A stretch of 64,000 nt of DNA from an uncultured Lachnospiraceae bacterium (GTDB lineage Bacteria > Bacillota > Clostridia > Lachnospirales > Lachnospiraceae): contig ONEK01000006.1 in NCBI GenBank assembly GCA_900316855.1, positions 1 through 64,000 on the forward strand. Direction: 5' to 3'. How positions within the stretch are numbered: position 1 is the first letter of the stretch; the number at the start of each line of letters is the position of its first letter. The translations under genes were made by a program, and so were the position numbers. A model generated the notes under the pieces. It ran no database searches. It was given only the letters and a program-made list of their open reading frames with translations, and was not told the DNA's origin. Shown here in pieces: positions 1-64,000 of this stretch.

Positions 1-122
1 TTGCGGTGCGAGATGCTGTACACGACCTCCGCTTCCTGATAGCGAAGAAACTTTTTACGCAGCTTCTTCACCTCTTCCCGGACTTCTCTTGGTCTTGTGA
101 TGTCCTGATACTCCTGTTCCAT
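1..122 (-). CDS. DUF6462-like small protein, N-terminal part (runs off the window)
   Basis: An ATG at 122 sits six bases after a perfect AGGAGG (129-134). The readable first 40 residues start MEQEYQDITRPREVREE and continue KKLRKKFLRYQEAEVVYS. From memory this matches the start of DUF6462-type small proteins, excisionase-like helix-turn-helix proteins often found on Lachnospiraceae mobile elements. The C-terminus lies outside the window, so neither length nor DNA-binding residues can be checked. The gene is downstream of the stranded lysS fragment, separated by two terminator-like hairpins, so it should have its own transcription. Family assignment is tentative; the existence of the gene is better supported by the ribosome binding site. 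Confidence 0.55.
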   Translation of the reverse strand, partial: MEQEYQDITRPREVREEVKKLRKKFLRYQEAEVVYSISHR

Positions 123-240
123 ACATTTCCTCCTTGTGGATTTGTGGGCAGATGCCCGGATAACAGGCATCTGCGTCATCTGGTTTCTATTCAAACAGGG
201 ATAAAAGGCTTTTCAGCCTCTTTTCCTGCTGTTTGCACGC

Positions 241-285
241 AAAAAGGCACCCCCTCTCAGATTGATTCTGAAAAGGAGTGCCTTT
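241..285 (-). terminator. Long hairpin followed by a T-run on the minus strand
   Basis: AAAGGCAC at 243-250 pairs with GTGCCTTT at 278-285, and the inner parts also pair imperfectly around an ATTGATT loop. Read on the minus strand the stem ends in GGTGCC followed by TTTTTGCG, the form of an intrinsic terminator. The right arm lies inside the first copy of the 53-bp duplication, so a second right arm exists at 331-338. Confidence 0.55.
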
Positions 286-363
286 AATGTTTTTGGAACT
301 GGGACGTACGCAGATTGATTCTGAAAAGGAGTGCCTTTAATGTTTTTGGAACTGGGACGTACG
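258..363. repeat. Perfect tandem duplication of a 53-bp unit
   Basis: Positions 258-310 and 311-363 are identical. The unit begins CAGATTGATTCTGAAAAGG and ends CTGGGACGTACG. It contains half of the hairpin at 243-285. There is no coding frame across it with a plausible start. It looks like a recent slippage or recombination duplication, or an assembly duplication. Confidence 0.9.
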
Positions 364-469
364 TCAGACTTTATGCTGTCAACTGTTACGATGTACCGTC
401 ATTTGACTTTTTGTTGCACAAATGTTGTAAATCCGGTGTCACTGCAAAAAATCGGCTTGGATTTGTTGT

Positions 470-495
470 AAAAATCCACAGGTTTTCCGCCTGTG
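470..495 (-). terminator. Intrinsic terminator after the lysS 3' fragment
   Basis: On the minus strand CACAGG (495-490) pairs with CCTGTG (482-477), followed by GATTTTT. It starts 12 bases after the stop codon at 508-510 and is probably the original terminator of the intact lysS gene. Confidence 0.7.
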
Positions 496-507
496 ATTTT
501 CCCCGGA

Positions 508-1007
508 TCAATACAGCTTTGCGCCGGCCGGGATGTGGTTGTCCACCATCAGAAGATGCAGCTCTTCCTCGCCATTTTTCTCGTTGACCGCGGACAGGAG
601 CATGCCGCAGGAGTCGATCCCCATCATCGCTCTCGGCGGGAGATTCGTGATGGCGATCAGAGTCTTTCCGACCAGCTCTTCCGGCTCGTAATAGGCGTGA
701 ATACCGCTTAAAATCACGCGATCCGTGCCCGTTCCGTCGTCCAAAACGAACTTTAAGAGCTTCTTACTCTTCGGAACGGCCGAGCATTCTTTTACCTTCA
801 CCGCCCGGAAATCGGACTTGCTGAAGGTGTCGAAATCGACCTGATCAGCGAACAGCGGTTCAATCTTTACACCGGTAAAATCGATCTTTTCGTTCGGGGT
901 AAAGAACCCGGACTGATCAGAAACAGCCTCGGAACTCTTCTCTTCGCCGGCCTTTTCGTCCGCATGTGCTTCATTGTTTTCAGCCTTGAGGGACTTGAGT
1001 GTCGGGA
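508..1007 (-). pseudogene. lysS: Stranded 3' fragment of lysS: C-terminal tRNA-binding (EMAP/OB-fold) domain of lysyl-tRNA synthetase
   Basis: Reading minus-strand from 1007 gives PTLKSLKAEN, a charged linker, then FDTFSKSDFRAVKVKEC, VPKSKKLLKF, ILSGIHAYYEPEELVGK, MMGIDSCGMLLSA and IPAGAKLY before the TGA at 508-510. This is the EMAP-type tRNA-binding OB-fold found at the C-terminus of some LysRS and MetRS proteins. About 165 codons remain. The sequence at the break, CCGACACTCAAG, matches the last codons of lysS at 8020-8036, so this is the detached tail of that gene, separated by the integrated element. Upstream in frame are stop codons inside the element (near 1050), and there is no in-frame ATG with a ribosome binding site. 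The first GTG, at 801, falls within the OB-fold. The int terminator at 1181-1214 also blocks incoming transcription. It is probably not expressed, although a short protein from the GTG cannot be excluded. Confidence 0.85.
986..1007. repeat. attL: left attachment-site repeat of the element
   Basis: TTGAGGG (986-992), five bases, then AGTGTCGGGA (998-1007). The same two blocks with the same spacing recur at 8015-8036, with 19 of 22 positions identical. Sequence left of this point is lysS coding sequence; sequence right of it is element DNA. Confidence 0.85.
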
Positions 1008-1030
1008 TATTAGGAACGCATATTTCAAGG

Positions 1031-1125
1031 CGTTTCGTCTTATTTCATCATTGCTTGAAATCCGCATAAAATCGGCACTCTCCGAAAAATCCGCCCTGTT
1101 TTCGTTTCGTCTTATTTCATCATTG
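1031..1125. repeat. Pair of perfect 23-bp direct repeats inside the left end
   Basis: Positions 1031-1053 and 1103-1125 are identical; each starts CGTTTCGTCTTATTTC and ends ATCATTG. They lie between the core repeat and the arm-type sites. They may be accessory protein sites (integrase or excisionase) or a relic of an earlier end rearrangement. No gene is present in 1008-1236. Confidence 0.8.
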
Positions 1126-1134
1126 TATTTTTAA

Positions 1135-1166
1135 TTGGTGTAAATATTGGTGTAAATATTGGTGTA
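1135..1166 (+). repeat. Three tandem arm-type sites (TTGGTGTAAA)
   Basis: TTGGTGTAAA at 1135-1144 and 1147-1156 and TTGGTGTA at 1159-1166, one every 12 bases. Two more copies occur near the right end (7934-7943 and 7945-7954), and two inverted copies lie at 2820-2828 and 2832-2840. Direct repeats of this kind near the ends of tyrosine-integrase elements usually bind the integrase N-terminal arm-binding domain. Confidence 0.65.
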
Positions 1167-1180
1167 CACCATCGGCAGCA

Positions 1181-1214
1181 AAAAAGCCGCAACTGTGGGA
1201 TTGTTACGGCTCTT
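1181..1214 (-). terminator. Intrinsic terminator after the integrase gene
   Basis: On the minus strand AGCCGTAAC pairs with GTTGCGGCT across a short loop and is followed by TTTTTTGC. It lies about 20 bases past the int stop codon and would stop int transcripts before they reach attL and the lysS fragment. Confidence 0.75.
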
Positions 1215-1236
1215 GCATCGGTTCTTTATCATCCTG

Positions 1237-2481
1237 TTATGAAATCTTAAATTTGCCCTCCAACTGTTCCATTGTCTGCTGCTTTTTCTCTCTTGTTGCC
1301 TCGGCGTATATATTCATTGTGGTTTGTATATCCTTATGCCCCATAATCTCTTGAATTACCTTTACATTGGTTTCATTCTCACAAAACCTTGTGCAAAATG
1401 TATGCCTCAATTGATGAACGCTGAAATAAGGAACTAAAACCGCCTCTCGATGCTCTTTTTTCGCCTGCTCCTGCTCCTGTTCATTGCAAGCATCCACAAC
1501 ACGCTTTAACGCTCTGTTTAACACACTCGGATTGAATAAACCATTGTATCTATTGGAAAAAATGAAATTGCGGTACTCATTGCCCTGCTCATCATACACA
1601 ACCGCTTTATTCTGTCCGCCTGTCATAAACTGAATACGGCGTTCATCCTGTAATGCTTTTCTAACCTCGGAAAGCATCGGTATTTCACGGCAGCCTGCAC
1701 TTGTTTTCGGCGTTGTAATATGAAACTCGCTCCTGCCCTCGCCGTGCAACTGATAAACGCAATTGTGATTGATACTGATAATGCCGTTTTTGAAATCCAC
1801 ATCATCCCAACGCAAACCGATTAACTCACCCACACGGCAGCCTGTACCCAAAAACACGGTTATAAGGTTTTTCCAATGCCCGAACATATCCGATTGATTG
1901 AGGAAATCAAGAAACCGCTCCTGCTGTGGTACTGTCAAGGCGTGGCGTTGTGTTTTCTCGAAACCGTGGCTTTTCTTTACCTCTGCCATAACTCCATCAC
2001 TCGGATTGCTCCGAATAATGCCATCACGAACGGCAAGCGTTAAAATCGGGTGTATTATGGTATGCACATTATCAATCGTGTTTGCACTCAATCCCTGCTT
2101 TACAAGGCTGTTATAATATGCCTTTACATCAGAATACTTGATTTTAGAAACTTGCTTTTTGCCCAACGCCGTACCCATAACAAAATGCTCATACATATAC
2201 TGATAATTGCCTTTTGTTGTGGCTTTTAACTCCGTTTTGCTCTCCATATATCTATGATACATATCATTGAGGGTTGTTTTCGTATCTGTGGAAATACCAT
2301 CCTCAAGATTGCGTTCTATTTCCTTTTCCATATCTCGCAACTCGGCTAAATCCATAGAATAAATGGTTTTCCTGCTGCCGTTTACATCAGTATAACGGTA
2401 CATATAACGCCCATCGGCTCTTTGGCTCTCACCCTGCCTTAAATTCCTGCCCTTGTTATCTTTTCTCTTGCCTGCTGCCAT
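1237..2481 (-). CDS. int: Tyrosine recombinase / site-specific integrase of the element
   Basis: A 414-residue integrase that should catalyse recombination between attP and the lysS attB site. Residues about 20-45 (RADGRYMYRYTD) form the Tn916-type arm-DNA-binding domain, about 65-165 the SAM-like core-binding domain, and 190-400 the catalytic domain. The catalytic set is visible: R216 (GTGCRVGEL), K259 (TTPKTSAG), H356 and R359 (HQLRH), H382 (GHKD) and the nucleophile Y392 (NIYAEA). Nothing looks damaged, so the enzyme is probably active. The ATG at 2481 follows AGGAGG. The gene is 15 bases downstream of a ribbon-helix-helix gene and shares its promoter, so integration is probably autoregulated through that repressor. 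Confidence 0.95.
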   Translation of the reverse strand: MAAGKRKDNKGRNLRQGESQRADGRYMYRYTDVNGSRKTIYSMDLAELRDMEKEIERNLEDGISTDTKTTLNDMYHRYMESKTELKATTKGNYQYMYEHFVMGTALGKKQVSKIKYSDVKAYYNSLVKQGLSANTIDNVHTIIHPILTLAVRDGIIRSNPSDGVMAEVKKSHGFEKTQRHALTVPQQERFLDFLNQSDMFGHWKNLITVFLGTGCRVGELIGLRWDDVDFKNGIISINHNCVYQLHGEGRSEFHITTPKTSAGCREIPMLSEVRKALQDERRIQFMTGGQNKAVVYDEQGNEYRNFIFSNRYNGLFNPSVLNRALKRVVDACNEQEQEQAKKEHREAVLVPYFSVHQLRHTFCTRFCENETNVKVIQEIMGHKDIQTTMNIYAEATREKKQQTMEQLEGKFKIS

Positions 2482-2496
2482 ATCCTCAACCTCCTG

Positions 2497-2661
2497 TTAT
2501 TTATCAAGCAATAACTGTATTGCCTGCCGTATCGCCTCGCCTTTTGTGATGCCGTGTTTTTCACAATATGCTTTAAGTTTCTGCTCTGTTTCTGCATCCA
2601 TCCGAATACTATATTTTATTTCCTTGGGTTTTTCTGCCCTCGGTCTGCCTGTCCGTGTCAC
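2497..2661 (-). CDS. Small ribbon-helix-helix (CopG-like) DNA-binding protein
   Basis: A 54-residue protein starting at GTG 2661, chosen because GGAGGTGA precedes it by a normal distance. It reads MTRTGRPRAEKPKEIKYSIR, then DAETEQKLKAYCEKHG and ITKGEAIRQAIQLLLDK. The alternating KEIKYSIR strand followed by two helices is the ribbon-helix-helix fold of CopG/Arc repressors, which bind palindromes as dimers through the beta strand. A 9-bp inverted repeat overlaps its own promoter (2690-2721), so it probably represses itself and int. It could also act as a directionality factor. Its position directly before int supports a role in control of excision and integration. Confidence 0.8.
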   Translation of the reverse strand: MTRTGRPRAEKPKEIKYSIRMDAETEQKLKAYCEKHGITKGEAIRQAIQLLLDK

Positions 2662-2689
2662 CTTATCACCTCCATTTTGGTATAATTAT

Positions 2690-2721
2690 TGCCACACATT
2701 TATTATAATTGTTGTGTGGCA
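2690..2721. promoter_or_regulatory. Palindromic operator over the RHH-int promoter
   Basis: TGCCACACA (2690-2698) and TGTGTGGCA (2713-2721) form a perfect 9-bp inverted repeat with a 14-base spacer. One arm lies in the -35/-10 spacer and the other just downstream of the -10 box. A dimeric RHH repressor bound here would block RNA polymerase. Confidence 0.75.
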
Positions 2722-2730
2722 TAAAGTCAA
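2702..2730 (-). promoter_or_regulatory. Sigma-A-type promoter for the RHH-int operon
   Basis: On the minus strand TTGACT (2730-2725), a 17-base spacer, then TATAAT (2707-2702). The boxes are near consensus and overlap the palindrome at 2690-2721. Confidence 0.85.
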
Positions 2731-2819
2731 TAAAAATATGTGCTGTTGTTTAGTCAATTGCACTCATTGGCAGCAGGAAACCTTGTAAAATAAGGCTTTT
2801 CAAGCGTTGTAAGGTATCG

Positions 2820-2840
2820 TTTACACCATAATTTACACCA
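2820..2840 (-). repeat. Two internal arm-type sites in inverted orientation
   Basis: TTTACACCA at 2820-2828 and 2832-2840, the reverse complement of the TTGGTGTAAA repeats at both element ends. Upstream of int they could let the integrase bind and influence its own transcription. Confidence 0.55.
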
Positions 2841-3100
2841 TTTGCCCGAAAAAACGGCTCTCGTTTATGGTTACATCCCCCATATAACGAACGGTTTTCA
2901 TCGGTTTTCGTTTGCATCAGATACACCCCACCCCCTGCAAAAAATCTCCGCTGTTCCTTTTAGGGTGTCGGAATTGTCGGATATATCGCAAGCACCCCTC
3001 AAACCGTCTTATTTTTGCCCATATTGGCACTTTATGGCAGCAGGCATATATTTACCGTGTTCGTGTTTTCGTGGCTCTCTCGGCTTATTCTCGGCTTTAT

Positions 3101-3286
3101 TTACCATCCTTGCGGCAGCGGTACACCCTCCGCATCCATTTTATAAATGGTATTGATTGCGGCTATTCTATCGGCGTTCGTGGTATCTGCTGCCTCCACA
3201 ATCTCAAGCAATGCCTGCCGCATCCGCTTATACTCATCCTCTCTTGCTCTTTTTTCTGCAATTCTCTCTTTGCTTGTTTTTGCCAT
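3101..3286 (-). CDS. Small charged hypothetical protein of the element
   Basis: A 61-residue protein starting MAKTSKERIAEKRAREDE and ending EGVPLPQGW. The ATG at 3286 is preceded by GGAGGTG with seven-base spacing, which favours it over the in-frame ATG further upstream. The N-terminal half is rich in Lys, Arg and Glu and should be a continuous helix, perhaps a short coiled coil. I recognise no family. Its start overlaps the end of the upstream gene (3234-3422) by 53 bases in another frame, so the two are probably translationally coupled. Confidence 0.65.
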   Translation of the reverse strand: MAKTSKERIAEKRAREDEYKRMRQALLEIVEAADTTNADRIAAINTIYKMDAEGVPLPQGW

Positions 3287-3422
3287 CTTTAGCACCTCCG
3301 TTTGTTTCTGTTTCATTTTCCTGCATTATTTCCCATATCTTTATGCAAGCATCCGCATCACCGCTCATTGCTTTATTGAATAAATCCAACGCCTCTTGTA
3401 TTGCCTTTTTGCTCCTGCCCAC
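3234..3422 (-). CDS. Small hypothetical protein of the element
   Basis: A 62-residue protein. The GTG at 3422 lies eight bases after a perfect AGGAGG (3431-3436), which favours it over an earlier GTG that falls inside the Shine-Dalgarno sequence. The first 35 residues (SKKAIQEALDLFNKAMSG, then DADACIKIWEIMQE) should be helical; the tail is Lys/Arg/Asn-rich and is read from DNA that also carries the ribosome binding site and start of the next gene. No family recognised. Order and spacing suggest it belongs to the same transcript as the TerS-like gene. Confidence 0.6.
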   Translation of the reverse strand: MGRSKKAIQEALDLFNKAMSGDADACIKIWEIMQENETETNGGAKDGKNKQRENCRKKSKRG

Positions 3423-3508
3423 AAACAACACCTCCTGTATATCATCCGCAATATGCCCCCCTTTTCATCGGAAAAAATCGGCAAAAATCGGAACTATTGC
3501 GGTTATAT

Positions 3509-3889
3509 TCAAAACTCAAATAAATCAAACGCATTACTCTCTTTTTGTGCCGAAACGCTGTTTTCATCAATGTTTAACCGCTCGGAAAACTTGTTTGCAT
3601 TGTTCAATATGGTTTGTGCTGCCTGCAATCTAATAGCAGGGTTTATTTCATCATCCTGCATAATCGAAACAACAGTTTCAACCGCTGCCCCTATTTGATT
3701 ATTCAATTCAAATATGGCTTTTCTCACCACATCCGCCTTGGCACTCTTATACAATGCCTTAAAATCTCCGCTGCTCATCCTGTCATATATCGTTCGTTCG
3801 GTTACACCAACGGCAGCGGCAGCAGCCTTGATTGTTCCGTTGCTTATCAATGCCGATATAATAACCTCATCAGATATTGTTTTTGCCAT
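3509..3889 (-). CDS. HTH protein resembling small terminase subunits (phBC6A51-type)
   Basis: A 126-residue protein; the ATG at 3889 follows GGAGGTG. Residues about 10-45 form a helix-turn-helix (GTIKAAAAAVGVTERTIYDR). A long helical segment follows (KADVVRKAIFELNNQIGAAV, then ETVVSIMQDDEINPAIRLQA) and an acidic tail. This layout matches the small HTH proteins of Firmicute phages and elements often annotated as phBC6A51 or terminase-small-subunit-like. In PICI satellites a private TerS redirects helper-phage packaging to satellite DNA. That role is inferred from the family resemblance and gene context only. A plain transcriptional regulator is the alternative. No large terminase lies nearby. 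Confidence 0.6.
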   Translation of the reverse strand: MAKTISDEVIISALISNGTIKAAAAAVGVTERTIYDRMSSGDFKALYKSAKADVVRKAIFELNNQIGAAVETVVSIMQDDEINPAIRLQAAQTILNNANKFSERLNIDENSVSAQKESNAFDLFEF

Positions 3890-3891
3890 CG

Positions 3892-4737
3892 TTACACCTC
3901 CAACATTTTATTTGGTTCATATATGCTTGTGCATCCTGCAATTGCTTTTTCAATCGTGATTGCTCCGTATGTTTTCGCACCGTGTCGCTCATCCCATTTT
4001 GACCGCATCAACCCCGATGCTCTAAACATTCTATCCATAACACCGCTGTTGCATCCTGCCCAAAATGCAAGCATATTACACAATGCTAAATCCGCCTCGG
4101 ATTGTGAGGAATAAACACCCTCCCAAAATCCACCGTATAACATATCAAATAGGATGCCGTTTTTGCTTGCTCTCGCCTGCTCAATCAACTCTGCATCATT
4201 CATTGAAATATCGGAAACCCTGCTACATTGGTTCTTTTTTACCTCGGGCGGCAAATACTTTTGATGCAATGGCTTTATGCTCTCCGTGCAATCCACAATC
4301 TCGGAATACTTGGGATTGTATATATTCCCTGTACAAATGAAATAACGCCCCTCGGAATACATTTCAACGCCACCTTTTCGCCTGCTGCCATCGGGCAAAA
4401 CACCCTTGCAAATTATATGCAATCCTGTTCCGCTCCTGCTGTACTCGTTATATGATTGCAAGCCATCAACGAACTCATCACAAAATGCTTTATTCTCTTG
4501 GCAATGGTCTAAATCAACACCAAAATATCCGCCACCCTCACGGAACACAAAACCCACACCATCGAAACCGAATTTCTCGCAAGCCTCAATTGCCTGTTCA
4601 AACGATGCCCAACTATCCGCATTATTACTTTGGGCATTGCCGCCTGTTTTCGGGTTTTTCGGTACTTTGCTACCACACCAACACACCCATTGTGGCAGCA
4701 GGCGTATTTCCTCGGGCAAATTATAAATCTGTTTCAT
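3892..4737 (-). CDS. AEP-type primase-polymerase (NrS-1 polymerase-like)
   Basis: A 281-residue protein from the ATG at 4737, which has AGGAGG upstream and overlaps the previous gene by 17 bases; a further upstream in-frame start lacks a ribosome binding site. The N-terminal half carries the archaeo-eukaryotic primase signature: the metal-binding pair D75 and D77 in YFGVDLDHC, the S-x-H motif in RSGTGLHI (102-107) and the third acidic residue in GGVEMYSEGRYF (about 125). The C-terminal half (SEADLALCNMLAFWAGCN, then FRASGLMRSKWDERHG) matches the helical domain found behind such primases in the phage NrS-1 polymerase group. It should make primers, and perhaps extend DNA, for element replication together with the SF3 helicase upstream. 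Confidence 0.85.
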   Translation of the reverse strand: MKQIYNLPEEIRLLPQWVCWCGSKVPKNPKTGGNAQSNNADSWASFEQAIEACEKFGFDGVGFVFREGGGYFGVDLDHCQENKAFCDEFVDGLQSYNEYSRSGTGLHIICKGVLPDGSRRKGGVEMYSEGRYFICTGNIYNPKYSEIVDCTESIKPLHQKYLPPEVKKNQCSRVSDISMNDAELIEQARASKNGILFDMLYGGFWEGVYSSQSEADLALCNMLAFWAGCNSGVMDRMFRASGLMRSKWDERHGAKTYGAITIEKAIAGCTSIYEPNKMLEV

Positions 4738-4897
4738 TATCCCTTGCCTCCTGCTCCTGTAAACGCTTAATTGCCTGCTCCGCTGCCTCTCTTGTATCAT
4801 AATGAGAATGATATTCTTTGCTCCATCCGTTGCCCTCATCCCTCATTTGGTACACATCAAAACCGCTGCAACCCTTGTAAATCCTGTATTTTTTCAA
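4721..4897 (-). CDS. Small hypothetical protein between helicase and primase genes
   Basis: A 58-residue protein, KKYRIYKGCSGFDVYQMRDE then SHYDTREAAEQAIKRLQEQE. I place the start at the TTG at 4897 because a perfect GGAGGTGA lies five bases before it; the upstream ATG at 4939 has only a weak AGAAAAG. The short beta-rich start followed by a helix suggests a small compact domain, but I recognise no family. Its end overlaps the start of the primase-polymerase gene by 17 bases, so translation of the two is probably coupled. Confidence 0.6.
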   Translation of the reverse strand: MKKYRIYKGCSGFDVYQMRDEGNGWSKEYHSHYDTREAAEQAIKRLQEQEARDNETDL

Positions 4898-4990
4898 TCT
4901 GCTCACCTCCGTTTGTGCATTTTGTGGATTTTCAAACATAACTTTTCTATAATCACTCTCACGGAAAAGTTTAGGTTGAAAATAAACATT

Positions 4991-6424
4991 TTACACATCA
5001 TCCAAAATTGCATACCCTATAATCACATTAGAAACTGTTTTTCCTGCAATCGTGCCTCTTTTCTGCATCAACCCTCTATCTCTCAAGGATGAAAAGAAAA
5101 CACTCTTGCCCTCGGCAGCATAACCATTATCGTTACACCATCCACAATATGCCCTGTGTGCATCCGCTCCGCTTGTGTTCGTGCCTGCTGCCTGTTCCAT
5201 ACAATCATCAAAAAACCGCCGTATCTTATCAGATTGCAATTTATATGTATCTGTTGATGCAAGTACACATTTGGGCGGCTGCTCTCCGTTTTTCTTGAAC
5301 TCTCGCAAACCATCCAACGCCCAATTGAGAACGCTTGAAAGCACCTCCGCCGCCTGCAATTCCTGCTTTAAGTGTTTGTTCTGCTCCTGTGGTTCAAAAT
5401 GCCTGTCAAATGTAATAATTCTCACTCGCTCGGATTGAAACAATGTATCATCCGTTACAACAGGCAAGGAATTACAATTGATGCACATTTTGAATTGTGG
5501 CAAATACTCAAACGGCTCTTGATATAATTTCCTTGCGGAAATCGTTTCACCGCCTGTTAAACTCTTGAATAATGCCACATCAAGCAACATTCTCTTTGGC
5601 GGCTCGGATATATTCAAGAAACGAACTCCTGCAAGCCTTGCAATCTGTGGTGATGCCCCATCACTATTACGGTTCTTTGACATTGCCAATGTTTCGGGCG
5701 GAATTGCTGCCGCATAATCACCCATCATATTACGGAAAGTTTCTGCAAATGTGCTTTTTCCGTTTCTCGTTGTCGCACCGTATAGCATAAAAGCAGCCTC
5801 AAGTGTGGTTTGTGCTGTGAGAAAATATCCGCATATCCTTTGCAAATATCGGCTCTTTTCCTTATCTTCCTGCATAACCTCATCAATAAACTTGCTCCAT
5901 TTTGTACCATCGGCAGCAGGATTATAATTGCATCCGCTCACCTTGGAAAGCATATCCGATGCCCTGTGTTCGTGGCTCTCCATCGTATCTAAATCAAGCG
6001 TACAATTGAGGCAATTGAAAAGGTTATGCTTGCAATCAAAATCCTCTTGGGTTCTTGCCATCAATGACCGTGCATCTTTTACAAGCGTTTCTCTTTTGTT
6101 ATAATTTCCATACTTGAAAATGTATTTCAAAAATGCCTCGCCTTGCTTTTCATCATCAAGCCTGCTGCCGTACAATTTCAAAACCCTGTACATTTCCTTG
6201 GCTTTTTCTGCTGCCTGTACTCCGCCCACATCCTCACGCCAACGGATGCCATCATAATAAAACCATTGTTTCGCCGTGACATTGTAAACCAACTCATCCG
6301 AAAACAACTCGCTATATATCTGTGAAAAATCCATTTCAATATATTCTCGGGTTTTCTCGGGTTGAATATCGCAAACCTTTTTATAAAGGATGCTGTTTCT
6401 CTCGGTCTGTTTCTTATTCTCCAT
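4991..6424 (-). CDS. D5/P4-type replication helicase (SF3 ATPase)
   Basis: A 477-residue protein. The ATG at 6424 is preceded by GAGGTGG and overlaps the upstream gene by 11 bases. Residues about 130-200 are the D5_N region (NCLNCTLDLDTM). The SF3 helicase core follows: Walker A GATTRNGKST (216-225), Walker B around VRFLNISEP (about 267-275) and motif C FKMCINCNSLP (about 311-321). The C-terminus (residues about 390-477) has the winged-helix DNA-binding region usual in this family. P4-like alpha proteins fuse primase and helicase; here the primase is a separate downstream gene. It should unwind the element's origin and drive autonomous replication after excision. Confidence 0.92.
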   Translation of the reverse strand: MENKKQTERNSILYKKVCDIQPEKTREYIEMDFSQIYSELFSDELVYNVTAKQWFYYDGIRWREDVGGVQAAEKAKEMYRVLKLYGSRLDDEKQGEAFLKYIFKYGNYNKRETLVKDARSLMARTQEDFDCKHNLFNCLNCTLDLDTMESHEHRASDMLSKVSGCNYNPAADGTKWSKFIDEVMQEDKEKSRYLQRICGYFLTAQTTLEAAFMLYGATTRNGKSTFAETFRNMMGDYAAAIPPETLAMSKNRNSDGASPQIARLAGVRFLNISEPPKRMLLDVALFKSLTGGETISARKLYQEPFEYLPQFKMCINCNSLPVVTDDTLFQSERVRIITFDRHFEPQEQNKHLKQELQAAEVLSSVLNWALDGLREFKKNGEQPPKCVLASTDTYKLQSDKIRRFFDDCMEQAAGTNTSGADAHRAYCGWCNDNGYAAEGKSVFFSSLRDRGLMQKRGTIAGKTVSNVIIGYAILDDV

Positions 6425-6758
6425 CACTCGCCACCTCATCAAATGCACCCTCAAGGCTCTCTGTGAGGCTCATTTGTCCTTTTATCTGCTTTAAGGTACT
6501 TTTTATTGGTGATGCTGTTTTGAGGCGTGAAAACGCCTGTTTCTGCATCAATCTCACGAACGCTTGCTTTTCGTTCTCATCCGCTGCAAACCAATAACCA
6601 TTTACACCGCTTAAAATCTGTAAACCCTGCTGCCGTGCCTGCCTAACAATATTCTTGGCAGCAGCAGGCGTTGTATTCAATCTCGTTGCTAAATCCTGTT
6701 GATGAATAGCGTTCTCGATGCCAACAGGGATATATTGATATAAATAATTGAAATCCAT
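6414..6758 (-). CDS. Winged-helix-type DNA-binding protein of the replication operon
   Basis: A 114-residue protein; the ATG at 6758 follows CAGGAGGTG, which favours it over the ATG at 6776. The sequence AIHQQDLATRLNTTPAAAKN then VRQARQQGLQIL reads as a helix-turn-helix with a following wing (GVNGYWFAADENE). A Lys-rich tail follows. Its place between the excisionase-like gene and the helicase suggests a replication accessory or regulatory protein. I do not recognise a specific family. It overlaps the helicase gene by 11 bases, so the two are probably translated together. Confidence 0.65.
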   Translation of the reverse strand: MDFNYLYQYIPVGIENAIHQQDLATRLNTTPAAAKNIVRQARQQGLQILSGVNGYWFAADENEKQAFVRLMQKQAFSRLKTASPIKSTLKQIKGQMSLTESLEGAFDEVASDGE

Positions 6759-6775
6759 ATAAAACACCTCCTGCA

Positions 6776-6979
6776 TTACTCCGTTGCTATGCTATCAAGG
6801 TATCTTTGCACCTTGTTTACATTCCACAAAATCCGCTTGCCCATTTGGATTTTTGCTCCTGCTGCCTCGCCGATTTTAACCGCTGTACTCCTGCCACAAT
6901 CAAGGCACTCCGCCAATGTTTCGGTATTGGCTGTCAATCGGTCTGATAACTGAATAACATTGCTTGCGGTTTTATTCAT
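6776..6979 (-). CDS. Excisionase-like small HTH protein
   Basis: A 67-residue protein starting MNKTASNVIQLSDRL at ATG 6979, six bases after GGAGGTG. The core, ETLAECLDCGRSTAVKIGEA then GAKIQMGKRILWNVNKVQRY, has the excisionase/MerR-like layout of a short helix-turn-helix followed by a basic wing and a terminal helix. Such proteins bend attachment-site DNA and direct tyrosine integrases toward excision. Its place second in the early operon, far from int, is usual in satellites and prophages. A transcription-factor role is possible instead. Confidence 0.7.
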   Translation of the reverse strand: MNKTASNVIQLSDRLTANTETLAECLDCGRSTAVKIGEAAGAKIQMGKRILWNVNKVQRYLDSIATE

Positions 6980-7166
6980 TGCCAACACCTCCGCCCTTGG
7001 ATGCTATCTCATCAACATATACTTTGAATTGCTCTGCATCCTCTTTTGAAAACTCTTTTCTCAATTTCCTGCTAAATGCCGCATCCGTGATGCCGAATTT
7101 TTCGGCTACTTGCCACAACCTCACACCTTTACTCGCTGCATATAGTTTCAATTCTCTGTTGTTCAT
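6972..7166 (-). CDS. Cro-like small HTH regulator, first gene of the early operon
   Basis: A 64-residue protein starting MNNRELKLYAASKG at ATG 7166, with AGGAGG five bases upstream. VRLWQVAEKFGITDAAFSRK is a helix-turn-helix and the remainder a helical tail. It is the first gene of the minus-strand operon, divergent from the CI-like repressor at 7297. That arrangement resembles a cI/cro switch. It overlaps the next gene by eight bases. Confidence 0.7.
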   Translation of the reverse strand: MNNRELKLYAASKGVRLWQVAEKFGITDAAFSRKLRKEFSKEDAEQFKVYVDEIASKGGGVGNE

Positions 7167-7213
7167 TGCATACCTCCTATTGAATTATTGCTATAACTTT
7201 GTTATACTCATAT

Positions 7214-7239
7214 TGTAAACAATGTTATTGTTGTTTACA
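7214..7239. promoter_or_regulatory. Palindromic operator between the divergent regulator genes
   Basis: TGTAAACAA (7214-7222) and TTGTTTACA (7231-7239) form a perfect 9-bp inverted repeat with an eight-base spacer. It lies in the 130-bp gap between the Cro-like and CI-like genes, where promoters for both directions must sit. It is the likely binding site of the CI-like and/or Cro-like protein. The promoter boxes themselves are not clear enough to call. Confidence 0.7.
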
Positions 7240-7296
7240 CTCTGCAAATAAACCCTCTTTTGAGGTATGTTTTGTTAGAATTGGAGGCAAATTATT

Positions 7297-7857
7297 ATGA
7301 AAAATGAGGCAATTTATAACAAAGAACTCGCAAAAAGGTTTAGAACATTGAGAGAGGATGCCGAACTAACGCAAGAACAACTCGCATCAAAATTACACAT
7401 TAGCCATGTTCAAGTCTATAATTACGAAAAAGCACGGCGGCGAATAACCGAACAAACCGCCGATTTAATGGCAATGATATTTAGTATTGATGCAAGTTAT
7501 CTCTTGGATGAAACTGTTAAATATAGAACGGCAGCGGAAAAATTCAAAACAGAATTTCAAACCGCAATAAATGAAAGCAATCAAGAGGCATATTATATGT
7601 ATAATGCTATCTGCTGCCTTGCGGCTCTCAATGGCTATACTGTGGAAATAAAAGGGAAATCAGATATTGCAAACGATGTTAGAAAAGTATTATCAACAGG
7701 CAAAGGAAAAATAGGCGATAGTTTCAAGGAATATATGGTTTTCTATCGGAACGGCAAAAAAGAGTTTTCTTTATCTCTTGAGGATGCAAACCATTTTGGA
7801 AACCACATCAACGATATTTTCTTATCACACATCAAGTGGAATGTAAAAACAGAATAG
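7297..7857 (+). CDS. XRE-family repressor (CI/Stl-like) of the element
   Basis: A 186-residue protein; the ATG at 7297 follows TTGGAGGC. Residues about 10-65 are a Cro/CI helix-turn-helix (LREDAELTQEQLASKLHISH, then QVYNYEKARRRI). The remaining 120 residues are a domain I do not recognise, with no S24 peptidase motif. RecA-stimulated self-cleavage is therefore unlikely, and derepression by a protein from a helper phage, as for PICI Stl, is conceivable. It is the only plus-strand gene of the element and has its own terminator at 7896-7925. Confidence 0.85.
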   Translation: MKNEAIYNKELAKRFRTLREDAELTQEQLASKLHISHVQVYNYEKARRRITEQTADLMAMIFSIDASYLLDETVKYRTAAEKFKTEFQTAINESNQEAYYMYNAICCLAALNGYTVEIKGKSDIANDVRKVLSTGKGKIGDSFKEYMVFYRNGKKEFSLSLEDANHFGNHINDIFLSHIKWNVKTE

Positions 7858-7895
7858 GCAGCAGGCGTATAATTTGCCTCCTGCATCATAAGAAA

Positions 7896-7925
7896 AACCC
7901 CTGCTCCATCGGCAAGGGTTTTTTG
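7896..7925 (+). terminator. Intrinsic terminator after the CI-like gene
   Basis: AACCCCTGC (7896-7904) pairs with GCAAGGGTT (7912-7920) and is followed by TTTTTG. It stands 38 bases past the stop codon. Confidence 0.8.
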
Positions 7926-7933
7926 TTTGGCAA

Positions 7934-7954
7934 TTGGTGTAAAATTGGTGTAAA
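7934..7954 (+). repeat. Two tandem arm-type sites near the right end
   Basis: TTGGTGTAAA at 7934-7943 and 7945-7954, the same word as the three copies at 1135-1166. Their presence at both ends of the element supports an integrase arm-binding role. Confidence 0.65.
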
Positions 7955-7959
7955 TCCAT

Positions 7960-7993
7960 AAAAATAAGGCTCTCCAAAACCTCGGAAAGCCTT
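7960..7993 (-). terminator. Terminator supplied by the element downstream of truncated lysS
   Basis: On the minus strand AAGGCTTTCC (7993-7984) pairs with GGAGAGCCTT (7975-7966), followed by ATTTTT. It begins 17 bases past the new lysS stop codon and lies within the element. Confidence 0.75.
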
Positions 7994-8010
7994 GATTTAT
8001 AAGTATTTTC

Positions 8011-9543
8011 TTAATTGAGGGTTTTTAGTGTCGGGAATAACAATACATCGCGGATGGCGGCGCTGTTGGTGAACAGCATGACCATGCGGTCGATGCCGTA
8101 TCCGATGCCGCCCGTGGGAGGCATGCCGATTTCCATGGCATGCAGGAAGTCCTCGTCAGTATGCTCGGCTTCCTCATCGCCTGCTGCCGCATTGGCATCC
8201 TGCGCCGCAAAGCGCTCCCTCTGGTCGATGGGATCGTTCAACTCGGAGTAGGCGTTGCACATCTCCCAGCCGTTGATATACAGCTCGAAGCGCTCGACCT
8301 TGGAGGGGTCGTCGGGCTTTTTCTTCGTCAGCGGAGAGATCTCAATCGGATGATCCATGATGAACGTCGGCTGGATCATCTTGTCCTCGCAGAAGGCATC
8401 AAAGAAGAGGTTTACGATATCGCCCTTTTTGTGGCGCGCCTCATATTCCACGTGATGCTCGTCGGCAAGCTTCTTCGCCTCCTCATCGGTCTGCACCTCA
8501 TCGAAGTTGATACCGGTTTCTTCCCTGATGGCATCAACCATCGTGAGCCTGCGGAAGGGCTTCGAGAAATCGATCTGCCGGTCACCGTAGGTAATGACAT
8601 CCGTGTGGCAGATTTTCTCGGCGATGTCCTTGTAGAGGGACTCGGTCAGCTCCATCATACCGTTGTAATCCGTGTACGCCTGATACAGCTCCATGAGCGT
8701 GAATTCCGGGTTGTGCCGGGTATCCGTGCCCTCGTTGCGGAAGACACGGCCGATCTCATAGACGCGCTCCAAGCCGCCTACAATCAGCCTCTTCAGGTAC
8801 AGCTCCAGGGAAATGCGGAGCTTCCTGTCCTCATCGAGGGCGTTGTAGTGCGTGATGAACGGACGCGCACTCGCACCGCCGGCGTTCTCGACCAGCATGG
8901 GGGTCTCGACCTCCATGAAGTCGCGTCCTGCGAGGAAGCTGCGGATCTCCGCAATGATGGCGGACCGCTTCTTGAACGTCTCGCGCACTCCCTCATTCAT
9001 GATGAGGTCGACGTATCTCTGACGGTACCGGGTATCTGTATCCGTCAGTCCGTGGAACTTCTCCGGAAGCGGCTCAAGCGACTTCGACAGCAGTGTCAGG
9101 GACTGTACATGAACGGAGATCTCACCTGTTTTCGTCTTAAACGGAAAACCCTTGATACCGATGATGTCGCCGATGTCCATGTGCTTGAACTCCGCATAGG
9201 GCTCATCGCCCAGGTCATTGCGGCTGACATAGAACTGGATGCGGCCGTCGCGGTCCTGCAGGTTGCCGAACGAAGCCTTGCCCATGACGCGCTTGCTCAT
9301 CATGCGTCCTGCAAGGGATACCGTCGCCGGATCCTTCGTGTAGTTTCCCTCCTCGTCCAGCTCGCCACACAGGGAATCGAACTGGTCCTTCACCTGCTGC
9401 GTGTGATACGTCTGGTCATAGGTGGTAATCCGGAAGGGATCCTTTCCCTCTGCCTGAAGGGCGGAAAGCTTCTCGCGCCTTACCTTCTTCAGCTGGTTAA
9501 TGTCCTGCGCGGGCTGTTCCTGCTTCGACTTGTTCTCTCCCAT
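8011..9543 (-). CDS. lysS: Lysyl-tRNA synthetase, class II, truncated to the catalytic core by the element
   Basis: Charges tRNA-Lys with lysine in the cytoplasm. The 510-residue product has the N-terminal anticodon-binding OB-fold (AGRMMSKRVMGKASFGNLQD region) and the class II core with VGGLERVYEIGRVFRNEGTD, RHNPEFTLMELYQAY and the C-terminal motif 3 region GGIGYGIDRMVMLF. It ends IRDVLLFPTLKTLN. The final codons from about 8027 down are element DNA: the normal continuation (PTLKSLKAEN and the tRNA-binding domain) is found at 508-1007. The remaining length equals that of ordinary bacterial LysRS, so the enzyme should be functional, perhaps with weaker tRNA binding. ATG 9543 follows AGAGAGGA; an ATG at 9558 is also possible. 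It lies downstream of greA. Confidence 0.95.
   Translation of the reverse strand: MGENKSKQEQPAQDINQLKKVRREKLSALQAEGKDPFRITTYDQTYHTQQVKDQFDSLCGELDEEGNYTKDPATVSLAGRMMSKRVMGKASFGNLQDRDGRIQFYVSRNDLGDEPYAEFKHMDIGDIIGIKGFPFKTKTGEISVHVQSLTLLSKSLEPLPEKFHGLTDTDTRYRQRYVDLIMNEGVRETFKKRSAIIAEIRSFLAGRDFMEVETPMLVENAGGASARPFITHYNALDEDRKLRISLELYLKRLIVGGLERVYEIGRVFRNEGTDTRHNPEFTLMELYQAYTDYNGMMELTESLYKDIAEKICHTDVITYGDRQIDFSKPFRRLTMVDAIREETGINFDEVQTDEEAKKLADEHHVEYEARHKKGDIVNLFFDAFCEDKMIQPTFIMDHPIEISPLTKKKPDDPSKVERFELYINGWEMCNAYSELNDPIDQRERFAAQDANAAAGDEEAEHTDEDFLHAMEIGMPPTGGIGYGIDRMVMLFTNSAAIRDVLLFPTLKTLN
8015..8036. repeat. attR: right attachment-site repeat of the element
   Basis: TTGAGGG (8015-8021), five bases, then AGTGTCGGGA (8027-8036), matching 986-1007 at 19 of 22 positions. 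On the coding strand it spells the last lysS codons and includes the element-provided stop TAA just left of it. Confidence 0.85.
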
Positions 9544-9580
9544 AATGTCCTCTCTCATGGCCTGCCCTGCAGGCCTTCAT

Positions 9581-9629
9581 ATTAAAAGCCCTCCCCGGAA
9601 GATTCCCAAACAGCGTTTCCGGGAAGGGC
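9581..9629 (-). terminator. Hairpin with T-run between greA and lysS
   Basis: On the minus strand GCCCTTCCCGGAAA (from 9629) pairs with TTCCGGGGAGGGC (ending 9588), followed by TTTTAAT. It may partially terminate greA transcripts before lysS or protect the greA 3' end. Confidence 0.6.
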
Positions 9630-9674
9630 AGTTTCGCAATTCTGATCCTCAGTTGGACCTGCGCAAGGGTCTAT

Positions 9675-10166
9675 TCACCCGTCCACGCGGTCAATCTGCA
9701 GCACCTTGTACTGGAAATCTCCGGCAGCCGTGCTGGCTGTCACGGTATCACCGACCTTCGCTCCGATGAGGGCACGGCCTACCGGGGATTCATTGGAGAT
9801 CTTATCCTCCAGGCTGTTGGCCTCCGAAGAGCCGACGATGGTGTACGTCAGATCCTCGTCATCGAGTACGTCATGAATCCTCACCCTGCAGCCGATGCTG
9901 ACCTTGTCGAGTGTGACCTCGTCCTCGACAACAACTTCCACGTTCTTGAGGATAGCCTCGAGCTCCTCGATTCTGGCTTCGATATCGCGCTGTTCATCCT
10001 TGGCTGCGTCATACTCCGCGTTCTCGGACAGATCTCCCTGCTCCCTGGCTTCCTTGATCTTCTGCGCAACCTCCTGGCGTCTTACGACCTTCAGGTTATG
10101 CAGCTCATCCTCATATTTCTTGAGTCCGGCATAAGTAATCACATTTTTCTTCTCTTCTGCAGCCAT
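9675..10166 (-). CDS. greA: Transcription elongation factor GreA
   Basis: Rescues arrested RNA polymerase by stimulating cleavage of backtracked RNA through its secondary channel. The 163-residue length is typical. The N-terminal coiled coil (residues about 10-80) carries the family signature, with the acidic tip in EQGDLSENAEYDAAKDEQRD. The C-terminal FKBP-like domain includes SPVGRALIGAKVGD. ATG 10166 is preceded by AAGGAGTG; an upstream in-frame ATG at 10193 lacks a site. It follows a consensus promoter at 10308-10336 and precedes lysS, a common greA-lysS pair in Firmicutes. Confidence 0.96.
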   Translation of the reverse strand: MAAEEKKNVITYAGLKKYEDELHNLKVVRRQEVAQKIKEAREQGDLSENAEYDAAKDEQRDIEARIEELEAILKNVEVVVEDEVTLDKVSIGCRVRIHDVLDDEDLTYTIVGSSEANSLEDKISNESPVGRALIGAKVGDTVTASTAAGDFQYKVLQIDRVDG

Positions 10167-10307
10167 ATCCACTCCTTGAAAATCCTGCGGCATCCGTCCC
10201 GGTTCCCTCCGGCGCCTGCCGTGCGTAATTCACAGGAATACCCCGCCCTGGCAGCAGGACATTCAATATGCCCCTCCTCGCCGGCAGGGTGAACCCGTCG
10301 CCGGATT

Positions 10308-10336
10308 ATTTTATATATTCAGGATATTCCTGTCAA
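10308..10336 (-). promoter_or_regulatory. Sigma-A promoter for greA-lysS
   Basis: On the minus strand TTGACA (10336-10331), 17 bases, TAAAAT (10313-10308). The -35 box is perfect. It lies between the oppF stop and greA, leaving a 5' leader of about 130 bases. Confidence 0.85.
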
Positions 10337-10354
10337 GCCCGCCGGCGGCGCCGT

Positions 10355-11311
10355 TCAGCTGTACCGGAGCGGCTCCCTGGCAAGCCAGGCGTTCACTTCC
10401 TCATCGGTTCCCAGCACATGATGCGTACCCTCGATGAGGTGATCCGTCCCCTGGCTGTAGTCGATTCCGCTCGCTGCGTAGTCGTAGTTCTCGGCAACCC
10501 GCTTTTTCTCCACGACGGGATTTGGGGAAGGAATGGCAGACAGAAGGGACCGCGTATACGGATGAACCGGATGTGTATAGATCTCGTCCGTTGTTCCGGT
10601 CTCCAGCAGGTGTCCCAGGTGCAGTACGCCGATCCGGTCGCTGATGTACTTCACCATCGACAGATCGTGCGCGATGAAAAGGAACGCCGTCCCGGTCTCA
10701 TCCTGTATGTCCTTCATGAGGTTGACCACCTGCGCCTGGATGGACACATCCAGGGCGGAGATACACTCATCGGCGATGATGAGCTTCGGATTCATGACCA
10801 GGGCCCTGGCAATACCTACGCGCTGTCTCTGGCCGCCGGAAAACTGGTGCGGGTAGCGAGATGCGTGCTCCGGTGCGAGGCCGACCTTTTTCAGGATTTC
10901 CTTCACCGTCTCGTCACGCTCCGCGGCCGTTTTGCAGGAATGGTGAATATCCAGTCCCTCACCGATGATATCCTCCACCTTCTTGCGGGGGTTCAGCGAT
11001 GCCATGGGATCCTGGAAGATCATCTGCATCTGTGTGCGCAGCATCTCTTCCGTCTTCGGGGACAGTCTGCCGCTGATGTCCGTCCCGTTGAATATGATCT
11101 TCCCTGCAGTCGGATCATAGAGCCGGATCACAGACCGCCCGATTGTCGATTTGCCGGAACCGGATTCCCCGACGAGACCATAGGTCTCCCCGGGCCAGAT
11201 CTTAAAGCTCACTCCGTCGACTGCCTTCACCGTGAAATGACGGTTCACCCGGAAGTACTGCTTCAGTCCCTCGACCTCAAGGAGGGGTTCCTTCGAGTAA
11301 TCTGCGTTCAT
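10355..11311 (-). CDS. oppF: Oligopeptide ABC transporter ATP-binding protein OppF
   Basis: One of two ATPases that power peptide import. The 318-residue protein has Walker A ([12 protein letters not shown]), the Q-loop (MIFQDPMASLNPRK), the ABC signature SGGQRQRVGIARAL, Walker B with LIIADECISALDVS and the switch histidine in FIAHDLSMV. The C-terminal oligopeptide/dipeptide extension (LLETGTTDEIYTHPVHPYTR) is typical of OppD/OppF. Its ATG overlaps the oppD stop by four bases. It is the last gene of the oppABCDF operon. Confidence 0.95.
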   Translation of the reverse strand: MNADYSKEPLLEVEGLKQYFRVNRHFTVKAVDGVSFKIWPGETYGLVGESGSGKSTIGRSVIRLYDPTAGKIIFNGTDISGRLSPKTEEMLRTQMQMIFQDPMASLNPRKKVEDIIGEGLDIHHSCKTAAERDETVKEILKKVGLAPEHASRYPHQFSGGQRQRVGIARALVMNPKLIIADECISALDVSIQAQVVNLMKDIQDETGTAFLFIAHDLSMVKYISDRIGVLHLGHLLETGTTDEIYTHPVHPYTRSLLSAIPSPNPVVEKKRVAENYDYAASGIDYSQGTDHLIEGTHHVLGTDEEVNAWLAREPLRYS

Positions 11312-12387
11312 TCGAGACCCGCTCCTTTCTTCATTCTCTCAATTCTCACCTTCAGCTCCGGCGGCATTTCCACCTTCGGTGCTCTCGGATCGAGGAGCCA
11401 CGTAGCTGCGTAATGGGTATCTGTCACCCGGAACATCGGAGGCTCTGCCTTGTCGTCCACAACAAGTGCGAAACGGTCACGGGGTGCAAAGGCATCGCCC
11501 TGCTTCTCGTGAAGAAGGTTGGGAGGTGACCCGGGAATCGTATAAAGTCTTTCATCGTCTGTATCCAGGTCCGGCATGGCAGACAGAAGGCCCCAGGTAT
11601 ACGGATGCCTGGGATCGTAATAGATCTCGTTGATGAGGCCTTTCTCCACAATCCTGCCGGCGTACATAACGTTGACGTAGTCCGCAACCTTCGCCACGAC
11701 ACCGAGGTCATGTGTAATATAGATAACGGAAATGCCCCGCTCCTTCTGAATCCTGCGGATGAGCTCCAGTATCCTGGCCTGAATGGTGACGTCCAGCGCT
11801 GTCGTCGGTTCATCACAGATCAGCAGATCCGGATTGCAGGCGAGTGCAATGGCGATGACGACCCGCTGCCGCATGCCACCGGAGAGCTGGTGCGGATAGT
11901 TTTTCATCCGGTCTTCGGCGTCGGTGATGCCGACTTCCTTCAGCAGTTCGACCGCCTTGCTCCGGGCTTCCTCCTTCGGAGTCCTGAAGTGCCAGATCAT
12001 GCCCTCCATAATCTGTTTGCCGATCGTCATCGTCGGATCGAGGGACGTCATCGGATCCTGGAAGACCATCGCTATCCGCTTCCCGTTGATGTGCGTGCGA
12101 ATCCACTTCTTATCCTTTTTAAGGATTTCGACTGTCTCCTTTGTATCGTCGTCATGACGGTAGGTGAACTGAATGGAGCCACCGTTGACAATGGCGTTTT
12201 TGGCCAGGATGCCCATGGCCGCCTTCATCGTCACGGACTTGCCTGAGCCCGACTCTCCGACAATCGCGACCGTCTCGCCTTTATACAGGTCGAGATCAAT
12301 GCCGCGGATGGCGTGTACATATCCGGCGGTTGTTTTGAAGCTGATATCCAGTCCCCGGATTTCAAGGATTTTCTCTCTCTCTGCCAT
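11308..12387 (-). CDS. oppD: Oligopeptide ABC transporter ATP-binding protein OppD
   Basis: The second ATPase of the importer, 359 residues. Motifs: Walker [15 protein letters not shown]-loop [14 protein letters not shown], signature [15 protein letters not shown], Walker [15 protein letters not shown], switch [10 protein letters not shown]. The C-terminal extension ([19 protein letters not shown], then [16 protein letters not shown]) is the oligopeptide-type tail; the usual iron-sulfur cysteine cluster seen in some relatives is absent. It overlaps oppF by four bases and follows oppC by about 70 bases. Confidence 0.95.
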
Positions 12388-12459
12388 ATCTGATACTCTC
12401 TTCCGAGTTCTCCCGAACCGTCTGCCTGCGCTTTTCCCGCGGGCGCAGCCGGAAGGTAC

Positions 12460-13530
12460 TCACATTTCCTTCATCTTCGGGTCCAGTGCCTCACGCAGTC
12501 CGTCCGCGATCAGGTTGAACGACAGCATGAGCAGTGCCATGACGACAATCGGCGCTACGATCTGGTACGGGTGTGTCGTGAAGCTGTTATACCCGTCGGA
12601 AATCAGGGAACCCAGTGAGCACTGCGGCACCGGGATTCCCAGGCCGACAAACGACAGGAATGCCTCCGTAAAGATCGCCGTCGGGATTGAGAACATCACC
12701 TGTGTGATGACCGGTCCGATGATATTCGGCAGGATTTCCGCGAAGATGATGTGGAATGAATGTGCGCCGAGCGTTTTCGATGCCAGCACGAATTCCTGCT
12801 CCTTGAGCTTGAGCATCTCCGCACGGGCAATCCGGCTCATGCCGACCCACTCCGTCAGCATCAGGGCAAAGATAATCGTCAGCATGCCCGGCTTGAGAAT
12901 GAGCAGCAGAAGCGTCACGATTACGAGCCGCGGGATGCCGTTCATGACCTCGAGGATCCGCTGCATGATGATATCGGTCTTGCCGCCGAAATATCCGGAA
13001 ACCAGGCCGTAGGACAGTCCGATGACCATGTCGATGAACGTCGCTGCCACAGCGATGATGAGCGATACGCGCGTTCCGGTCCACGTTCTCGTCCAGATAT
13101 CACGGCCATAGCGGTCGGAGCCGAACCAGTAGAACGTGTCGTAGAGCTTCTTCTCCGCATAGGCGTTTGTCTTCTTCGTGCCGGTTGTTGTGCTCATGGT
13201 TTCCGAGCCGTCGAGGATGCCGAGGTTCTCGATTCCCTGGATCCGGGGCGCGAGGTTCTTGTTCGCGAGATTCTGCGACGAGTAGTCATATCCGCTCACA
13301 TGCGGGCCGATGATGGCCATCAGGATGAGGAACAATACGATAAACAAGCCGGCCACGGCGCTCTTTTTGTGGAAGAAGCGCGTCGTCACATCCTTCCAGA
13401 ACGACTGGGAAGCAAAGTTCGTATCGATCGCAATCTCGCCCTCATTGTGCTTCAGGACGAAGTCGGAATCGACCGGCGTATACGGCTGCTGGGGTGTATA
13501 GGTTGCTGCGGCTGTCTTAGTCTTGCCCAT
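12460..13530 (-). CDS. oppC: Oligopeptide ABC transporter permease OppC
   Basis: Membrane subunit of 356 residues. It has a long cytoplasmic N-terminus (about 55 residues), a first transmembrane helix (SAVAGLFIVLFLILMAIIG), a periplasm-equivalent loop, and the BPD_transp_1 core with five helices. The EAA-like coupling motif appears around KEQEFVLASKTLGAHSFHII. It forms the channel with OppB, whose stop codon is two bases upstream of this start. Confidence 0.94.
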   Translation of the reverse strand: MGKTKTAAATYTPQQPYTPVDSDFVLKHNEGEIAIDTNFASQSFWKDVTTRFFHKKSAVAGLFIVLFLILMAIIGPHVSGYDYSSQNLANKNLAPRIQGIENLGILDGSETMSTTTGTKKTNAYAEKKLYDTFYWFGSDRYGRDIWTRTWTGTRVSLIIAVAATFIDMVIGLSYGLVSGYFGGKTDIIMQRILEVMNGIPRLVIVTLLLLILKPGMLTIIFALMLTEWVGMSRIARAEMLKLKEQEFVLASKTLGAHSFHIIFAEILPNIIGPVITQVMFSIPTAIFTEAFLSFVGLGIPVPQCSLGSLISDGYNSFTTHPYQIVAPIVVMALLMLSFNLIADGLREALDPKMKEM

Positions 13531-13532
13531 GA

Positions 13533-14465
13533 TCAGCCCTCCTTTGCCAGGCGGATGCGGGGATCAATGACACCGTACAGAATGTCGACCACCAGCATGA
13601 TGCCGATGTACATGGCGGAATAAATGAACGCAAGGGATATCACGACGTTGTAGTCATTCGACTGGATCGCATTGACAAGGAGGGATCCGACGCCGGGGAT
13701 GGCGAAGATCTTCTCCACGACGAGCGAGCCGGTCATGAGGTCTACGATGAGTGGTGCGAGCACGGTGATAATCGGGATGAGAGCATTCCTCAGGGCATGC
13801 CGGAAGATCAGGGATGAGCCCGAGATTCCCTTCGACTCCGCGAGCAGCATGTAATCGCTGTCCAGCACCTCCAGCATCTCGGACCGCGTGAACCGCGCGA
13901 TGGACGCCATCGTAAACATGGACAGCGACACGCTCGGCAGGAAGCTCGATGCCAGCATACGCTTCGCGTCAAACAACATCGGGAAGATCTTCAGCCGGAA
14001 TCCGAACTGATAGGACAGGAGCAGGGCAAATACATACGACGGGACAGAAACACCGATGACGGAGATGATCGTGCAGATAGTGTCGACCCATGTGTCATGC
14101 TTCAGCGCAGCAAGAAGCCCGAGGATCAGACCCACCAGGGCACCCATGGCAACCGCTGCTCCGCCGATCTTGATGGAGATCGGCAGCCTTGTCTTCAGCA
14201 GCTGTGAAATCGGAGTGTTCTTCGAGATGTTGTAGCTCACGCCGAAGTCGCCGGTCAGCATATTCTTTACATAGCGGCCGAACTGGACGATGACCGGCTG
14301 ATCCAGGCCGTACTTCGCATAAAGCGTGGCACGCTGGGAGTCGTTCAGCTTCTCATCGTTGAACGGAGAACCCGGCATCAGCTGCATAAGGATAAACAAC
14401 ACAAGCAGTATGACGAGCAGCGTGAAGATGGATGTCAGTACCCGTTTAATAATATATTTTCTCAC
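13533..14465 (-). CDS. oppB: Oligopeptide ABC transporter permease OppB
   Basis: Membrane subunit, about 310 residues from the GTG at 14465. An upstream GTG at 14513 would add 16 residues, but the chosen start gives the usual OppB beginning (RKYIIKRVLTSIFTLLVILL). Six transmembrane helices are expected; the first 30 residues are the first helix, and the coupling motif lies near SDYMLLAESKGISGSSLIFR. It is separated from oppA by 278 bases that hold a strong terminator, so it should be expressed at a lower level than the binding protein. Confidence 0.92.
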   Translation of the reverse strand: MRKYIIKRVLTSIFTLLVILLVLFILMQLMPGSPFNDEKLNDSQRATLYAKYGLDQPVIVQFGRYVKNMLTGDFGVSYNISKNTPISQLLKTRLPISIKIGGAAVAMGALVGLILGLLAALKHDTWVDTICTIISVIGVSVPSYVFALLLSYQFGFRLKIFPMLFDAKRMLASSFLPSVSLSMFTMASIARFTRSEMLEVLDSDYMLLAESKGISGSSLIFRHALRNALIPIITVLAPLIVDLMTGSLVVEKIFAIPGVGSLLVNAIQSNDYNVVISLAFIYSAMYIGIMLVVDILYGVIDPRIRLAKEG

Positions 14466-14629
14466 AATCTTGCTTGCCTTTCCTACGGAATTCTTTTTCG
14501 TACGCTCCGGCACCCCTCAGGGGCTTTTACCCTTACCCGGGAAAATGCTGGCGTGTGCCGGAATTTGCGAAGCAGTCCGCACGGGTTCCCGGATGTCTGC
14601 AGCAGCCTTTGCATCCGGAACAGAAAACG

Positions 14630-14671
14630 AAAAAATAAGCGGGCCGCACGAGGAAATCTCATGCGGCCCGC
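14630..14671 (-). terminator. Strong terminator between oppA and oppB
   Basis: On the minus strand GCGGGCCGCA (14671-14662) pairs perfectly with TGCGGCCCGC (14648-14639), followed by TTATTTTTTCG. Since oppB has no obvious promoter of its own, it probably acts as a partial terminator that makes oppA mRNA more abundant than that of the membrane subunits. Confidence 0.85.
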
Positions 14672-14743
14672 CTTGGCCAGCGTTACAGTATACCGACGGT
14701 ACCTGTCAACACTGTTTCACCGCATTCGCAAGTCTGTACGCGA

Positions 14744-16501
14744 TTACTCGTACTTGACAGTGTTCTTGTAAACACGGTTCAGGGCTACAGGGTGTGTCTC
14801 GAGGCCTTCCACCTTGGAGGAAATCATCTCGGCATTGCACTGTGTGTACAGCGGGAAGATGACAGATTCGTCCATCACGATCTTCTCGGCATCATACAGC
14901 TTTGTCCAGCGTCCCTCGGCGTCGGTTGCAAGATCACCGGTTGTGCACTCGGCAATGATGTCATCGTAGTCGGAGTTGGACCACAGACCGTAGTTGTTGG
15001 AGTTGTCGGTAACCCACATGCCGAGGTAGGTCATGGGATCCGCATAGTCAGGTCCCCATCTGGTAAGACCCAGCTGGAAGTTACCGTCCTGCATATCCTG
15101 TACTCTCTGCTTCTTCGGCTCAACCTTCAGTGTAATGGTGAGGCCCGGAAGAGTCGTCTGCCACTGCTCCTGCAGAACGGTTGCGACCTTCTGCGGTGCG
15201 TCATCGGCATCTACCACCATCTCGAGCTCAAGGCTGTCCTCACCAAGCTCCTCGAGGCCCTTGTTCCAGTACTCAAGTGCCTTGTCGGGATCCGTATCAC
15301 AGACATCCTTAAACATCTCCTGATCAGCGGAGAAATCAGAACCGTCGGGACCTGCGGCGAACTGCGGCGGTACTGCCGTGTACGTCGGTGTGCAGCCGTC
15401 CTTCAGGACGTCATCCGTGATAGCGGAGCGGTCAATGGCAAACGTCAGGGCCTTGCGGATATTGTCATTCGCAAGTTCCTTGACTGCTGCCATGTTCGGG
15501 GATACATACCACAGATAGCCCGCACCAACCGAGCGGAACTGCGGATCATCCTTGACCTGGTCGACCTGATCACCGTTGACAAGCGTCATGTCGAGTTCGC
15601 CGTTCTGGAAGCTCATGAGAGCCTGCTGGGAATCCTGAATGACCTGATAGTCAATGCCTGCGAGCTGAACGCGGTCAGCATCATAGTAGTCCGGGTTCTT
15701 CGTCAGGTGGAATTCTGTTGCGGCCGGCTCATAGGAATCGAGCACGAACGCGCCGTCGGAAAGCGTCGTCTCGGGAGACGTTCCGAATGTATCCGCACAG
15801 GTATTGAAGAAGTCCTCATTTACCGGGTAGAACGTCGGGAAATACATCAGGGACAGGAAATAGGATACGGGAGCGTTCAGCTCAACCTTCAGTGTGTAAT
15901 CATCCACTGCGGTTACGCCGAGTTCGGACTTGTCCTTCTTGCCGTCGATAATATCCTGTGCGTTCTTGACCTGGCCGATATCGCTGAGCATGTATGCATA
16001 CTCGGATGCAACGTCGGGATCAACGGCTCTCTGCCAGCCGAAGACGAAATCCTTCGCCGTTACAGGTGTGCCGTTCGACCACTTGGCATCCTGCCTTAAA
16101 TGGAACGTCCAGGTGAGGCCATCGTCAGATGTCTCATAGCTCTCCGCGATGGCGTTGACAGCCTGACCGTCTGCGTCCATCTGCATCAGGCCGTCCGTGT
16201 AATCGGCGATAACCTCGAAAGAGGTTCCGTCGGTAGCCTGCTGGGGATCCAGGGACTCAACAGGAGTCTCCATCATGACCTTGAGGTCCTCGGTAGAAAC
16301 CGTGCCGTCTGCAGCGGACGTATCAGCCGCAGCCTCGGTACTGGTGCTGGCAGCTGCATCAGCAGTCGTAGCCGCAGTTCCGGCTTCCGTGGCCGCCGCT
16401 GTGGATGTACCATAAGCGGACGAACCACCGCCGCAGCCTGCGAGGCCGACTACCATGCTGGCAGCCATTGCCATTGCAGCAATTGCTTTGGTTTTTCTCA
16501 T
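14744..16501 (-). CDS. oppA: Oligopeptide-binding lipoprotein OppA
   Basis: Captures extracellular peptides for the OppBCDF importer. The 585-residue protein begins MRKTKAIAAMAMAASM and has a lipobox LAGC at residues about 20-23, so the mature lipoprotein is anchored at the outer face of the membrane. A Ala/Thr/Ser-rich linker of about 50 residues follows, then the SBP_bac_5 fold (LDPQQATDGTSFEVIADYTD start, DAKWSNGTPVTAKDFVFGWQ hallmark). ATG 16501 follows GGAGGAGAAG. The gene has a well-formed promoter (16646-16675) with two TGTATACA palindromes upstream, which suggests regulation. Confidence 0.95.
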   Translation of the reverse strand: MRKTKAIAAMAMAASMVVGLAGCGGGSSAYGTSTAAATEAGTAATTADAAASTSTEAAADTSAADGTVSTEDLKVMMETPVESLDPQQATDGTSFEVIADYTDGLMQMDADGQAVNAIAESYETSDDGLTWTFHLRQDAKWSNGTPVTAKDFVFGWQRAVDPDVASEYAYMLSDIGQVKNAQDIIDGKKDKSELGVTAVDDYTLKVELNAPVSYFLSLMYFPTFYPVNEDFFNTCADTFGTSPETTLSDGAFVLDSYEPAATEFHLTKNPDYYDADRVQLAGIDYQVIQDSQQALMSFQNGELDMTLVNGDQVDQVKDDPQFRSVGAGYLWYVSPNMAAVKELANDNIRKALTFAIDRSAITDDVLKDGCTPTYTAVPPQFAAGPDGSDFSADQEMFKDVCDTDPDKALEYWNKGLEELGEDSLELEMVVDADDAPQKVATVLQEQWQTTLPGLTITLKVEPKKQRVQDMQDGNFQLGLTRWGPDYADPMTYLGMWVTDNSNNYGLWSNSDYDDIIAECTTGDLATDAEGRWTKLYDAEKIVMDESVIFPLYTQCNAEMISSKVEGLETHPVALNRVYKNTVKYE

Positions 16502-16645
16502 AACTTGCTTCTCCTCCTTGATCTGCCTTGAGATCAAATTTCGTGATGCCGGTCCGGACTGTTCTGCCACGGCTGCACCCGGACCGGAAGGATCCGTAGC
16601 GCAGAATTTTACAGAGCAGTTAACCGGCTTTTACACTTGGCAAGC

Positions 16646-16675
16646 ATTATAAACCAGGGAAGAAGAAGGTGTAAA
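16646..16675 (-). promoter_or_regulatory. Promoter of oppA
   Basis: On the minus strand TTTACA (16675-16670), 18 bases, TATAAT (16651-16646). It leaves a leader of roughly 140 bases before oppA. Confidence 0.75.
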
Positions 16676-16682
16676 TGTAAAA

Positions 16683-16707
16683 TGTATACAATAATGCGAT
16701 GTATACA
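16683..16707. promoter_or_regulatory. Two TGTATACA palindromes upstream of the oppA promoter
   Basis: Perfect 8-bp palindromes at 16683-16690 and 16700-16707, 17 bases apart, immediately upstream of the -35 box. They sit where an activator or a pair of repressor dimers would bind. The regulator is unknown; GntR-type proteins bind comparable sites. Confidence 0.5.
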
Positions 16708-16752
16708 ATGGTGCTTTGCGGACAATACTGTCCCGCTGTAAGGGATCTTCAC

Positions 16753-17724
16753 TCAGGTGTAGGGGAATTCGCGCTCGAGCAGCTCATCCAGCTCCCGGAA
16801 CGATGTTACGGTGTTGACTCTGGCGCGCAGGCGGGATGCGCCCGGAAAGCCCTGTACATACCAGGCGACATGCTTGCGCATCTCGAGAATGCCCTGCTGT
16901 TCACCCTTGTACTGCAGCATGAGCCGGGCGTGATGGTGAATCATGCGGGCGACGTCGCGCCGCCCGGGCCGCGCGGTTTCCTGTCCGGTTTCGAGGTAAT
17001 GGCTGATCTCGCGGAAGATCCAGGGATTGCCGCGCGCAGCCCTGGCAGCCATGACCGCGGTACAGCCGGTCTCTTCCAGCATTCTGGCAGCGGAGGGTCC
17101 GTCTGTGACGTCTCCGTTGCCGATGACGGGGATCCGGACCGCCTGAACAACATCGCGAATGACGCTCCAGTCGGCATGACCGGCATACATCTGGGTTCTC
17201 GTCCGTCCATGGACGGCAATGGCACTCGCGCCGCCCGCTTCCGCCGCCTTCGCGCACTCCACGGCATTGAGATGCTGCAGGTCGTAGCCGCGGCGGAGTT
17301 TCACCGTGACAGGCCGGTCGGTATGACGCACCAGTGCGGCAACAATCTGCTCGATTCGTGCCGGGTCCTTCATGAGGGCGGAGCCTTCCCCGTTGTTGAC
17401 AACCTTCGGCACCGGGCACCCCATGTTGACATCCAGGATATCAAACGGCCAGTCCGCGATGCGCTCCGCGGCCTCCGCCATGACTTCGGGGTCCGAGCCG
17501 AACAGCTGCAGCGAGACGGGCCGGTCCTCCGGCACCGTGAGCGCCAGCTCCTTCGTCCTGCGGTTGCCGAACGTGACCGCTTTGGCGCTGATCATCTCCA
17601 TCACGGCAAGGCTGCAGCCCTGTTCCCTCGCAACGAGGCGGAACGGCAGGTCCGTAACACCTGCCATCGGTCCCAGCACAGCCTGTCCCGGGATCGTTAC
17701 CTTCCCAATGCTGAATTCTTTCAA
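16753..17724 (-). CDS. dusB: tRNA-dihydrouridine synthase DusB
   Basis: FMN-dependent reduction of uridine to dihydrouridine in the tRNA D-loop. The 323 residues form a TIM barrel (N-terminal LGPMAGVTDLPFRLVAREQG with the Dus signature) followed by a helical RNA-binding domain. The catalytic cysteine is in DVNMGCPVPKV (residue about 100), and the FMN/substrate motif AIAVHGRTRTQMYAG is present. Start ATG 17724 overlaps the upstream DUF6145 stop by four bases, so they are co-translated. Confidence 0.95.
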   Translation of the reverse strand: MKEFSIGKVTIPGQAVLGPMAGVTDLPFRLVAREQGCSLAVMEMISAKAVTFGNRRTKELALTVPEDRPVSLQLFGSDPEVMAEAAERIADWPFDILDVNMGCPVPKVVNNGEGSALMKDPARIEQIVAALVRHTDRPVTVKLRRGYDLQHLNAVECAKAAEAGGASAIAVHGRTRTQMYAGHADWSVIRDVVQAVRIPVIGNGDVTDGPSAARMLEETGCTAVMAARAARGNPWIFREISHYLETGQETARPGRRDVARMIHHHARLMLQYKGEQQGILEMRKHVAWYVQGFPGASRLRARVNTVTSFRELDELLEREFPYT

Positions 17725-18152
17725 TGTGTCACCCCTGCCCTGCCGACGGAATCCTGAATCTCGTCCGGGTCGGTCTCTTCGTCCTCCGCGAGGACGTCCC
17801 CCGGCTCCATATGGAGGAATGTGACCTTGTAGTAAACCTGAAGCGCCTGGAACAGCTCCTGCTTCGACTGCCGGATCTTCTTCATGAGAAGGCCGGAGCC
17901 GATGTCATCGTACAGGAGATCTCCCTCATCGCAGGTGGAATCCATCACCACCTTCCCGGTCGGTGTGAAGCCGATTGTGAAGATGCCGCCCGCTTCCTCG
18001 GTGAACAGGACACAGATGATGTGCAGCTCTTCTTTGATGTTTTCCGGGATTTTATCAAATTTGCGGTTGAAATAATATTTCTTATCGTAGGTATTGGCGC
18101 CGCACAGTACGATCCTGTAACGGTCATCCATGGTGAATTCTTTCTCTGTCAT
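17721..18152 (-). CDS. DUF6145 family protein
   Basis: A 143-residue soluble protein with no assigned function. It contains CGANTYDKKYYFNRKFDKIP, HIICVLFTEEAGGIFTIGF and DEGDLLYDDIGSGLLMKK, features I associate with DUF6145, a conserved Lachnospiraceae family found next to dusB and birA. The acidic tail and the lack of membrane segments suggest a cytoplasmic protein. It overlaps dusB by four bases and lies about 95 bases downstream of birA. ATG 18152 has AGGAAA upstream; an ATG six codons later is possible. Confidence 0.8.
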   Translation of the reverse strand: MTEKEFTMDDRYRIVLCGANTYDKKYYFNRKFDKIPENIKEELHIICVLFTEEAGGIFTIGFTPTGKVVMDSTCDEGDLLYDDIGSGLLMKKIRQSKQELFQALQVYYKVTFLHMEPGDVLAEDEETDPDEIQDSVGRAGVTH

Positions 18153-18247
18153 AGTTTCCTGAAATGTTCTGCTGTCCGTGCCGGGACCCCCTCAGGATAC
18201 CGGCGGCTGCCGAAGGGCGGCCTTTGTCCATCCTGCCGCCGCAGGCT

Positions 18248-19267
18248 TTAAACGTATCCCATGACACCGCGGACGGAGATTTCCCCGTTCCCGACATTGC
18301 GGATTCCCTGCTCCCCGTCCGGCAGGACCTTCAGCTCGCCGGTATCGGTAATGCCTTCGGCCGTACCGGAGTACTGTCCCTTCGGATCCAGCACCAGGAC
18401 TTCCCGTCCGATGTTGACGAGCCCCTTTTCATAGGCTGCTTTCAGCGGAGCCAGACTGCCCGCCTCAAGGAAAGCCTCGTAATCGCGTTCAAAATATTCC
18501 CAGCACCTTGCGATGAAGGGGGCTCTCGTCACGTCATGGCCGAGAGCGAGACACAGTGAGGTGGCGGTATCCTTCACCTCGTCCGGAATGTCCTTCATGT
18601 TGATGTTGATGCCGGTTCCCACCGTGACATCGCGGATCCGTGTTTCCTCCATGCGCATCTCCGTGAGGATTCCGACGATCTTCCGGTACGGCCCGCCTTC
18701 GACGGATACCACGATATCGTTGGGCCATTTGATGCCGAACCGCACCGTATCCGGATGCTCCAGATCCTTGCAGGCTTCATAGACGGACAGTGCCTCCACG
18801 AGCGTGGTCTGCGGTGCCTTGTCCGCGGTAAGATCCGGCTTCAGCAGGATGCTCATATAGATATTGCCCACATCAGGCGAAATCCAGGTCCGGCCGCGCC
18901 TTCCCTTGCCGGCATGCTGGCAGCTCGACAGGACGAGTGTTCCGTTGGCTGCCCCTTTGTCAGACAGGGCCATGATGTCATCATTGGTGGAGCCGGTCTC
19001 CTTCTTATAATACAGGGGATGTCCCACCCATTTCGTATTCCAGTAACGCTCCAGCTCCTGCTGGTTCAGAATATCCCTGTTGTCCATATTTTCCAGCCGA
19101 TAGCCGCGGTTCGTCACAGCCTCGATGGCATAGCCTTCTTCCTTTAATTTCTGCACGCCCTTCCACACGGCTGTCCGCGAGACGCCGAGGCTTTGCGACA
19201 GCTCCTGTCCCGAAACAAATTCCGTGCTCTCCCGCAGGGCGATGAGGATTTCTTCCTTCGTACTCAT
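18248..19267 (-). CDS. birA: Bifunctional biotin ligase / biotin operon repressor BirA
   Basis: Attaches biotin to carboxylase carrier domains and can repress biotin genes. The 339-residue protein has an N-terminal winged helix (SGQELSQSLGVSRTAVWKGV), then the ligase core with the biotinyl-AMP loop GKGRRGRTW, the motif GIKWPNDIVV and the C-terminal SH3-like domain. The presence of the HTH indicates a group II (regulatory) enzyme. ATG 19267 follows GGAGGAAC; upstream in-frame sequence has no ribosome binding site. It lies between argF and DUF6145. Confidence 0.95.
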   Translation of the reverse strand: MSTKEEILIALRESTEFVSGQELSQSLGVSRTAVWKGVQKLKEEGYAIEAVTNRGYRLENMDNRDILNQQELERYWNTKWVGHPLYYKKETGSTNDDIMALSDKGAANGTLVLSSCQHAGKGRRGRTWISPDVGNIYMSILLKPDLTADKAPQTTLVEALSVYEACKDLEHPDTVRFGIKWPNDIVVSVEGGPYRKIVGILTEMRMEETRIRDVTVGTGININMKDIPDEVKDTATSLCLALGHDVTRAPFIARCWEYFERDYEAFLEAGSLAPLKAAYEKGLVNIGREVLVLDPKGQYSGTAEGITDTGELKVLPDGEQGIRNVGNGEISVRGVMGYV

Positions 19268-19337
19268 GGATGTTCCTCCGGTCCGGCGGACACGGAAGCC
19301 GGTGCGCGCCCGGACCCCGCGTGCCATGCATCAGCAT

Positions 19338-20336
19338 TCACGCGCCCAGGGTTGCCGCCATGACAGCCTTGATGGTGTGCATGCGGTTCTCCGCTTCCTG
19401 AAAAACAACCGATTTCGTCGACTCGAAGACCTCGTCCGTCACCTCCATCTCATTCAGGCCGTATTTGTCGTGAATCTTCTGACCGATTCCGGTCCCGAGA
19501 TCGTGGAAGGCGGGCAGGCAGTGCATGAAAACAGCCCTGTCCGAGCCCTTGTTCATGAGGTCCATCGTCACGCGGTACGGTGTCAGGTCATGGATGCGCT
19601 CCTGCCATACTTCATCGGGCTCGCCCATGGACACCCACACGTCGGTGTAGAATACGTCCGCATTCCGGGCGCCCTCATCAGGGTCCTCCGTGAGCGTGAT
19701 ACTGCCTCCGGTTTCCGCCGCAATAGTCCTGCAGACTTCAACGAGTTTCGGATCCGGGAAGTATTTTGCCGCGGAGCAGAGCGTGACGTGCATGCCAGTC
19801 TTTGCACCCAGCACCATGAGCGAATTTCCCGTGTTGTACCGCGCATCGCCGAAGTATGACAGGCAGATTCCCTTCTCACTGCCGAATACCTCACGGATCG
19901 TCAGCAGGTCCGCCAGCATCTGGGTCGGGTGGAATTCGTTCGTGAGTCCGTTCCACACCGGAACCTTTGAATATTTCGCCAGCTCCTCCACGATTTCCTG
20001 GCCAAAGCCCCGGTATTCGATACCGTCAAACATGGAAGCCAGGACTCTCGCCGTGTCCGCAATCGACTCCTTCTTACCGATCTGGGAACCCGTGGGATCG
20101 AGGTACGTCGTCCCCATGCCGAGGTCGTGCGCCGCTACCTCGAACGAGCAGCGCGTTCTCGTTGAAGTTTTCTCGAAAATCAGGGCAACGTTCCTGCCGC
20201 GGAGCGTGTCCACCGGAATATGCTGCTGCTTCTTCTGCTTGTAATCAGCCGCAAGATCGACGAGATAATCGATTTCCTCCGGTGTATAGTCCAGCAGCTT
20301 CAGCAGGTCTCTTCCCGCAAGATTGCATGCTCCCAT
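19338..20336 (-). CDS. argF: Ornithine carbamoyltransferase
   Basis: Transfers the carbamoyl group from carbamoyl phosphate to ornithine, giving citrulline. The 332 residues show the carbamoyl-phosphate motif STRTR (in [15 protein letters not shown]), the HPTQ motif ([13 protein letters not shown]), the ornithine loop (SMGEP) and the catalytic cysteine [12 protein letters not shown] 20336 has GATGAGGTGACC upstream. No other arginine gene lies nearby. Its partner proC suggests a link between proline and arginine/ornithine metabolism; whether it works anabolically (ArgF) or in arginine breakdown (ArcB) cannot be told from the sequence. Confidence 0.93.
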
Positions 20337-20391
20337 TATGGTCACCTCATCCTTTCTGTTGCGTGATCGTACTCCGATCGCGTTTGCCTGT

Positions 20392-21186
20392 TTACAGCCT
20401 GCGGGATTTCTCGACGCAGGCATCAATTGCCTCCATGACAGCTGCGCGGAAGCCGCGCTTCTCCAGCGCTTCCACGCCCTCAATCGTCGTGCCGCCGGGG
20501 CTGCAGACCATGTCCTTGAGTTCCGCCGGATGGCGGCCCGTCTCCAGCATAAGCCTTGCGGATCCCATGACGGTCTGCGCGGCGAAGCGGTAGGCCTGCC
20601 TGCGCGGCATGCCGCCCTTCACGCCGGCGTCCGCCAGTGCTTCGATGAACATGAAGACATAGGCGGGAGCCGCACCGCTCACGCCGCCGACGACGTCCAT
20701 CAGGTTCTCGGGGATGACCTCGGCAAGGCCGAAGCTGGAAATGATATTCATCGCGGTCTTGAGATCCTGTTCCGTGACGTTCTCGTTCTTGCAGACGGCA
20801 GAACAGCCCTCCCCGACGAGTGCGGGGGTGTTAGGCATGCAGCGGACGATCTTCACCGGCTTCGGGAAGTAATCGCTGATCCATTTCGTCGTCTTGCCGG
20901 CAGCAACGGAGATGATCAGCTTCGAATCATCGACGACATCGATAATCTCCTCCAGCACAACCGGAAGGACGACAGGCTTCACGGCAAGGATCACCACATC
21001 CGCCGCCTTCGCCGCCTCTATGTTGGAAGGTGTCACATGGATGCCGTAGTCCGCCTGCACCCTGTCGCGGGTCTCCTGTGTGGGAGCCGCACCGTAAATG
21101 TCATCCGCGGAGACAATCTGCTGGTGCAGGATACCTCCGAGGATGGCTTTCGCCATGTTGCCAAGACCGATAAAACCGATTGTCAT
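20392..21186 (-). CDS. proC: Pyrroline-5-carboxylate reductase
   Basis: Last step of proline synthesis: NAD(P)H reduction of pyrroline-5-carboxylate. The 264-residue protein starts with the Rossmann motif [17 protein letters not shown], has [18 protein letters not shown] and the C-terminal dimer signature ([20 protein letters not shown], then [14 protein letters not shown]). ATG 21186 overlaps the end of the upstream methyltransferase gene, which fits translational coupling. argF follows after about 55 bases. Confidence 0.96.
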
Positions 21187-21187
21187 G

Positions 21188-22006
21188 TTACAGCTCCTTT
21201 CCGGCACGGCGCTGCCGTGCCGCTTCGTACATCAGAATGCCCGCGGACATGGCCGCGTTCAGTGATTCGATCCGTCCCTCCATGGGTATGCGGATTTTCC
21301 CGTCTGCCGCCGCAAGTGTTTCCGCGCTCAGGCCGTTCCCCTCGTTGCCGATGAGGAAGGCCGTTCCGCCCCGGTAGCTGCACGAATCATAAAGGCGGCT
21401 GCCCTCGAGGGCAGCCGCATAAATCCGGATGCCTGCCGCGCGGACGGACGCCAGTGCCTGTGCAAAATCAGGCACAACCGCGTACTTCATCCGGAACAGC
21501 GCACTCATTGTTGCACGGACAACCTTCGGATTCGTGGGGTCCGCCGTGCCTTCGGATAAAATCATGCCCGTCACGCCTGCTGCCTCCGCCGTACGGATCA
21601 TGGTCCCGAGATTGCCGGGATCCTGCACATCCTCCGTCATGACCAGAAGCGGTGCCCTGCCCTCCGGCTCCCGGATGACATCCGCGAGACTGTATTCCGG
21701 TATGCGCACCTCGGCGAGAATCCCCTGGGGCGACTGTGTGCCCGAAATTTTCCGGAAAACCTCCTCCGTGACGGTCACAACGCGGTACGCACCCACCCCT
21801 GCGGGAAGGTCCGGGCTTCGTCCTGCCAGCTCCTGCGTGACATAGATTCCCAGTACATCACCTGGAGGCAGCTCCTTCAGCGAATCCCGTACGATCCGTT
21901 CGCCCTCGATGATAAATGAGCGGGACTTCTTCCGCTCTCTCGCCTTTGTCTCAAGGAGCGCAAGATGCCGGACGATTTTATTATTGACAGATGTGATCGT
22001 CTCCAT
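21188..22006 (-). CDS. TrmH/SpoU-family RNA 2'-O-methyltransferase
   Basis: A 272-residue SPOUT enzyme that should transfer a methyl group from SAM to a ribose 2'-hydroxyl, probably in 23S rRNA. An N-terminal L30e-like substrate-binding domain (NKIVRHLALLETKARERKKS) is followed by the knotted catalytic domain with motif 1 DVQDPGNLGTMIRTAEAAG (catalytic Arg), motif 2 FLIGNEGNGLS and motif 3 IPMEGRIESLNAAMSAGIL. It starts at the pfkA stop codon (overlapping) and ends at the proC start, so the three genes form one operon. The exact target nucleotide cannot be read from the sequence. Confidence 0.93.
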   Translation of the reverse strand: METITSVNNKIVRHLALLETKARERKKSRSFIIEGERIVRDSLKELPPGDVLGIYVTQELAGRSPDLPAGVGAYRVVTVTEEVFRKISGTQSPQGILAEVRIPEYSLADVIREPEGRAPLLVMTEDVQDPGNLGTMIRTAEAAGVTGMILSEGTADPTNPKVVRATMSALFRMKYAVVPDFAQALASVRAAGIRIYAAALEGSRLYDSCSYRGGTAFLIGNEGNGLSAETLAAADGKIRIPMEGRIESLNAAMSAGILMYEAARQRRAGKEL

Positions 22007-22983
22007 TATCTGGACAGAATCCGGCTGACCTCATACTGGTACTCGGGGATGGATTTCTGCATGGCAAGGGCTTCCTCGATATCGAAGTCCGTCACCTCCC
22101 CGTTCTTAAAGGCAACGACGCGGTTGTTCTTGCCTGCTGCCAGGATGTCCGCCGCGTAGGCGCCCATGAGCGAGCCGTAGAAGCGGTCCTTGCACGTCGG
22201 GGAGCCGCCCCGCTGCATGTAGCCCAGGATCGTGGCGCGGGTCTCGATCCCGGTTGCCGCCTCGATCCTTCTCGCCATAGACGTGGAATGACCGATTCCC
22301 TCGGCGTTGATGATGATGTGGTGTCTCTTGCCGTGCTTGCGGTTGTTAATGATGTTGTCGACGATCTTCTGCTCGTCGTAGTCATACTTCTCGGGCAGGA
22401 GGATATCCTCGGCTCCGTTCGCGATGCCGCACCACAGGGCGATGTACCCGGCATTGCGGCCCATGACCTCGATGATGGAGCAGCGCTCGTGCGAGGACGA
22501 GGTATCCCGCACCTTATCGATTGCCTGCATGGCCGTATTGATGGCTGTATCAAAGCCGATGGTGTAATCGGTGCAGGCGATGTCCAGGTCGATGGTTCCG
22601 GGAAGGCCGACAGCATTGATGCCAAGGTGCGACAGGGCAAGGGCTCCGCGGTAGGAGCCGTCGCCGCCGATCACGACGAGCCCGTCGATCCCGTGTCTGC
22701 GGCAGATGTCCGCCGCCTTCTTCTGTCCCTCCTCAGTGCGCATTTCCTCGCACCGCGCCGTACCGAGAATGGTGCCGCCGCGCTGGATGATGTCCGAGAC
22801 GCTGCGCTTGTCCATTTCGATAATTTCTTCATTCAGAAGGCCGCTGTAACCGCGCTGAATGCCCTTGACGGTCATGCCGTTCGCAATGCTCTTGCGGACA
22901 ACCGCACGGATCGCCGCGTTCATGCCGGGGGCGTCGCCGCCGCTCGTCAGCACACCGATCGTTTTTATTTTACTGTCTGCCAT
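22006..22983 (-). CDS. pfkA: ATP-dependent 6-phosphofructokinase
   Basis: Phosphorylates fructose 6-phosphate to fructose 1,6-bisphosphate in glycolysis. The 325-residue protein has GVLTSGGDAPGMNAAIRAVV, the ATP loop IGGDGSYRGA (GGDG form, which goes with ATP rather than pyrophosphate use), the substrate motif MGRNAGYIAL and the allosteric regions. The active-site segment reads PGTIDLDIACTD: both aspartates are kept, but the residue between them is Leu instead of the common Asn. The gene begins an operon with the methyltransferase gene and proC. Confidence 0.96.
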   Translation of the reverse strand: MADSKIKTIGVLTSGGDAPGMNAAIRAVVRKSIANGMTVKGIQRGYSGLLNEEIIEMDKRSVSDIIQRGGTILGTARCEEMRTEEGQKKAADICRRHGIDGLVVIGGDGSYRGALALSHLGINAVGLPGTIDLDIACTDYTIGFDTAINTAMQAIDKVRDTSSSHERCSIIEVMGRNAGYIALWCGIANGAEDILLPEKYDYDEQKIVDNIINNRKHGKRHHIIINAEGIGHSTSMARRIEAATGIETRATILGYMQRGGSPTCKDRFYGSLMGAYAADILAAGKNNRVVAFKNGEVTDFDIEEALAMQKSIPEYQYEVSRILSR

Positions 22984-23072
22984 AGCTACCTCCTGATGCC
23001 TGCGAAGCAGTCATTCACCACATAGTAGATAAAGGTGTTCATAGTATTGGTACTTTCGACCCTTATTTCTTC

Positions 23073-23083
23073 ATTCTAGCATA
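23073..23083 (-). promoter_or_regulatory. Possible extended -10 promoter of pfkA
   Basis: On the minus strand TATGCTAGAAT, with TG one base before TAGAAT (23078-23073). No good -35 box is at the right distance, though TTGACG is present further upstream. It lies in the 146-bp gap between dnaE and pfkA. Confidence 0.45.
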
Positions 23084-23129
23084 GTCTGCGCCCGGTATAC
23101 GTCAATTGTGTGTAAGGCGGCCGCAGGGC

Positions 23130-26100
23130 TTATGACACGGTGACGTTCCCGTGTCCGAACTTCGCCTCCAGCTCGTCAAGGAATGCCCTGTCCGCGCGGA
23201 CGCCCTGTCCCGGCGGAAAACGCTTTACGGATTTCGGGCTCTCGATGTACAGGACGAGCTGGTCGCGCCCGCCATGCTCATCAATGGCCCGGTCCAGGTA
23301 CTCCCTGGACTGTTCGTAAGCGTCCCTGTCCCTGAACCGGATCCACAGCTTCTTCGGCATGTCCTCGAACGGGACGATTTCCGACGCGATCAGCTTCGCG
23401 TCCTGTGCTTCCTCCAGCTGTGCCCTGCCGCGTATGAAGACCTTGCTGTCCTCCTTCAGATATTTCGAGGACTGCTCGTAGGTCCTGGGAAAGACGATTA
23501 CCTCCATGGTTCCGGTCAGGTCCTCGAGGCTGACGAAAGCCATCACCTGGTTGTTTTTCGTATATTTGATACGGATGCTGCTGATGAGGCCGCCTGCCGT
23601 GACATTGGCACGGTCCTCCACGAGGCAGCGGCCGGTGTCCTCATCGAGGTAGAAGTCCGCTGCCCTGTTCGTAATATGTGCCTTCCACAGGCCCAGGTAA
23701 TCTTCCAGCGGATGTCCCGAGACGTAGATGCCCAGGACCTCCTTCTCGAACGACAGCAGCAGCTCGCGGTCGTATTCCCCGACATCGGGATACCGGATGC
23801 TGAACTGGTCCCTTTCCCCCTCCGGCAGCAGATCGAACAGCGACATCTGTCCCTGCATGTTGTTTTTGTGCGAGGAAGCGACGTCGTCAATGATCCGCAT
23901 GTAAACGGACATCATCTGCTTGCGGGTCGCTCCGAACCCGTCGAGTGCTCCTGCCTTGATGAGACTCTCCACGACGCGCTTGTTGACCTGCAGCTCCTGC
24001 GTTCTTTCGATGAAGTCCCGAAGGTCACGGAACCTGCCTCCGCGCTCCCGTTCCGCCGTGATGGCATCGATGACCGGCTTGCCGATTCCCTTCACTGCAT
24101 TCAGGGCGTAGCGGATTGCGCCGCCGGAGACCGTGAAGCCGGCACCGCCCTCATTGATGTCCGGCGGCAGGATGCGGATCTTCAGTGAACGGCATGTCAG
24201 GATATAGCCTGCCACCTTGGCCGGGAAATCGATGACGGACGTCATGAGCGCCGCCATGAATTCCGTCGGATAGTAATATTTCAGCCAGGCAGTCTGGTAC
24301 GTCACCACGGCGTAGCAGGCCGCGTGGGACTTGTTGAAGGCATACTTCGCAAAGTCAATCATCGTATCATAGATATGATTGGCTGTCTTTGCGGGGATGC
24401 CTTCCTTCACGCAGCCCGGTACCTGTTCCTCCTCATTGCCGTAGACGAAGTTCTGGCGTTCCTCCTCCATGACCTTCGCCTTCTTCTTGCTCATGGCGCG
24501 GCGCACGAGGTCAGCCCGCCCGAGCGAATATCCGCCCAGGTTCTGTACGATCTGCATGACCTGTTCCTGGTACACGATGCAGCCGTACGTCGACTGCAGG
24601 ATCGGCTGCAGCTGCGGCGCATCGTAGGAGATCGTCTCCGGGTGCTGCTTGCCCGCAACATACCGGGGAATAAAGTCCATGGGCCCCGGGCGATAGAGGG
24701 CAATTCCGGCGATCACATCCTCGAGGCTGCCGGGCTTTAACTCCTTCATGAAGTTCTGCATACCGCCGGACTCGAGCTGGAACACGCCGTCTGTATGTCC
24801 GGTGGACAGTGAGGCGAAGACCGCCTTGTCATCGTAGTTGATCCGGTCCGCGTCGATGGGAACGGGGCCCGGGTTTTCGGTCACCCTGTCCGGCCCGAGC
24901 GAGGGCTCATAGGCCGGGTAAGCTCCGCCCGCCTCCCGGATGGACTGGTTTGCCATCCGGACGGCATTCTTGATAACACCGAGTGTACGAAGGCCCAGGA
25001 AGTCCATCTTCAGGAGTCCCAGCTGCTCCACCCTCGTCATGGTGAACTGCGTCGTGATGGAGCCGTCGGCGGCACGCTGCAGCGGGATCAGGTTCTCCGC
25101 GGGCTCCGCGCAGATCACGACGCCCGCCGCGTGGATGGACGTATGGCGGGGCAGACCCTCGAGCTTCTTCGACATGTCGATGAGCTGGCGGACCCTGCTG
25201 TCGGAATCATAGGCTTTCTTCAGCTCCGGGTTCTCCGTCAGCGCCTTGTCGAGCGTGATGTTGAGCTCGGAGGGAACCATTTTCGAGATGGTATCGCAGA
25301 ACGAATACGGCAGGTCCATAACCCTGCCGACGTCGCGGATGACACCGCGCGCCGCCAGCGTGCCGAATGTGATGATCTGCACGACGTTGTCCTTGCCGTA
25401 TTTGCGGGTTACATGGTCGATGACCTCCTGGCGCCGTTCGAATTCGAAGTCCACGTCGATATCAGGCATGGAGACACGTTCCGGATTCAGGAAGCGCTCA
25501 AACAGCAGATCGTAGCGGATCGGGTCCAGCTGCGTGATGCCGATGCAGTAGGCGACGACGCTGCCCGCAGCCGACCCACGTCCCGGACCGACCGCAATCC
25601 CGTGCTCCCTCGACCAGTTGATATAGTCCCACACGATGAGGAAGTAATCGACATAGCCCATTTTGTGGATGACGCCGAGCTCATAGTCAAGCCGTCTGCG
25701 GACGGTTCCGTCATCGTCCGGGTAATATTTCGCAAAGCCCTCGTCGCACAGGTGATTGAGATACGTCCAGGAGCTGTAGCCCTCCGGTACGTCGAAATGC
25801 GGCAGCTTCGTGTTGCCGAACTCAATGGTCACATTGCAGCGGTCCGCAATTTTCTGTGTGTTGTCAATCGCCTCCTGCGCATAGGGGAACAGCGCGCGCA
25901 TTTCCTCCTCGCTCTTGACGTAGAACTGGCCGCCGGGGTAGCGCATCCGGTTTTCGTCCGAGAGTTTCGTCCCCGTCTGGATGCACAGCAGGATATCGTG
26001 GGCATCCACGTCGTCCGCGTAGGTATAGTGGCAGTCGTTCGTGGCGATAAGGGGGATGTCCAGCTCTTCAGACATCCGGATCAGCTCCGTATTCACCTGC

Positions 26101-26657
26101 TCCTGTGCCGGGTAATCGGGACCATGGTCCTGCAGCTCCAGGAAGAAGTTTCCCTTCCCGAAGATTTCCTGATATTCCAGCGCGGCCTTCCTCGCTCCCT
26201 CAAGATCGCCCCGTGCAATGTCCCTGGGAATTTCACCGGCAAGGCAGGCAGACGAGCAGATCAGCCCCTCATGGAACTCGCGCAGCAACTCCTTGTCCAC
26301 GCGGGGCTTGTAATAATAGCCCTCCGTGAATGAGCGGCTCACGATGTGGGAGAGATTGGAATAACCCTGATTGTTTTCCGCAAGGAGAATGAGATGGTAG
26401 TACCGGTCCGAATGATCGCCCATCTCGCGTTCGAACCGGGAACCGGGTGCCACATAGACCTCGCACCCGATGACAGGCTTTATGCCGGCATCCCGGCAGG
26501 CGAGATAGAATTCGATCACGCCGTACATGACGCCGTGGTCCGTAATGGCAGCGGCGTTCATGCCGAGCTCCTTCACGCGCTTCACATATTCCGTGACCTT
26601 GTTGGAGCCGTCGAGGAGCGAATATTCCGTATGCGTATGAAGATGGACAAAAGACAT
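23130..26657 (-). CDS. dnaE: DNA polymerase III alpha subunit DnaE
   Basis: Replicative/lagging-strand polymerase of 1175 residues. An N-terminal PHP domain (FVHLHTHTEYSLLDG, AAITDHGVMYGV) is followed by the C-family palm with GPGRGSAAGS and the catalytic aspartates in PDIDVDFEF. The fingers region, helix-hairpin-helix region (YALNAVKGIGKPVIDAI) and an OB-fold (GLISSIRIKYTKNNQVMAFV) follow. The length and domain order are those of DnaE1/DnaE3-type proteins; the Gram-positive PolC would be a separate gene. It starts eight bases after ispD. Confidence 0.96.
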   Translation of the reverse strand: MSFVHLHTHTEYSLLDGSNKVTEYVKRVKELGMNAAAITDHGVMYGVIEFYLACRDAGIKPVIGCEVYVAPGSRFEREMGDHSDRYYHLILLAENNQGYSNLSHIVSRSFTEGYYYKPRVDKELLREFHEGLICSSACLAGEIPRDIARGDLEGARKAALEYQEIFGKGNFFLELQDHGPDYPAQEQVNTELIRMSEELDIPLIATNDCHYTYADDVDAHDILLCIQTGTKLSDENRMRYPGGQFYVKSEEEMRALFPYAQEAIDNTQKIADRCNVTIEFGNTKLPHFDVPEGYSSWTYLNHLCDEGFAKYYPDDDGTVRRRLDYELGVIHKMGYVDYFLIVWDYINWSREHGIAVGPGRGSAAGSVVAYCIGITQLDPIRYDLLFERFLNPERVSMPDIDVDFEFERRQEVIDHVTRKYGKDNVVQIITFGTLAARGVIRDVGRVMDLPYSFCDTISKMVPSELNITLDKALTENPELKKAYDSDSRVRQLIDMSKKLEGLPRHTSIHAAGVVICAEPAENLIPLQRAADGSITTQFTMTRVEQLGLLKMDFLGLRTLGVIKNAVRMANQSIREAGGAYPAYEPSLGPDRVTENPGPVPIDADRINYDDKAVFASLSTGHTDGVFQLESGGMQNFMKELKPGSLEDVIAGIALYRPGPMDFIPRYVAGKQHPETISYDAPQLQPILQSTYGCIVYQEQVMQIVQNLGGYSLGRADLVRRAMSKKKAKVMEEERQNFVYGNEEEQVPGCVKEGIPAKTANHIYDTMIDFAKYAFNKSHAACYAVVTYQTAWLKYYYPTEFMAALMTSVIDFPAKVAGYILTCRSLKIRILPPDINEGGAGFTVSGGAIRYALNAVKGIGKPVIDAITAERERGGRFRDLRDFIERTQELQVNKRVVESLIKAGALDGFGATRKQMMSVYMRIIDDVASSHKNNMQGQMSLFDLLPEGERDQFSIRYPDVGEYDRELLLSFEKEVLGIYVSGHPLEDYLGLWKAHITNRAADFYLDEDTGRCLVEDRANVTAGGLISSIRIKYTKNNQVMAFVSLEDLTGTMEVIVFPRTYEQSSKYLKEDSKVFIRGRAQLEEAQDAKLIASEIVPFEDMPKKLWIRFRDRDAYEQSREYLDRAIDEHGGRDQLVLYIESPKSVKRFPPGQGVRADRAFLDELEAKFGHGNVTVS

Positions 26658-26664
26658 GATACCC

Positions 26665-27378
26665 TCACCTGCCGGCGAGGAACGCCTCCGCTATGAGGAG
26701 GTCCTCCGGCGTCGTCACCTTGATGTTGCGGTAGGTCGCCTCGACAAGGCGCACCCTCCTGTGCAGGAACTGTTCCACCACCATCGCGTCGTCCGTAATG
26801 GGAATCCGCACCTGTCCGGCTTCCAGCGCATCCCGCATCCTGTGATACGCTTCCGTAATGAGCGCCCGGTCAAACACCTGCGGCGTCTGCACGATCCACA
26901 CGCGCGAGCGGTCCGGTGTCGTCACAACGCAGTCGTCCGCATCCGTGATTTTGACCGTGTCCTTGGAAGGCATGCCCGCAACGGCTGTGCCCTCCGACTC
27001 CGCTGCCGCCGCAAGGCGCGCCAGCGAAGCTCTGTCAATAAAAGGCCGTGCGGCATCGTGGATGAAGACAAGGCCGCAGTCCCACGCGATGGCATCAATT
27101 CCGGAAAGCACAGACAGATACCGCTCCGCACCGCCGGGTGCAAAGGCTCGCACCTTCCGTGCCGCCTGCCCGGCAGCCGGGAGGATGTGCTCCCTGACAT
27201 AGACTTCGTCGCCGTCCGGGATCACCAGTACGATGTCATCAATGACATCGGAACTCCCCAGTGCCGCAAGGCTCCTTGCGGCGAGCGGAATTCCCGAGAG
27301 GTCCATATATTGTTTCGGCACGGGTCCTCCCATGCGGGTCCCGTGCCCTGCCGCCAGCAGGATTGCCGTGTTGCTCAT
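26665..27378 (-). CDS. ispD: 2-C-methyl-D-erythritol 4-phosphate cytidylyltransferase
   Basis: Third step of the MEP isoprenoid pathway: forms CDP-methylerythritol. The 237 residues show the nucleotide motif [20 protein letters not shown] (Arg and Lys stabilising the transition state), the CTP-binding region [10 protein letters not shown] and the C-terminal IKVTTPEDL. Its start overlaps the tsaD stop codon. Isoprenoids made here also supply undecaprenyl phosphate for the polysaccharide genes further along the window. Confidence 0.95.
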
Positions 27379-28397
27379 CTCTCACCCAGGGGAAGGTTCG
27401 GAATGGCGTTCAGGTCATAGCCGCTCCGCGTTCCCTTCTGATATTCGTAATAGCCGGCGCACGCGATCATGGCACCGTTGTCCGTGCACAGGACGGGCGG
27501 AGGACAGTAGAACGAAATGCCGCGCTCCCTGCACGCTTGCTTTGCAGCATTCCGCAGAGCCGTATTCGACGCGACACCTCCCGCCAGCGCAAACTTGTCA
27601 TAATGGTATTCGTCCACAGCTGCCATGGCACGGGAAACAAGCGTATCCACGACGGACTGCTGGAACGAGGCTGCTACATCCGGCACGCAGATCTCATTCC
27701 CCTGCATCTTCTGCGTGTTGAGATAGTTCAGTACGGCGGATTTCAGGCCGCTGAACGAGAAGTCATACTTCGCGTCGCTGACCTTTCCGCGCGGGAAGGC
27801 GATGGCATCCGCCCTTCCGTCCCTGGCCGCCCTGTCGATCTTCGGCCCGCCCGGGTAACCGAGGCCGATAGCGCGCGCTACCTTATCGAATGCTTCGCCC
27901 GCGGCATCGTCCTGCGTGCGGCCCAGGATCTCATACTCTCCGTAATCGCGCACAATGACGAGATGAGTATGGCCGCCGGAGACAACAAGGCAGATGAACG
28001 GCGGCTCCAGCTCCGGCGCCGCCAGGAAATTGGCACTGATATGACCTTCGATGTGGTGCACACCGACGAGCGGAATGCCCCTCGCGAAGCTGATGGCCTT
28101 GGCTGCCGAGACGCCGACGAGCAGTGCCCCCACAAGTCCGGGCCCGTAAGTCACCGCAATGGCGTCGAGGTCGTCCAGTGTCGTATCCGCATCCTGCATG
28201 GCTTTGCGGATCACCTGATTGACCCGTTCCACATGCTTGCGTGACGCAATCTCCGGCACTACCCCTCCGTACAGCGTATGAATATCAATCTGGGAAGAAA
28301 TTTCATTGGAAAGGATGGTACGGCCGTCCACAACAACAGAGGCAGCCGTCTCATCGCAGCTGGATTCAATTCCCAGAATGGTAAGTCCTCTCTTCAT
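27375..28397 (-). CDS. tsaD: tRNA N6-threonylcarbamoyladenosine synthase TsaD
   Basis: Transfers the threonylcarbamoyl group to A37 of ANN-decoding tRNAs. The 340-residue protein starts [20 protein letters not shown]; the ATG at 28397 follows CAGGGAAA, and an ATG at 28421 is possible. The metal-binding HxxxH occurs in GVHHIEGHI, and the ASKHA phosphate motifs are in [11 protein letters not shown] and [12 protein letters not shown]. It is in one run with tsaB and tsaE, the partner proteins of the bacterial t6A complex, with rnz and rimI between them. Confidence 0.96.
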
Positions 28398-28417
28398 TCG
28401 TTTCCCTGCCTGATCGT

Positions 28418-29344
28418 TCATTCATCCGCAAAGCGCAGCGTCTTGCTCCGGCCGTCCCACCCGCAGGTGACACGGGGGAAAATCTTCTGCGTATCCTTAA
28501 TATAGCTGTCCGGGTGGTTTTCGGACGGGGAGAAGTGGGTCAGCCACATCTCCTTCGGCTGCGGATTGGCCCGTGCTGCCAGTCCAGCCGCCTCAGCGAA
28601 CGTCATGTGCTTCTTGTCCTTCGCCTTGTCAAGCTTGTCCTCTTCCCCGTACATTCCCTCACAGATGAAAAGGTCCGCCCCGGAGGCATATTTCACGATG
28701 GAGGGAGTCGGCCGGGAATCCGTTGTGTATGTGACCTTCAGCCCTCTCCTGGGCGGTCCCATGACCATGTCGGGTGTGAAGGTTCTGCCTCCTGCCGTCA
28801 CGGTCTGGCCCTTCTGCAGGGGATTCCAGCACGCAAGAGGAATGCCCTGCGCCTTCGCGCGTTCCGCATCAAACCTGCCCGCTCGGTCCAGCCGGAACGA
28901 ATACCCGTAACAGTTCACCCTGTGATTGACGTGAAACGCCGTGATGTGCAGACCGCTGTCCCCCGGCAGGTCAAACGTCTCCTCATTCTCATTCAGTTCC
29001 CGGTACTGCAGCCCGAACGGCAGCTCCGGCGCAATGACGCGGAGTGAATCCACGACCTTCTCCAGGCCCTTCGGTCCCACGAGCAGAACAGGCTCCGTCC
29101 GGTCCGCGTTTCCCATGGACAGCAGCATACCGGGCAGGCCGGAGATATGGTCTGCATGATAGTGTGTGAACAGGATCACGTCGATCGGGTTCGGACTCCA
29201 GCCCTTTTTCTTCATAGCGATCTGGGTTCCCTCTCCGCAGTCCGTCAGGATGGCCCTGCCGTTGCAGCGCACCATCAGGCTCGTCAGCCAGCGGTATGGC
29301 AGGGGCATCATGCCCCCCGTTCCCAGTAAACAAACGTCTAACAT
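28418..29344 (-). CDS. rnz: Ribonuclease Z
   Basis: tRNA 3'-end processing endonuclease of the metallo-beta-lactamase fold, 308 residues. Zinc motifs: [12 protein letters not shown] (H-x-H-x-D-H), the second histidine set in [14 protein letters not shown], the aspartate in YTTDSRPTP and the C-terminal LTHFSPSE. All are intact. It overlaps tsaD upstream sequence and rimI by a few bases, so it is inside the t6A gene run, giving a tRNA-maturation operon. Confidence 0.92.
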
Positions 29345-29853
29345 CTTGGTTCCTCAGCCGGACGCGCCTCCTGTGTATCTTCGATTCTCCACAGAATCAG
29401 GGCGTCCTCCACAGGGCCGGTGTAGAAATCCTTCCGGCGTCCCTTCTCCACAAAGTCAAAGCTGTCATACAGCGCACGCGCCGCCGTATTGCCGGAGCGG
29501 ACTTCCAGCGTAAAACGGGTGATGCCGCCGGCGTGTCCCGCTTCCAGAGCCTGCTCCATCAGCTCATGGGCGATCCCGCGGCAGCGGTATTCCGGAAGAA
29601 CCGCCACGTTGGAGATCTCTCCATCTCCTCCCAGATTCTGCAGTCCGATGGTCCCGATCATCCTCCCCGATGGTTCCACTGCCGCAAAGTAGACGGCATA
29701 GGGCAGGAGGAGTGTTGCGCGATATGAGGCCTCGCTCCAGCCGTCCGTAAAGCAGACGCTCTCGAGCGCAGCCGCCTCCGATGCATCTGCGGGGGTCATC
29801 CGCCGGATCCGGAACGTATCCGCGGTACGCGCCCTATAAGTCGGCGCTGTCAT
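29338..29853 (-). CDS. rimI: Ribosomal-protein S18 alanine N-acetyltransferase-like GNAT enzyme
   Basis: A 171-residue GNAT acetyltransferase with the acetyl-CoA loop in VLPEYRCRGIAHELMEQALE and the C-terminal GNTAARALYDSFDFVEKGRR that is typical of RimI. Being directly between tsaB and rnz/tsaD supports the RimI assignment, since rimI commonly joins tsaB in bacteria. The first 15 residues are not conserved, so the true start may be at an internal Met (residue 19). Confidence 0.88.
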   Translation of the reverse strand: MTAPTYRARTADTFRIRRMTPADASEAAALESVCFTDGWSEASYRATLLLPYAVYFAAVEPSGRMIGTIGLQNLGGDGEISNVAVLPEYRCRGIAHELMEQALEAGHAGGITRFTLEVRSGNTAARALYDSFDFVEKGRRKDFYTGPVEDALILWRIEDTQEARPAEEPRC

Positions 29854-30640
29854 GCAGGCCTTCCTTCCGCTCCTCCTTCACGAGGTTTCCGGCGGCCAGG
29901 GCAGACAGCTTTCCTTCCTTCCTCGCGGCTTCCATCTGGCGCTCCGCCTGGGATTTGCGCAGGTATTCCGGCCGGAAATCATCGGCATTCACAAGGCAGC
30001 GCCCGCCCTCCGTTCCCCACAGGTACGCGGCAAGAACCGCTGTCGAAGCCGCACGCTGTTCCGACAGATGTGCGGGTGCGGCGAAATAAGGCACGGACAG
30101 GCCCTGGCGGATTTCCTCCCGGTAAGCCGGCACGCCGTCGCCGACAAGGATCACCTGCCTGCCGCGCTCATTGAGGTCCCCCAGGATGTCCGCGACAGGG
30201 ACCGCGCAGCCTGCGCGCAGTGCTACCGGACGATCCTTCTCCTCATAGATGCCTGTGTACACCTGGCTTCTCCTCGCGTCCATCATCGGGCAGACCAGGG
30301 CGTCAGTTCCGTATACGTTATAGGCCAGCGAGTCCAGTGTCGGTACGGGGATAATCGGAATATCCAGTGCCAGGCCCATGCCCTTGGCTGTTGCCGCGCC
30401 GATCCTCAACCCCGTAAAGCTCCCGGGCCCGGATGTGATGGCAATGGCATCGAGCGTTTGGAGGTCCAGCTCCGTCCACTGCTTCAGCTGGTCCATGAGG
30501 GGGACCAGGGTCTGGGAATGTGTTTTCTTATACCGAAGGGAATTCTCCGCGACGAGAGTCGTCCCCTCAGGGGTTCCGTCCGTTGTCACCAGCGCCGTGC
30601 CTGCCGTGAGGCCGGACGCTTCGATTGCAAGTATGTTCAT
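29834..30640 (-). CDS. tsaB: tRNA threonylcarbamoyladenosine biosynthesis protein TsaB
   Basis: Non-catalytic ASKHA-fold partner that forms a heterodimer with TsaD. The 268-residue protein begins NILAIEASGLTAGTALVT and has the hallmark ITSGPGSFTGLRIGAATAKG. A Glu/Arg/Lys-rich tail extends beyond the usual length of about 230. The gene overlaps rimI by 20 bases and follows tsaE by 12 bases. Confidence 0.95.
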   Translation of the reverse strand: MNILAIEASGLTAGTALVTTDGTPEGTTLVAENSLRYKKTHSQTLVPLMDQLKQWTELDLQTLDAIAITSGPGSFTGLRIGAATAKGMGLALDIPIIPVPTLDSLAYNVYGTDALVCPMMDARRSQVYTGIYEEKDRPVALRAGCAVPVADILGDLNERGRQVILVGDGVPAYREEIRQGLSVPYFAAPAHLSEQRAASTAVLAAYLWGTEGGRCLVNADDFRPEYLRKSQAERQMEAARKEGKLSALAAGNLVKEERKEGLHDSADL

Positions 30641-30652
30641 AGTCTCCCTGTT

Positions 30653-31075
30653 TCAGTCCAGATCGATGCTGCGGTAATCCAGGCCCCTGGCGAGGTCCTT
30701 GCGGATCCGGACGAACCGCGTCTTCGCCGGCAGAATGTCCGCGATCTGCTCCGGCCATTCAATTATGCAGACACCGCTGCCGAAGATGTAATCGTCAAAC
30801 CCGACCTCTTCCATCTCCTCCGGCTCTTCAATCCGGTAGACGTCGAAATGATACAGCGGCAGCCTTCCTCCCTCGTAAATCTGGAGAATCGTAAACGTAG
30901 GGCTGTTCACTGGTTCCCCGATCCCGAGTCCCTCCGCAAGGCCTTTCGTGAACACGGTCTTGCCGACTCCGAGATCCCCGGAAAGAGCATAGACCTCGCC
31001 GCCCTTTGCTTCTTCCCCGAGTCTTCTTCCGATTTCCCGGGTATCCTGTGCCGAATATGAATCAAAATGCTTCAT
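30653..31075 (-). CDS. tsaE: t6A biosynthesis ATPase TsaE
   Basis: P-loop ATPase that regulates the TsaB-TsaD complex. The 140-residue protein has Walker A GDLGVGKTVFTKGLAEGLG, the conserved SPTF motif (VNSPTFTILQIYEG) and YHFDVYRI plus the catalytic WPEQ segment. I use the ATG at 31075, which follows GGTGAAAG; the ATG at 31087 is too close to the terminator hairpin at 31088-31121 to have its own site. It is the first gene of the t6A run (tsaE-tsaB-rimI-rnz-tsaD-ispD-dnaE). Confidence 0.94.
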   Translation of the reverse strand: MKHFDSYSAQDTREIGRRLGEEAKGGEVYALSGDLGVGKTVFTKGLAEGLGIGEPVNSPTFTILQIYEGGRLPLYHFDVYRIEEPEEMEEVGFDDYIFGSGVCIIEWPEQIADILPAKTRFVRIRKDLARGLDYRSIDLD

Positions 31076-31087
31076 GACTTTCACCAT

Positions 31088-31121
31088 CGAAAAGGACCCG
31101 CGGGCATGCCCCGCGGGTCCT
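31088..31121 (-). terminator. Perfect GC-rich hairpin between ribU and tsaE
   Basis: AGGACCCGCGGG (31093-31104) pairs with CCCGCGGGTCCT (31110-31121). On the minus strand it is followed by TTTTCG and then directly by the tsaE start region. It terminates ribU transcripts. Because no space remains for a promoter after it, tsaE must rely on read-through or on a promoter upstream of the hairpin. Confidence 0.8.
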
Positions 31122-31198
31122 AGTTTACTCTTGGTCAGACTTATTTGTAAAGCAACGCGCGGCAGGTCCTGCCGTCCCGGGCTGTTCCCTGCTGCCTG

Positions 31199-31828
31199 TT
31201 ACTTCGTGCCCTTCAGGATGGGGCTGAGCTTCTTGTAGATGAGGAACGTAACCACAACGTCAATCATACCCTTTACAAAGGTGAACGGTACATTGAATAC
31301 CAAAAGACTCTGCTCCACACTCTTCATGGAAGGGATGATAGCCTGATAGGCCGCAAGGATCGTCTCCTTCGGCATGAACTGATAATAGAAAGGATAAACG
31401 ACGAAGCGGTTCAGCGGGTAGGAGACGGCCGCCATAACAATGGCTCCGATGAGCGAAGCGGCAACAGCGCCCTTCTTCGTTTTATGAAACCGGTAAATCA
31501 GCCCTGCCGTGCCGGCAAATACCGCGCCGAGCGCGAAGTTGCACAGCTCCCCGACGCCGAACGAGGAGGTGCTCATCAGGCCGTGAAGCAGGTTTTTCAC
31601 GAGCTCAATGACAATGCCCCATACCGGTCCGAGCGCAAATGCACCCAGCAGTGCCGGCAGGTCCGAGAAGTCGAACTTCACGAACGTCGGCATGAGGAAC
31701 GGAACCGGTATTTCCACGAGCTGCAGAACAAACGCTGCCGCGGACAGCACGCCGGTCACCGCGAGGGCACGCACTCCTGATTTTGTCCCGGATGCGGACT
31801 TCCTGTTTTCAGCTGCAATTTCTGTCAT
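31199..31828 (-). CDS. ribU: ECF transporter substrate-binding subunit RibU (riboflavin)
   Basis: Membrane S-component that binds riboflavin and works with a shared EcfA-EcfA'-EcfT module encoded elsewhere. The 209-residue protein from ATG 31828 (AAAGGAGG upstream) has about six hydrophobic helices, the motif FDFSDLPALLGAFALGPVWG typical of RibU-type S-components, and KNLLHGLMSTSSFGVGELCN. The FMN riboswitch in its leader (32022-32166) is strong independent evidence for a riboflavin role. Its own promoter is at 32194-32222. Confidence 0.93.
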   Translation of the reverse strand: MTEIAAENRKSASGTKSGVRALAVTGVLSAAAFVLQLVEIPVPFLMPTFVKFDFSDLPALLGAFALGPVWGIVIELVKNLLHGLMSTSSFGVGELCNFALGAVFAGTAGLIYRFHKTKKGAVAASLIGAIVMAAVSYPLNRFVVYPFYYQFMPKETILAAYQAIIPSMKSVEQSLLVFNVPFTFVKGMIDVVVTFLIYKKLSPILKGTK

Positions 31829-31949
31829 AACACTGACCTCCTTTGCCTGCATGGCAGGCTCATTCTGTTGTCGTGAGGTTTTCCGGAGTGTTCTTGCGGG
31901 CCTCTGATGCCCGCTCGTGCAGGTGCGTCCATTGAGGCCCTGGCGCTGC

Positions 31950-31979
31950 AAAAAACCCTGCATCCTTACGGATACAGGG
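31950..31979 (-). terminator. Expression-platform terminator of the FMN riboswitch
   Basis: On the minus strand CCCTGTATCC pairs with GGATGCAGGG around GTAA, followed by TTTTTT. It lies between the aptamer and the ribU start codon, so FMN binding should favour its formation and stop transcription early. Confidence 0.85.
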
Positions 31980-32021
31980 CAGATCAGTCATTGCAGGGTA
32001 CCTGCAGCTTACCTGAACATT

Positions 32022-32166
32022 TTTCTTCCATCCGGACTTACAAACCGACGCGCTTCCGCATCCGTTTCATCACCGTTGGTCCCGGAGTTTCACCGAATCA
32101 GCCGGCCGGAAACCCCGGCCGGGTCGCGGACTGTACCGCCAGTAGGGAATTGCACCCTGCCCTGAA
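32022..32166 (-). ncRNA. FMN riboswitch (RFN element)
   Basis: The minus strand carries the conserved RFN blocks in order: GGGCAGGGTGCAATTCCC, TACTGGCGGT, AGTCCGCGACC, a GC-rich P-stem (CCGGCCGGGG), GGTGAAACTCCGGGACC, AACGGTGA and AGTCCGGATGGAAGA. These are the signature sequences of the FMN-sensing aptamer. It lies between a promoter (32194-32222) and a terminator (31950-31979), so it should turn off ribU when FMN is abundant. Confidence 0.97.
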
Positions 32167-32193
32167 AAACACTCAATTGATGTAACTGTGATT

Positions 32194-32222
32194 ATTCTAA
32201 CTGGCAAAAGCCATTTTGTAAA
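32194..32222 (-). promoter_or_regulatory. Promoter of the FMN riboswitch-ribU transcript
   Basis: On the minus strand TTTACA (32222-32217), 17 bases, TAGAAT (32199-32194), followed about 20 bases later by the riboswitch. Confidence 0.8.
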
Positions 32223-32246
32223 GGGGTATGTGAAAAAACCGGCCTC

Positions 32247-33557
32247 TCACCCGACAACGCGCAGGTTGAAGCGGTTGACAGCCTTGCGCTCCTCCTCGGC
32301 GCTGTCTACCTTCGCGATGCACGCACCGAGGGAGCGGAGCTTCTCGGGGAAATCCTCGTATCCCCGCTCAATGAAATGAATATCGTAAATCTCGGAATAT
32401 CCGGATGCTGCAAGCGCCGCTGTCACAAGCGCGGCTCCGGCGCGCAGGTCCGGCGCACTGATATTGGCGCCCGTATAGTTCTCCACGCCGTCAATGATGG
32501 CGGTATTGCCTTCCACACGGATGGCGGCTCCCATCTTCGCGAGCTCATCCGTGTACTTGAAGCGGTTCTCGAAGATCGATTCCGTCACAATACTCGTCCC
32601 CCTCGCGAGGCCCAGAAGGACACTGATCTGCGGCTGCATGTCCGTAGGAAAGCCCGGGTACGGTAGCGTCTTGACGTTCGTATGCTCCAGGCGTCTCGCC
32701 GCAACGATGCGCACGGAATCATCCGACTCCGTGATCTCACAGCCCATCTCGATCAGCTTCGCAGTCATGCATTCCAGATGCTTCGGAATGACGTTCGTAA
32801 TCGTGACGTCTCCGCGTGTCGCGGCGGCAGCGTACATATAGGTGCCTGCCTCAATCTGGTCGGGGATGATGGAATATTCCGTGCCGTGCAGGCGCTCGAC
32901 TCCCTTGATGCGGATGACGTCCGTGCCGGCGCCGCGGATCCTGGCACCCATGCTGTTGAGGAAGTTGGCCAGATCCACAACGTGGGGCTCCTTCGCCGCG
33001 TTCTCGATGATGGTATTGCCCCTGGCCATAACGGCAGCCATGACGATGTTGATCGTCGCGCCGACGGAGACCACATCCATGTAGATATGGCTGCCGTTCA
33101 GCTCCTGTGCCTTCGCAACGACCATGCCGGGAGAAGCGAGCGAGACGCTTGCGCCGAGGGCCCGGAAGCCCTTGATGTGCTGGTCAATGGGCCGGAGCCC
33201 GATATTGCAGCCGCCCGGAAGCGCTACCTCCGCCTTCCTGTATTTGCCCAGGAGTGAGCCGATCAGGTAATAGGATCCGCGGATCCTGCGCACCGCTTCA
33301 TTGTCAACCGGCCCGTCGACAATCGTGGCTCCGTTCAGAATATAGGTGTGCCTGTCCGGATGCTCCACTCCGCCGCCGATCTGCTCAATTGCGCCGACCA
33401 GCGCGCGGATGTCACTGACATCCGGCACATTCTCCACCGTAACTGGTTCATTTGCCATGATAGCGGCAGCCAGAATTGCAAGTGCCGCGTTCTTGGCTCC
33501 TGCAATTTCGACCTCCCCCGAAAGGGGATTGCCGCCTTTCACAACGTAATGTTCCAT
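32247..33557 (-). CDS. murA: UDP-N-acetylglucosamine 1-carboxyvinyltransferase MurA
   Basis: First committed step of peptidoglycan synthesis: adds enolpyruvate from PEP to UDP-GlcNAc. The 436 residues include the N-terminal KNAALAILAAAIMA (Lys and Asn of the active site), the catalytic cysteine in LPGGCNIGLRPIDQH (so fosfomycin-sensitive type), and the repeated inside-out barrel segments. It has its own promoter (33609-33637). Confidence 0.96.
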   Translation of the reverse strand: MEHYVVKGGNPLSGEVEIAGAKNAALAILAAAIMANEPVTVENVPDVSDIRALVGAIEQIGGGVEHPDRHTYILNGATIVDGPVDNEAVRRIRGSYYLIGSLLGKYRKAEVALPGGCNIGLRPIDQHIKGFRALGASVSLASPGMVVAKAQELNGSHIYMDVVSVGATINIVMAAVMARGNTIIENAAKEPHVVDLANFLNSMGARIRGAGTDVIRIKGVERLHGTEYSIIPDQIEAGTYMYAAAATRGDVTITNVIPKHLECMTAKLIEMGCEITESDDSVRIVAARRLEHTNVKTLPYPGFPTDMQPQISVLLGLARGTSIVTESIFENRFKYTDELAKMGAAIRVEGNTAIIDGVENYTGANISAPDLRAGAALVTAALAASGYSEIYDIHFIERGYEDFPEKLRSLGACIAKVDSAEEERKAVNRFNLRVVG

Positions 33558-33608
33558 ACAGAATAACCTCTCCGGCTTCCCGCAAAACCCGACGGGAAAA
33601 CTTTACCT

Positions 33609-33637
33609 AGGATACTCTATCCGATTATTTCTGTCAA
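33609..33637 (-). promoter_or_regulatory. Promoter of murA
   Basis: On the minus strand TTGACA (33637-33632), 17 bases, TATCCT (33614-33609). It lies in the 96-bp gap between the M23 endopeptidase gene and murA. Confidence 0.75.
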
Positions 33638-33653
33638 ATGATGCCGCCCGGTT

Positions 33654-35246
33654 TCATTGATTGACATAGTTCAGCACGTTGACCGCTGTCCCGTTGACGC
33701 GCAGCTCGAAATGCAGATGAGGGCCGGTGCTGTTGCCGGTATTGCCGCTTCGCGCAATGACCTGTCCCTGTGAAACCGTCTGTCCGACGCTGACGAGGAT
33801 CCTCGACAGGTGGCCGTATCTTGTCACCTTGCCGTCCCCGTGATTGATGTAGACGACATTGCCGTAGCCGGACTGCCAGCCCGCAATCGTCACTGTGCCG
33901 CCGGAAGATGCCATGACCGCTGTGCCGACCGGCACTGCGATATCCGTGCCCTGGTGGTAGGTCGAAGCGCCCGCCTTCGGCCTTGCGCGGTTGCCGAAGC
34001 CGGAGGAAATCCTTCCGCCGCTCACCGGCCAGATGAACGTCGGAGGGTTCTTCGTACCGATCTCGATGATCTGCGGCACCGCCTCGCGGGTCGTTACCTG
34101 TTTCACGATTTCCGCACCGGTCCGGCTGCCGTTCTTGTAATTAACCAGCGCAACCACCTTGCGGTGTCCGGTCTCCGCATCCTGGATGACAGCCTGTTTC
34201 GTCGTATACCAGCTGTCATTCTTCTTATATACCGTATCTGCGCTGTAGTCCTCTTCGTAATATTCCTGATTCGTATAAACGACGGACAGCTTCGGCTCCT
34301 GTACACTGACGGTCAGGATATCCCCGGGCAGGATCGTCGAACTCGTACTCGCAAGGAGCGGATTCATGGCGACGAGCTGCTCACTCGTCAGGCCGAAGCG
34401 GCTGGCAATAACCGAAATGGAATCACCGCTCTGCACGGTGTACTCCTGGTTCTTCGACACGTCTCCCGTCACGTCGGACACGGCATCCTCGAGCGTGGAG
34501 ATCTGGTTTTCCGGCATAAAGGCTTCCGCCACCTCAATCTTCTCCGCGAAGCCGATCTCCTGCAGACCGAGATCAAAGTCCTCAAGGGAATCGCCGGTCT
34601 TGGGGGTGACATTGTCCAGATATTCCGCGAGCTGCTGCTCGATGCCGGTGAGCGGCAGGACGCTGCGGCTTGCAAGGTCCTGCTTCTGCTGCTCGGTTGT
34701 GGACAGGACCCGGCTCGTCAGGACGCTGATCTCGCGCTCCGGGTCCGGCACGAGATTGACGACATATTCCCGGTTCGGGTCATACGTCTCCAGCACCTCA
34801 TTCAGCAGGGACTTCACCTCGTCTGCGGTCCGGAGGTTGACTGTGTACTGGCCCATCTTCACCGTGTAGCAGTGCTGCAGCGAATACTGGGTCGAGCGGC
34901 CTCCCCTGTCCGTCAGCACGCGGATCATCCGGTTGATGACGTCGAATGTGGAATCCACCTTCCCCCACATGACCTCCTCACCGTCAATTTCCATATCAGC
35001 ATCGATGTAGAGGATATCATCGCTCCTGAGTTCCATCTGACGGCGCGCGGCCCGCAGGCACTGCTTCGCCTGAGCCGCAGAAGCCAGCGTGCCGACCTCC
35101 TCACCGTTCAGGAAGATATGAAACATGTTGTTGCCCTGCTTCCGGAACGGGACAAATTCAGGCACAAAAAAAAGGCTGACCAGCAGAACAAAGACAGAGA
35201 CAGCCAGAAACTGATACCGTATTCTTTTCGCGTTGAGTCTGACCAT
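33654..35246 (-). CDS. Murein endopeptidase: LysM, G5 and M23 domains
   Basis: A 530-residue exported cell-wall hydrolase. A single N-terminal membrane anchor (FLAVSVFVLLVSLFFVPEFV, residues about 15-35) is followed by about 220 residues of variable, partly helical sequence. A LysM domain comes next (YTVQSGDSISVIASRFGLTS), then a G5 domain (around DAETGHRKVVALVNYKNGSR, IVKQVTTREAVP) and a C-terminal M23 peptidase. The zinc ligands are visible: H and D in YHQGTDIAVP and the HLH of GPHLHFELRV. It should cut peptide cross-bridges. ATG 35246 is preferred over an upstream TTG. It follows the coiled-coil membrane protein gene by 10 bases. Confidence 0.9.
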   Translation of the reverse strand: MVRLNAKRIRYQFLAVSVFVLLVSLFFVPEFVPFRKQGNNMFHIFLNGEEVGTLASAAQAKQCLRAARRQMELRSDDILYIDADMEIDGEEVMWGKVDSTFDVINRMIRVLTDRGGRSTQYSLQHCYTVKMGQYTVNLRTADEVKSLLNEVLETYDPNREYVVNLVPDPEREISVLTSRVLSTTEQQKQDLASRSVLPLTGIEQQLAEYLDNVTPKTGDSLEDFDLGLQEIGFAEKIEVAEAFMPENQISTLEDAVSDVTGDVSKNQEYTVQSGDSISVIASRFGLTSEQLVAMNPLLASTSSTILPGDILTVSVQEPKLSVVYTNQEYYEEDYSADTVYKKNDSWYTTKQAVIQDAETGHRKVVALVNYKNGSRTGAEIVKQVTTREAVPQIIEIGTKNPPTFIWPVSGGRISSGFGNRARPKAGASTYHQGTDIAVPVGTAVMASSGGTVTIAGWQSGYGNVVYINHGDGKVTRYGHLSRILVSVGQTVSQGQVIARSGNTGNSTGPHLHFELRVNGTAVNVLNYVNQ

Positions 35247-35256
35247 ACAGTGCCAA

Positions 35257-35883
35257 TCAGCCGCCAATCATCTTCAGGACGAAGTCCACAAGTCCGAGGC
35301 GGTCGCAGACAACGAACGCAAGACCCAGGACAGCTACGATCAGAGTCAGGACCTGGACCCAGGTAATCGCGGGCTTATTGGGGAGCTTCATGGTATCAAT
35401 CCGGTTTTCCAGCTCCTCGGTCTGCTTCTTCAGCAGCTGATCCGTCGCGGCCTGAATGTTGCGGTAGACACGCACATTTTCCTTATGGGAATATTCGTCC
35501 GACTGCTGGATCAGGTCTGACATCTTCTGGCTGCCGGCCGCAAAGGAGGTCTGAAGCGACTCCTTAATGGCGTCCAGCTCCTTCTCCAGATCCGCGGGCT
35601 GCGACTGTGCAATCGATTCCCTGCACTGATCCAGTGCATCCTGTATCTGCTTCAGGACTTCCTGCGCGGAGCGGGCAGACTCCCCGTTCATTGTGCGGAG
35701 CTCTTCAACAAGGCCGCTGTTCTTCTGCAGAAGCTCCTTCCACTCGTCGATCTCCTTCGCTGAATCCTCGACCGACTGCTTCAGGCTTGCGTTCTCCCTC
35801 GCCTCTGCTTCGCCGTTGGCACGGATCAGGTCATCCGCCTGCATCGTGCCGCCCTGTTCCAGTGTATCCAGTAGTTCACTCAT
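35257..35883 (-). CDS. Coiled-coil protein with a C-terminal membrane anchor
   Basis: A 208-residue protein of unknown function. Residues 1-160 are strongly helical and charged (SVEDSAKEIDEWKELLQKNS, RSAQEVLKQIQDALDQCRES), a likely coiled coil. Residues about 175-205 form one transmembrane segment (WVQVLTLIVAVLGLAFVVCD). The tail-anchored layout puts the coiled coil in the cytoplasm if no signal peptide exists, and none is visible. It is directly upstream of the M23 endopeptidase gene and probably co-transcribed, so a scaffold or regulatory role in wall remodelling is conceivable but unproven. The ATG follows AAAAGG. Confidence 0.75.
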   Translation of the reverse strand: MSELLDTLEQGGTMQADDLIRANGEAEARENASLKQSVEDSAKEIDEWKELLQKNSGLVEELRTMNGESARSAQEVLKQIQDALDQCRESIAQSQPADLEKELDAIKESLQTSFAAGSQKMSDLIQQSDEYSHKENVRVYRNIQAATDQLLKKQTEELENRIDTMKLPNKPAITWVQVLTLIVAVLGLAFVVCDRLGLVDFVLKMIGG

Positions 35884-36145
35884 CGTTTTACCTTTTCATG
35901 CCTGCACCGGCAGGCTCTGACCGGACGTAATCCGCAGGGGGCGTCCGTATTTTCCTTCGGTACCGCACCTTTGCAGGGCACGGCAGATACGAAATCATGA
36001 TAGCATGCAGGGGATTGAGAATCAAACCGGATGCGTCCTGTCTGAGGACCATCGTTCAGGCATTTTGCCCGGGATTGCTGCGATCGGGGCATCAGGGGGC
36101 AGGAAAGTAACTGCAGTCCGTATCGCGCCTGCGCATTATGTACAA

Positions 36146-36174
36146 AATGTATAGTTTCATTTTGTGAAAATCAA
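36146..36174 (-). promoter_or_regulatory. Possible promoter for the coiled-coil/M23 operon
   Basis: On the minus strand TTGATT (36174-36169), 17 bases, TACATT (36151-36146). The leader would be about 255 bases long. Confidence 0.4.
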
Positions 36175-36218
36175 CGTTTTTGTGTAATATAACAATAATG
36201 ACATAGTTCGTTCATATT

Positions 36219-36247
36219 TTGTTCATAATTAATTGCTATATTATAAC
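36219..36247 (+). promoter_or_regulatory. Plus-strand promoter for a possible small RNA
   Basis: TTGTTC (36219-36224), 17 bases, TATAAC (36242-36247) in an AT-rich stretch. No gene follows on this strand before the terminator at 36287-36324. Confidence 0.45.
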
Positions 36248-36253
36248 CATCAA

Positions 36254-36324
36254 GAGCAAGACAGATAGATAATTTTTTCATAATAAGCCCTGGCGTCGTG
36301 AGACGTCAGGGCACTCCTCTTTTT
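36254..36324 (+). ncRNA. Possible ~70-nt intergenic small RNA
   Basis: Predicted from a promoter (36219-36247) and an intrinsic terminator: GCCCTGGCGTC (36287-36297) pairs with GACGTCAGGGC (36302-36312) around GTGA, then ACTCCTCTTTTT. No open reading frame with a ribosome binding site lies in it and I recognise no RNA family. It could simply be a terminator with a chance promoter. Confidence 0.35.
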
Positions 36325-36340
36325 ACGGGATTTCATCATA

Positions 36341-36388
36341 GAAAAAGCTGCGTTACCGGAAAAAATCCGGCAGCGCAGCTTATTTTTA
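36341..36388 (-). terminator. Bidirectional terminator after the GGDEF/EAL gene
   Basis: AAGCTGCG (36345-36352) pairs with CGCAGCTT (36374-36381), and CCGG with CCGG inside. T-runs follow on both strands, so it can stop the minus-strand GGDEF/EAL transcript and any plus-strand transcript. Confidence 0.8.
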
Positions 36389-36402
36389 CCTTCCTCCGAA
36401 AT

Positions 36403-39201
36403 TCAGCTCACGTACAGCACGACGTGCAGCACAGCCTGACTTCCGTTCGTCTCATTGCGTCCGATCCTGTGCAGGAAGCAGGTTACCTGCCTTCCGGACA
36501 TCTGCTCCTTCATTGCGATGGACTCCCACTTGCCGGTCTGCATGCAGGTATTCACCGCTCCGGCAAACGGTGCTGACGGCGTATAGAGTGAATCATCCCT
36601 GCGCGCACGGCTGCCGAGATCGCTCTTCGTCCCCATCCTCCTCTGGAATTCGGCATATTCCTGATTGGCCCTGATCGTGGCAAACAGACCTTCCCGGATC
36701 TCAATCACACCGGCAGGAATCGTATAGGTCAGTCTCTCGAAACGCGCGTCGTCCCCATACGAGAACGGGTCATTCAGGTTGATGGAGCCGATTTCCTCAT
36801 AATAGCCGATGGCGCGCGGATTCTCCGTCGGAACACCGTTGCCCAGTTTCACCTGCTCGAGGATATATTCCAGGGGATGCGGTGTATCGAACAGGAAGCC
36901 CTGCAGCTTCTCGCAGCCCATATCCCGCAGCATCGCATACTGCCCGTCGGTTTCTACGCCCTCGGCAAGCGTGCCGACCTGCAGCTTCTTCGCCAGATTG
37001 ATCAGGTTGGAGAGGACCAGTTTCATCTTCTCCTCGTCGCCCTGGTTCGTCTTCAGGTACTTCAGGTCCATTTTGATGAGGTCAAAGCTGGCATTTGCGA
37101 GCAGGTTAAGCGAGGTATGCCCGGAGCCGAAGTTGTCCATCCATACCTTGAAGCCGGCCTTGTGAAAGCGCTGGATCTGGCTGCGCACCCTGGCATAGTT
37201 GCGGACAAACGCATCCTCCGTGATCTCGAAGATGATCATCCTGGGATAAACGCCTGCTGCCTGTACCCTGCGGGAAATAATATCCACGAGGTCCTCTTCC
37301 TCGAAATCGTATTCCGACAGATTGACAGACACAGGCAGGGCAGTCAGATGGTTCTGGCGTTTGATCGTGAAATCCTTCAGCACCTGGTCCAGGATATAAA
37401 GATCGAGAGTGACAGACCGGTGATTTTCCTCCAGGATCGGAATGAAGGCAGCCGGACTGATCATGCCAAGGCGCGGATCCTCCCATCTCGCCAGGGCCTC
37501 CTCCTGACACTGCTCGTTCGTCACGGCGCGGAAAATCGGCTGGTAGTAGACCTTGAATTCGTGATTTGCGATCGCGCGTTCAAAGCTGTCCAGCACATAC
37601 TGACGGGTGCGTACCTTCGCATCCAGCTTCTGGTCATACCATGCGGACTGTACCGACACGTTGTCCCGTATATTGTCGCAGGCAAGCTTTGCACGGTCGC
37701 AGGACGTCGGCACCGTGTCCCCCCGGACGAACTGATACAGTCCTGCCTTTATATGAACGTCCCTGTCGGGAAAGCGCTGCTGCAGGGCAGCCTCCGGCTG
37801 TCCGGTCCTCTCATCCGCCTCATCCCTGCTGACCAGAACGACAAAGTGGTCGTCCGCAAATCGTGAAACGAGTCTGCCCGGGAAGGTATTCTGCAGGACG
37901 TCCGCGAACTGATGCAGCAGGTCGTCACCCTCGTAGAAGCCGTATTTCTCGTTATAGTTCTTCATACCGAGGATATTGAAGTAGAGGAAAACCGGTTTCC
38001 AGGACAGGTCAGCGTTGCCGTCCACCTGGTCCTCCGCCTTCAGGAAGAAGAACTTCATCGTGGCAAGACCCGTCAGCGGGTCCTTGTTCATCTCACCGGC
38101 AGACAGCTGCTGCTGCGCACGGATATTCGTGGGGCGCAGTGCACGGGAGTCAAAGGGACCGCCGCTGATCTTCGGGGAGAATTTCTTCTTCGCATAGCCG
38201 ATCTGCACATCCGCGAAACGGATCATCTGGGAGAGCGTCTTCCGGTCCGCTGCGTTCCCGACACAGTAGCCGCAGCTGGATCTCGCACGGATCGTGATGT
38301 TTTCATCCACCTGCATTTCCTCAAAGCGGTTCATCTGCTCCGCGACGCGGTCACGGATGTCCTGTTCCTTCATCATGGTGAAGATCAGGAACTCATCCCC
38401 TCCGTAGCGGAAACAGTTTTCCTCCCCGAAGACGCCTGCCAGGTTGTTGAAATAGGTCTGCAGGACCCTGTCTCCGACCTCGTGTCCATAGACGTCATTG
38501 ATGGCCTTGAAATCATCCATGTCGAAAAACAGGATGACGATGTCCTTCTTCAGGAACCGGTTTCCTTCCGCGTTCAGGGCATTCCGGTTCTTGAACCCCG
38601 TGAGCGTGTCATGGAAATACTGGTTCTGCAGGTTCCGGAAGCTCTGCGCGCTGTCGAAGCGGTTCCGCAGAACCACCAGCGTCAGCACGACGCTCACAAG
38701 GAAAAACGTGACAAGGTGCACCAGGTCCTGCACAAACAGGTCCGTCGGCTTCACAGCATAGCTCATCACGGCGAACAGGCCGGCAAACAGTGCGTTAAAT
38801 CCAATGACATGGGAGGGAATGTCCATGATCATGGCAGGCAGTGCCACAATCAGCAGCAGAACAGCCGCCGCCGGAGCATCCGGCAGCAGAATAGTTCCGC
38901 CGATCACAGACAGGATATAGACGGGTACGGTACTCAGATACAGAAAGGCTGTGGCATGGGTGCCGCGGTCCCGGACAAAAAGACGGTCTGCAGCGAAAAG
39001 CAGGCCGAAATAGACTAAAAGCGCAATGGAAATCCCGGAAACAGCGCTGCTGCCTGTAAGAAGAAAGCAGATAAAATCCACGGCAGCAAGGGGAAGTCCC
39101 ACCGCTGCCAGGATATGGAACGACTTCAGGTTCTGGCGGCGGATTTCCTCCTGTAACGCAGAAAGATCTCTCCCCCGGGGAAAACTCAGCTTCAGATCCA
39201 T
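36403..39201 (-). CDS. Membrane c-di-GMP protein with two GGDEF domains and an EAL domain
   Basis: A protein of about 932 residues. Four to six transmembrane helices occupy residues about 25-185. A first GGDEF domain with intact RYGGDEF (about 266-271) should be a working diguanylate cyclase. A second GGDEF-like domain has the degenerate motif RFADDHF (about 447-453). The EAL domain has EEALARW, the Asn, Glu and Lys positions (VSVNLSEYDF, FEITEDAF, IKMDLKYL), EGVET and QGFLF. Its loop-6 motif, however, is MDNFGSG instead of DDFGTG, so a metal-binding aspartate is lost and phosphodiesterase activity is doubtful. The last 130 residues are a PAS-like segment. ATG 39201 has GGAAGG upstream; ATG 39222 is the alternative. 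Confidence 0.9.
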   Translation of the reverse strand: MDLKLSFPRGRDLSALQEEIRRQNLKSFHILAAVGLPLAAVDFICFLLTGSSAVSGISIALLVYFGLLFAADRLFVRDRGTHATAFLYLSTVPVYILSVIGGTILLPDAPAAAVLLLIVALPAMIMDIPSHVIGFNALFAGLFAVMSYAVKPTDLFVQDLVHLVTFFLVSVVLTLVVLRNRFDSAQSFRNLQNQYFHDTLTGFKNRNALNAEGNRFLKKDIVILFFDMDDFKAINDVYGHEVGDRVLQTYFNNLAGVFGEENCFRYGGDEFLIFTMMKEQDIRDRVAEQMNRFEEMQVDENITIRARSSCGYCVGNAADRKTLSQMIRFADVQIGYAKKKFSPKISGGPFDSRALRPTNIRAQQQLSAGEMNKDPLTGLATMKFFFLKAEDQVDGNADLSWKPVFLYFNILGMKNYNEKYGFYEGDDLLHQFADVLQNTFPGRLVSRFADDHFVVLVSRDEADERTGQPEAALQQRFPDRDVHIKAGLYQFVRGDTVPTSCDRAKLACDNIRDNVSVQSAWYDQKLDAKVRTRQYVLDSFERAIANHEFKVYYQPIFRAVTNEQCQEEALARWEDPRLGMISPAAFIPILEENHRSVTLDLYILDQVLKDFTIKRQNHLTALPVSVNLSEYDFEEEDLVDIISRRVQAAGVYPRMIIFEITEDAFVRNYARVRSQIQRFHKAGFKVWMDNFGSGHTSLNLLANASFDLIKMDLKYLKTNQGDEEKMKLVLSNLINLAKKLQVGTLAEGVETDGQYAMLRDMGCEKLQGFLFDTPHPLEYILEQVKLGNGVPTENPRAIGYYEEIGSINLNDPFSYGDDARFERLTYTIPAGVIEIREGLFATIRANQEYAEFQRRMGTKSDLGSRARRDDSLYTPSAPFAGAVNTCMQTGKWESIAMKEQMSGRQVTCFLHRIGRNETNGSQAVLHVVLYVS

Positions 39202-39249
39202 CTTCCCGACCTTCCTTTCCATCCGGCAGCGTTCCCGTCCCGGCCCGGC

Positions 39250-39903
39250 TTATGCTTCGCTGTCCGCGGCGCTCTCCGTGTTGATCTCCTGAATCTCGTT
39301 GTTGAGATACAGCATCTTGTCATCGAGGTTGGCTGCGATTTTCGAGCACTCCAGCAGTTCCTGTTCGATCCGCTCCGGGATTTGGCCGGTGAACTTGTAC
39401 TGGATCTTGTGTTCCAGGCTCGCCCAGAAATCCATCGCAATTGTCCGGATCTGGATTTCCACCTTCGTATCCGCGACCCGGTCAGACAGATAGACAGGAA
39501 TGGTCACAATCATGTGGTAGCTCATGTAGCCCGTCGGCTTCGGCTTCGCCAGATAGTCCTTGATCGCGAGCACATGGATATCGCTCTGGTTGCTGATCAT
39601 GTCCGCAATCCGGTAGATATCCGACGTGAAGTCACAGATGATCCGGATTCCTGCAATATCATTGCAGTATTTCACCATGTTTTCGAGCGTCCCGTCATAG
39701 CCGTGGCGCCGGAGCTTTTTCACGATGCTGTCCGGGGATTTGATCCTGGCCTTGACGTGCTCGATCGGATTGTATTTGTGCGTCAGCTGGAATTCCTCGG
39801 TCAGGGTTTCCAGCTTCGTCTGCATCTGCCTGAGCGCCGCATGATAGATCATCATGACCTCTTCATAACTATCGGCGCTCTCATCGGTTACTTTAATTTC
39901 CAA
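39250..39903 (-). CDS. Small alarmone synthetase (YjbM/YwaC-type GTP pyrophosphokinase)
   Basis: Makes (p)ppGpp from ATP and GTP or GDP; it is a single RelA/SpoT synthetase domain of 217 residues with no hydrolase or TGS/ACT domains. Motifs: KKLRRHG, NDIAGIRIIC, KPKPTGYMSYHMIV, and VEIQIRTIAMDFWASLEH with the catalytic Glu. A helical C-terminal tail, which mediates tetramer formation in RelQ proteins, follows. It lies between glmS and the GGDEF/EAL gene, so two nucleotide-signalling genes are neighbours. Confidence 0.92.
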   Translation of the reverse strand: MEIKVTDESADSYEEVMMIYHAALRQMQTKLETLTEEFQLTHKYNPIEHVKARIKSPDSIVKKLRRHGYDGTLENMVKYCNDIAGIRIICDFTSDIYRIADMISNQSDIHVLAIKDYLAKPKPTGYMSYHMIVTIPVYLSDRVADTKVEIQIRTIAMDFWASLEHKIQYKFTGQIPERIEQELLECSKIAANLDDKMLYLNNEIQEINTESAADSEA

Positions 39904-39919
39904 TGTACTTCACCCGCTG

Positions 39920-41758
39920 TTACTCCACGGTTACACTCTTGGCGAGGTTTCTGGGCTTATCCACATCCAGGCCTTTGGCCACCGCCACATAATACGCAAA
40001 CAGCTGCAGCGGCACGATGGCGACACTCGTCGCGAAATGGGGGTCCGTCTTCGGGATGTATATCGTAAAGTCCGCCGTGTCCTCAATGTTGTAATTGCCG
40101 TAAGTCGTAAGTCCCATAAGATACCCGCCGCGGGATCTGACCTCCACCATGTTGCTGACAGTCTTCTCATACAGATCCGGCTGTGTCAGCACGCCGACAC
40201 ACAGTGTCCCGTCCTCGATGAGTGAGATGGTCCCGTGCTTGAGCTCGCCGGCTGCGTATGCCTCGGAATGAATGTAGGAGATCTCCTTGAGCTTGAGCGA
40301 GCCCTCCAGTGAGATTGCATAATCGATACCCCTTCCGATGAAGAAAATATCCTGCGCGTTGGAATATTTGGCCGCAAACCACTGGATGCGTTCCTTGTCC
40401 TCGAGGGCCTTCCCGATCTTGTCCGGCAGTGCCTGAAGCTCCGCGATGTAATTGTCCGTCTGCTCAGGTGTGATGGTGCCGCGCACGGCTGCTGTCTCGA
40501 TGGCAAGGCAGTAGCCCGCAATGAGCTGTGTGGAATAAGCCTTCGTCGTCGCAACCGCGATCTCGGGGCCCGCCAGTGTGTAGAAGACATAGTCCGCTTC
40601 GCGGGCAATAGACGAACCCACAACATTGACGATGGCAAGGGTCTTCATACCTTTCTCCTTCGCAAGGCGCAGGGCCGCCAGCGAATCCGCCGTCTCGCCG
40701 GACTGACTGATGATCACGGCAAGGGAGTTCTCCGGAATAAGCGGATTCCGGTAGCGGAATTCCGAAGCAAGCTCCACGCGGACCGGAATCCTCGCGATAT
40801 CCTCTATGACGTACTGGATCGCAACGCCGACATGATATGCGGAGCCGCACCCGATGATGAGCATCTGCTGCAGCTCCTTCAGTGTCTCGTCAGGAATTCC
40901 CGCGGCGGAAAGATCAATTTTCCCATCCTTCAGGACGGAATTCAGCGTGTCACGGACTGCCTTCGGCTGCTCGTGGATTTCCTTCATCATGAAGTGACGG
41001 TAGCCTCCGCGCTCAGCGGCCTTGGCATCCATCTTCACTTCCACAGGCTCCTTGGTGATTTCCTCCTGGTCAATGTTGTAGAACGTCACTTTATCCTGTT
41101 CCATCACACCGACTTCCTGGTTCCCGATGTAGTACACCCTGCGGGTATACTTCAGGATGGCAGGCACATCGGAAGCGAGGAAGTTCTCACCGTCCCCGAC
41201 GCCGATGATCATCGGCGCGTCCTTACGGGCACAGTAAACCTTTCCGGGCTCCTCCCGGAACATGATGGCTACCGCATACGTGCCCCTCACACGCAGCATC
41301 GCATGTGTGATGGCGTGAACCGGACCCAGGTTGTATTTGTGCAGGTAGTATTCGATCAGGTTGATGAAAACTTCGGTATCCGTCTCGGAATAGAAGTGAT
41401 AATCATGGCGCAGGAGCTTCTCGCGCACTTCCTGGTAATTCTCGATGATGCCGTTGTGGACGCCGACAACACTGCCGTCGTTCGAGATATGCGGATGGGC
41501 GTTCGTCTCCGACGGTTCCCCGTGGGTCGCCCATCTCGTGTGGCCGATGCCGCAGCAGCCCGCGAGGGCCTGTCCGTCATTGGTCTTCTCCGCAAGCTCA
41601 CGCAGTCTCCCCTTGGCTTTTACGATGGTGAAGGGATCCGATCCTTCGCGGACGGCAAGTCCGGCGGAATCATATCCGCGGTATTCCAGCTTCGCCAGTC
41701 CGTCCAGCAGGATCGGTGCTGCCTGTCTCTTTCCTATATAGCCTACAATTCCGCACAT
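39920..41758 (-). CDS. glmS: Glutamine-fructose-6-phosphate aminotransferase GlmS
   Basis: Makes glucosamine 6-phosphate, the entry point to UDP-GlcNAc. The 612-residue protein starts MCGIVGYIGKRQAAP (Cys after Met is the glutaminase nucleophile) and has two SIS isomerase domains (IISQSGETADSLAALRLA and the second in FFIGRGIDYAIS), ending KPRNLAKSVTVE. I saw no glmS ribozyme: the gap to the upstream gene is only 22 bases. It feeds MurA and the polysaccharide genes next to it. Confidence 0.96.
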   Translation of the reverse strand: MCGIVGYIGKRQAAPILLDGLAKLEYRGYDSAGLAVREGSDPFTIVKAKGRLRELAEKTNDGQALAGCCGIGHTRWATHGEPSETNAHPHISNDGSVVGVHNGIIENYQEVREKLLRHDYHFYSETDTEVFINLIEYYLHKYNLGPVHAITHAMLRVRGTYAVAIMFREEPGKVYCARKDAPMIIGVGDGENFLASDVPAILKYTRRVYYIGNQEVGVMEQDKVTFYNIDQEEITKEPVEVKMDAKAAERGGYRHFMMKEIHEQPKAVRDTLNSVLKDGKIDLSAAGIPDETLKELQQMLIIGCGSAYHVGVAIQYVIEDIARIPVRVELASEFRYRNPLIPENSLAVIISQSGETADSLAALRLAKEKGMKTLAIVNVVGSSIAREADYVFYTLAGPEIAVATTKAYSTQLIAGYCLAIETAAVRGTITPEQTDNYIAELQALPDKIGKALEDKERIQWFAAKYSNAQDIFFIGRGIDYAISLEGSLKLKEISYIHSEAYAAGELKHGTISLIEDGTLCVGVLTQPDLYEKTVSNMVEVRSRGGYLMGLTTYGNYNIEDTADFTIYIPKTDPHFATSVAIVPLQLFAYYVAVAKGLDVDKPRNLAKSVTVE

Positions 41759-41780
41759 ACTGTATTACCTCCCGGTAAAT

Positions 41781-42752
41781 TCACGATTCCTGACGCCAGA
41801 CCCGTTTCCAGTAAACCGGGTTGGCCGTTGCCCTTCTGATTGCCCTGCGGGACAGGCGGCGGTAATTCCGTCCCTTCCTGTAGCCCAGATAGCGCATGCC
41901 GCAGCCAGCGATAAAGCCCGGAGCTTCCTTCAGCGCATGATGCTGCGACAGGAGCTTCAGGACTGCCAGTACATAGCGCTTCCCCTCGCCCTCGGAGCGG
42001 GAGCCGGCGAAAATTTCCGGATGATCTGCCTGGGAAACCCCGAGATCGAAGTTCCGGCGGTACTGCTGCACGGCGCTGTAGCTGTGTGAATGAAACACCC
42101 TCGCCTCCGCCGTGTAGCGGATGCGGTAGCCGGCCTTCAGTGCTCTCCCCGCAAAAACCATGTCCTCGTTGAAGATCGACGGCTCCGGGAAATATCCCAG
42201 TTCCTCCAGCACGGACAGCCGGTAAGCCGCACAGACATCGGAGCAGAAATACGTCTTAATCCCGAGCCTCGGGAGATCCGCCTCACATTTCACCATGGGC
42301 TCCGGCGGATAATTAAAATCCCGTGTCAGCCGTTCTACGGCCTTCGCATCCGGATTGGCGAGCTGCCTTGCAAACGATACCGCAAGGCTCTCATCCCCGT
42401 GAAACGGCTCGATCAGGCGGCGGATCAGCGTGTCATCCTCCGGCAGGGCATCCTGCGTCATCATGACACAGTAATCCGCACCGGTGCACTGTCGGGCACC
42501 AAAGGTCCTCGTTGCACCGTGGTCAAACTCCTCCTCCCCGATGAATGTCAGGTCCACCTTCGGGAAGCGCTCGCCAAACCGCTCCATGGTAAGCCCCTGT
42601 GCTGCGAGCAGATCTGCAAGACCCTGCTCCCCCGTCTGGATAAGGTGAACGGAGCGCACCTCCATCGTCTGGCAGTGCAGCGATTCCAGTATCTTAATCA
42701 GCCGTCCCTCCGGATGATACGAGGGAATGACAACGTCAACTGTTTCAGCCAT
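41781..42752 (-). CDS. GT2 glycosyltransferase, rhamnosyltransferase-like
   Basis: A 323-residue GT-A enzyme: nucleotide-sugar fold start VDVVIPSYHPEGRLIKILES, metal site region ADYCVMMTQDALPEDD and acceptor region PSIFNEDMVFAGRALKAG. The arrangement is like rhamnosyltransferases of cell-wall rhamnans (RgpB/WsaF-type families). No membrane helices are evident, so it works at the cytoplasmic face on a lipid-linked glycan. It follows the LCP gene after a hairpin and is just upstream of glmS. The specific sugar is inferred from the rfb genes nearby. Confidence 0.82.
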   Translation of the reverse strand: MAETVDVVIPSYHPEGRLIKILESLHCQTMEVRSVHLIQTGEQGLADLLAAQGLTMERFGERFPKVDLTFIGEEEFDHGATRTFGARQCTGADYCVMMTQDALPEDDTLIRRLIEPFHGDESLAVSFARQLANPDAKAVERLTRDFNYPPEPMVKCEADLPRLGIKTYFCSDVCAAYRLSVLEELGYFPEPSIFNEDMVFAGRALKAGYRIRYTAEARVFHSHSYSAVQQYRRNFDLGVSQADHPEIFAGSRSEGEGKRYVLAVLKLLSQHHALKEAPGFIAGCGMRYLGYRKGRNYRRLSRRAIRRATANPVYWKRVWRQES

Positions 42753-42787
42753 ACTGCGAATAGTATACCATGCTCTGCAGGCAAAGC

Positions 42788-42820
42788 GGGGAGAGTCATA
42801 CCCAAGGTACGGCTCTCCCC
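42788..42820 (-). terminator. Hairpin between the LCP and glycosyltransferase genes
   Basis: GGGGAGAG (42788-42795) pairs with CTCTCCCC (42813-42820), with a 17-base loop. The following minus-strand tract (GCTTTGCC) is T-poor, so termination would be weak. Confidence 0.35.
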
Positions 42821-42872
42821 GTCGGAATCCTGCTGTGAAATTGCAATGCCGGGTATAGCGGTCCGGCCGGGA

Positions 42873-44336
42873 TCAGGTATGATCCGCGTCTGTCATCTCC
42901 TCCGGTACCGCGTCCTTCGTGTCCTGATCAATGAAATCGGAATACTGCTGCACGGTATCCGATACCTGATAGCTCTCATCGTCAAACAGGAACTGATGCA
43001 GCCACTGTACATTTTCCGCCAGGGACCTCGGAACGACGGCATCGCCGACCGCATCGCCGAGATTTGCCTGAATCCTGAGATCCGACTGCGGGAATCCATT
43101 GGCCATATCGTCCATGTTCTCCTCCTCCACGACGTTGTACTTCGTAAGAGAGGAAACGTCCTTCACCAGATCGTCCAGACTGTAGGAGGTATACACTTCA
43201 CTGAAGGCATTGGTCGCAATGTCTGCGAGCTGGCTCACATTGGCCTGCTTTGCCTTGTTCATGACGGCATACAGCACCTCGCGCTGTCTGGCAGCGCGCT
43301 TGTAGTCCCAGCCCTTCGTGTAACGGATACGGCAGTAAGCCGTTGCCTGCAGTCCGTCCAGCGTCTGCACGCCGGGCTCAGTGACCTCGGTGTAATCCAT
43401 GCCGAGTTCCTTCGCCATCGTGGACTGATAATTGTTCAGATGGGATATCTCATCCTCCTCGACCGGAATCTCAATGCCGCCCAGGGCATTGATGACATCG
43501 GTGAGTCCGCCGAAGCCGACCGTCACGAAATCCGTGATGTTCATATCCAGGTTGGAATTGAGCATGTTGATGGCCTGCTGGGGACCGCCCTTCGCATAGG
43601 CAGCGTTGCACTTGTTGTAGTTATCATTGCCCAGGTTCAGGAACGTATCGCGGTAAACAGAGACAAGCTTGACGTCTCCGGTGTCCTCGTTGATGGAGCA
43701 GATCATGATGGAGTCGGACCGCGTATTCTGATCCAGCTCACCCTCCGTGGAATCCACGCCGAAGAAGGCGATGTTGCGGTATCCCTTCATCGTTCCGGTC
43801 TCGGCTTCCTGCTGCACGTTCGTAGCGATCGCTTCCGTGAGCTGTGTCTGGGACAGGTTCGCCTTGCCAACCTTCGAGACATTCAGCACCATGTACAGGA
43901 TCAGCAGTACAGCGATCAGGGCTGCAATCTCCACCGCAAACAGGATGATCCTGCGCTTCTTCTTCCCGGAATCCGCTGCATCGTCACGATAGCCATAATC
44001 CCTGCCGGTACGGCGGGAGCTCCTGCCCCTGCGGGAAGGTCTTACGTCCTCGTAATCATCCGCATAGCGGTCATCGTCCGCGTAGGGATCATCATATCCG
44101 TCATCGTCTGCATAACGGTCGTCGTCTGCATAGCGCTCATCGCCTGCATACCCGTCATCATCTGCATAACGATCCTCGTCCGCGTAGCGCTCATCCCCGG
44201 CGTAACGGTCGTCGTCCGCATATCCGTCGTCCCCGTCGTAGTCTTCTTCCCCGCGGCCTTCGTAATCTTCATCGTATCCGTCGTCTTCGAACTCGTCATA
44301 CTGATCGTCGAAGCCACGTCCGTTTTTTCTGGCCAT
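42873..44336 (-). CDS. LCP-family (LytR-CpsA-Psr) cell-wall glycopolymer ligase
   Basis: Transfers undecaprenyl-linked glycopolymer onto peptidoglycan outside the cell. The 487-residue protein starts at ATG 44336. Its cytoplasmic N-terminus (residues about 10-115) is extremely acidic, with tandem repeats built on RYADDD and GYAGDE. A basic stretch (RRGRSSRRTGRD) and a transmembrane helix (IILFAVEIAALIAVLLILYM) follow. The LCP domain has the conserved residues in NIAFFGVDSTEGELDQNTRS, DSIMICSIN and VSVYRDTFLNL, and AYCRIRYTKGWDYKRAARQR. The polysaccharide genes upstream provide its likely substrate. Confidence 0.92.
   Translation of the reverse strand: MARKNGRGFDDQYDEFEDDGYDEDYEGRGEEDYDGDDGYADDDRYAGDERYADEDRYADDDGYAGDERYADDDRYADDDGYDDPYADDDRYADDYEDVRPSRRGRSSRRTGRDYGYRDDAADSGKKKRRIILFAVEIAALIAVLLILYMVLNVSKVGKANLSQTQLTEAIATNVQQEAETGTMKGYRNIAFFGVDSTEGELDQNTRSDSIMICSINEDTGDVKLVSVYRDTFLNLGNDNYNKCNAAYAKGGPQQAINMLNSNLDMNITDFVTVGFGGLTDVINALGGIEIPVEEDEISHLNNYQSTMAKELGMDYTEVTEPGVQTLDGLQATAYCRIRYTKGWDYKRAARQREVLYAVMNKAKQANVSQLADIATNAFSEVYTSYSLDDLVKDVSSLTKYNVVEEENMDDMANGFPQSDLRIQANLGDAVGDAVVPRSLAENVQWLHQFLFDDESYQVSDTVQQYSDFIDQDTKDAVPEEMTDADHT
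44050..44240 (-). repeat. In-frame tandem repeats encoding an acidic Asp/Tyr-rich tail
   Basis: Imperfect units of 18 bases (about six codons, mostly of the type YADDDR or YAGDER) are repeated about ten times in the LCP gene 5' region. Copy-number change would stay in frame. Confidence 0.75.
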
Positions 44337-44436
44337 TGTTTCCTCCAGGATTCTGCATATGTATTCTGAACACAAACACGTGATATTTTGCCACACTCGC
44401 CGAAATGTTACAAGTTTTTTACAGTCTTTTAAGAAT

Positions 44437-45861
44437 TCAGTACGCGTTCCGGTTGATGAAGCCCTTGAAGACCGTGAGGAACAGGATCCGGAAGTCCAGT
44501 CCCAGGCTCCAGTTCTCAATATAGAAGATATCGTACTCGATCCGTTTGCGGATCGAGGTGTCCCCGCGGTAGCCGTTGATCTGTGCCCAGCCGGTGATGC
44601 CGGGACGCACCTGATGCTTGACCATGTAGCGCGGAATCTCCTCCCTGAACTTCTCGACGAACTGCGGTCTCTCCGGCCGGGGACCCACAAGGCTCATGCT
44701 GCCCATCAGCACGTTGAAGAACTGCGGCATCTCATCGATGCTGGTACGCCGCAGGAGACTGCCGAATTTCGTGACGCGCTCGTCATTGCGGGTCGTCCAG
44801 CCCTGCCGCTCCTCCTCCTGGGTCTGGACGCGCATCGTGCGGAATTTATACATCGTGAACGGCTTGCTGTGCATGCCGATCCTCGTCTGTTTGTAAATCA
44901 CCGGGCCTCTGGATGTGAGCTTCGTCCCGACGGCGGCGAACAGCATCAGCGGTGAAAACAGCACAATGCAGAAGATGGCGCCGGCAACATCGACAATCCT
45001 CTTGAGCACCGCATTCCAGGTATTCGACAGCGGAACATAGCGGATATTGATAACCGGCAGTCCCATGAGGTCCTCCGTGTAGGGGCGGGACGGGAACAGC
45101 GAATTGTAGTCCGGAATGAACTTCGTGTGGACACCGGATTTTTCACACTGGTCCACAATGGATTCCAGCTTGTTGTAGTCGCACAGGGGAAGTGTGATGG
45201 CAATCTCATCGAGCTTGTTCTCCGGCAGGATGTGAGAAAGGTTATCCAGGGTTCCCAGCACCCTGACGCCCTTATATTCCGTGTCCTTCGGTACATGATC
45301 GTCCAGGATGCCGTGCACGACATAGCCCCACTGGGCATTGCTGTAGATGCGGTCCAGGTAGGCCTCCGCCGCGCGCGAATAGCCGATGAGCAGGATGTGC
45401 TTGAGATTGTTCCCGCGTCTGCGGATGGTATACAGGACCTTGCGGATCATCCAACGGTACAGGATGGTCAGTGTCATATTGATGAAATAGAACAGGAAAA
45501 TGAACGTACGGGAGAAGTCGACAATCCCGTCGATGCTGGTGGACAGCAGGAAGAAGATCACCATGACACCGACGATGCCGACGGTGTTGGCCTTGATGAT
45601 ATTCCAGATTTCGGTGCGGATCCTCGTAGCACGCTTGCTGGTATACAGGTTGTAGATGGAATACAGGATCAGGTAGGCGGGGACAATAAAATACAGAACC
45701 CTGAAGTAGGTTTCTGCGGGAAGCGCGGTTACGCCGGGCGTCGTGTCGGCCAGAGGGGTCAGGAACTTGATCACCCACGCGAGGAGGAAGCTGCCCATGA
45801 CAACGAGCCCGTCCAGCACGATATGCATTCTGTTAAAAAAAATCTGGTTATCCTTGATCAT
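44437..45861 (-). CDS. Undecaprenyl-phosphate sugar phosphotransferase (WcaJ/CpsE type)
   Basis: Starts glycan assembly by placing the first sugar phosphate on undecaprenyl phosphate. The 474-residue protein has four to five N-terminal transmembrane helices, a CoA-binding-like domain (HILLIGYSRAAEAYLDRIYS), a re-entrant helix (VDVAGAIFCIVLFSPLMLFA) and the catalytic C-terminus with KFRTMRV, LRRTSIDEMPQFFNVLMGSM, SLVGPRPERPQFV and VRPGITGWAQINGYRGDTS. This is the polyprenyl-P hexose-1-P transferase signature (glucose or galactose). It follows a GT2 gene by three bases. Confidence 0.94.
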   Translation of the reverse strand: MIKDNQIFFNRMHIVLDGLVVMGSFLLAWVIKFLTPLADTTPGVTALPAETYFRVLYFIVPAYLILYSIYNLYTSKRATRIRTEIWNIIKANTVGIVGVMVIFFLLSTSIDGIVDFSRTFIFLFYFINMTLTILYRWMIRKVLYTIRRRGNNLKHILLIGYSRAAEAYLDRIYSNAQWGYVVHGILDDHVPKDTEYKGVRVLGTLDNLSHILPENKLDEIAITLPLCDYNKLESIVDQCEKSGVHTKFIPDYNSLFPSRPYTEDLMGLPVINIRYVPLSNTWNAVLKRIVDVAGAIFCIVLFSPLMLFAAVGTKLTSRGPVIYKQTRIGMHSKPFTMYKFRTMRVQTQEEERQGWTTRNDERVTKFGSLLRRTSIDEMPQFFNVLMGSMSLVGPRPERPQFVEKFREEIPRYMVKHQVRPGITGWAQINGYRGDTSIRKRIEYDIFYIENWSLGLDFRILFLTVFKGFINRNAY

Positions 45862-45864
45862 GTA

Positions 45865-46956
45865 TCACTGAAAAATACGCCTGAACGTATTGGAGATCAG
45901 CTCGCCCTCAATGTGCAGGTAATTGCCCAGATGAGAAAAGCAAAACGGTACCTTTTCCCCGAGATAGACAGGCAGAACCCTGTCCTGTTCCTCATCCGGA
46001 TCGGACAGACAGGCTTCCTGCGCAATCGTCCCCTTCCTGCAGGGAATGTCATTGCGCACCATCCAGTCGTGATCCTTCGCAAGCTCCTTCAGGATCCTGC
46101 CGCGCTCCAGCCCGGCATCATAAGACTCCCCGAGACCCTTCCGGTGAAAATAGCGTTTCTTGACCGCCTGTCCCAGCTTCCGCCACGGTGCGTTCAGCCC
46201 GTAGAAAAACGCCGGCTGGTTCTTGTACAGCAGGTAGGCGTTGTTGCCGCTCGTCATTGCTTCCTTGAACGGATTGTGAACTGCTCCGGACGAAGCGCTG
46301 CCCGCGTGCCAGACGACAGCCCCGGAGGCAAACAGGTTCACATAGCCGTAGATTTTCGCGCGGTAGCCGATATCCACATCCTCGAGATAGCAGAAGTGGC
46401 GCTCGTCAAACCAGCCGATCTCATCGAAAACCTTCATCCGGTAGATCGCTGCGCCCGCACAGGACGAAAAAATTTCGTCATCGCGGCAGAAGCGGTCCCG
46501 GTTCATAGCCTTGCCCCTTGCAAACGCCCAGCCCAGCAGGCAGTACAGGTCTCCGGCGTCATCAATCACCTCCGGATCCTTCATGGACAGCATCTTCGCC
46601 TGGGCGGAAAAGGCATTCCCGTTCTGCACGATACGGATATACAGCTGTTCCACGCACGCCTGATCTACCCGGGTATCATTGTTCAGCAGGATGGCATACG
46701 GGGTACGGACCAGGTGAAGGCCGCAGTTCACCGCATGGCAGAAGCCTGTGTTCGCCTTCAGCTTCAGGAGCCGGATTCCGGGATATTCCCGCTCAATCAG
46801 CTCGCTGCTGCCGTCATCGGAGGCATTGTCCACCACGATGATTTCCGGCAGAAACGTTCCTTCAAGAAGAGAATCCAGACATCCCCGGATGTACTGGATT
46901 CCGTTATAGTTCGGAATGACGACCGTAATCGTGTCGCGTTTATCTGTTCCCGGCAA
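45865..46956 (-). CDS. GT2 glycosyltransferase
   Basis: A 363-residue family 2 glycosyltransferase (GT-A fold): TITVVIPNYNGIQYIRGCLD, EIIVVDNASDDGSSELIE, the DxD-like AILLNNDTRVDQA and the acceptor loop FCYLEDVDIGYRAKIYGY. I place the start at the TTG at 46956, which has GGGAGGAG just upstream; the GTG at 47013 would add 19 poorly conserved residues and lacks a site. It lies between a second GT2 gene and the initiating transferase, all nearly contiguous, in the cell-wall glycan locus. Confidence 0.85.
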   Translation of the reverse strand: MPGTDKRDTITVVIPNYNGIQYIRGCLDSLLEGTFLPEIIVVDNASDDGSSELIEREYPGIRLLKLKANTGFCHAVNCGLHLVRTPYAILLNNDTRVDQACVEQLYIRIVQNGNAFSAQAKMLSMKDPEVIDDAGDLYCLLGWAFARGKAMNRDRFCRDDEIFSSCAGAAIYRMKVFDEIGWFDERHFCYLEDVDIGYRAKIYGYVNLFASGAVVWHAGSASSGAVHNPFKEAMTSGNNAYLLYKNQPAFFYGLNAPWRKLGQAVKKRYFHRKGLGESYDAGLERGRILKELAKDHDWMVRNDIPCRKGTIAQEACLSDPDEEQDRVLPVYLGEKVPFCFSHLGNYLHIEGELISNTFRRIFQ

Positions 46957-47015
46957 TTTACTCCTCCCGCTGCAGTGCCTGACATGGCCTTGCGCAGCAG
47001 AAAACCTTTCCACGG

Positions 47016-48329
47016 TCAGAGGTCTGTCCTGTTCACCATTCCGGGGTCCCAGACAATGAGATAGCCCAGCTTCCGGACTTCCCTGCAGAACTCCAGGGAG
47101 AGTGCCTTCAGGTCGTCCTCGCCGCGGCGCATAACGTGCGTCTCGTACGGTGCTCCGAAAACCGTCTGGTACAGCGGCCGCAGCTCGTCGCGGATCAGCA
47201 TGCAGCGGACGTCCACCGCATCGCAGTCCTGGCGGGTATCCATGCGGTGCATCGGCCCGGACTCCATCTCGTGCGCACCGAGATACGCCACATGGCCGTT
47301 CTCGTCCATCATGCCGCCCACAATGCGATGCTCCCTGCGGGAGACGAGCTTGCCTCCCACGACGCCGACCTCGCTGCGCGCAGTGAAAATATCCGGGTGA
47401 TACTCCACCGTGTAGAAGCCTCCGTGACGGGAATTCGTCACAGTGGCGTCAATATGGCACGTGCGGAAATACTCCTCCAGTGCGCGGCGTCCCGCTTCGT
47501 GGGCATAATTCTTATGTCCGGGATCTCCTGCCGTGGAGCCCGGGTGGGTTCTCCAGTGGTACAGCACCCGGCCGATGTGCTGGATGCCCGACCAGGGTGC
47601 ACGGAGCATGAGGTCATAATCCTGCGCCCCGTCATACTCCGGGCGCAGCAGAAGCGCCTTGAACAGCTCGGTCTTCATCACCAGGAAGTGGCAGATATAA
47701 TTGTTCGCCAGAAAGTAATCGATGTTGAAATCCGGCTTGCGGTTCGGCTCGAAGAACCTGCGCGCGGCAGCATCACATTTGTCCTCGTCCGAATACAGGA
47801 TCTCCGCTCCGGTCGCAGTAATCCTGCGCGTCACCTCGAAAACGGCATCCGGTGTCAGGAGATCGTCATTGTCCAGGAAGGCTACATAGCTTCCCTCAGC
47901 CGCCTCCGCTGCCGCGTTCGTATTGCCGGAAATCCCGCCGTTCAGGTGAAGCGGCAGGTAACGGACCCGGTCATCCTCGAACGAGGCTGCAGCCGCCCGC
48001 GCGGAATTGTCCGCGCTGCCGTCTGCCAGGATCAGCTCCCAGTTGCCGAACGTCTGCGCCAGCACCGAATCGATCATCTGACGGAAATACGTTTCATTCG
48101 GTTCGTAAACCGGCACCAGGATGCTGACAAGGGGCAGGTCACTGCCATCCTCCCTGCACATCCGGTACGCGCTGCGCTGCCGCTCCAGTGTCTGCGCCTC
48201 CGGCGCCGTATAGCCGTATGGGGTCCCGTGCCTTTCCCTCAGCCTCTCGGCTGCGGCGTACCAGGTGTCATGGACTCCGTTCCGCCTGGCATAGCGGATC
48301 GTTTTGTGGATGTCGTTCCAAATGGACAT
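47016..48329 (-). CDS. GT2 glycosyltransferase (WsaF/O-antigen type)
   Basis: A 437-residue glycosyltransferase with a short N-terminal helical part and the core LPLVSILVPVYEPNETYFRQ, NWELILADGSADNSARAA, YVAFLDNDDLLTPDAVFE and ILYSDEDKCDAAARRF. The DNDD and acidic acceptor residues needed for metal-dependent transfer are present. The motif set, together with WRTHPGSTAGDPG, is like its neighbour at 50210-52246, suggesting a duplicated gene family in the locus. Confidence 0.87.
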   Translation of the reverse strand: MSIWNDIHKTIRYARRNGVHDTWYAAAERLRERHGTPYGYTAPEAQTLERQRSAYRMCREDGSDLPLVSILVPVYEPNETYFRQMIDSVLAQTFGNWELILADGSADNSARAAAASFEDDRVRYLPLHLNGGISGNTNAAAEAAEGSYVAFLDNDDLLTPDAVFEVTRRITATGAEILYSDEDKCDAAARRFFEPNRKPDFNIDYFLANNYICHFLVMKTELFKALLLRPEYDGAQDYDLMLRAPWSGIQHIGRVLYHWRTHPGSTAGDPGHKNYAHEAGRRALEEYFRTCHIDATVTNSRHGGFYTVEYHPDIFTARSEVGVVGGKLVSRREHRIVGGMMDENGHVAYLGAHEMESGPMHRMDTRQDCDAVDVRCMLIRDELRPLYQTVFGAPYETHVMRRGEDDLKALSLEFCREVRKLGYLIVWDPGMVNRTDL

Positions 48330-48347
48330 AAACTGGGCTTCTCTGTG

Positions 48348-50078
48348 TTACTGTGCCTCGGCCTTTACCGCCTCCGTGAGCTGCTGCAGAAGTGATGCGG
48401 CATCCTCGAGACTCCTGCCGCGGACACCCATGTAGAACTTGATCTTCGGCTCCGTTCCGGACGGTCTGACACAGCACCATGCATCGTCCGTCAGGTCAAA
48501 ATACAGTACATTGGATTCCGGAAGTCCTGTCGTTCCTTCTGTCCCGTCTGTAAGATCGAGCGTTCTGCCCGTCTTGTAATCGCGGAACGTACGGACAGTC
48601 CAGGCACCGAACGCCTTCGGAGGATTCGTGCGGATCTTCGTCATCAGCACCTCGATTTCCTTCGCGCCTTCCATTCCCTTCATGGTGAGGGAGAACTGGC
48701 CTTCCTTATAGAAGCCGTACTCCTCATAAATCTTCTGCATCTGATCCCACAGCGTCAGACCCTGTTTCTTGTAGAACGCTGCGGCCTCGCACAGCATCAT
48801 GACAGCTGCCGGTGCGTCCTTGTCCCTCGCATGTGTTCCGGGAAGGCAGCCATAGGACTCCTCAAGGCCAAATACATAATTGTAGCTGTGGTTTTCCTCA
48901 AACAGGCGGATCTGCTCGCCGATATATTTGAAGCCGGTCAGCACCTCCACATAGTGAAGACCGTATTTCTCCGCGACCTTCCTCGCGAGGTTCGTCGTTA
49001 CAATCGTGGTGACGAAGGCCGGATTCTCCGGCATGGTGTGTGTAGCCGTGCGCTCCTTCAGAATATATTCGCCGATGAGCATGCCGGACATATTGCCGGT
49101 AAAGCCGATGTATTCGCCGGTCTTCGTATCCTTCGCGTAGATACCGAGACGGTCCGCATCGGGGTCGGTTGCCAGGACAATGTCCGCATCCTTCTCCTTC
49201 GCAAGCTTCAGCGCCAGCGTGAACGCCTCCGGATCCTCCGGGTTCGGATATTTCAGCGTCGTGAACGCGGGATCAGGATCGCGCTGCTCCGGAACGACAT
49301 AGACATGCTTGAAGCCGAGCTCCTGCAGCACCCGTGTCACCGGAACAAGTCCGGTTCCGTGGAACGGTGTGTAGACGATGCGGATATCATCCGCCATCTC
49401 CCTGATGACGTCCGGGTGAATGATCTGCTTCTTCAGCGCCTCCATATAGGCATCGTCGATCTCCGCGCCGAAATAGACGAGAAGGCCCGCCTTCAGAGCG
49501 TCCGCCTCGGACATCGTCTTCACGTCGTCATAACTGTTCACGGCATTGACGTCCGCGATGATGCCGGTATCGTGCGGCGGCGTCACCTGGGCGCCGTCTT
49601 CCCAGTAAACCTTGTAGCCGTTATATTCCGGCGGGTTGTGGGAGGCTGTAATCTCGACGCCTGCCTGGCAGTGGAAGCTGCGCAGGGCAAACGATTCCTC
49701 CGGCACAGGCCGGAGTGTATCAGACAGATATGCTTTGATTCCGTTGGCGGCAAGGCACAGCGCAGTCTCCTTCGCAAACTCGGGGCTCATCTTCCTGCAG
49801 TCGTACGAGATGGCAACGCCGCGCTTCGGATCTCCGTTCTTATTGATGTAATTGGCCAGGCCCTGCGTCGCCTTGCGGACGGTGTAGATATTCATGCGGT
49901 TCGTGCCGGCACCGATGACACCGCGCAGTCCGCCTGTTCCGAAGGCAAGATCCTTATAGAAGCGGTCTTCGATCTCCTTCTCATTATTGCGGACAGCGAG
50001 AAGCTCCTGCTTCGTCGCGTCGTCAAAATAGGGATCATTCAGCCAGTAGTTCAGCTGTTCACTCACTCTCTGCAGCAT
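48348..50078 (-). CDS. Phosphosugar mutase (phosphoglucomutase/phosphomannomutase family)
   Basis: Interconverts sugar 6-phosphate and 1-phosphate, supplying glucose 1-phosphate for dTDP-rhamnose and UDP-glucose. The 576-residue protein from ATG 50078 (GTGGAGGACAGG upstream) has the phosphoserine loop VEITASHNPPEYNGYKVYW, the metal loop LATDPDADRLGIYA, the sugar loop GLEESYGCLPG and the phosphate-binding RPSGTEPKIKFY. This is the Gram-positive PgcA-type length and layout. It has a promoter of its own at 50152-50180 and is not in the GT transcript upstream. Confidence 0.93.
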   Translation of the reverse strand: MLQRVSEQLNYWLNDPYFDDATKQELLAVRNNEKEIEDRFYKDLAFGTGGLRGVIGAGTNRMNIYTVRKATQGLANYINKNGDPKRGVAISYDCRKMSPEFAKETALCLAANGIKAYLSDTLRPVPEESFALRSFHCQAGVEITASHNPPEYNGYKVYWEDGAQVTPPHDTGIIADVNAVNSYDDVKTMSEADALKAGLLVYFGAEIDDAYMEALKKQIIHPDVIREMADDIRIVYTPFHGTGLVPVTRVLQELGFKHVYVVPEQRDPDPAFTTLKYPNPEDPEAFTLALKLAKEKDADIVLATDPDADRLGIYAKDTKTGEYIGFTGNMSGMLIGEYILKERTATHTMPENPAFVTTIVTTNLARKVAEKYGLHYVEVLTGFKYIGEQIRLFEENHSYNYVFGLEESYGCLPGTHARDKDAPAAVMMLCEAAAFYKKQGLTLWDQMQKIYEEYGFYKEGQFSLTMKGMEGAKEIEVLMTKIRTNPPKAFGAWTVRTFRDYKTGRTLDLTDGTEGTTGLPESNVLYFDLTDDAWCCVRPSGTEPKIKFYMGVRGRSLEDAASLLQQLTEAVKAEAQ

Positions 50079-50116
50079 ATTCCTGTCCTCCACTTCACAT
50101 TGCGTTCTTCCGGTTG

Positions 50117-50145
50117 AAAAAAGACAGGCGGTAAAATTCCGCCTG
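50117..50145 (-). terminator. Terminator between the glycosyltransferase operon and the mutase gene
   Basis: On the minus strand CAGGCGG (50145-50139) and CCGCCTG (50131-50125) form the stem, followed by TCTTTTTTC. It separates the transcript of the genes at 54386-50210 from the mutase gene. Confidence 0.75.
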
Positions 50146-50151
50146 CCTTCT

Positions 50152-50180
50152 ATTTTACCGAAACCTCTCCCTGTGTACAA
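50152..50180 (-). promoter_or_regulatory. Promoter upstream of the mutase gene
   Basis: On the minus strand TTGTAC (50180-50175), 17 bases, TAAAAT (50157-50152). Transcripts would begin at the hairpin 50117-50145, so the hairpin may double as an attenuator. Confidence 0.55.
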
Positions 50181-50209
50181 GCACCCCGGCTTCGGCCGGT
50201 CACAGTCTG

Positions 50210-52246
50210 TCAGTCCTGCACCTTCAGGCTGTAATCGCTCCGGTCCAGCGTGAAATTGGGGTTGTAATAGGGGTCACCCGCAGCAAGGACGTCCTTCCAT
50301 TTTGCCCGGAAGTGTTCCGACTCACGGTTGTAGCGCTCCGCGTTCGCTCCCTGAAGGTCGCCGCCGCGCGAAGCGGATTCATAGTGGTACAGCTCCGCAA
50401 ACGGCGTAAAGACGTTCAGATATCCCTTCTGTCTGCAGCGGATGCAGAAATCGACGTCATTGAGCGATACGGCAAAGCTCTCGTCGAGCCCTCCGAGCGC
50501 ATCGAACACGGACTTCTTCACCATGAGGCATGCCCCGGTAACCGCCGAAACATCCTGTGTGTAGCACAGTCTTCCCATATAGCCGAGGTTCTCGCGGCGC
50601 TGTCTGTAATGCGTGTGTCCCGCTGTCCTGTGCGCGCCGAGCCCCAGCACAATCCCGGCGTGCTGGATGGTCTTGTCCGGATAATAGAGCTTTGCCCCGA
50701 CGCAGGCGACATCCTGCCGCTGCGCGTACATCAGAAGCTCCTCGATCCAGTTGACGGATATGACCTCCGTGTCGTTGTTGAGAAGGAGCAGGTAGCTGCC
50801 GTTCGCAAAGCCTGCACCGTAATTGTTCACCCTGGAATAATTGAACGATTCGCCCTCCTGCCTCTCATACGTGACAACCCTCACGCGATCCTTATAGGGG
50901 CCGTTCGTTACCTCCTTGTAATAGCGGAACGTCGCGTCATCCGTGCTGCCGTTCTCCACAACGATGATCTCGTAGTTTTCCCACGTCGATTTCTCGAAGA
51001 TGGAATTGAGGCAGCGCTTCAGGTCCTCGCTGTGATCCTTATTGGCAATCACGATGGAGACGAGCGGTTCCCCCTCGATCTCATACGTGATCTTGAAGAT
51101 CGTCTCAAACGCCCGCGTCGAGGTGATCTTGAAGTTCCTGAAGCCATGGCGGCGCAGATGATCCGCTACAGCACCCTTCGCGGCATCGATCGCGTAGGTC
51201 TTGGCCGCGATGTTGCCCGCCGTGGAGCCCGGATGCGACCTCCAGTAGTACAGGAGCTTCGGGACATGTACGATGTGCTGCGCCTTGTCCGTCAGGCGCA
51301 GGATCATGTCATGGTCCTGAGACCCGTCAAACTCCGAACGGTACAGGTCCTCGCCCTGCAGGAGACTGCGGTCGAAGCAGGACAGGTGACAGATGTAATT
51401 GTTGGCGCGGAGGTTGTCAATGGCGTAATCCGGTTTGAAATGAATCGTCACGAAATGGTTGAGATTCGATTCCCGGAACGTTGTCTCATCGCAGTACAGA
51501 TAATCCGCGTCCTGCTCATTGATAGCCTTCACGTACCAGTACAGCACGGAGGGGTGCAGCACGTCGTCGTGGTCAAACGGTGCGATATAATCCCCCGTTG
51601 CCATGGCAAGGCACTGGTTCGTGTTGTAGGAAATGCCTCCGTTCCGGTCCAGCTTGCGGTAAAGAATCCGCCGGCGGAGGGTGTCATCGCGGTTCTGATA
51701 GTCCCGGACTACCTCGCCCACGTAGGCGTGGGCATCGTCAGAGCCGTCCGCGAGGCACAGCTGCCAGTTTCCGTACGTCTGGTTCAGGACAGAATCGATC
51801 ATGTCCTTCAGATATTCGCGCGGGGTGTTGTAAAGGGGCACGAGAATCGAGAACAGGATCTGTCTCTCAAATCCTGCCGCCTCCTGCTGCTGCCGCACTC
51901 GTTCCGCTTCACCGGGAAAGCTCTTCGTCCCGTATCCCTTCTCCGCCTGCTTCTCGCGGATCTTGTACTGAATCTTCTTCATGACGCCCCTGGCATCGCC
52001 CTGATTCCTCACGCGGTCGGCCTGCCGCTGCGCGAAATGATAGACGTCACGTGCCGGCTTCGATGCCTTCCAGAGCTTATTGCTCTTAATGCGGTTTAAT
52101 TTGAACGAAAGATCATCGACCTGATCCTCGAGCTGGGCAACACGGTCCGCAAGGAAGGCCGCTTTGGCCTTTTCCTTCTCATACGCTGCCCTGTAGTCCT
52201 TCTCTTTTGTATCCAGGTCCTGATAGTTCCGGTTTTCTGATTCCAT
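50210..52246 (-). CDS. Two-domain GT2 glycosyltransferase
   Basis: A 678-residue protein with two family 2 domains. A helical N-terminus (FLADRVAQLEDQVDDLSFKL) precedes domain 1, with FSILVPLYNTPREYLKDMID, CLADGSDDAHAYVGEVV and PFDHDDVLHPSVLYWY. Domain 2 has VSIVIANKDHSEDLKRCLNS, IIVVENGSTDDATFRYYK, LLLNNDTEVI and DVDFCIRCRQKGYLNVF. Such tandem enzymes often build the repeating rhamnan backbone of cell-wall polysaccharides. It is followed by the terminator at 50117-50145. Confidence 0.9.
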   Translation of the reverse strand: MESENRNYQDLDTKEKDYRAAYEKEKAKAAFLADRVAQLEDQVDDLSFKLNRIKSNKLWKASKPARDVYHFAQRQADRVRNQGDARGVMKKIQYKIREKQAEKGYGTKSFPGEAERVRQQQEAAGFERQILFSILVPLYNTPREYLKDMIDSVLNQTYGNWQLCLADGSDDAHAYVGEVVRDYQNRDDTLRRRILYRKLDRNGGISYNTNQCLAMATGDYIAPFDHDDVLHPSVLYWYVKAINEQDADYLYCDETTFRESNLNHFVTIHFKPDYAIDNLRANNYICHLSCFDRSLLQGEDLYRSEFDGSQDHDMILRLTDKAQHIVHVPKLLYYWRSHPGSTAGNIAAKTYAIDAAKGAVADHLRRHGFRNFKITSTRAFETIFKITYEIEGEPLVSIVIANKDHSEDLKRCLNSIFEKSTWENYEIIVVENGSTDDATFRYYKEVTNGPYKDRVRVVTYERQEGESFNYSRVNNYGAGFANGSYLLLLNNDTEVISVNWIEELLMYAQRQDVACVGAKLYYPDKTIQHAGIVLGLGAHRTAGHTHYRQRRENLGYMGRLCYTQDVSAVTGACLMVKKSVFDALGGLDESFAVSLNDVDFCIRCRQKGYLNVFTPFAELYHYESASRGGDLQGANAERYNRESEHFRAKWKDVLAAGDPYYNPNFTLDRSDYSLKVQD

Positions 52247-52259
52247 AAACGATGTTTCT

Positions 52260-54386
52260 CTATTTCACAGCGAGCTTCACGTCGCTCCAGATCGCAAGTA
52301 CCTGACGGCTGGTCCTGTCATTGGCCAGCATGCCGACACGGTACGTTCCCGTGGGAAGTGCTTTCTCACGGATAACGGTTCCAAACCCGGTCAGGAGATC
52401 GTTTTTCTGGCCGGTCAGATTCGCCGCAATGTCGGGGCGGTAGCGGTTCTGCACTGCCACCTGATAGACCGGCGCGGAAGTGTTTCCCTCCTCCTGCAGG
52501 AGGATAAACCGGTCATAGACCGCATTATCCGCGTCAATGACAAACGAATAGCCTTTGATGTAGTAACCTCTCGTGGGATGCTCGTCATCCGCAACCGGGC
52601 CTGTGAGCCACCGGTCCGTTGAATTCGCAAACTCCACGCCCAGACGCAGGACGGGGTCGAGCCATTTGTCCGGGATCGGCCTGCTGCGCTTTGCCGGAGT
52701 CTCATAATGCGGCTCCTCCAGCTCCACATCCTCCGGAGCAATCCGGAATTCCGTGACAGCCGGATCCTGCACGAGATCCTCATGATAGAACGGATCGCGC
52801 CGGAACAGGTCCGGATAGCGGTGCAGCAGGGTGTCCTGCTCCCTGGACAGTCGCTGGGACTTGATCCTGTCCTTGCGGTCGTCCCCTCTCGTCAGGGATT
52901 CGTGGTGATACAGGTACATATTGTTGCGGACAACGTTGTAATAACCCTTCCGGAAGATCTTCAGGCACAGGTCCACGTCGTTAAACGCAACGGCAAAGTT
53001 CTCCTCATCGAAGCCGCCGGCCTCGTGAAACAGGTCCGCGCGCACCATGAGGCAGGCTCCTGTGACGGCAATGACGTTGCGGACGCCCTTGTTGAAGCCG
53101 AAATAATGAACCTCCCGGTTGCTGCAGTACTGCAGCTTGTGAATCGGGCCGGCGTGCACGTTGACGACGCCCGCGTGCTGAATGACGTCTGAATTGGGGT
53201 ACAGAAGCTTCATGCCGACCGCACCGACATAGGGAAGCTTCGCCTTCTCGGAGAGGTACGAAAGCCACTGCTCACGCGAGACCTCAATATCATCATTCAG
53301 GAACAGCAGGAGTTCCCCGTTCGCATGCGCGGCGCCGAGATTGCACATTTTCGAGAAGTTGAATTCCATCGGCTGCACAATATAATCCGTGGAAACACTG
53401 TCATCGAGCGATGCCAGGATCGAGCGCACTCTCTCCTGGTTTTCCGCGGTGCTGCCGTTGTCCACGACGATCAGCTCATAGGGGGAGGAGCTCGTATACT
53501 TCTGAATGGAACGGAGGCAGTCCGAAAGGACGCCGGGGTTGTCCTTGCTGGGGATAATGATGCTGACGAGGCGCTCCCGCGCGGACTCCGAGGAATACCT
53601 GCCGGTCAGCGATCCCTTGATGAGTCGCGAATCCCACGGGGTAATCGGTGCCGTCCGGTGAAACAGGATTTCATGGATGTGCCCGATCGGAAACTTTCCT
53701 CCCGCACGGCGTGAAAAGCCGCCCTCCGCCTGGGCAAGCTTCATGCAGAGCTTGCCGTAGATCCAGGCCTGCATCGCGTCGTCGAGGTCGCGCTTTTTCG
53801 CCCTGGTCTCCTCCTGCGAATCCCGCTCGATGCGCGACCTGGCCTCAATATCGGACGCCTTGCGAAGGCCCGGGTTGATCATGAGGAGCTCACTGCTGCG
53901 GAACACGAAGATACTGCCGAAGTAAAAGGTAGACAGGAACGTGTCCGGGGACCAGTCCGGCTTCAGCCAGGGGTCGCACAGGTGTCCGTTCTCGTCGAGG
54001 CGGTCCTCATCCGCGTAGGCGAGGCTGATGTCCGGGTTCTGCGCAAAATAATCCCGGATGACGGTTTCCGCCTGATCTGTCAGCCTTCCCTCATCGTCAC
54101 AGGCGATGATAAGATCCGGCATCGCCCTGCTGCCGCTGATGATATAGTTCCTTAAATGGGAAAACCGGATGACCTCGCACGTCAGCTTTTTCCCGTCCCG
54201 GTGGTCTGTTCTCTCAAGGCGGGCACTCAGCCGGCGCTCCTTCCTGCGGTACCAGTTCCCGTAGAAATCCGATTTCTCCTCCAGCTCCCTTGCATACATC
54301 TCATCCCTTCTGCGGACGAGATGGTTTTTCAGTTTCTGCTTCAGCATTGTTTCAGTAGCTCCCGCTGACCTGTCAATTCGTTTCAC
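52260..54386 (-). CDS. GT2 glycosyltransferase with a C-terminal beta-rich domain
   Basis: A 708-residue protein. An N-terminal GT-like part without a full catalytic set (DNGRLTD-type region around ISLAYADEDRLDENGHLCDP) is followed by a complete GT2 domain (VSIIIPSKDNPGVLSDCLRS, ELIVVDNGSTAENQERV, LLLFLNDDIEVSREQWL, DVDLCLKIFRKGYYNVV). About 180 C-terminal residues resemble a carbohydrate-binding beta sandwich (NRYRPDIAANLTGQKNDLL and so on). The true start may be the internal Met at residue 14 (LKQKLKNH). It lies between the methyltransferase-kinase fusion and the two-domain GT gene, nearly contiguous with both. Confidence 0.87.
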   Translation of the reverse strand: MKRIDRSAGATETMLKQKLKNHLVRRRDEMYARELEEKSDFYGNWYRRKERRLSARLERTDHRDGKKLTCEVIRFSHLRNYIISGSRAMPDLIIACDDEGRLTDQAETVIRDYFAQNPDISLAYADEDRLDENGHLCDPWLKPDWSPDTFLSTFYFGSIFVFRSSELLMINPGLRKASDIEARSRIERDSQEETRAKKRDLDDAMQAWIYGKLCMKLAQAEGGFSRRAGGKFPIGHIHEILFHRTAPITPWDSRLIKGSLTGRYSSESARERLVSIIIPSKDNPGVLSDCLRSIQKYTSSSPYELIVVDNGSTAENQERVRSILASLDDSVSTDYIVQPMEFNFSKMCNLGAAHANGELLLFLNDDIEVSREQWLSYLSEKAKLPYVGAVGMKLLYPNSDVIQHAGVVNVHAGPIHKLQYCSNREVHYFGFNKGVRNVIAVTGACLMVRADLFHEAGGFDEENFAVAFNDVDLCLKIFRKGYYNVVRNNMYLYHHESLTRGDDRKDRIKSQRLSREQDTLLHRYPDLFRRDPFYHEDLVQDPAVTEFRIAPEDVELEEPHYETPAKRSRPIPDKWLDPVLRLGVEFANSTDRWLTGPVADDEHPTRGYYIKGYSFVIDADNAVYDRFILLQEEGNTSAPVYQVAVQNRYRPDIAANLTGQKNDLLTGFGTVIREKALPTGTYRVGMLANDRTSRQVLAIWSDVKLAVK

Positions 54387-56544
54387 CGCGGATCATCTGC
54401 GCCATGGTGGAGGGAAGCCCCGCCATCTGCAGCGTAAGGCGCAGGGCATTAGCCTGTCCGGTCTTCCGTCCGGCCTTCCTGAGAACCTTCGGCAGCGGCA
54501 GACACATCCACGGGTCATCCGTCGCATACACAATCCCGCTGCCGGCGGTGCCGGCACCGTTTGTCTTCATGGTCCGGTACACAAGATGCGTGATATCCTG
54601 CGCAGAATCCGCGTCATCAAGGAGTTCCGCCTTCCGCAGAAGAGCGACGCACGGGCACAGGGCGGGATCGACGCGCACAGCATGCTCGTTGCCCGAGAGC
54701 GGGATCGTGAAGCAGATCACACCCTCATCCCCGTAAGACTCCTCCACGAACCACGCCTGCTCCTCCCGGAAGCCGCGGCCTGTATCGACATAAACCTGCA
54801 CGGAGGCGAGCGGGCGGTCCTCCTTCCGGCCCTGTTCCCCGGCCGCCTTTCTCGCTGCCTTTACCGCCGCAATCTCTTCCGGGGTCTGCAGGATCCCGGG
54901 ACGGATTACATCGCCGCCGATTTCGGCACGAAGCTCCCCGAGGGCACTGCGGTCCCCGGTCACCCTCTTCTGGAACGCATCCTCCTCCGCGGTGAGACGC
55001 TTTGCCTCCTCCCCGGAAACTCCGATAAACGACAGGAGCTCCGTCTCCGGGATGAGGCGTTCCGCCTCGCACCTGCGTTCCGGATCCTCGCGGAAGTAGC
55101 AGGCAAGGGAGCGGTACAGCATCTCGCGTGCCGGGATAGCCCGCTCCGCCGTCCACTCATAATCTATGGCCGTCCATGTATCCCCATCTATCAGGAGATT
55201 CGCAAACGTCATGTCATAATCGGCTGCCGGCTGCTCCTCCCCAAAGCCCACAATCGCGCGATACTGCGTCAGAAGTTCCAGAAAGCCCTCCCTGTCCTTC
55301 GCAGACAGTCTTTCGTCCAGGAGATCCTCAAGCGGCGTTCCCGCGACAAGCGGAAAGCGGACACTCCTCGTCCCGTCTTTGTGCGTAAAGCCCGTGCAGG
55401 ATGCGATCCGGAGCGCTCCGTCTGCATACCGCTTCGACAGGAGCCCGGCGGCGCGGATCATGTGGTCCACGTGTTCCTGCGCCTGCTTTGTCTGCGGCGT
55501 CTTCACAATAAAGCGCTCTTCCCCGTTCCGCTCCATTGAGGTGCGGATGGCATAACGCGCATCGCGGTCATTTGAAAACTTGCAGTACTCCACGGGAAGA
55601 GCAGGCCCCGTGACAATTTCGAATGAGTTGGCAAAAACAGGATACAGCCCGTCCTGTGTGATGCCGCGGTATGCTTTCCTCTCATCGAACAGAAGGAGCC
55701 GGTCCCTGTCGAAGTTCCGGATATTCTCATTCAGCTCCGGAGCTGCCGGCTGCCGCTCATCCGAATAGATTTTCGACGGGAACTTGTAATCCGGATAGGG
55801 GTAATAGAACGAAAACTGCTGAATTCCGCACGAGCGGAGCAGCTTTTCGAGCGCAGGCTTCGAAAATGTGACCGCGGCCGGATCACTGCGGTCGTAGGAC
55901 TCGATTCCGTCGAAGAACCTGCCGGAATGATCCTCCCTGCAGCCTGCGAAATACTTCAGTCCCAGACGGTTTTCAATGGCGATGACAAGCCGTCCCCGCG
56001 AAGACAAATGCTTCCGGATCCTCAGTAGCTCCTCCCGAAACGGATCCCCGGAGGATGCGGAATGTATGTACTGGCGTGCGTATTCCAGAACGCCGATGAG
56101 GAAGATATAGTCGTAGTCGGTATCGAGCGTCGGCTCTATATCCTCGAAGTTCCCGACCCGGATGAGAAGATTGTCCGCATCCTTGTGGCGTGCTGCGTTG
56201 ATGAGCGACCTGCGGTAGGACAGCTCCACGCACGTGACCTCGCGCACGGATTTCAGGAGTGTGCCGGTAATCGCGCCGGGACCCGCACCGATCTCCAGCA
56301 CCTTCTCACTCCCGTCAAACGGGATCCAGTCCACGATGTTGCCGCGGATCGGAGACAGGTGATAGAGCGTCGGCCAGTCCTTCCGCTCGCGGATGATCTC
56401 CTCAAAACGGTCCGCGGGACAGCTCCGCACGATATCGAGGATGCGATCCTCCACATCTCCGTCGCTGTAGAAATCCTGTCCCGGATACAGGGACAGGTCC
56501 AGTGTGACGTTGCCGATTTTTTCCGCTCTGCTGCCCTGCTGCAT
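54373..56544 (-). CDS. Methyltransferase-kinase-like fusion, possible glycan chain terminator (WbdD-like layout)
   Basis: A 723-residue protein. Residues about 55-255 are a class I SAM methyltransferase: motif I VLEIGAGPG (82-90), the acidic end of strand 2 in TCVELSY, and IAIENRLGLKYFAG. Residues about 310-490 look like a small-molecule kinase fold: a candidate ATP lysine in RFIVKTP (348), a catalytic-loop-like YDMTFANLLID (D444, N449) and a metal-loop-like AIDYEW (D461). A helical linker follows (TPEEIAAVKAARKAAGEQG) and a C-terminal domain I do not recognise. E. coli WbdD has the same methyltransferase-kinase-helix order and caps glycans for Wzt-dependent export. The exporter genes lie directly upstream here. 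Function is inferred from layout and context. Confidence 0.7.
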   Translation of the reverse strand: MQQGSRAEKIGNVTLDLSLYPGQDFYSDGDVEDRILDIVRSCPADRFEEIIRERKDWPTLYHLSPIRGNIVDWIPFDGSEKVLEIGAGPGAITGTLLKSVREVTCVELSYRRSLINAARHKDADNLLIRVGNFEDIEPTLDTDYDYIFLIGVLEYARQYIHSASSGDPFREELLRIRKHLSSRGRLVIAIENRLGLKYFAGCREDHSGRFFDGIESYDRSDPAAVTFSKPALEKLLRSCGIQQFSFYYPYPDYKFPSKIYSDERQPAAPELNENIRNFDRDRLLLFDERKAYRGITQDGLYPVFANSFEIVTGPALPVEYCKFSNDRDARYAIRTSMERNGEERFIVKTPQTKQAQEHVDHMIRAAGLLSKRYADGALRIASCTGFTHKDGTRSVRFPLVAGTPLEDLLDERLSAKDREGFLELLTQYRAIVGFGEEQPAADYDMTFANLLIDGDTWTAIDYEWTAERAIPAREMLYRSLACYFREDPERRCEAERLIPETELLSFIGVSGEEAKRLTAEEDAFQKRVTGDRSALGELRAEIGGDVIRPGILQTPEEIAAVKAARKAAGEQGRKEDRPLASVQVYVDTGRGFREEQAWFVEESYGDEGVICFTIPLSGNEHAVRVDPALCPCVALLRKAELLDDADSAQDITHLVYRTMKTNGAGTAGSGIVYATDDPWMCLPLPKVLRKAGRKTGQANALRLTLQMAGLPSTMAQMIRGETN

Positions 56545-56599
56545 CTCTCGTTACCCGTTTTGGTCGCATGCCGCTGCCGGCATGCATTGCCCGCTGCCT

Positions 56600-57844
56600 T
56601 CACTCAATCGTGATCTTCGAATTCATGTCGTAGTAACCGACGGTATTCTTGTCCGAGACCACGGTCATACGGCACACGTCGTACAGACGGTGATATACCG
56701 TGAAGTCCTCTTTCTCATAGCCCGTCACCCCGAGCGATATCAGGTATTCACCACCCTGCAGGTCCACCCGCTGTGTGAACGAGATGATCTTCGACTCACC
56801 CTTGTGTACGGAATCGAGGAACGCTTTCTCGAACATGGTATTGGTGCCGGTGATTTCGACGCCGTATTTGTTCCTGATCGTGAACGCGAAGATCGGCGCC
56901 GTCACGTCCTCGCTAAAGTCCACCTTCATGCGGATTGTGCAGACCGAACCCTTCAGGATTGTGGAATTGGACAGGCCCTTATCGTCAATGATGTCATAGG
57001 AGACGATCTTCGCCTTGCCGGAGCCGTACTCCAGTGCCTTCCCGTCCTTCCCGGTGCCGGCGCCCTCCTGCGCTTCCCCGTTCCGCTCCGGGTCATACTG
57101 CCCCACGAGGACCTGTTTGTACAGGTCGATCATTTCCTTCGGACGTCCTTCGCCGAGCTTGTGCCCCTGATTCAGCACGATGACCCGGTCGCAGTATTTC
57201 GAGATACTCGACAGGTCATGCGATACGAACAGGACTGTCCTGCCCTGCCGGCGGAACTCCTCGAACTTGCGGTAGCACTTGGCCTGGAAGAACACGTCAC
57301 CGACGGACAGCGCCTCATCGACAATCAGGATCTCCGGATCCACGTTGATGGCGACGGCGAACGCCAGACGCATGAACATACCGGATGAGTACATCTTGAC
57401 CGGCTGATAGACGTATTCCCCGATATCGGCAAACTCCAGGATCTTCGGCAGCTTCTCGTCGATCTCCTTCCCGGAGAAGCCGTTCATGGTGCCGTTGAGA
57501 TAGATATTCTCGATCCCGTTGTACTCCATATTGAAGCCGGCGCCCAACTCGAGCAGGGCGGAAATCCTGCCGTTCACATGTACCGTGCCCTCCGTCTGTG
57601 TCAGGACGCCGGTGATAATCTTCAGGATCGTGGACTTGCCGGAGCCATTTGTCCCGATGATGCCTACGGTCTCTCCCTTGAACACGGACAGGCTCACATT
57701 GTCCAGTGCCAGATGCAGACTGTAGTGCGGCCTGCGGGACAATCCGAGCGCGTCGATGACCCGGTCCCGGTTATGTGCGTACAGCTTATATTTTTTTGTG
57801 AGATGCGATACGTCGATCGCAATCTCCCTGGTTTCATTTGGCAT
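56600..57844 (-). CDS. Polysaccharide ABC exporter ATPase (Wzt/TagH type) with C-terminal glycan-binding-like domain
   Basis: A 414-residue nucleotide-binding subunit that drives export of a completed undecaprenyl-linked glycan. The ATPase domain (residues 1-250) has Walker A IIGTNGSGKSTILK, a signature of the form YSSGMFMRLAFAVAI, Walker B LIVDEALSVGD and switch FVSHDLSSI. A charged linker (about 255-280) leads to a C-terminal domain of about 130 residues (TIRMKVDFSEDVTAPIFAFT, RVDLQGGEYLISLGVTGY). That is the Wzt-type domain which in Gram-negative O-antigen exporters recognises the modified chain end. No clear Shine-Dalgarno precedes the ATG, so the start is uncertain. Confidence 0.9.
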   Translation of the reverse strand: MPNETREIAIDVSHLTKKYKLYAHNRDRVIDALGLSRRPHYSLHLALDNVSLSVFKGETVGIIGTNGSGKSTILKIITGVLTQTEGTVHVNGRISALLELGAGFNMEYNGIENIYLNGTMNGFSGKEIDEKLPKILEFADIGEYVYQPVKMYSSGMFMRLAFAVAINVDPEILIVDEALSVGDVFFQAKCYRKFEEFRRQGRTVLFVSHDLSSISKYCDRVIVLNQGHKLGEGRPKEMIDLYKQVLVGQYDPERNGEAQEGAGTGKDGKALEYGSGKAKIVSYDIIDDKGLSNSTILKGSVCTIRMKVDFSEDVTAPIFAFTIRNKYGVEITGTNTMFEKAFLDSVHKGESKIISFTQRVDLQGGEYLISLGVTGYEKEDFTVYHRLYDVCRMTVVSDKNTVGYYDMNSKITIE

Positions 57845-57931
57845 AGCGAATTATTTTTATGTATAGCGTGTCCGGTGTGCAGATTGTAGTTCGGGCAGGC
57901 TCGAGGCCGGTCTGCGTTCCGGACCCCTGTG

Positions 57932-58927
57932 TCACATGACGTCGGCGAAGTGGGGCTTCAGCTTCTTGAAGATCAGCGACGACAGAACGAACAGAAGCGC
58001 CGTGAAAATCCAGAAATAGGTGGAGCTGTAGAAGTGCTCCCAGAACCACATGTCTCCGTAAATCGCACTCCGGTATCCCTCCACGATGTATGTCATCGGG
58101 TTGAACTTGAAAATCGTCTTGTAGCGGTCCCGCAGGATGGCAAGGTTCCACAGAATCGGCGTTGCCCACATGCCGACCTGCAGGAGGATGCTGACGAACT
58201 GCTGCAGATCGCGGAAGAAGATGACGATCGCGCACGTCGCGTATGACAGTCCCAGCACGAGGATATATTCCGCCGCCGAGTAATAGATCAGCTGCAGCCA
58301 GTATATCGTCGGATAATAACCATAAAAAACGGAGATCAGAAGGAGCACGCCGGTGAACCCGATGTGTACGAACAATGCCGCGTTGATCTTGATCATGGGA
58401 AGAATGCTGATCTTGAACAGGACCTTCTTCACGAGATAGTTGTATTCGAGAAGAGAGGTCATGCCGCTCGAGACCGCGTCCGAGAAGAAGAACCACGGGA
58501 CAAGTCCCGCCGTCAGAAACAGGACATACGGTACGTCAATGGAGCCCGTGATCTGCTGCCGCCCCGAATGGAAGATGCGGTCAAAGACCACATAGTACAT
58601 CAGGACCGTGACCACCGGTGGAACCAGTGCCCAGACCGCGCCGAAATACGAGCCGGCATAGCGTTTTTTGAAATCGTTTTTCGAGAGCTTCCAGATAAGC
58701 CTGCGATTCTGCCACAGCTCCACCGGAAGTGTTGTCATCTTGTCGTAGAAGATCGTGAACAGGAACACCCCCGCAGCCAGAAGGATACACCCCGAGATCT
58801 TCTTGAGTCTCGCGGTGTCCGCATCCTCCAGGGGATTGTTGTGCAGTACGAGGAGCATCGCGACAAGAAACGACGCTGCCCACACGATACCGATCACAAT
58901 CAGTTTTCTTTTTTTATCTTTAGTCAT
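57932..58927 (-). CDS. Polysaccharide ABC exporter permease (Wzm/TagG type)
   Basis: A 331-residue ABC-2 type membrane protein. Two N-terminal helices (IGIVWAASFLVAMLLVLH and CILLAAGVFLFTIF) are an addition to the usual six; the core starts NRRLIWKLSKNDFKKRYAGS with SYFGAVWALVPPVVTVLMYY, contains VPWFFFSDAVSSGMTSLLEY and LLQVGMWATPILWNL, and ends in a last helix. It forms the channel with the ATPase gene 87 bases downstream. It follows rfbC. Confidence 0.9.
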   Translation of the reverse strand: MTKDKKRKLIVIGIVWAASFLVAMLLVLHNNPLEDADTARLKKISGCILLAAGVFLFTIFYDKMTTLPVELWQNRRLIWKLSKNDFKKRYAGSYFGAVWALVPPVVTVLMYYVVFDRIFHSGRQQITGSIDVPYVLFLTAGLVPWFFFSDAVSSGMTSLLEYNYLVKKVLFKISILPMIKINAALFVHIGFTGVLLLISVFYGYYPTIYWLQLIYYSAAEYILVLGLSYATCAIVIFFRDLQQFVSILLQVGMWATPILWNLAILRDRYKTIFKFNPMTYIVEGYRSAIYGDMWFWEHFYSSTYFWIFTALLFVLSSLIFKKLKPHFADVM

Positions 58928-58957
58928 GAATCGGTCTGCTTATTTCCATCCCCGGAA

Positions 58958-59575
58958 TTACAGGTTTCTCTCCTTCCGATAGGCGGTGATGCCGGACCAC
59001 TTCTGGTCCTTGTCCGAAAGCGTGAGGGGCGTGCCGTCCTCGAGACGGTACCCCTGTGCGGAAGGAGTTCCTGCGTAGGTTCCGGTCAGCTGCGGCCAGG
59101 CAATACCGATTTCCGGATCGTTCCAGGCAATGCCTGCCTCATCATTGGGATGCCAGAAATCGTCCACTTTATAGCAGAACTCCGCGTCGTCCGACAGGAC
59201 GAGGAAACCGTGAGCGAAATTGCGCGGAATGAAGAACTGTTTCTTGTTCTGTGCCGTCAGGAGCACACCGAACCATTTCCCGAATGTTGCCGATCCGGGA
59301 CGCAGGTCGACCGCTACGTCGTAGACCGCCCCGTTCACAACCCGGACGAGCTTGCTCTGCGGAAAATGAATCTGGAAATGAAGCCCGCGCAGCACACCCT
59401 TCTTCGAGGACGACTGGTTGTCCTGGACGAATTCCACATCGATTCCGGCCCCGGTGAATTCCTGTTTCTGATAGGTCTCCATGAAGTATCCCCGGTCATC
59501 CCCATGGACGTTCGGGGTCACTATCTTCAGCCCCTGAATACCTCCGCAGTCGTTTTCCACTGTGATCTGTGCCAT
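58958..59575 (-). CDS. rfbC: dTDP-4-dehydrorhamnose 3,5-epimerase
   Basis: Third step of dTDP-L-rhamnose synthesis. The 205-residue cupin shows DDRGYFMETYQKQEFTGAGI, FVQDNQSSSKKGVLRGLHFQ with the catalytic His, and RPGSATFGKWFGVLLTAQNK; the catalytic Tyr/His pair region (FIPRNFAHGFLVLSDDAEFC) is intact. The ATG is preceded by GGAGCTTAG. Confidence 0.96.
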   Translation of the reverse strand: MAQITVENDCGGIQGLKIVTPNVHGDDRGYFMETYQKQEFTGAGIDVEFVQDNQSSSKKGVLRGLHFQIHFPQSKLVRVVNGAVYDVAVDLRPGSATFGKWFGVLLTAQNKKQFFIPRNFAHGFLVLSDDAEFCYKVDDFWHPNDEAGIAWNDPEIGIAWPQLTGTYAGTPSAQGYRLEDGTPLTLSDKDQKWSGITAYRKERNL

Positions 59576-59633
59576 CTTGTCTCTAAGCTCCTTTGCTTTC
59601 GATTTCCGGAACTGCGTCCTATGTACCGGCGGT

Positions 59634-60512
59634 TCACAGTCCGTTTGCGATATCCACCAGGTACTGCCCGTAATTGGTTTTCATGAGGGGCTCCGCAAGC
59701 CTCAGCAGCTGCTGCCTGTCAATAAAGCCCCGCTTGTAGGCGATTTCCTCGATGCAGGAGATATACAGTCCCTGCCGCTTCTGGAATGCCGCGACAAAGT
59801 CCGCCGCGTCGAGCAGCTGGTCATGCGTGCCGGTATCAAGCCAGGCGAAGCCGCGGCCGAGCGTCTCGACATGGAGCTTTCCGCGGCGCAGATACTCGTT
59901 GTTGATGGACGTGATCTCAATCTCCCCGCGGGCGGACGGCTTCACATTCCGTGCAATCTCCACGACATCATTATCATAGAAGTAGAGTCCCGGAACCGCA
60001 TAATTGGACTTCGGGTGCTCCGGCTTCTCCTCAATGGATTTCGCAAGGCCGTTCTCATCAAATTCCACTACACCGTACGCGCGGGGATCGCGCACATAGT
60101 AGCCGAAAATCGTCGCGCCGCCGTCTTCGCCGATCCGCTCCTTCGTGCGCAGCAGTACCTTCGAAAAGCTCTGTCCGTAGAAGATGTTGTCACCCAGAAC
60201 AAGCGCCGCCGCATCGTCCCCGATGAAATCCGCCCCTATGATAAAGGCCTCGGCAAGGCCGTTCGGCTTCTCCTGCACCTTGTACGAGAACTGCATGCCG
60301 AGCTGGGAACCGTCCCCGAGAAGATCCTCGAACACAGGAAGGTCCCGCGGCGTCGAGATGATCAGCACTTCCCGGATACCGGCGAGCATCAGCGTAGACA
60401 GGGGATAATAGATCATGGGCTTGTCATACACCGGCATGATCTGCTTCGAAATCGCTTTAGTCAGGGGATAGAGTCTGGTACCGGACCCTCCCGCCAGGAT
60501 AATACCCTTCAT
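59634..60512 (-). CDS. rfbA: Glucose-1-phosphate thymidylyltransferase
   Basis: First step of dTDP-rhamnose synthesis: joins dTTP and glucose 1-phosphate. The 292-residue protein has [20 protein letters not shown] (nucleotide loop), [31 protein letters not shown] (metal Asp) and [12 protein letters not shown]. The length is typical of RfbA/RmlA. It ends 58 bases before rfbC and starts four bases after the rfbB stop codon, so the three form one operon. Confidence 0.97.
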
Positions 60513-60515
60513 AAT

Positions 60516-61610
60516 TCAGTCCAGAACCTTTCTGTCGCCATACATGTTCCTGTAGTAATTCTGATAATTGCCGGAGGTGATGTGCTTCATCCACTCCAGG
60601 TGATTCATGTACCAGCCGATGGTTTTGCGGATGCCCTCGCGGAACATGGTCTGCGGCTGCCAGCCGAGCTCGCTGTGGATTTTGTCCGGGGCAATGGCAT
60701 ACCTGCGGTCATGGCCCTTGCGGTCTGTTACATGCTCGATGAGGTCTTCACTGATGTGTGCCCTGCGGGGATCATCCTCCGGAAGGTCCTCACGCAGCAC
60801 CTCGATGATCGTCTTCACGATCTCGATATTCTGCTTCTCATTGTGGCCGCCGATGTTGTAGGTCTCGCCGTCCCGGCCTTTCTCCGATACGAGGTCGATT
60901 CCCCTGCAGTGGTCCTCCACATACAGCCAGTCACGGACGTTTCTGCCGTCGCCGTAGACCGGCAGCTTCCTGCCTTCGAGCGCATTATTGATCATGAGAG
61001 GGATCAGCTTCTCCGGGAACTGGTAAGGGCCGTAGTTGTTGGAGCAGTTCGTGATGTTCATCGGGAAGCCGTACGTGTCGTGATATGCCTTCACGAGAAG
61101 GTCGGACGACGCCTTGGAGGCCGAATAAGGGCTGTGCGGCGAATAAGGGGTCGTCTCGTAAAAATACGCGTCGGGATCCTCAGGAAGGGAACCGTATACC
61201 TCATCCGTCGATACGTGGCAGAACTTCTTCCCGTCCTTAAAGCCGTCCCCTGTCTCCCAGGCCTCCTTCGCGCAGTTCATCATATTGGCCGTGCCGAGCA
61301 CGTTCGTGCGCACGAAGACGAGCGGCTCCTTAATGGAGCGGTCGACGTGGGATTCCGCGGCGAAATGAATGACGCGGTCAACCTCATAATCATGGAATAC
61401 CTGACGAATGGCCTCCTCGTCACAGATATCCGCCTTTACGAAATGGTAATTCTTCCTGCCCTCCACTTCAGCCAGATTCTCGAGGTTGCCGGCATACGTC
61501 AGCTTGTCAACGTTGATGATCTCAACATCGTCCCCGTATTTGCGGAACATGTAGTGAATGAAATTGGAACCGATGAATCCGGCACCGCCGGTCACAAGGT
61601 AGGTCTTCAT
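60516..61610 (-). CDS. rfbB: dTDP-glucose 4,6-dehydratase
   Basis: Second step of dTDP-rhamnose synthesis, an NAD-dependent SDR enzyme of 364 residues. TYLVTGGAGFIGSNFIHYMF is the NAD loop; the catalytic triad is seen in VSTDEVYGSLPED (Thr/Asp/Glu) and PYSASKASSDLLVKAYHDTY (YxxxK). ATG 61610 follows CAGGAGAGC; upstream in-frame sequence lacks a site and overlaps the terminator region. First gene of the rfbBAC operon. Confidence 0.97.
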   Translation of the reverse strand: MKTYLVTGGAGFIGSNFIHYMFRKYGDDVEIINVDKLTYAGNLENLAEVEGRKNYHFVKADICDEEAIRQVFHDYEVDRVIHFAAESHVDRSIKEPLVFVRTNVLGTANMMNCAKEAWETGDGFKDGKKFCHVSTDEVYGSLPEDPDAYFYETTPYSPHSPYSASKASSDLLVKAYHDTYGFPMNITNCSNNYGPYQFPEKLIPLMINNALEGRKLPVYGDGRNVRDWLYVEDHCRGIDLVSEKGRDGETYNIGGHNEKQNIEIVKTIIEVLREDLPEDDPRRAHISEDLIEHVTDRKGHDRRYAIAPDKIHSELGWQPQTMFREGIRKTIGWYMNHLEWMKHITSGNYQNYYRNMYGDRKVLD

Positions 61611-61687
61611 GAAAATATGCTCTCCTGTATGAAAATAAGTCTTCCGCCTGTAGGGTGTGAGTCCAACGCAAGAAGTATACCATAGAC

Positions 61688-61725
61688 GAAAAAACAAGGC
61701 CTGCGTTGCGGGTTGAGCGCAGGCC
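61688..61725 (-). terminator. Terminator after the methionine synthase gene
   Basis: On the minus strand GGCCTGCG (61725-61718) pairs with CGCAGGCC (61705-61698), followed by TTGTTTTTTCG. It separates the metH-type gene from rfbB. A TGGTATACT extended -10-like sequence follows directly and may belong to the rfbB promoter. Confidence 0.8.
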
Positions 61726-61768
61726 ACAGCAGTATGTATTGTACTCTCAGGCCCGTCCTGTTACAAGT

Positions 61769-64000
61769 TCAGGCAAACAGGCTGTCCGCGTAGCGGACGG
61801 AGGCCATGGCGTCCTTCCCGTAGAAGTCCGCGCCGATGCGGTCGGCGTACTCCTGAGTCATGACGGCGCCGCCGACCATGACCTTACAGTCGGGCTTCCT
61901 GGCCCGGAGGAGCCGGATGGTGTCCTCCATGTTGACAACCGTCGTCGTCATCAGGGCGGAGAGGCCGACGAGCTTCACGTCCTCACGGAGTGCTGTATCG
62001 ACGATGGTTTCCGGTGCGACATCCTTGCCGAGATCGATGACCTCGTAGCCATAGTTCTCCATCATGACCTTGACGATGTTCTTGCCGATATCGTGGATAT
62101 CGCCCTTGACGGTCGCAAGGATGACCTTCGCCTTGATCTTCTGCGTCGTGCCCTTCATGGTTTCCTTCACGACCTCGAAGGCTGCCTTCGCCGCTTCCGC
62201 GGACAGCAGGAGCTGCGGCAGGAAGAGCGTTCCCTTCTCGAACCCCTGCCCGACGACGTCCAGGGCGGGGATCAGATCCTCATTGATGACGTCAAGACCC
62301 GTACGTCCGGCAGAGATTGCCTCGCGGGTCGCACTGGCAGCGGCCTCTTTCATGCCGCGCTCAACGGCGTTCTGAAGGGACATCGCACCGGAGGCGGACC
62401 CTGCCGCCGCGGCAGCCCTCGCACCGGTTCCGTGTGCCGAAGCTTCGGACGCAGCCACAGGAGGTGCCTCCTCCGCAGCCGGAGAGAGCAAGGCACGCCT
62501 GCTCTCCGCGACATAGCTGCCATATGCCCCGATGAAGTTCATGCACTGCGGATCCATGTTGAGAAGGGCGCAGCTCGCGCGGAAAGCGCGCATCATGGGA
62601 TCGTTGTTCGGGTTGATGATCGCGAGGGAGAGACCGCTCTGGATCGCCATGGCGAAGAAGAACGAATTGATCACCTCCCGCGCCGGCAGTCCGAACGAAA
62701 TGTTGGAGACGCCGAGGATCGTGTGCCCGTGCAGCTCATCCCGCACCCTGCGCAGCGTCTCCAGCGTCGTAAGCGCCCCGGCAGGATCCGAGGAAATGGT
62801 CATCGCGAGTCCGTCGATGACAATATCCTCCTCCGGAATGCCATATTCCCTCGCCGCGTCGTAGATTTTCCGCGCGACACGGATCCTTCCCTCCGCCGTC
62901 TCCGGAATGCCCTGCTCATCAATCGGAAGTCCGACGAGGACGCCGCCGTATTTCGCAACGACCGGCATTACCTCGCGGATGACTTCCTCCTTGCCGTTCG
63001 TGGAATTGACGAGTGCCTTGCCGTTGTAATAGCGGAGCGCCCGCTCGAGCGCCTCCGGATTCGTCGTATCGATCTGGAGCGGCAGACCCGTGACGCCCTG
63101 CAGTCGCCGCACGACCGTCTCCATCATCTGCGGCTCGTCGATTTCCGGCAGGCCGACGTTGACATCCAGGATGTCCGCTCCGGCGTCCTCCTGCTGAAGT
63201 CCCTGCTGCAGGATGTAGGAGATGTCATTGTTTTTCAGGGCTTCCCTGAACTTCTTCTTGCCCGTCGGGTTGATCCGCTCGCCGATGATGCACGGACGCG
63301 GGCCGATCTCCACTGCCTGCGAGAACGACGTGACCAGAGTCTTCCTCCTGCCTGCCGGCGGCCGGAACGTCTTCGCCCGGACTGTCTGTACGGTCTGCCG
63401 GATATGCTCCGGTGTCGTTCCGCAGCAGCCGCCGAGCACGCAGACGCCCATGTCCGCGATGCGTCCCATGTACTGTGCAAATTCCTCCGGACCGACGTCA
63501 TAGACCGTCTGTCCGTTTTCCGTCCGGGGGAGTCCTGCATTGGGGTTGACAATGACGGGAACCGAAGCCGCCTGAACGAGACGTTCAATGATCGGCAGCA
63601 TCTGACGGGGACCCAGCGAGCAGTTAACGCCGAGGGCATCCACGTGCAGTCCCTCCAGCATCGCCACGACTGCCTCCACCGGCGCACCGGTCAGCAGCTG
63701 GCCGTTCTCGTCATACGTCGTCGTGATGCAGACAGGCAGGGTGCAGTTTTCCTTCGCCGCAAGGACGGCTGCCTTCGCCTCGTAGGTATCGTTCATGGTC
63801 TCGATGAGGACGAGATCCGCACCCTCTTCGGCGCCAAAGCGCACAACCTCACTGAACAGCTCCACAGCACGGTCAAACGACAGATCACCGAGCGGCTCCA
63901 GAAGCTTGCCCGTCGGCCCGATATCCAGAGCGATGAACACATCGTCCCTTCCGGAAGCTGCCCGCGCCTTCTGTGCAATCCGGACGGAAGAACGCACAAT
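61769..64000 (-). CDS. metH: Cobalamin-dependent methionine synthase, 5' end beyond the window
   Basis: Transfers a methyl group from methyltetrahydrofolate through B12 to homocysteine. The 743 visible residues begin inside the homocysteine-binding barrel (zinc ligands in GVNCSLGP and LGGCCGTTPEHI). The pterin-binding barrel follows (CIIGERINPTGKKKFREAL, DVNVGLPEID, INPNNDPMMRAF), then an Ala/Gly-rich linker, a helical B12 cap and the B12-binding domain with KGDIHDIGKNIVKVM (lower axial His) and GLSALMTTTVVNMED. The protein ends ASVRYADSLFA straight after this domain, so the SAM-dependent reactivation domain of E. coli MetH is missing. The reading frame runs open through the window edge. Confidence 0.93.
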   Translation of the reverse strand: MVRSSVRIAQKARAASGRDDVFIALDIGPTGKLLEPLGDLSFDRAVELFSEVVRFGAEEGADLVLIETMNDTYEAKAAVLAAKENCTLPVCITTTYDENGQLLTGAPVEAVVAMLEGLHVDALGVNCSLGPRQMLPIIERLVQAASVPVIVNPNAGLPRTENGQTVYDVGPEEFAQYMGRIADMGVCVLGGCCGTTPEHIRQTVQTVRAKTFRPPAGRRKTLVTSFSQAVEIGPRPCIIGERINPTGKKKFREALKNNDISYILQQGLQQEDAGADILDVNVGLPEIDEPQMMETVVRRLQGVTGLPLQIDTTNPEALERALRYYNGKALVNSTNGKEEVIREVMPVVAKYGGVLVGLPIDEQGIPETAEGRIRVARKIYDAAREYGIPEEDIVIDGLAMTISSDPAGALTTLETLRRVRDELHGHTILGVSNISFGLPAREVINSFFFAMAIQSGLSLAIINPNNDPMMRAFRASCALLNMDPQCMNFIGAYGSYVAESRRALLSPAAEEAPPVAASEASAHGTGARAAAAAGSASGAMSLQNAVERGMKEAAASATREAISAGRTGLDVINEDLIPALDVVGQGFEKGTLFLPQLLLSAEAAKAAFEVVKETMKGTTQKIKAKVILATVKGDIHDIGKNIVKVMMENYGYEVIDLGKDVAPETIVDTALREDVKLVGLSALMTTTVVNMEDTIRLLRARKPDCKVMVGGAVMTQEYADRIGADFYGKDAMASVRYADSLFA

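Follow-up and report, generated by a model that had tools for sequence, protein, structure and literature searches.

The lysyl-tRNA synthetase (LysRS) gene lysS is split by an inserted element in the window, the 64,000-nucleotide stretch of DNA from an uncultured Lachnospiraceae bacterium analyzed here; the empty site reads in frame as a protein of 673 amino acids, and like repeats lie at both ends of the element. In other bacteria, the ends of such elements bear a lysS 3' terminus that may be short, long, or a second copy. Comparisons at the sequence level support the reading that the window element is a site-specific insertion in lysS, between the synthetase core and a predicted tRNA-binding tail, and we think it probable that elements like this one serve as carriers that, through site-specific recombination, take away the LysRS tail, bring it back, or put another in its place. 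With a shade less confidence, we propose that lysS in the Clostridia serves as a site for the exchange of C-terminal domains, at which diverse elements (ICE-like, satellite-like, and Rep-bearing) use one attachment core, the tRNA-binding domain is traded across families, some arm sites are read in frame as linker, and the last arrival sets the architecture of the enzyme.

The lysS frame (8011 to 9558, minus strand) encodes a complete LysRS catalytic enzyme of 515 amino acids that ends in FPTLKTLN and a stop codon and scores above the curated thresholds set for two LysRS models, NF001756 and TIGR00499, as a class II LysRS should. It is followed by a terminator-like hairpin (7966 to 7993, minus strand; one found, 0.4 expected by chance). 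An earlier note on this DNA had held that the synthetase stays complete at standard length and takes its last codons and a terminator from the element, and both points are borne out. A direct repeat coincides with the lysS codons for FPT[M/L]K: a search of the window for TTGAGGG-N5-AGTGTCGGGA that allowed up to two mismatches gave just two hits, both on the plus strand, at 8015 to 8036 on the lysS side (attL) and at 986 to 1007 on the tail side (attR), with 0.02 occurrences expected in shuffles, which rules out a chance repeat. As read from the sequence, the two copies are identical at 19 of 22 bases and differ at three; the repeat claimed earlier is thus real, with its lysS-side copy beginning at 8015 and not at 8011. 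The element measures 7,029 bp from core to core, and joining its flanks at TCCCGACACT yields the 673-amino-acid LysRS, close to the 675 residues predicted, which aligns end to end with four long LysRS proteins of same-genus genomes at 75 to 86% identity. A second lysS in the strain was ruled out, the other three core matches being pieces of other frames that are 25 to 33% identical.

The element has a tyrosine integrase with a Tn916-type DNA-binding domain at one end (1237 to 2481), a primase-like protein with an NrS-1-type HBD domain (3892 to 4839), and a P4 family helicase-primase (D5_N, DUF5906; 4991 to 6427), all on the minus strand, and a divergent helix-turn-helix regulator (7297 to 7857, plus strand), each assigned by profile matches. 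Also on the minus strand are a terminase-small-subunit (TerS)-like protein (3509 to 3889), which has a weak match to phrog_2538 (E value of 1e-6) and no Pfam or NCBIfam terminase match, and three small open reading frames (6414 to 6776, 6776 to 6988, and 6972 to 7166), the first of which weakly matches a phage family. Repeat comparison revealed arm-like repeats of the TTTACACCAAT type, two copies at 7932 to 7955 and three beside the integrase at 1133 to 1168; the two ends have a 13-bp word in common, a result seen in 2 of 500 shuffles. Since no conjugation genes were found among the 10 element proteins scanned, the element is a lysS-integrating one but not an ICE, and with its integrase, primase-helicase, and divergent regulator and no capsid genes, it is satellite-like in predicted gene content. 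Relatives of its helicase were found in 2 of 62 same-genus genomes, one being the window itself and the other 34% identical, and none were found in viral contigs.

The displaced C-terminal tail (linker plus tRNA_bind domain, PF01588) lies at 508 to 1007 on the minus strand, as identified by profile match and by the empty-site join; the fragment from 508 to 1044 covers positions 2 to 96 of the 96 in the PF01588 profile, above the cut-off and essentially whole, with an E value of 2e-23. Its first in-frame start, a GTG at 801, would leave the domain short of about 13 conserved N-terminal residues. Mean column identity of the tail is 63% across 13 sequences, and dN/dS between the window and genome G020 is about 0.06 (the comparison with G023 was left out because its codons were misaligned). 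The earlier note had named a better fit to the strain's own metG as grounds for rejecting its reading, and an origin as a piece of metG is ruled out: the tail is 64 to 95% identical to the top-matching tails of same-genus genomes and 47% identical over 113 amino acids to the strain's only other match, a 686-amino-acid frame taken as MetRS. Behind the stop codon of the tail are two TTTACAAC repeats (424 to 472) and the start of a DUF6462-type open reading frame cut by the contig end (3 to 122, minus strand), and the order of tail, repeats, and DUF6462 is the same in G020. The far side of the tail is outside the assembly, at the contig end, and a search for sequence continuing behind window base 1 recovered only the cut frame itself. 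Because these arm-like repeats are unlike those of the window element, the displaced tail likely belongs to, and came with, another element behind it.

Evidence that tails are exchanged between lineages came from the long LysRS proteins themselves. Between G123 and G312, which belong to different families, DNA identity rises from 65 to 82% to 95 to 99% at the core and falls again soon after the stop codon of the tail. Among 22 long LysRS loci (7 from the genus and 15 retrieved with the core, what remained of 27 examined once 2 that had no tail and 3 truncated at a contig end were removed), core and tail identities were almost unrelated (r = 0.16, 231 pairs), and tail domains that were 100% identical sat on cores that were 59% identical. 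An earlier correlation over 66 fused proteins (r = 0.25, 2,145 pairs) is set aside as proof because its loci were chosen by tail similarity, from the best 80 of at least 511, and 2 of 68 were dropped for having no core motif. The Atopobium-labelled locus L118 and G020 share 95.5% protein identity in the tail domain and 46% in the core; their tail DNA is just 79% identical, so this transfer was not recent. The claim that the window element simply discarded the host's own tail is therefore unsupported in that form, since tails are exchanged between lineages at the lysS site and other elements carry them, and the other-type repeats behind the window tail likewise oppose it.

Other genomes contain elements that can be followed from one end to the other, and these occupy the same lysS codons as the window element. 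In Gemmiger (L172), a short lysS is followed by an element, a related integrase (46%), and a tail behind it; like that of the window, this element is best read as removing the tail. In Roseburia (L158), lysS is fused to a tail, like repeats lie behind the tail and beside the integrase, and the far core is followed by the short end SLDK*, an arrangement best read as the addition of a tail to a short LysRS. Pseudobutyrivibrio xylanivorans (L137) has a fused tail, an element, an integrase, and a second tail, and here the element is best read as installing a new tail in front of the old. The far ends of the L158 and L137 elements show the lysS core, not the end of the tail; G404 lacks a clean far core. 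A 19-bp integrase-side repeat of L137 recurs inside the linker-coding sequence of LysRS (0 of 500 shuffles), and L136 similarly has the repeat within the linker. Repeats that follow a tail are separated from the core by about 500 bp, more than the usual distance, and have weaker statistics (10 of 500 shuffles for L158). Among the best 80 of at least 511 tail relatives, 11 loci have an unfused tail with a related integrase upstream of it.

The two LysRS forms are patchily distributed among relatives. Uninterrupted long lysS genes, sought at the suggestion of the earlier note, are present in same-genus genomes; strong tail matches occur in 15 of 62 of these genomes, and most of the genus has no tail. 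That note had also said that short lysS genes with a separate tail gene in relatives would count against it, and this objection holds in part: many same-genus genomes do have a short lysS, though mostly with no tail anywhere. Many contigs of the genus end at the lysS site. A search downstream of 20 loci with a short lysS in the genus turned up no related integrase and, except in L114 and L115, no second lysS end. Among 24 relatives from the order, full-length frames of 491 to 535 occur in 20 and one of 651 in another, and three are partial. In the class, LysRS was matched in 371 of 392 genomes; 22 of the 150 places listed have open frames of at least 600, and of these, all examined, 20 hold a tail (3 of them cut by a contig end) and G099 and G437 do not. 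Seven loci with tails occur in viral contigs, one a fused LysRS (L198) and the others distant.

In the mechanism that we propose, the crossover would fall within FPT[M/L]K and the incoming element would supply the codons that follow, so that an element with few codons would produce a short LysRS and one with a linker and tRNA_bind domain a long LysRS, the older lysS 3' end being pushed to the far side of the element. In the window, the short form would be due to the newer element, which likely displaced a tail that came with another element.

It is also conceivable, but unlikely, that the long LysRS is the inherited form of the host, that the window element alone made it short, and that the tail itself is not mobile. 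Long LysRS is indeed widespread (at least 511 tail relatives in the genome scan), the same-genus long proteins match the joined flanks end to end, and some fused tails of the genus (G023, G035, G052, and G021) have no repeats behind them; yet the near independence of tail and core identity, the jump in DNA identity at the core between families, the tail-carrying elements, and the other-type repeats behind the window tail all argue for exchange. Less likely still, the exchange may be real but harmless, the tail dispensable, and the displaced tail a decaying remnant. The truncating GTG start and the degraded tails in G046, G032:C23, and G015:C172 fit this reading, as does the report that the EMAPII-like domain of Entamoeba LysRS is dispensable for aminoacylation (PMC3226552, in the part drawn on here), but the tail is conserved in sequence, has a low dN/dS, and is carried by several elements.

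We regard as improbable a scheme with two attachment sites, the lysS core and the 3' end of the tail, in which tails would not be cargo and the repeats that follow them would indicate the second site. The repeats do stand at a similar distance behind the stop codon in short and long genes, but the lysS cores at the far ends of L158 and L137 and the repeats within the linkers of L137 and L136 speak against it. An assembly artefact that wrongly joined the element to lysS is hardly credible: the genus contigs that end at this site might hint at one, but the window runs unbroken through both junctions, each with a core, and other genera have the same arrangement with other elements.

Site-specific elements are usually thought to use the ends of genes without changing the host protein. 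If tail exchange by site-specific recombination is correct, elements both add and remove a domain of an enzyme that is essential for translation, and mobile DNA decides which form of LysRS a cell makes. A predicted tRNA-binding domain would then move between distant bacteria, by a route through which a protein domain can spread apart from its enzyme; the patchy LysRS lengths in the Clostridia would be explained, and natural pairs of long and short LysRS would be available for studying the role of the EMAP-type tail in the synthetase.

Phage satellites of the PICI type are small and have an integrase, a primase, a regulator, and a TerS-like gene but no capsid genes. The window element resembles them in its small size, integrase, primase, regulator, and absence of capsid genes and differs in its length of 7 kb, its weak TerS match, and the position of its integrase, which lies at the opposite end from the regulator. 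Site-specific recombination also alters the C terminus of a protein in shufflons and where phages supply an alternative icd 3' end, whereas in the present case an aminoacyl-tRNA synthetase would gain, lose, or swap an entire RNA-binding domain across lineages. By sequence, the best structural relatives of the tail are Trbp111 and the C-terminal domain of MetRS, members of the same domain family that are free-standing or on MetRS and not, as here, on LysRS; to our knowledge, neither is exchanged by mobile elements. The tail profile had 19 PDB hits, of which 4up7 and 4up8, presumably Entamoeba LysRS, were the only LysRS structures. Entamoeba LysRS, a eukaryotic enzyme, likewise has a C-terminal tRNA_bind-type domain, and the part of that account used here makes no mention of mobile elements (PMC3226552). 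By analogy, the LysRS tail may be dispensable for charging.

Integration in lysS has precedents. According to the portions of the accounts cited here (PMC8301612, PMC10765050), vanD islands and ICEs in the 3' end of enterococcal lysS are integrase bearing, are flanked by 13-bp repeats (TTCCC[g/a/c]AC[a/g]ATGA), span 112 to 143 kb, and carry vanD, the largest having conjugation genes; these portions describe disruption of lysS and do not mention a LysRS domain being lost or gained. The window element likewise bears an integrase at the same lysS codons, with attL in the same place as the 13-bp repeat and cores that match its consensus, by eye, at 11 and 10 of 13 bases, but it is 7 kb long and has no conjugation genes. 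Streptococcal lysS ICEs share with it tyrosine integrases and direct repeats, of 13 to 17 bp, within the lysS 3' end, and minimal impact on the host gene was inferred for them in the part of the account consulted (PMC4701971), whereas in the window a whole domain is separated from its enzyme. Integration in lysS was thus already known from the vanD islands and streptococcal ICEs; what is new here is that the LysRS tail itself appears to travel.

The lysS gene of the window is split by an insertion that is both real and site-specific. As the earlier note had proposed, the intervening element carries a repeat at both junctions: TTGAGGG-N5-AGTGTCGGGA occurred at 986-1007 and 8015-8036 and, with up to two mismatches allowed, nowhere else in the window (0.02 expected), and the minus-strand ORF at 8011-9558 passed the NCBI curated models for LysRS. 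The fragment beyond the element, at 508-1044 on the same strand, encodes a full tRNA_bind domain together with its linker (the tail). The earlier note's proposal that joining the flanks rebuilds a long LysRS with a C-terminal domain also held, since joining at TCCCGACACT gave 673 residues in frame, and over its whole length this product could be aligned with long LysRS from four genomes of the same genus (G020, 86%; G023, 83%; G011, 78%; G035, 75%).

Measured between the two copies of the attachment core, the element is 7,029 bp long. It encodes a tyrosine integrase with a Tn916-type DNA-binding domain, a primase-like protein with an NrS-1-type domain, a P4-family helicase-primase, a divergent HTH regulator, several small ORFs, and a protein weakly matching the terminase small subunit (TerS); none of the 10 proteins scanned matched conjugation, capsid, or portal families. 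Set against the general features of PICI phage satellites, the element looks like one of that kind, although its TerS match is weak. The helicase had matches in 2 of the 62 genus genomes, namely, the window itself and one at 34% identity. In the matched phage families one protein combines the helicase and primase-like domains; here they are encoded by separate genes (3892-6427), with that for the helicase coming first. Each end of the element carries repeats of the TTTACACCAAT type (two copies near lysS, three near the integrase), which is the pattern that arm sites of an integrase would be expected to show; the longest word common to both sets is 13 bp, a length reached in 2 of 500 shuffles.

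Behind the tail lie TTTACAAC repeats, unlike those of the element, and then a DUF6462-type ORF cut at the contig end. Tail, repeats, and DUF6462-type ORF follow in the same order in G020, where two tails stand 3.7 kb apart. Our reading, accordingly, is that two elements are stacked in the window; we infer that the newer one left LysRS short and that the tail is part of the other, the far side of which is unassembled. The first in-frame start of the displaced tail, GTG at 801, falls at the beginning of the Pfam match and leaves about 13 conserved residues of the aligned domain ahead of it; there was no obvious ribosome-binding site at this codon, and the one promoter-like site upstream was not above chance. 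A full-length product is probably not made. The core itself supplies an ATG in G020, G001, and a Gemmiger locus (L172). The tail has experienced purifying selection, as its dN of 0.030 and dS of 0.547 against G020 indicate. Near-identical pairs of small, toxin-antitoxin-like genes occur near orphan tails (L065:7002-7596 in G020; L078:2361-3021 in G001), and the element adjoining an orphan tail in G040 (L068:12302-15966) carries genes that, judged by eye, resemble an AbiEi/AbiEii pair and MobC/relaxase genes.

Where both ends of an element can be seen, we read the changes as having gone in different directions. The window and Gemmiger L172 are read as changes from long to short; in the latter, lysS ends in PLDK and a stop, next comes an element of 9.5 kb with a related integrase (46% identity), and beyond the element lies a tail that has an ATG of its own. 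Roseburia L158 is read as short to long: the tail is fused to lysS, TTATAACACA repeats stand both behind the tail and beside the integrase, and SLDK plus a stop follows the far core. Pseudobutyrivibrio xylanivorans DSM 14809 (L137), with fused tail, element, integrase, and second tail in that order, is read as long to long. A related MAG (L136) carries a tandem of two integrase-tail pairs. In G404 a related integrase follows the fused tail at a distance of about 19 kb and precedes a second tail, but the far core is not clean. In the genome scan, a related integrase lay upstream of an unfused tail at 11 of 80 loci (the best 80 of at least 511 tail relatives), once only 1.6 kb away.

Within the part of L137 lysS that codes for the linker, 19 bp equal the integrase-side repeat (0 of 500 shuffles), and the corresponding match in L136 is 10 bp (20 of 500). 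To judge from these sequence matches, both loci likely have an arm site just behind the core that also encodes linker residues. In L158 and G020 the repeats lie instead behind the tail, about 500 bp from the core; shared-word support is weaker there (10 and 33 of 500 shuffles, respectively), and the longest word in G020 is not the repeat itself. The LysRS linkers DGVN and DVNN of L210 (G312) and L217 (G123) are GGTGTAAAT and GATGTAAAT in frame and resemble TTACATCA repeats behind the tail.

The tail also appears to move apart from the catalytic core. Among 22 long LysRS, of which 15 were located via the catalytic core and 7 belong to the genus, identity in the core was almost unrelated to identity in the tail (r of 0.16 over 231 pairs). 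G203, G123, and G312 come from three different families; their tail domains are the same in protein, yet the catalytic core of G203 shares just 59% identity with those of the other two. DNA identity between G123 and G312 was 65 to 82% up to the attachment core, 95 to 99% from there through the tail to about 150 bp past the stop, and at most 52% beyond; that the high-identity block starts at the recombination core is the prediction of site-specific exchange. The unfused tail of L133 matched G123 at 95 to 100% across this block, and the G203 block was more diverged in DNA (mostly 83 to 87%; linker, 64%). Within one genus (g160), G275 is long and G315 and G397 are short. Two further loci, L077 (G015:C386) and L076 (G034), share about 60% DNA identity in their cores, 77 to 79% in their tails, and 95 to 96% over 500 bp past the stop, like element ends with different tails.

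Strong tail matches (E < 1e-40) occurred in 15 of the 62 genus genomes. The tail is fused to LysRS in, among others, G020, G023, G011, G035, G052, G021, and G024; it is separate in G000, G001, G040, and G050, and G020 and G046 each have an unjoined second copy. A short LysRS alone is present in many genomes. The last codons of these short genes varied. Repeats followed short lysS in 13 of 22 cases in the genus (1.7 expected; 2 of 24 loci with too-short flanks were excluded), usually 38 to 56 bp past the stop and mostly 11 to 12 bp apart, in 10 of 16 in the class sample (1.6 expected), and in 2 of 8 order outgroups (0.9 expected); they also followed 27 of 95 tails (9.8 expected). ParA-like genes came next after short lysS and repeats in 5 of 9 loci examined (Pfam checked for one of these, L116), resembling the terminus of a large element, and G050 has ParA and ParB genes about 2.3 kb beyond its unjoined tail. 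Counting against this, none of 20 short-lysS loci of the genus had a related integrase downstream, and a second lysS end was seen only in L114 (G044) and L115 (G048); the far ends of these elements are therefore not in view. Those two loci carry one or two extra, incomplete copies of roughly the final 30 lysS codons, about 1 kb past the gene, like stacked attachment sites. Contigs stop at the lysS core or within the tail in G002, G014, G018, G032, G375, G268, and G447, as if near-identical copies lay elsewhere in the genome.

As to whether the long or short form is ancestral, the evidence points both ways. Of 24 order relatives, 20 had full-length frames of 491 to 535 residues, one had 651, and three were partial; yet the scan of named genomes gave at least 511 tail relatives, and in the class sample the tail was present in 20 of 22 frames of at least 600 among the matches listed.

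A tail-profile search of solved structures found 19, the best being MetRS domains and Trbp111; only two entries were LysRS, which we take to be those of Entamoeba. No open-access paper that we found connects insertion into lysS with a LysRS domain being lost, gained, or exchanged, and exchange of a whole LysRS domain via mobile elements is, as far as searched, undescribed. The EMAPII-like tail of Entamoeba LysRS was presented by its authors as the first such report and was found to be dispensable for aminoacylation (PMC3226552). As an integration site, lysS is already known: published work places the vanD islands of enterococci in its 3' end, flanked by 13-bp repeats, TTCCC[g/a/c]AC[a/g]ATGA (PMC8301612, PMC10765050), and describes its use by streptococcal ICEs as well (PMC4701971).
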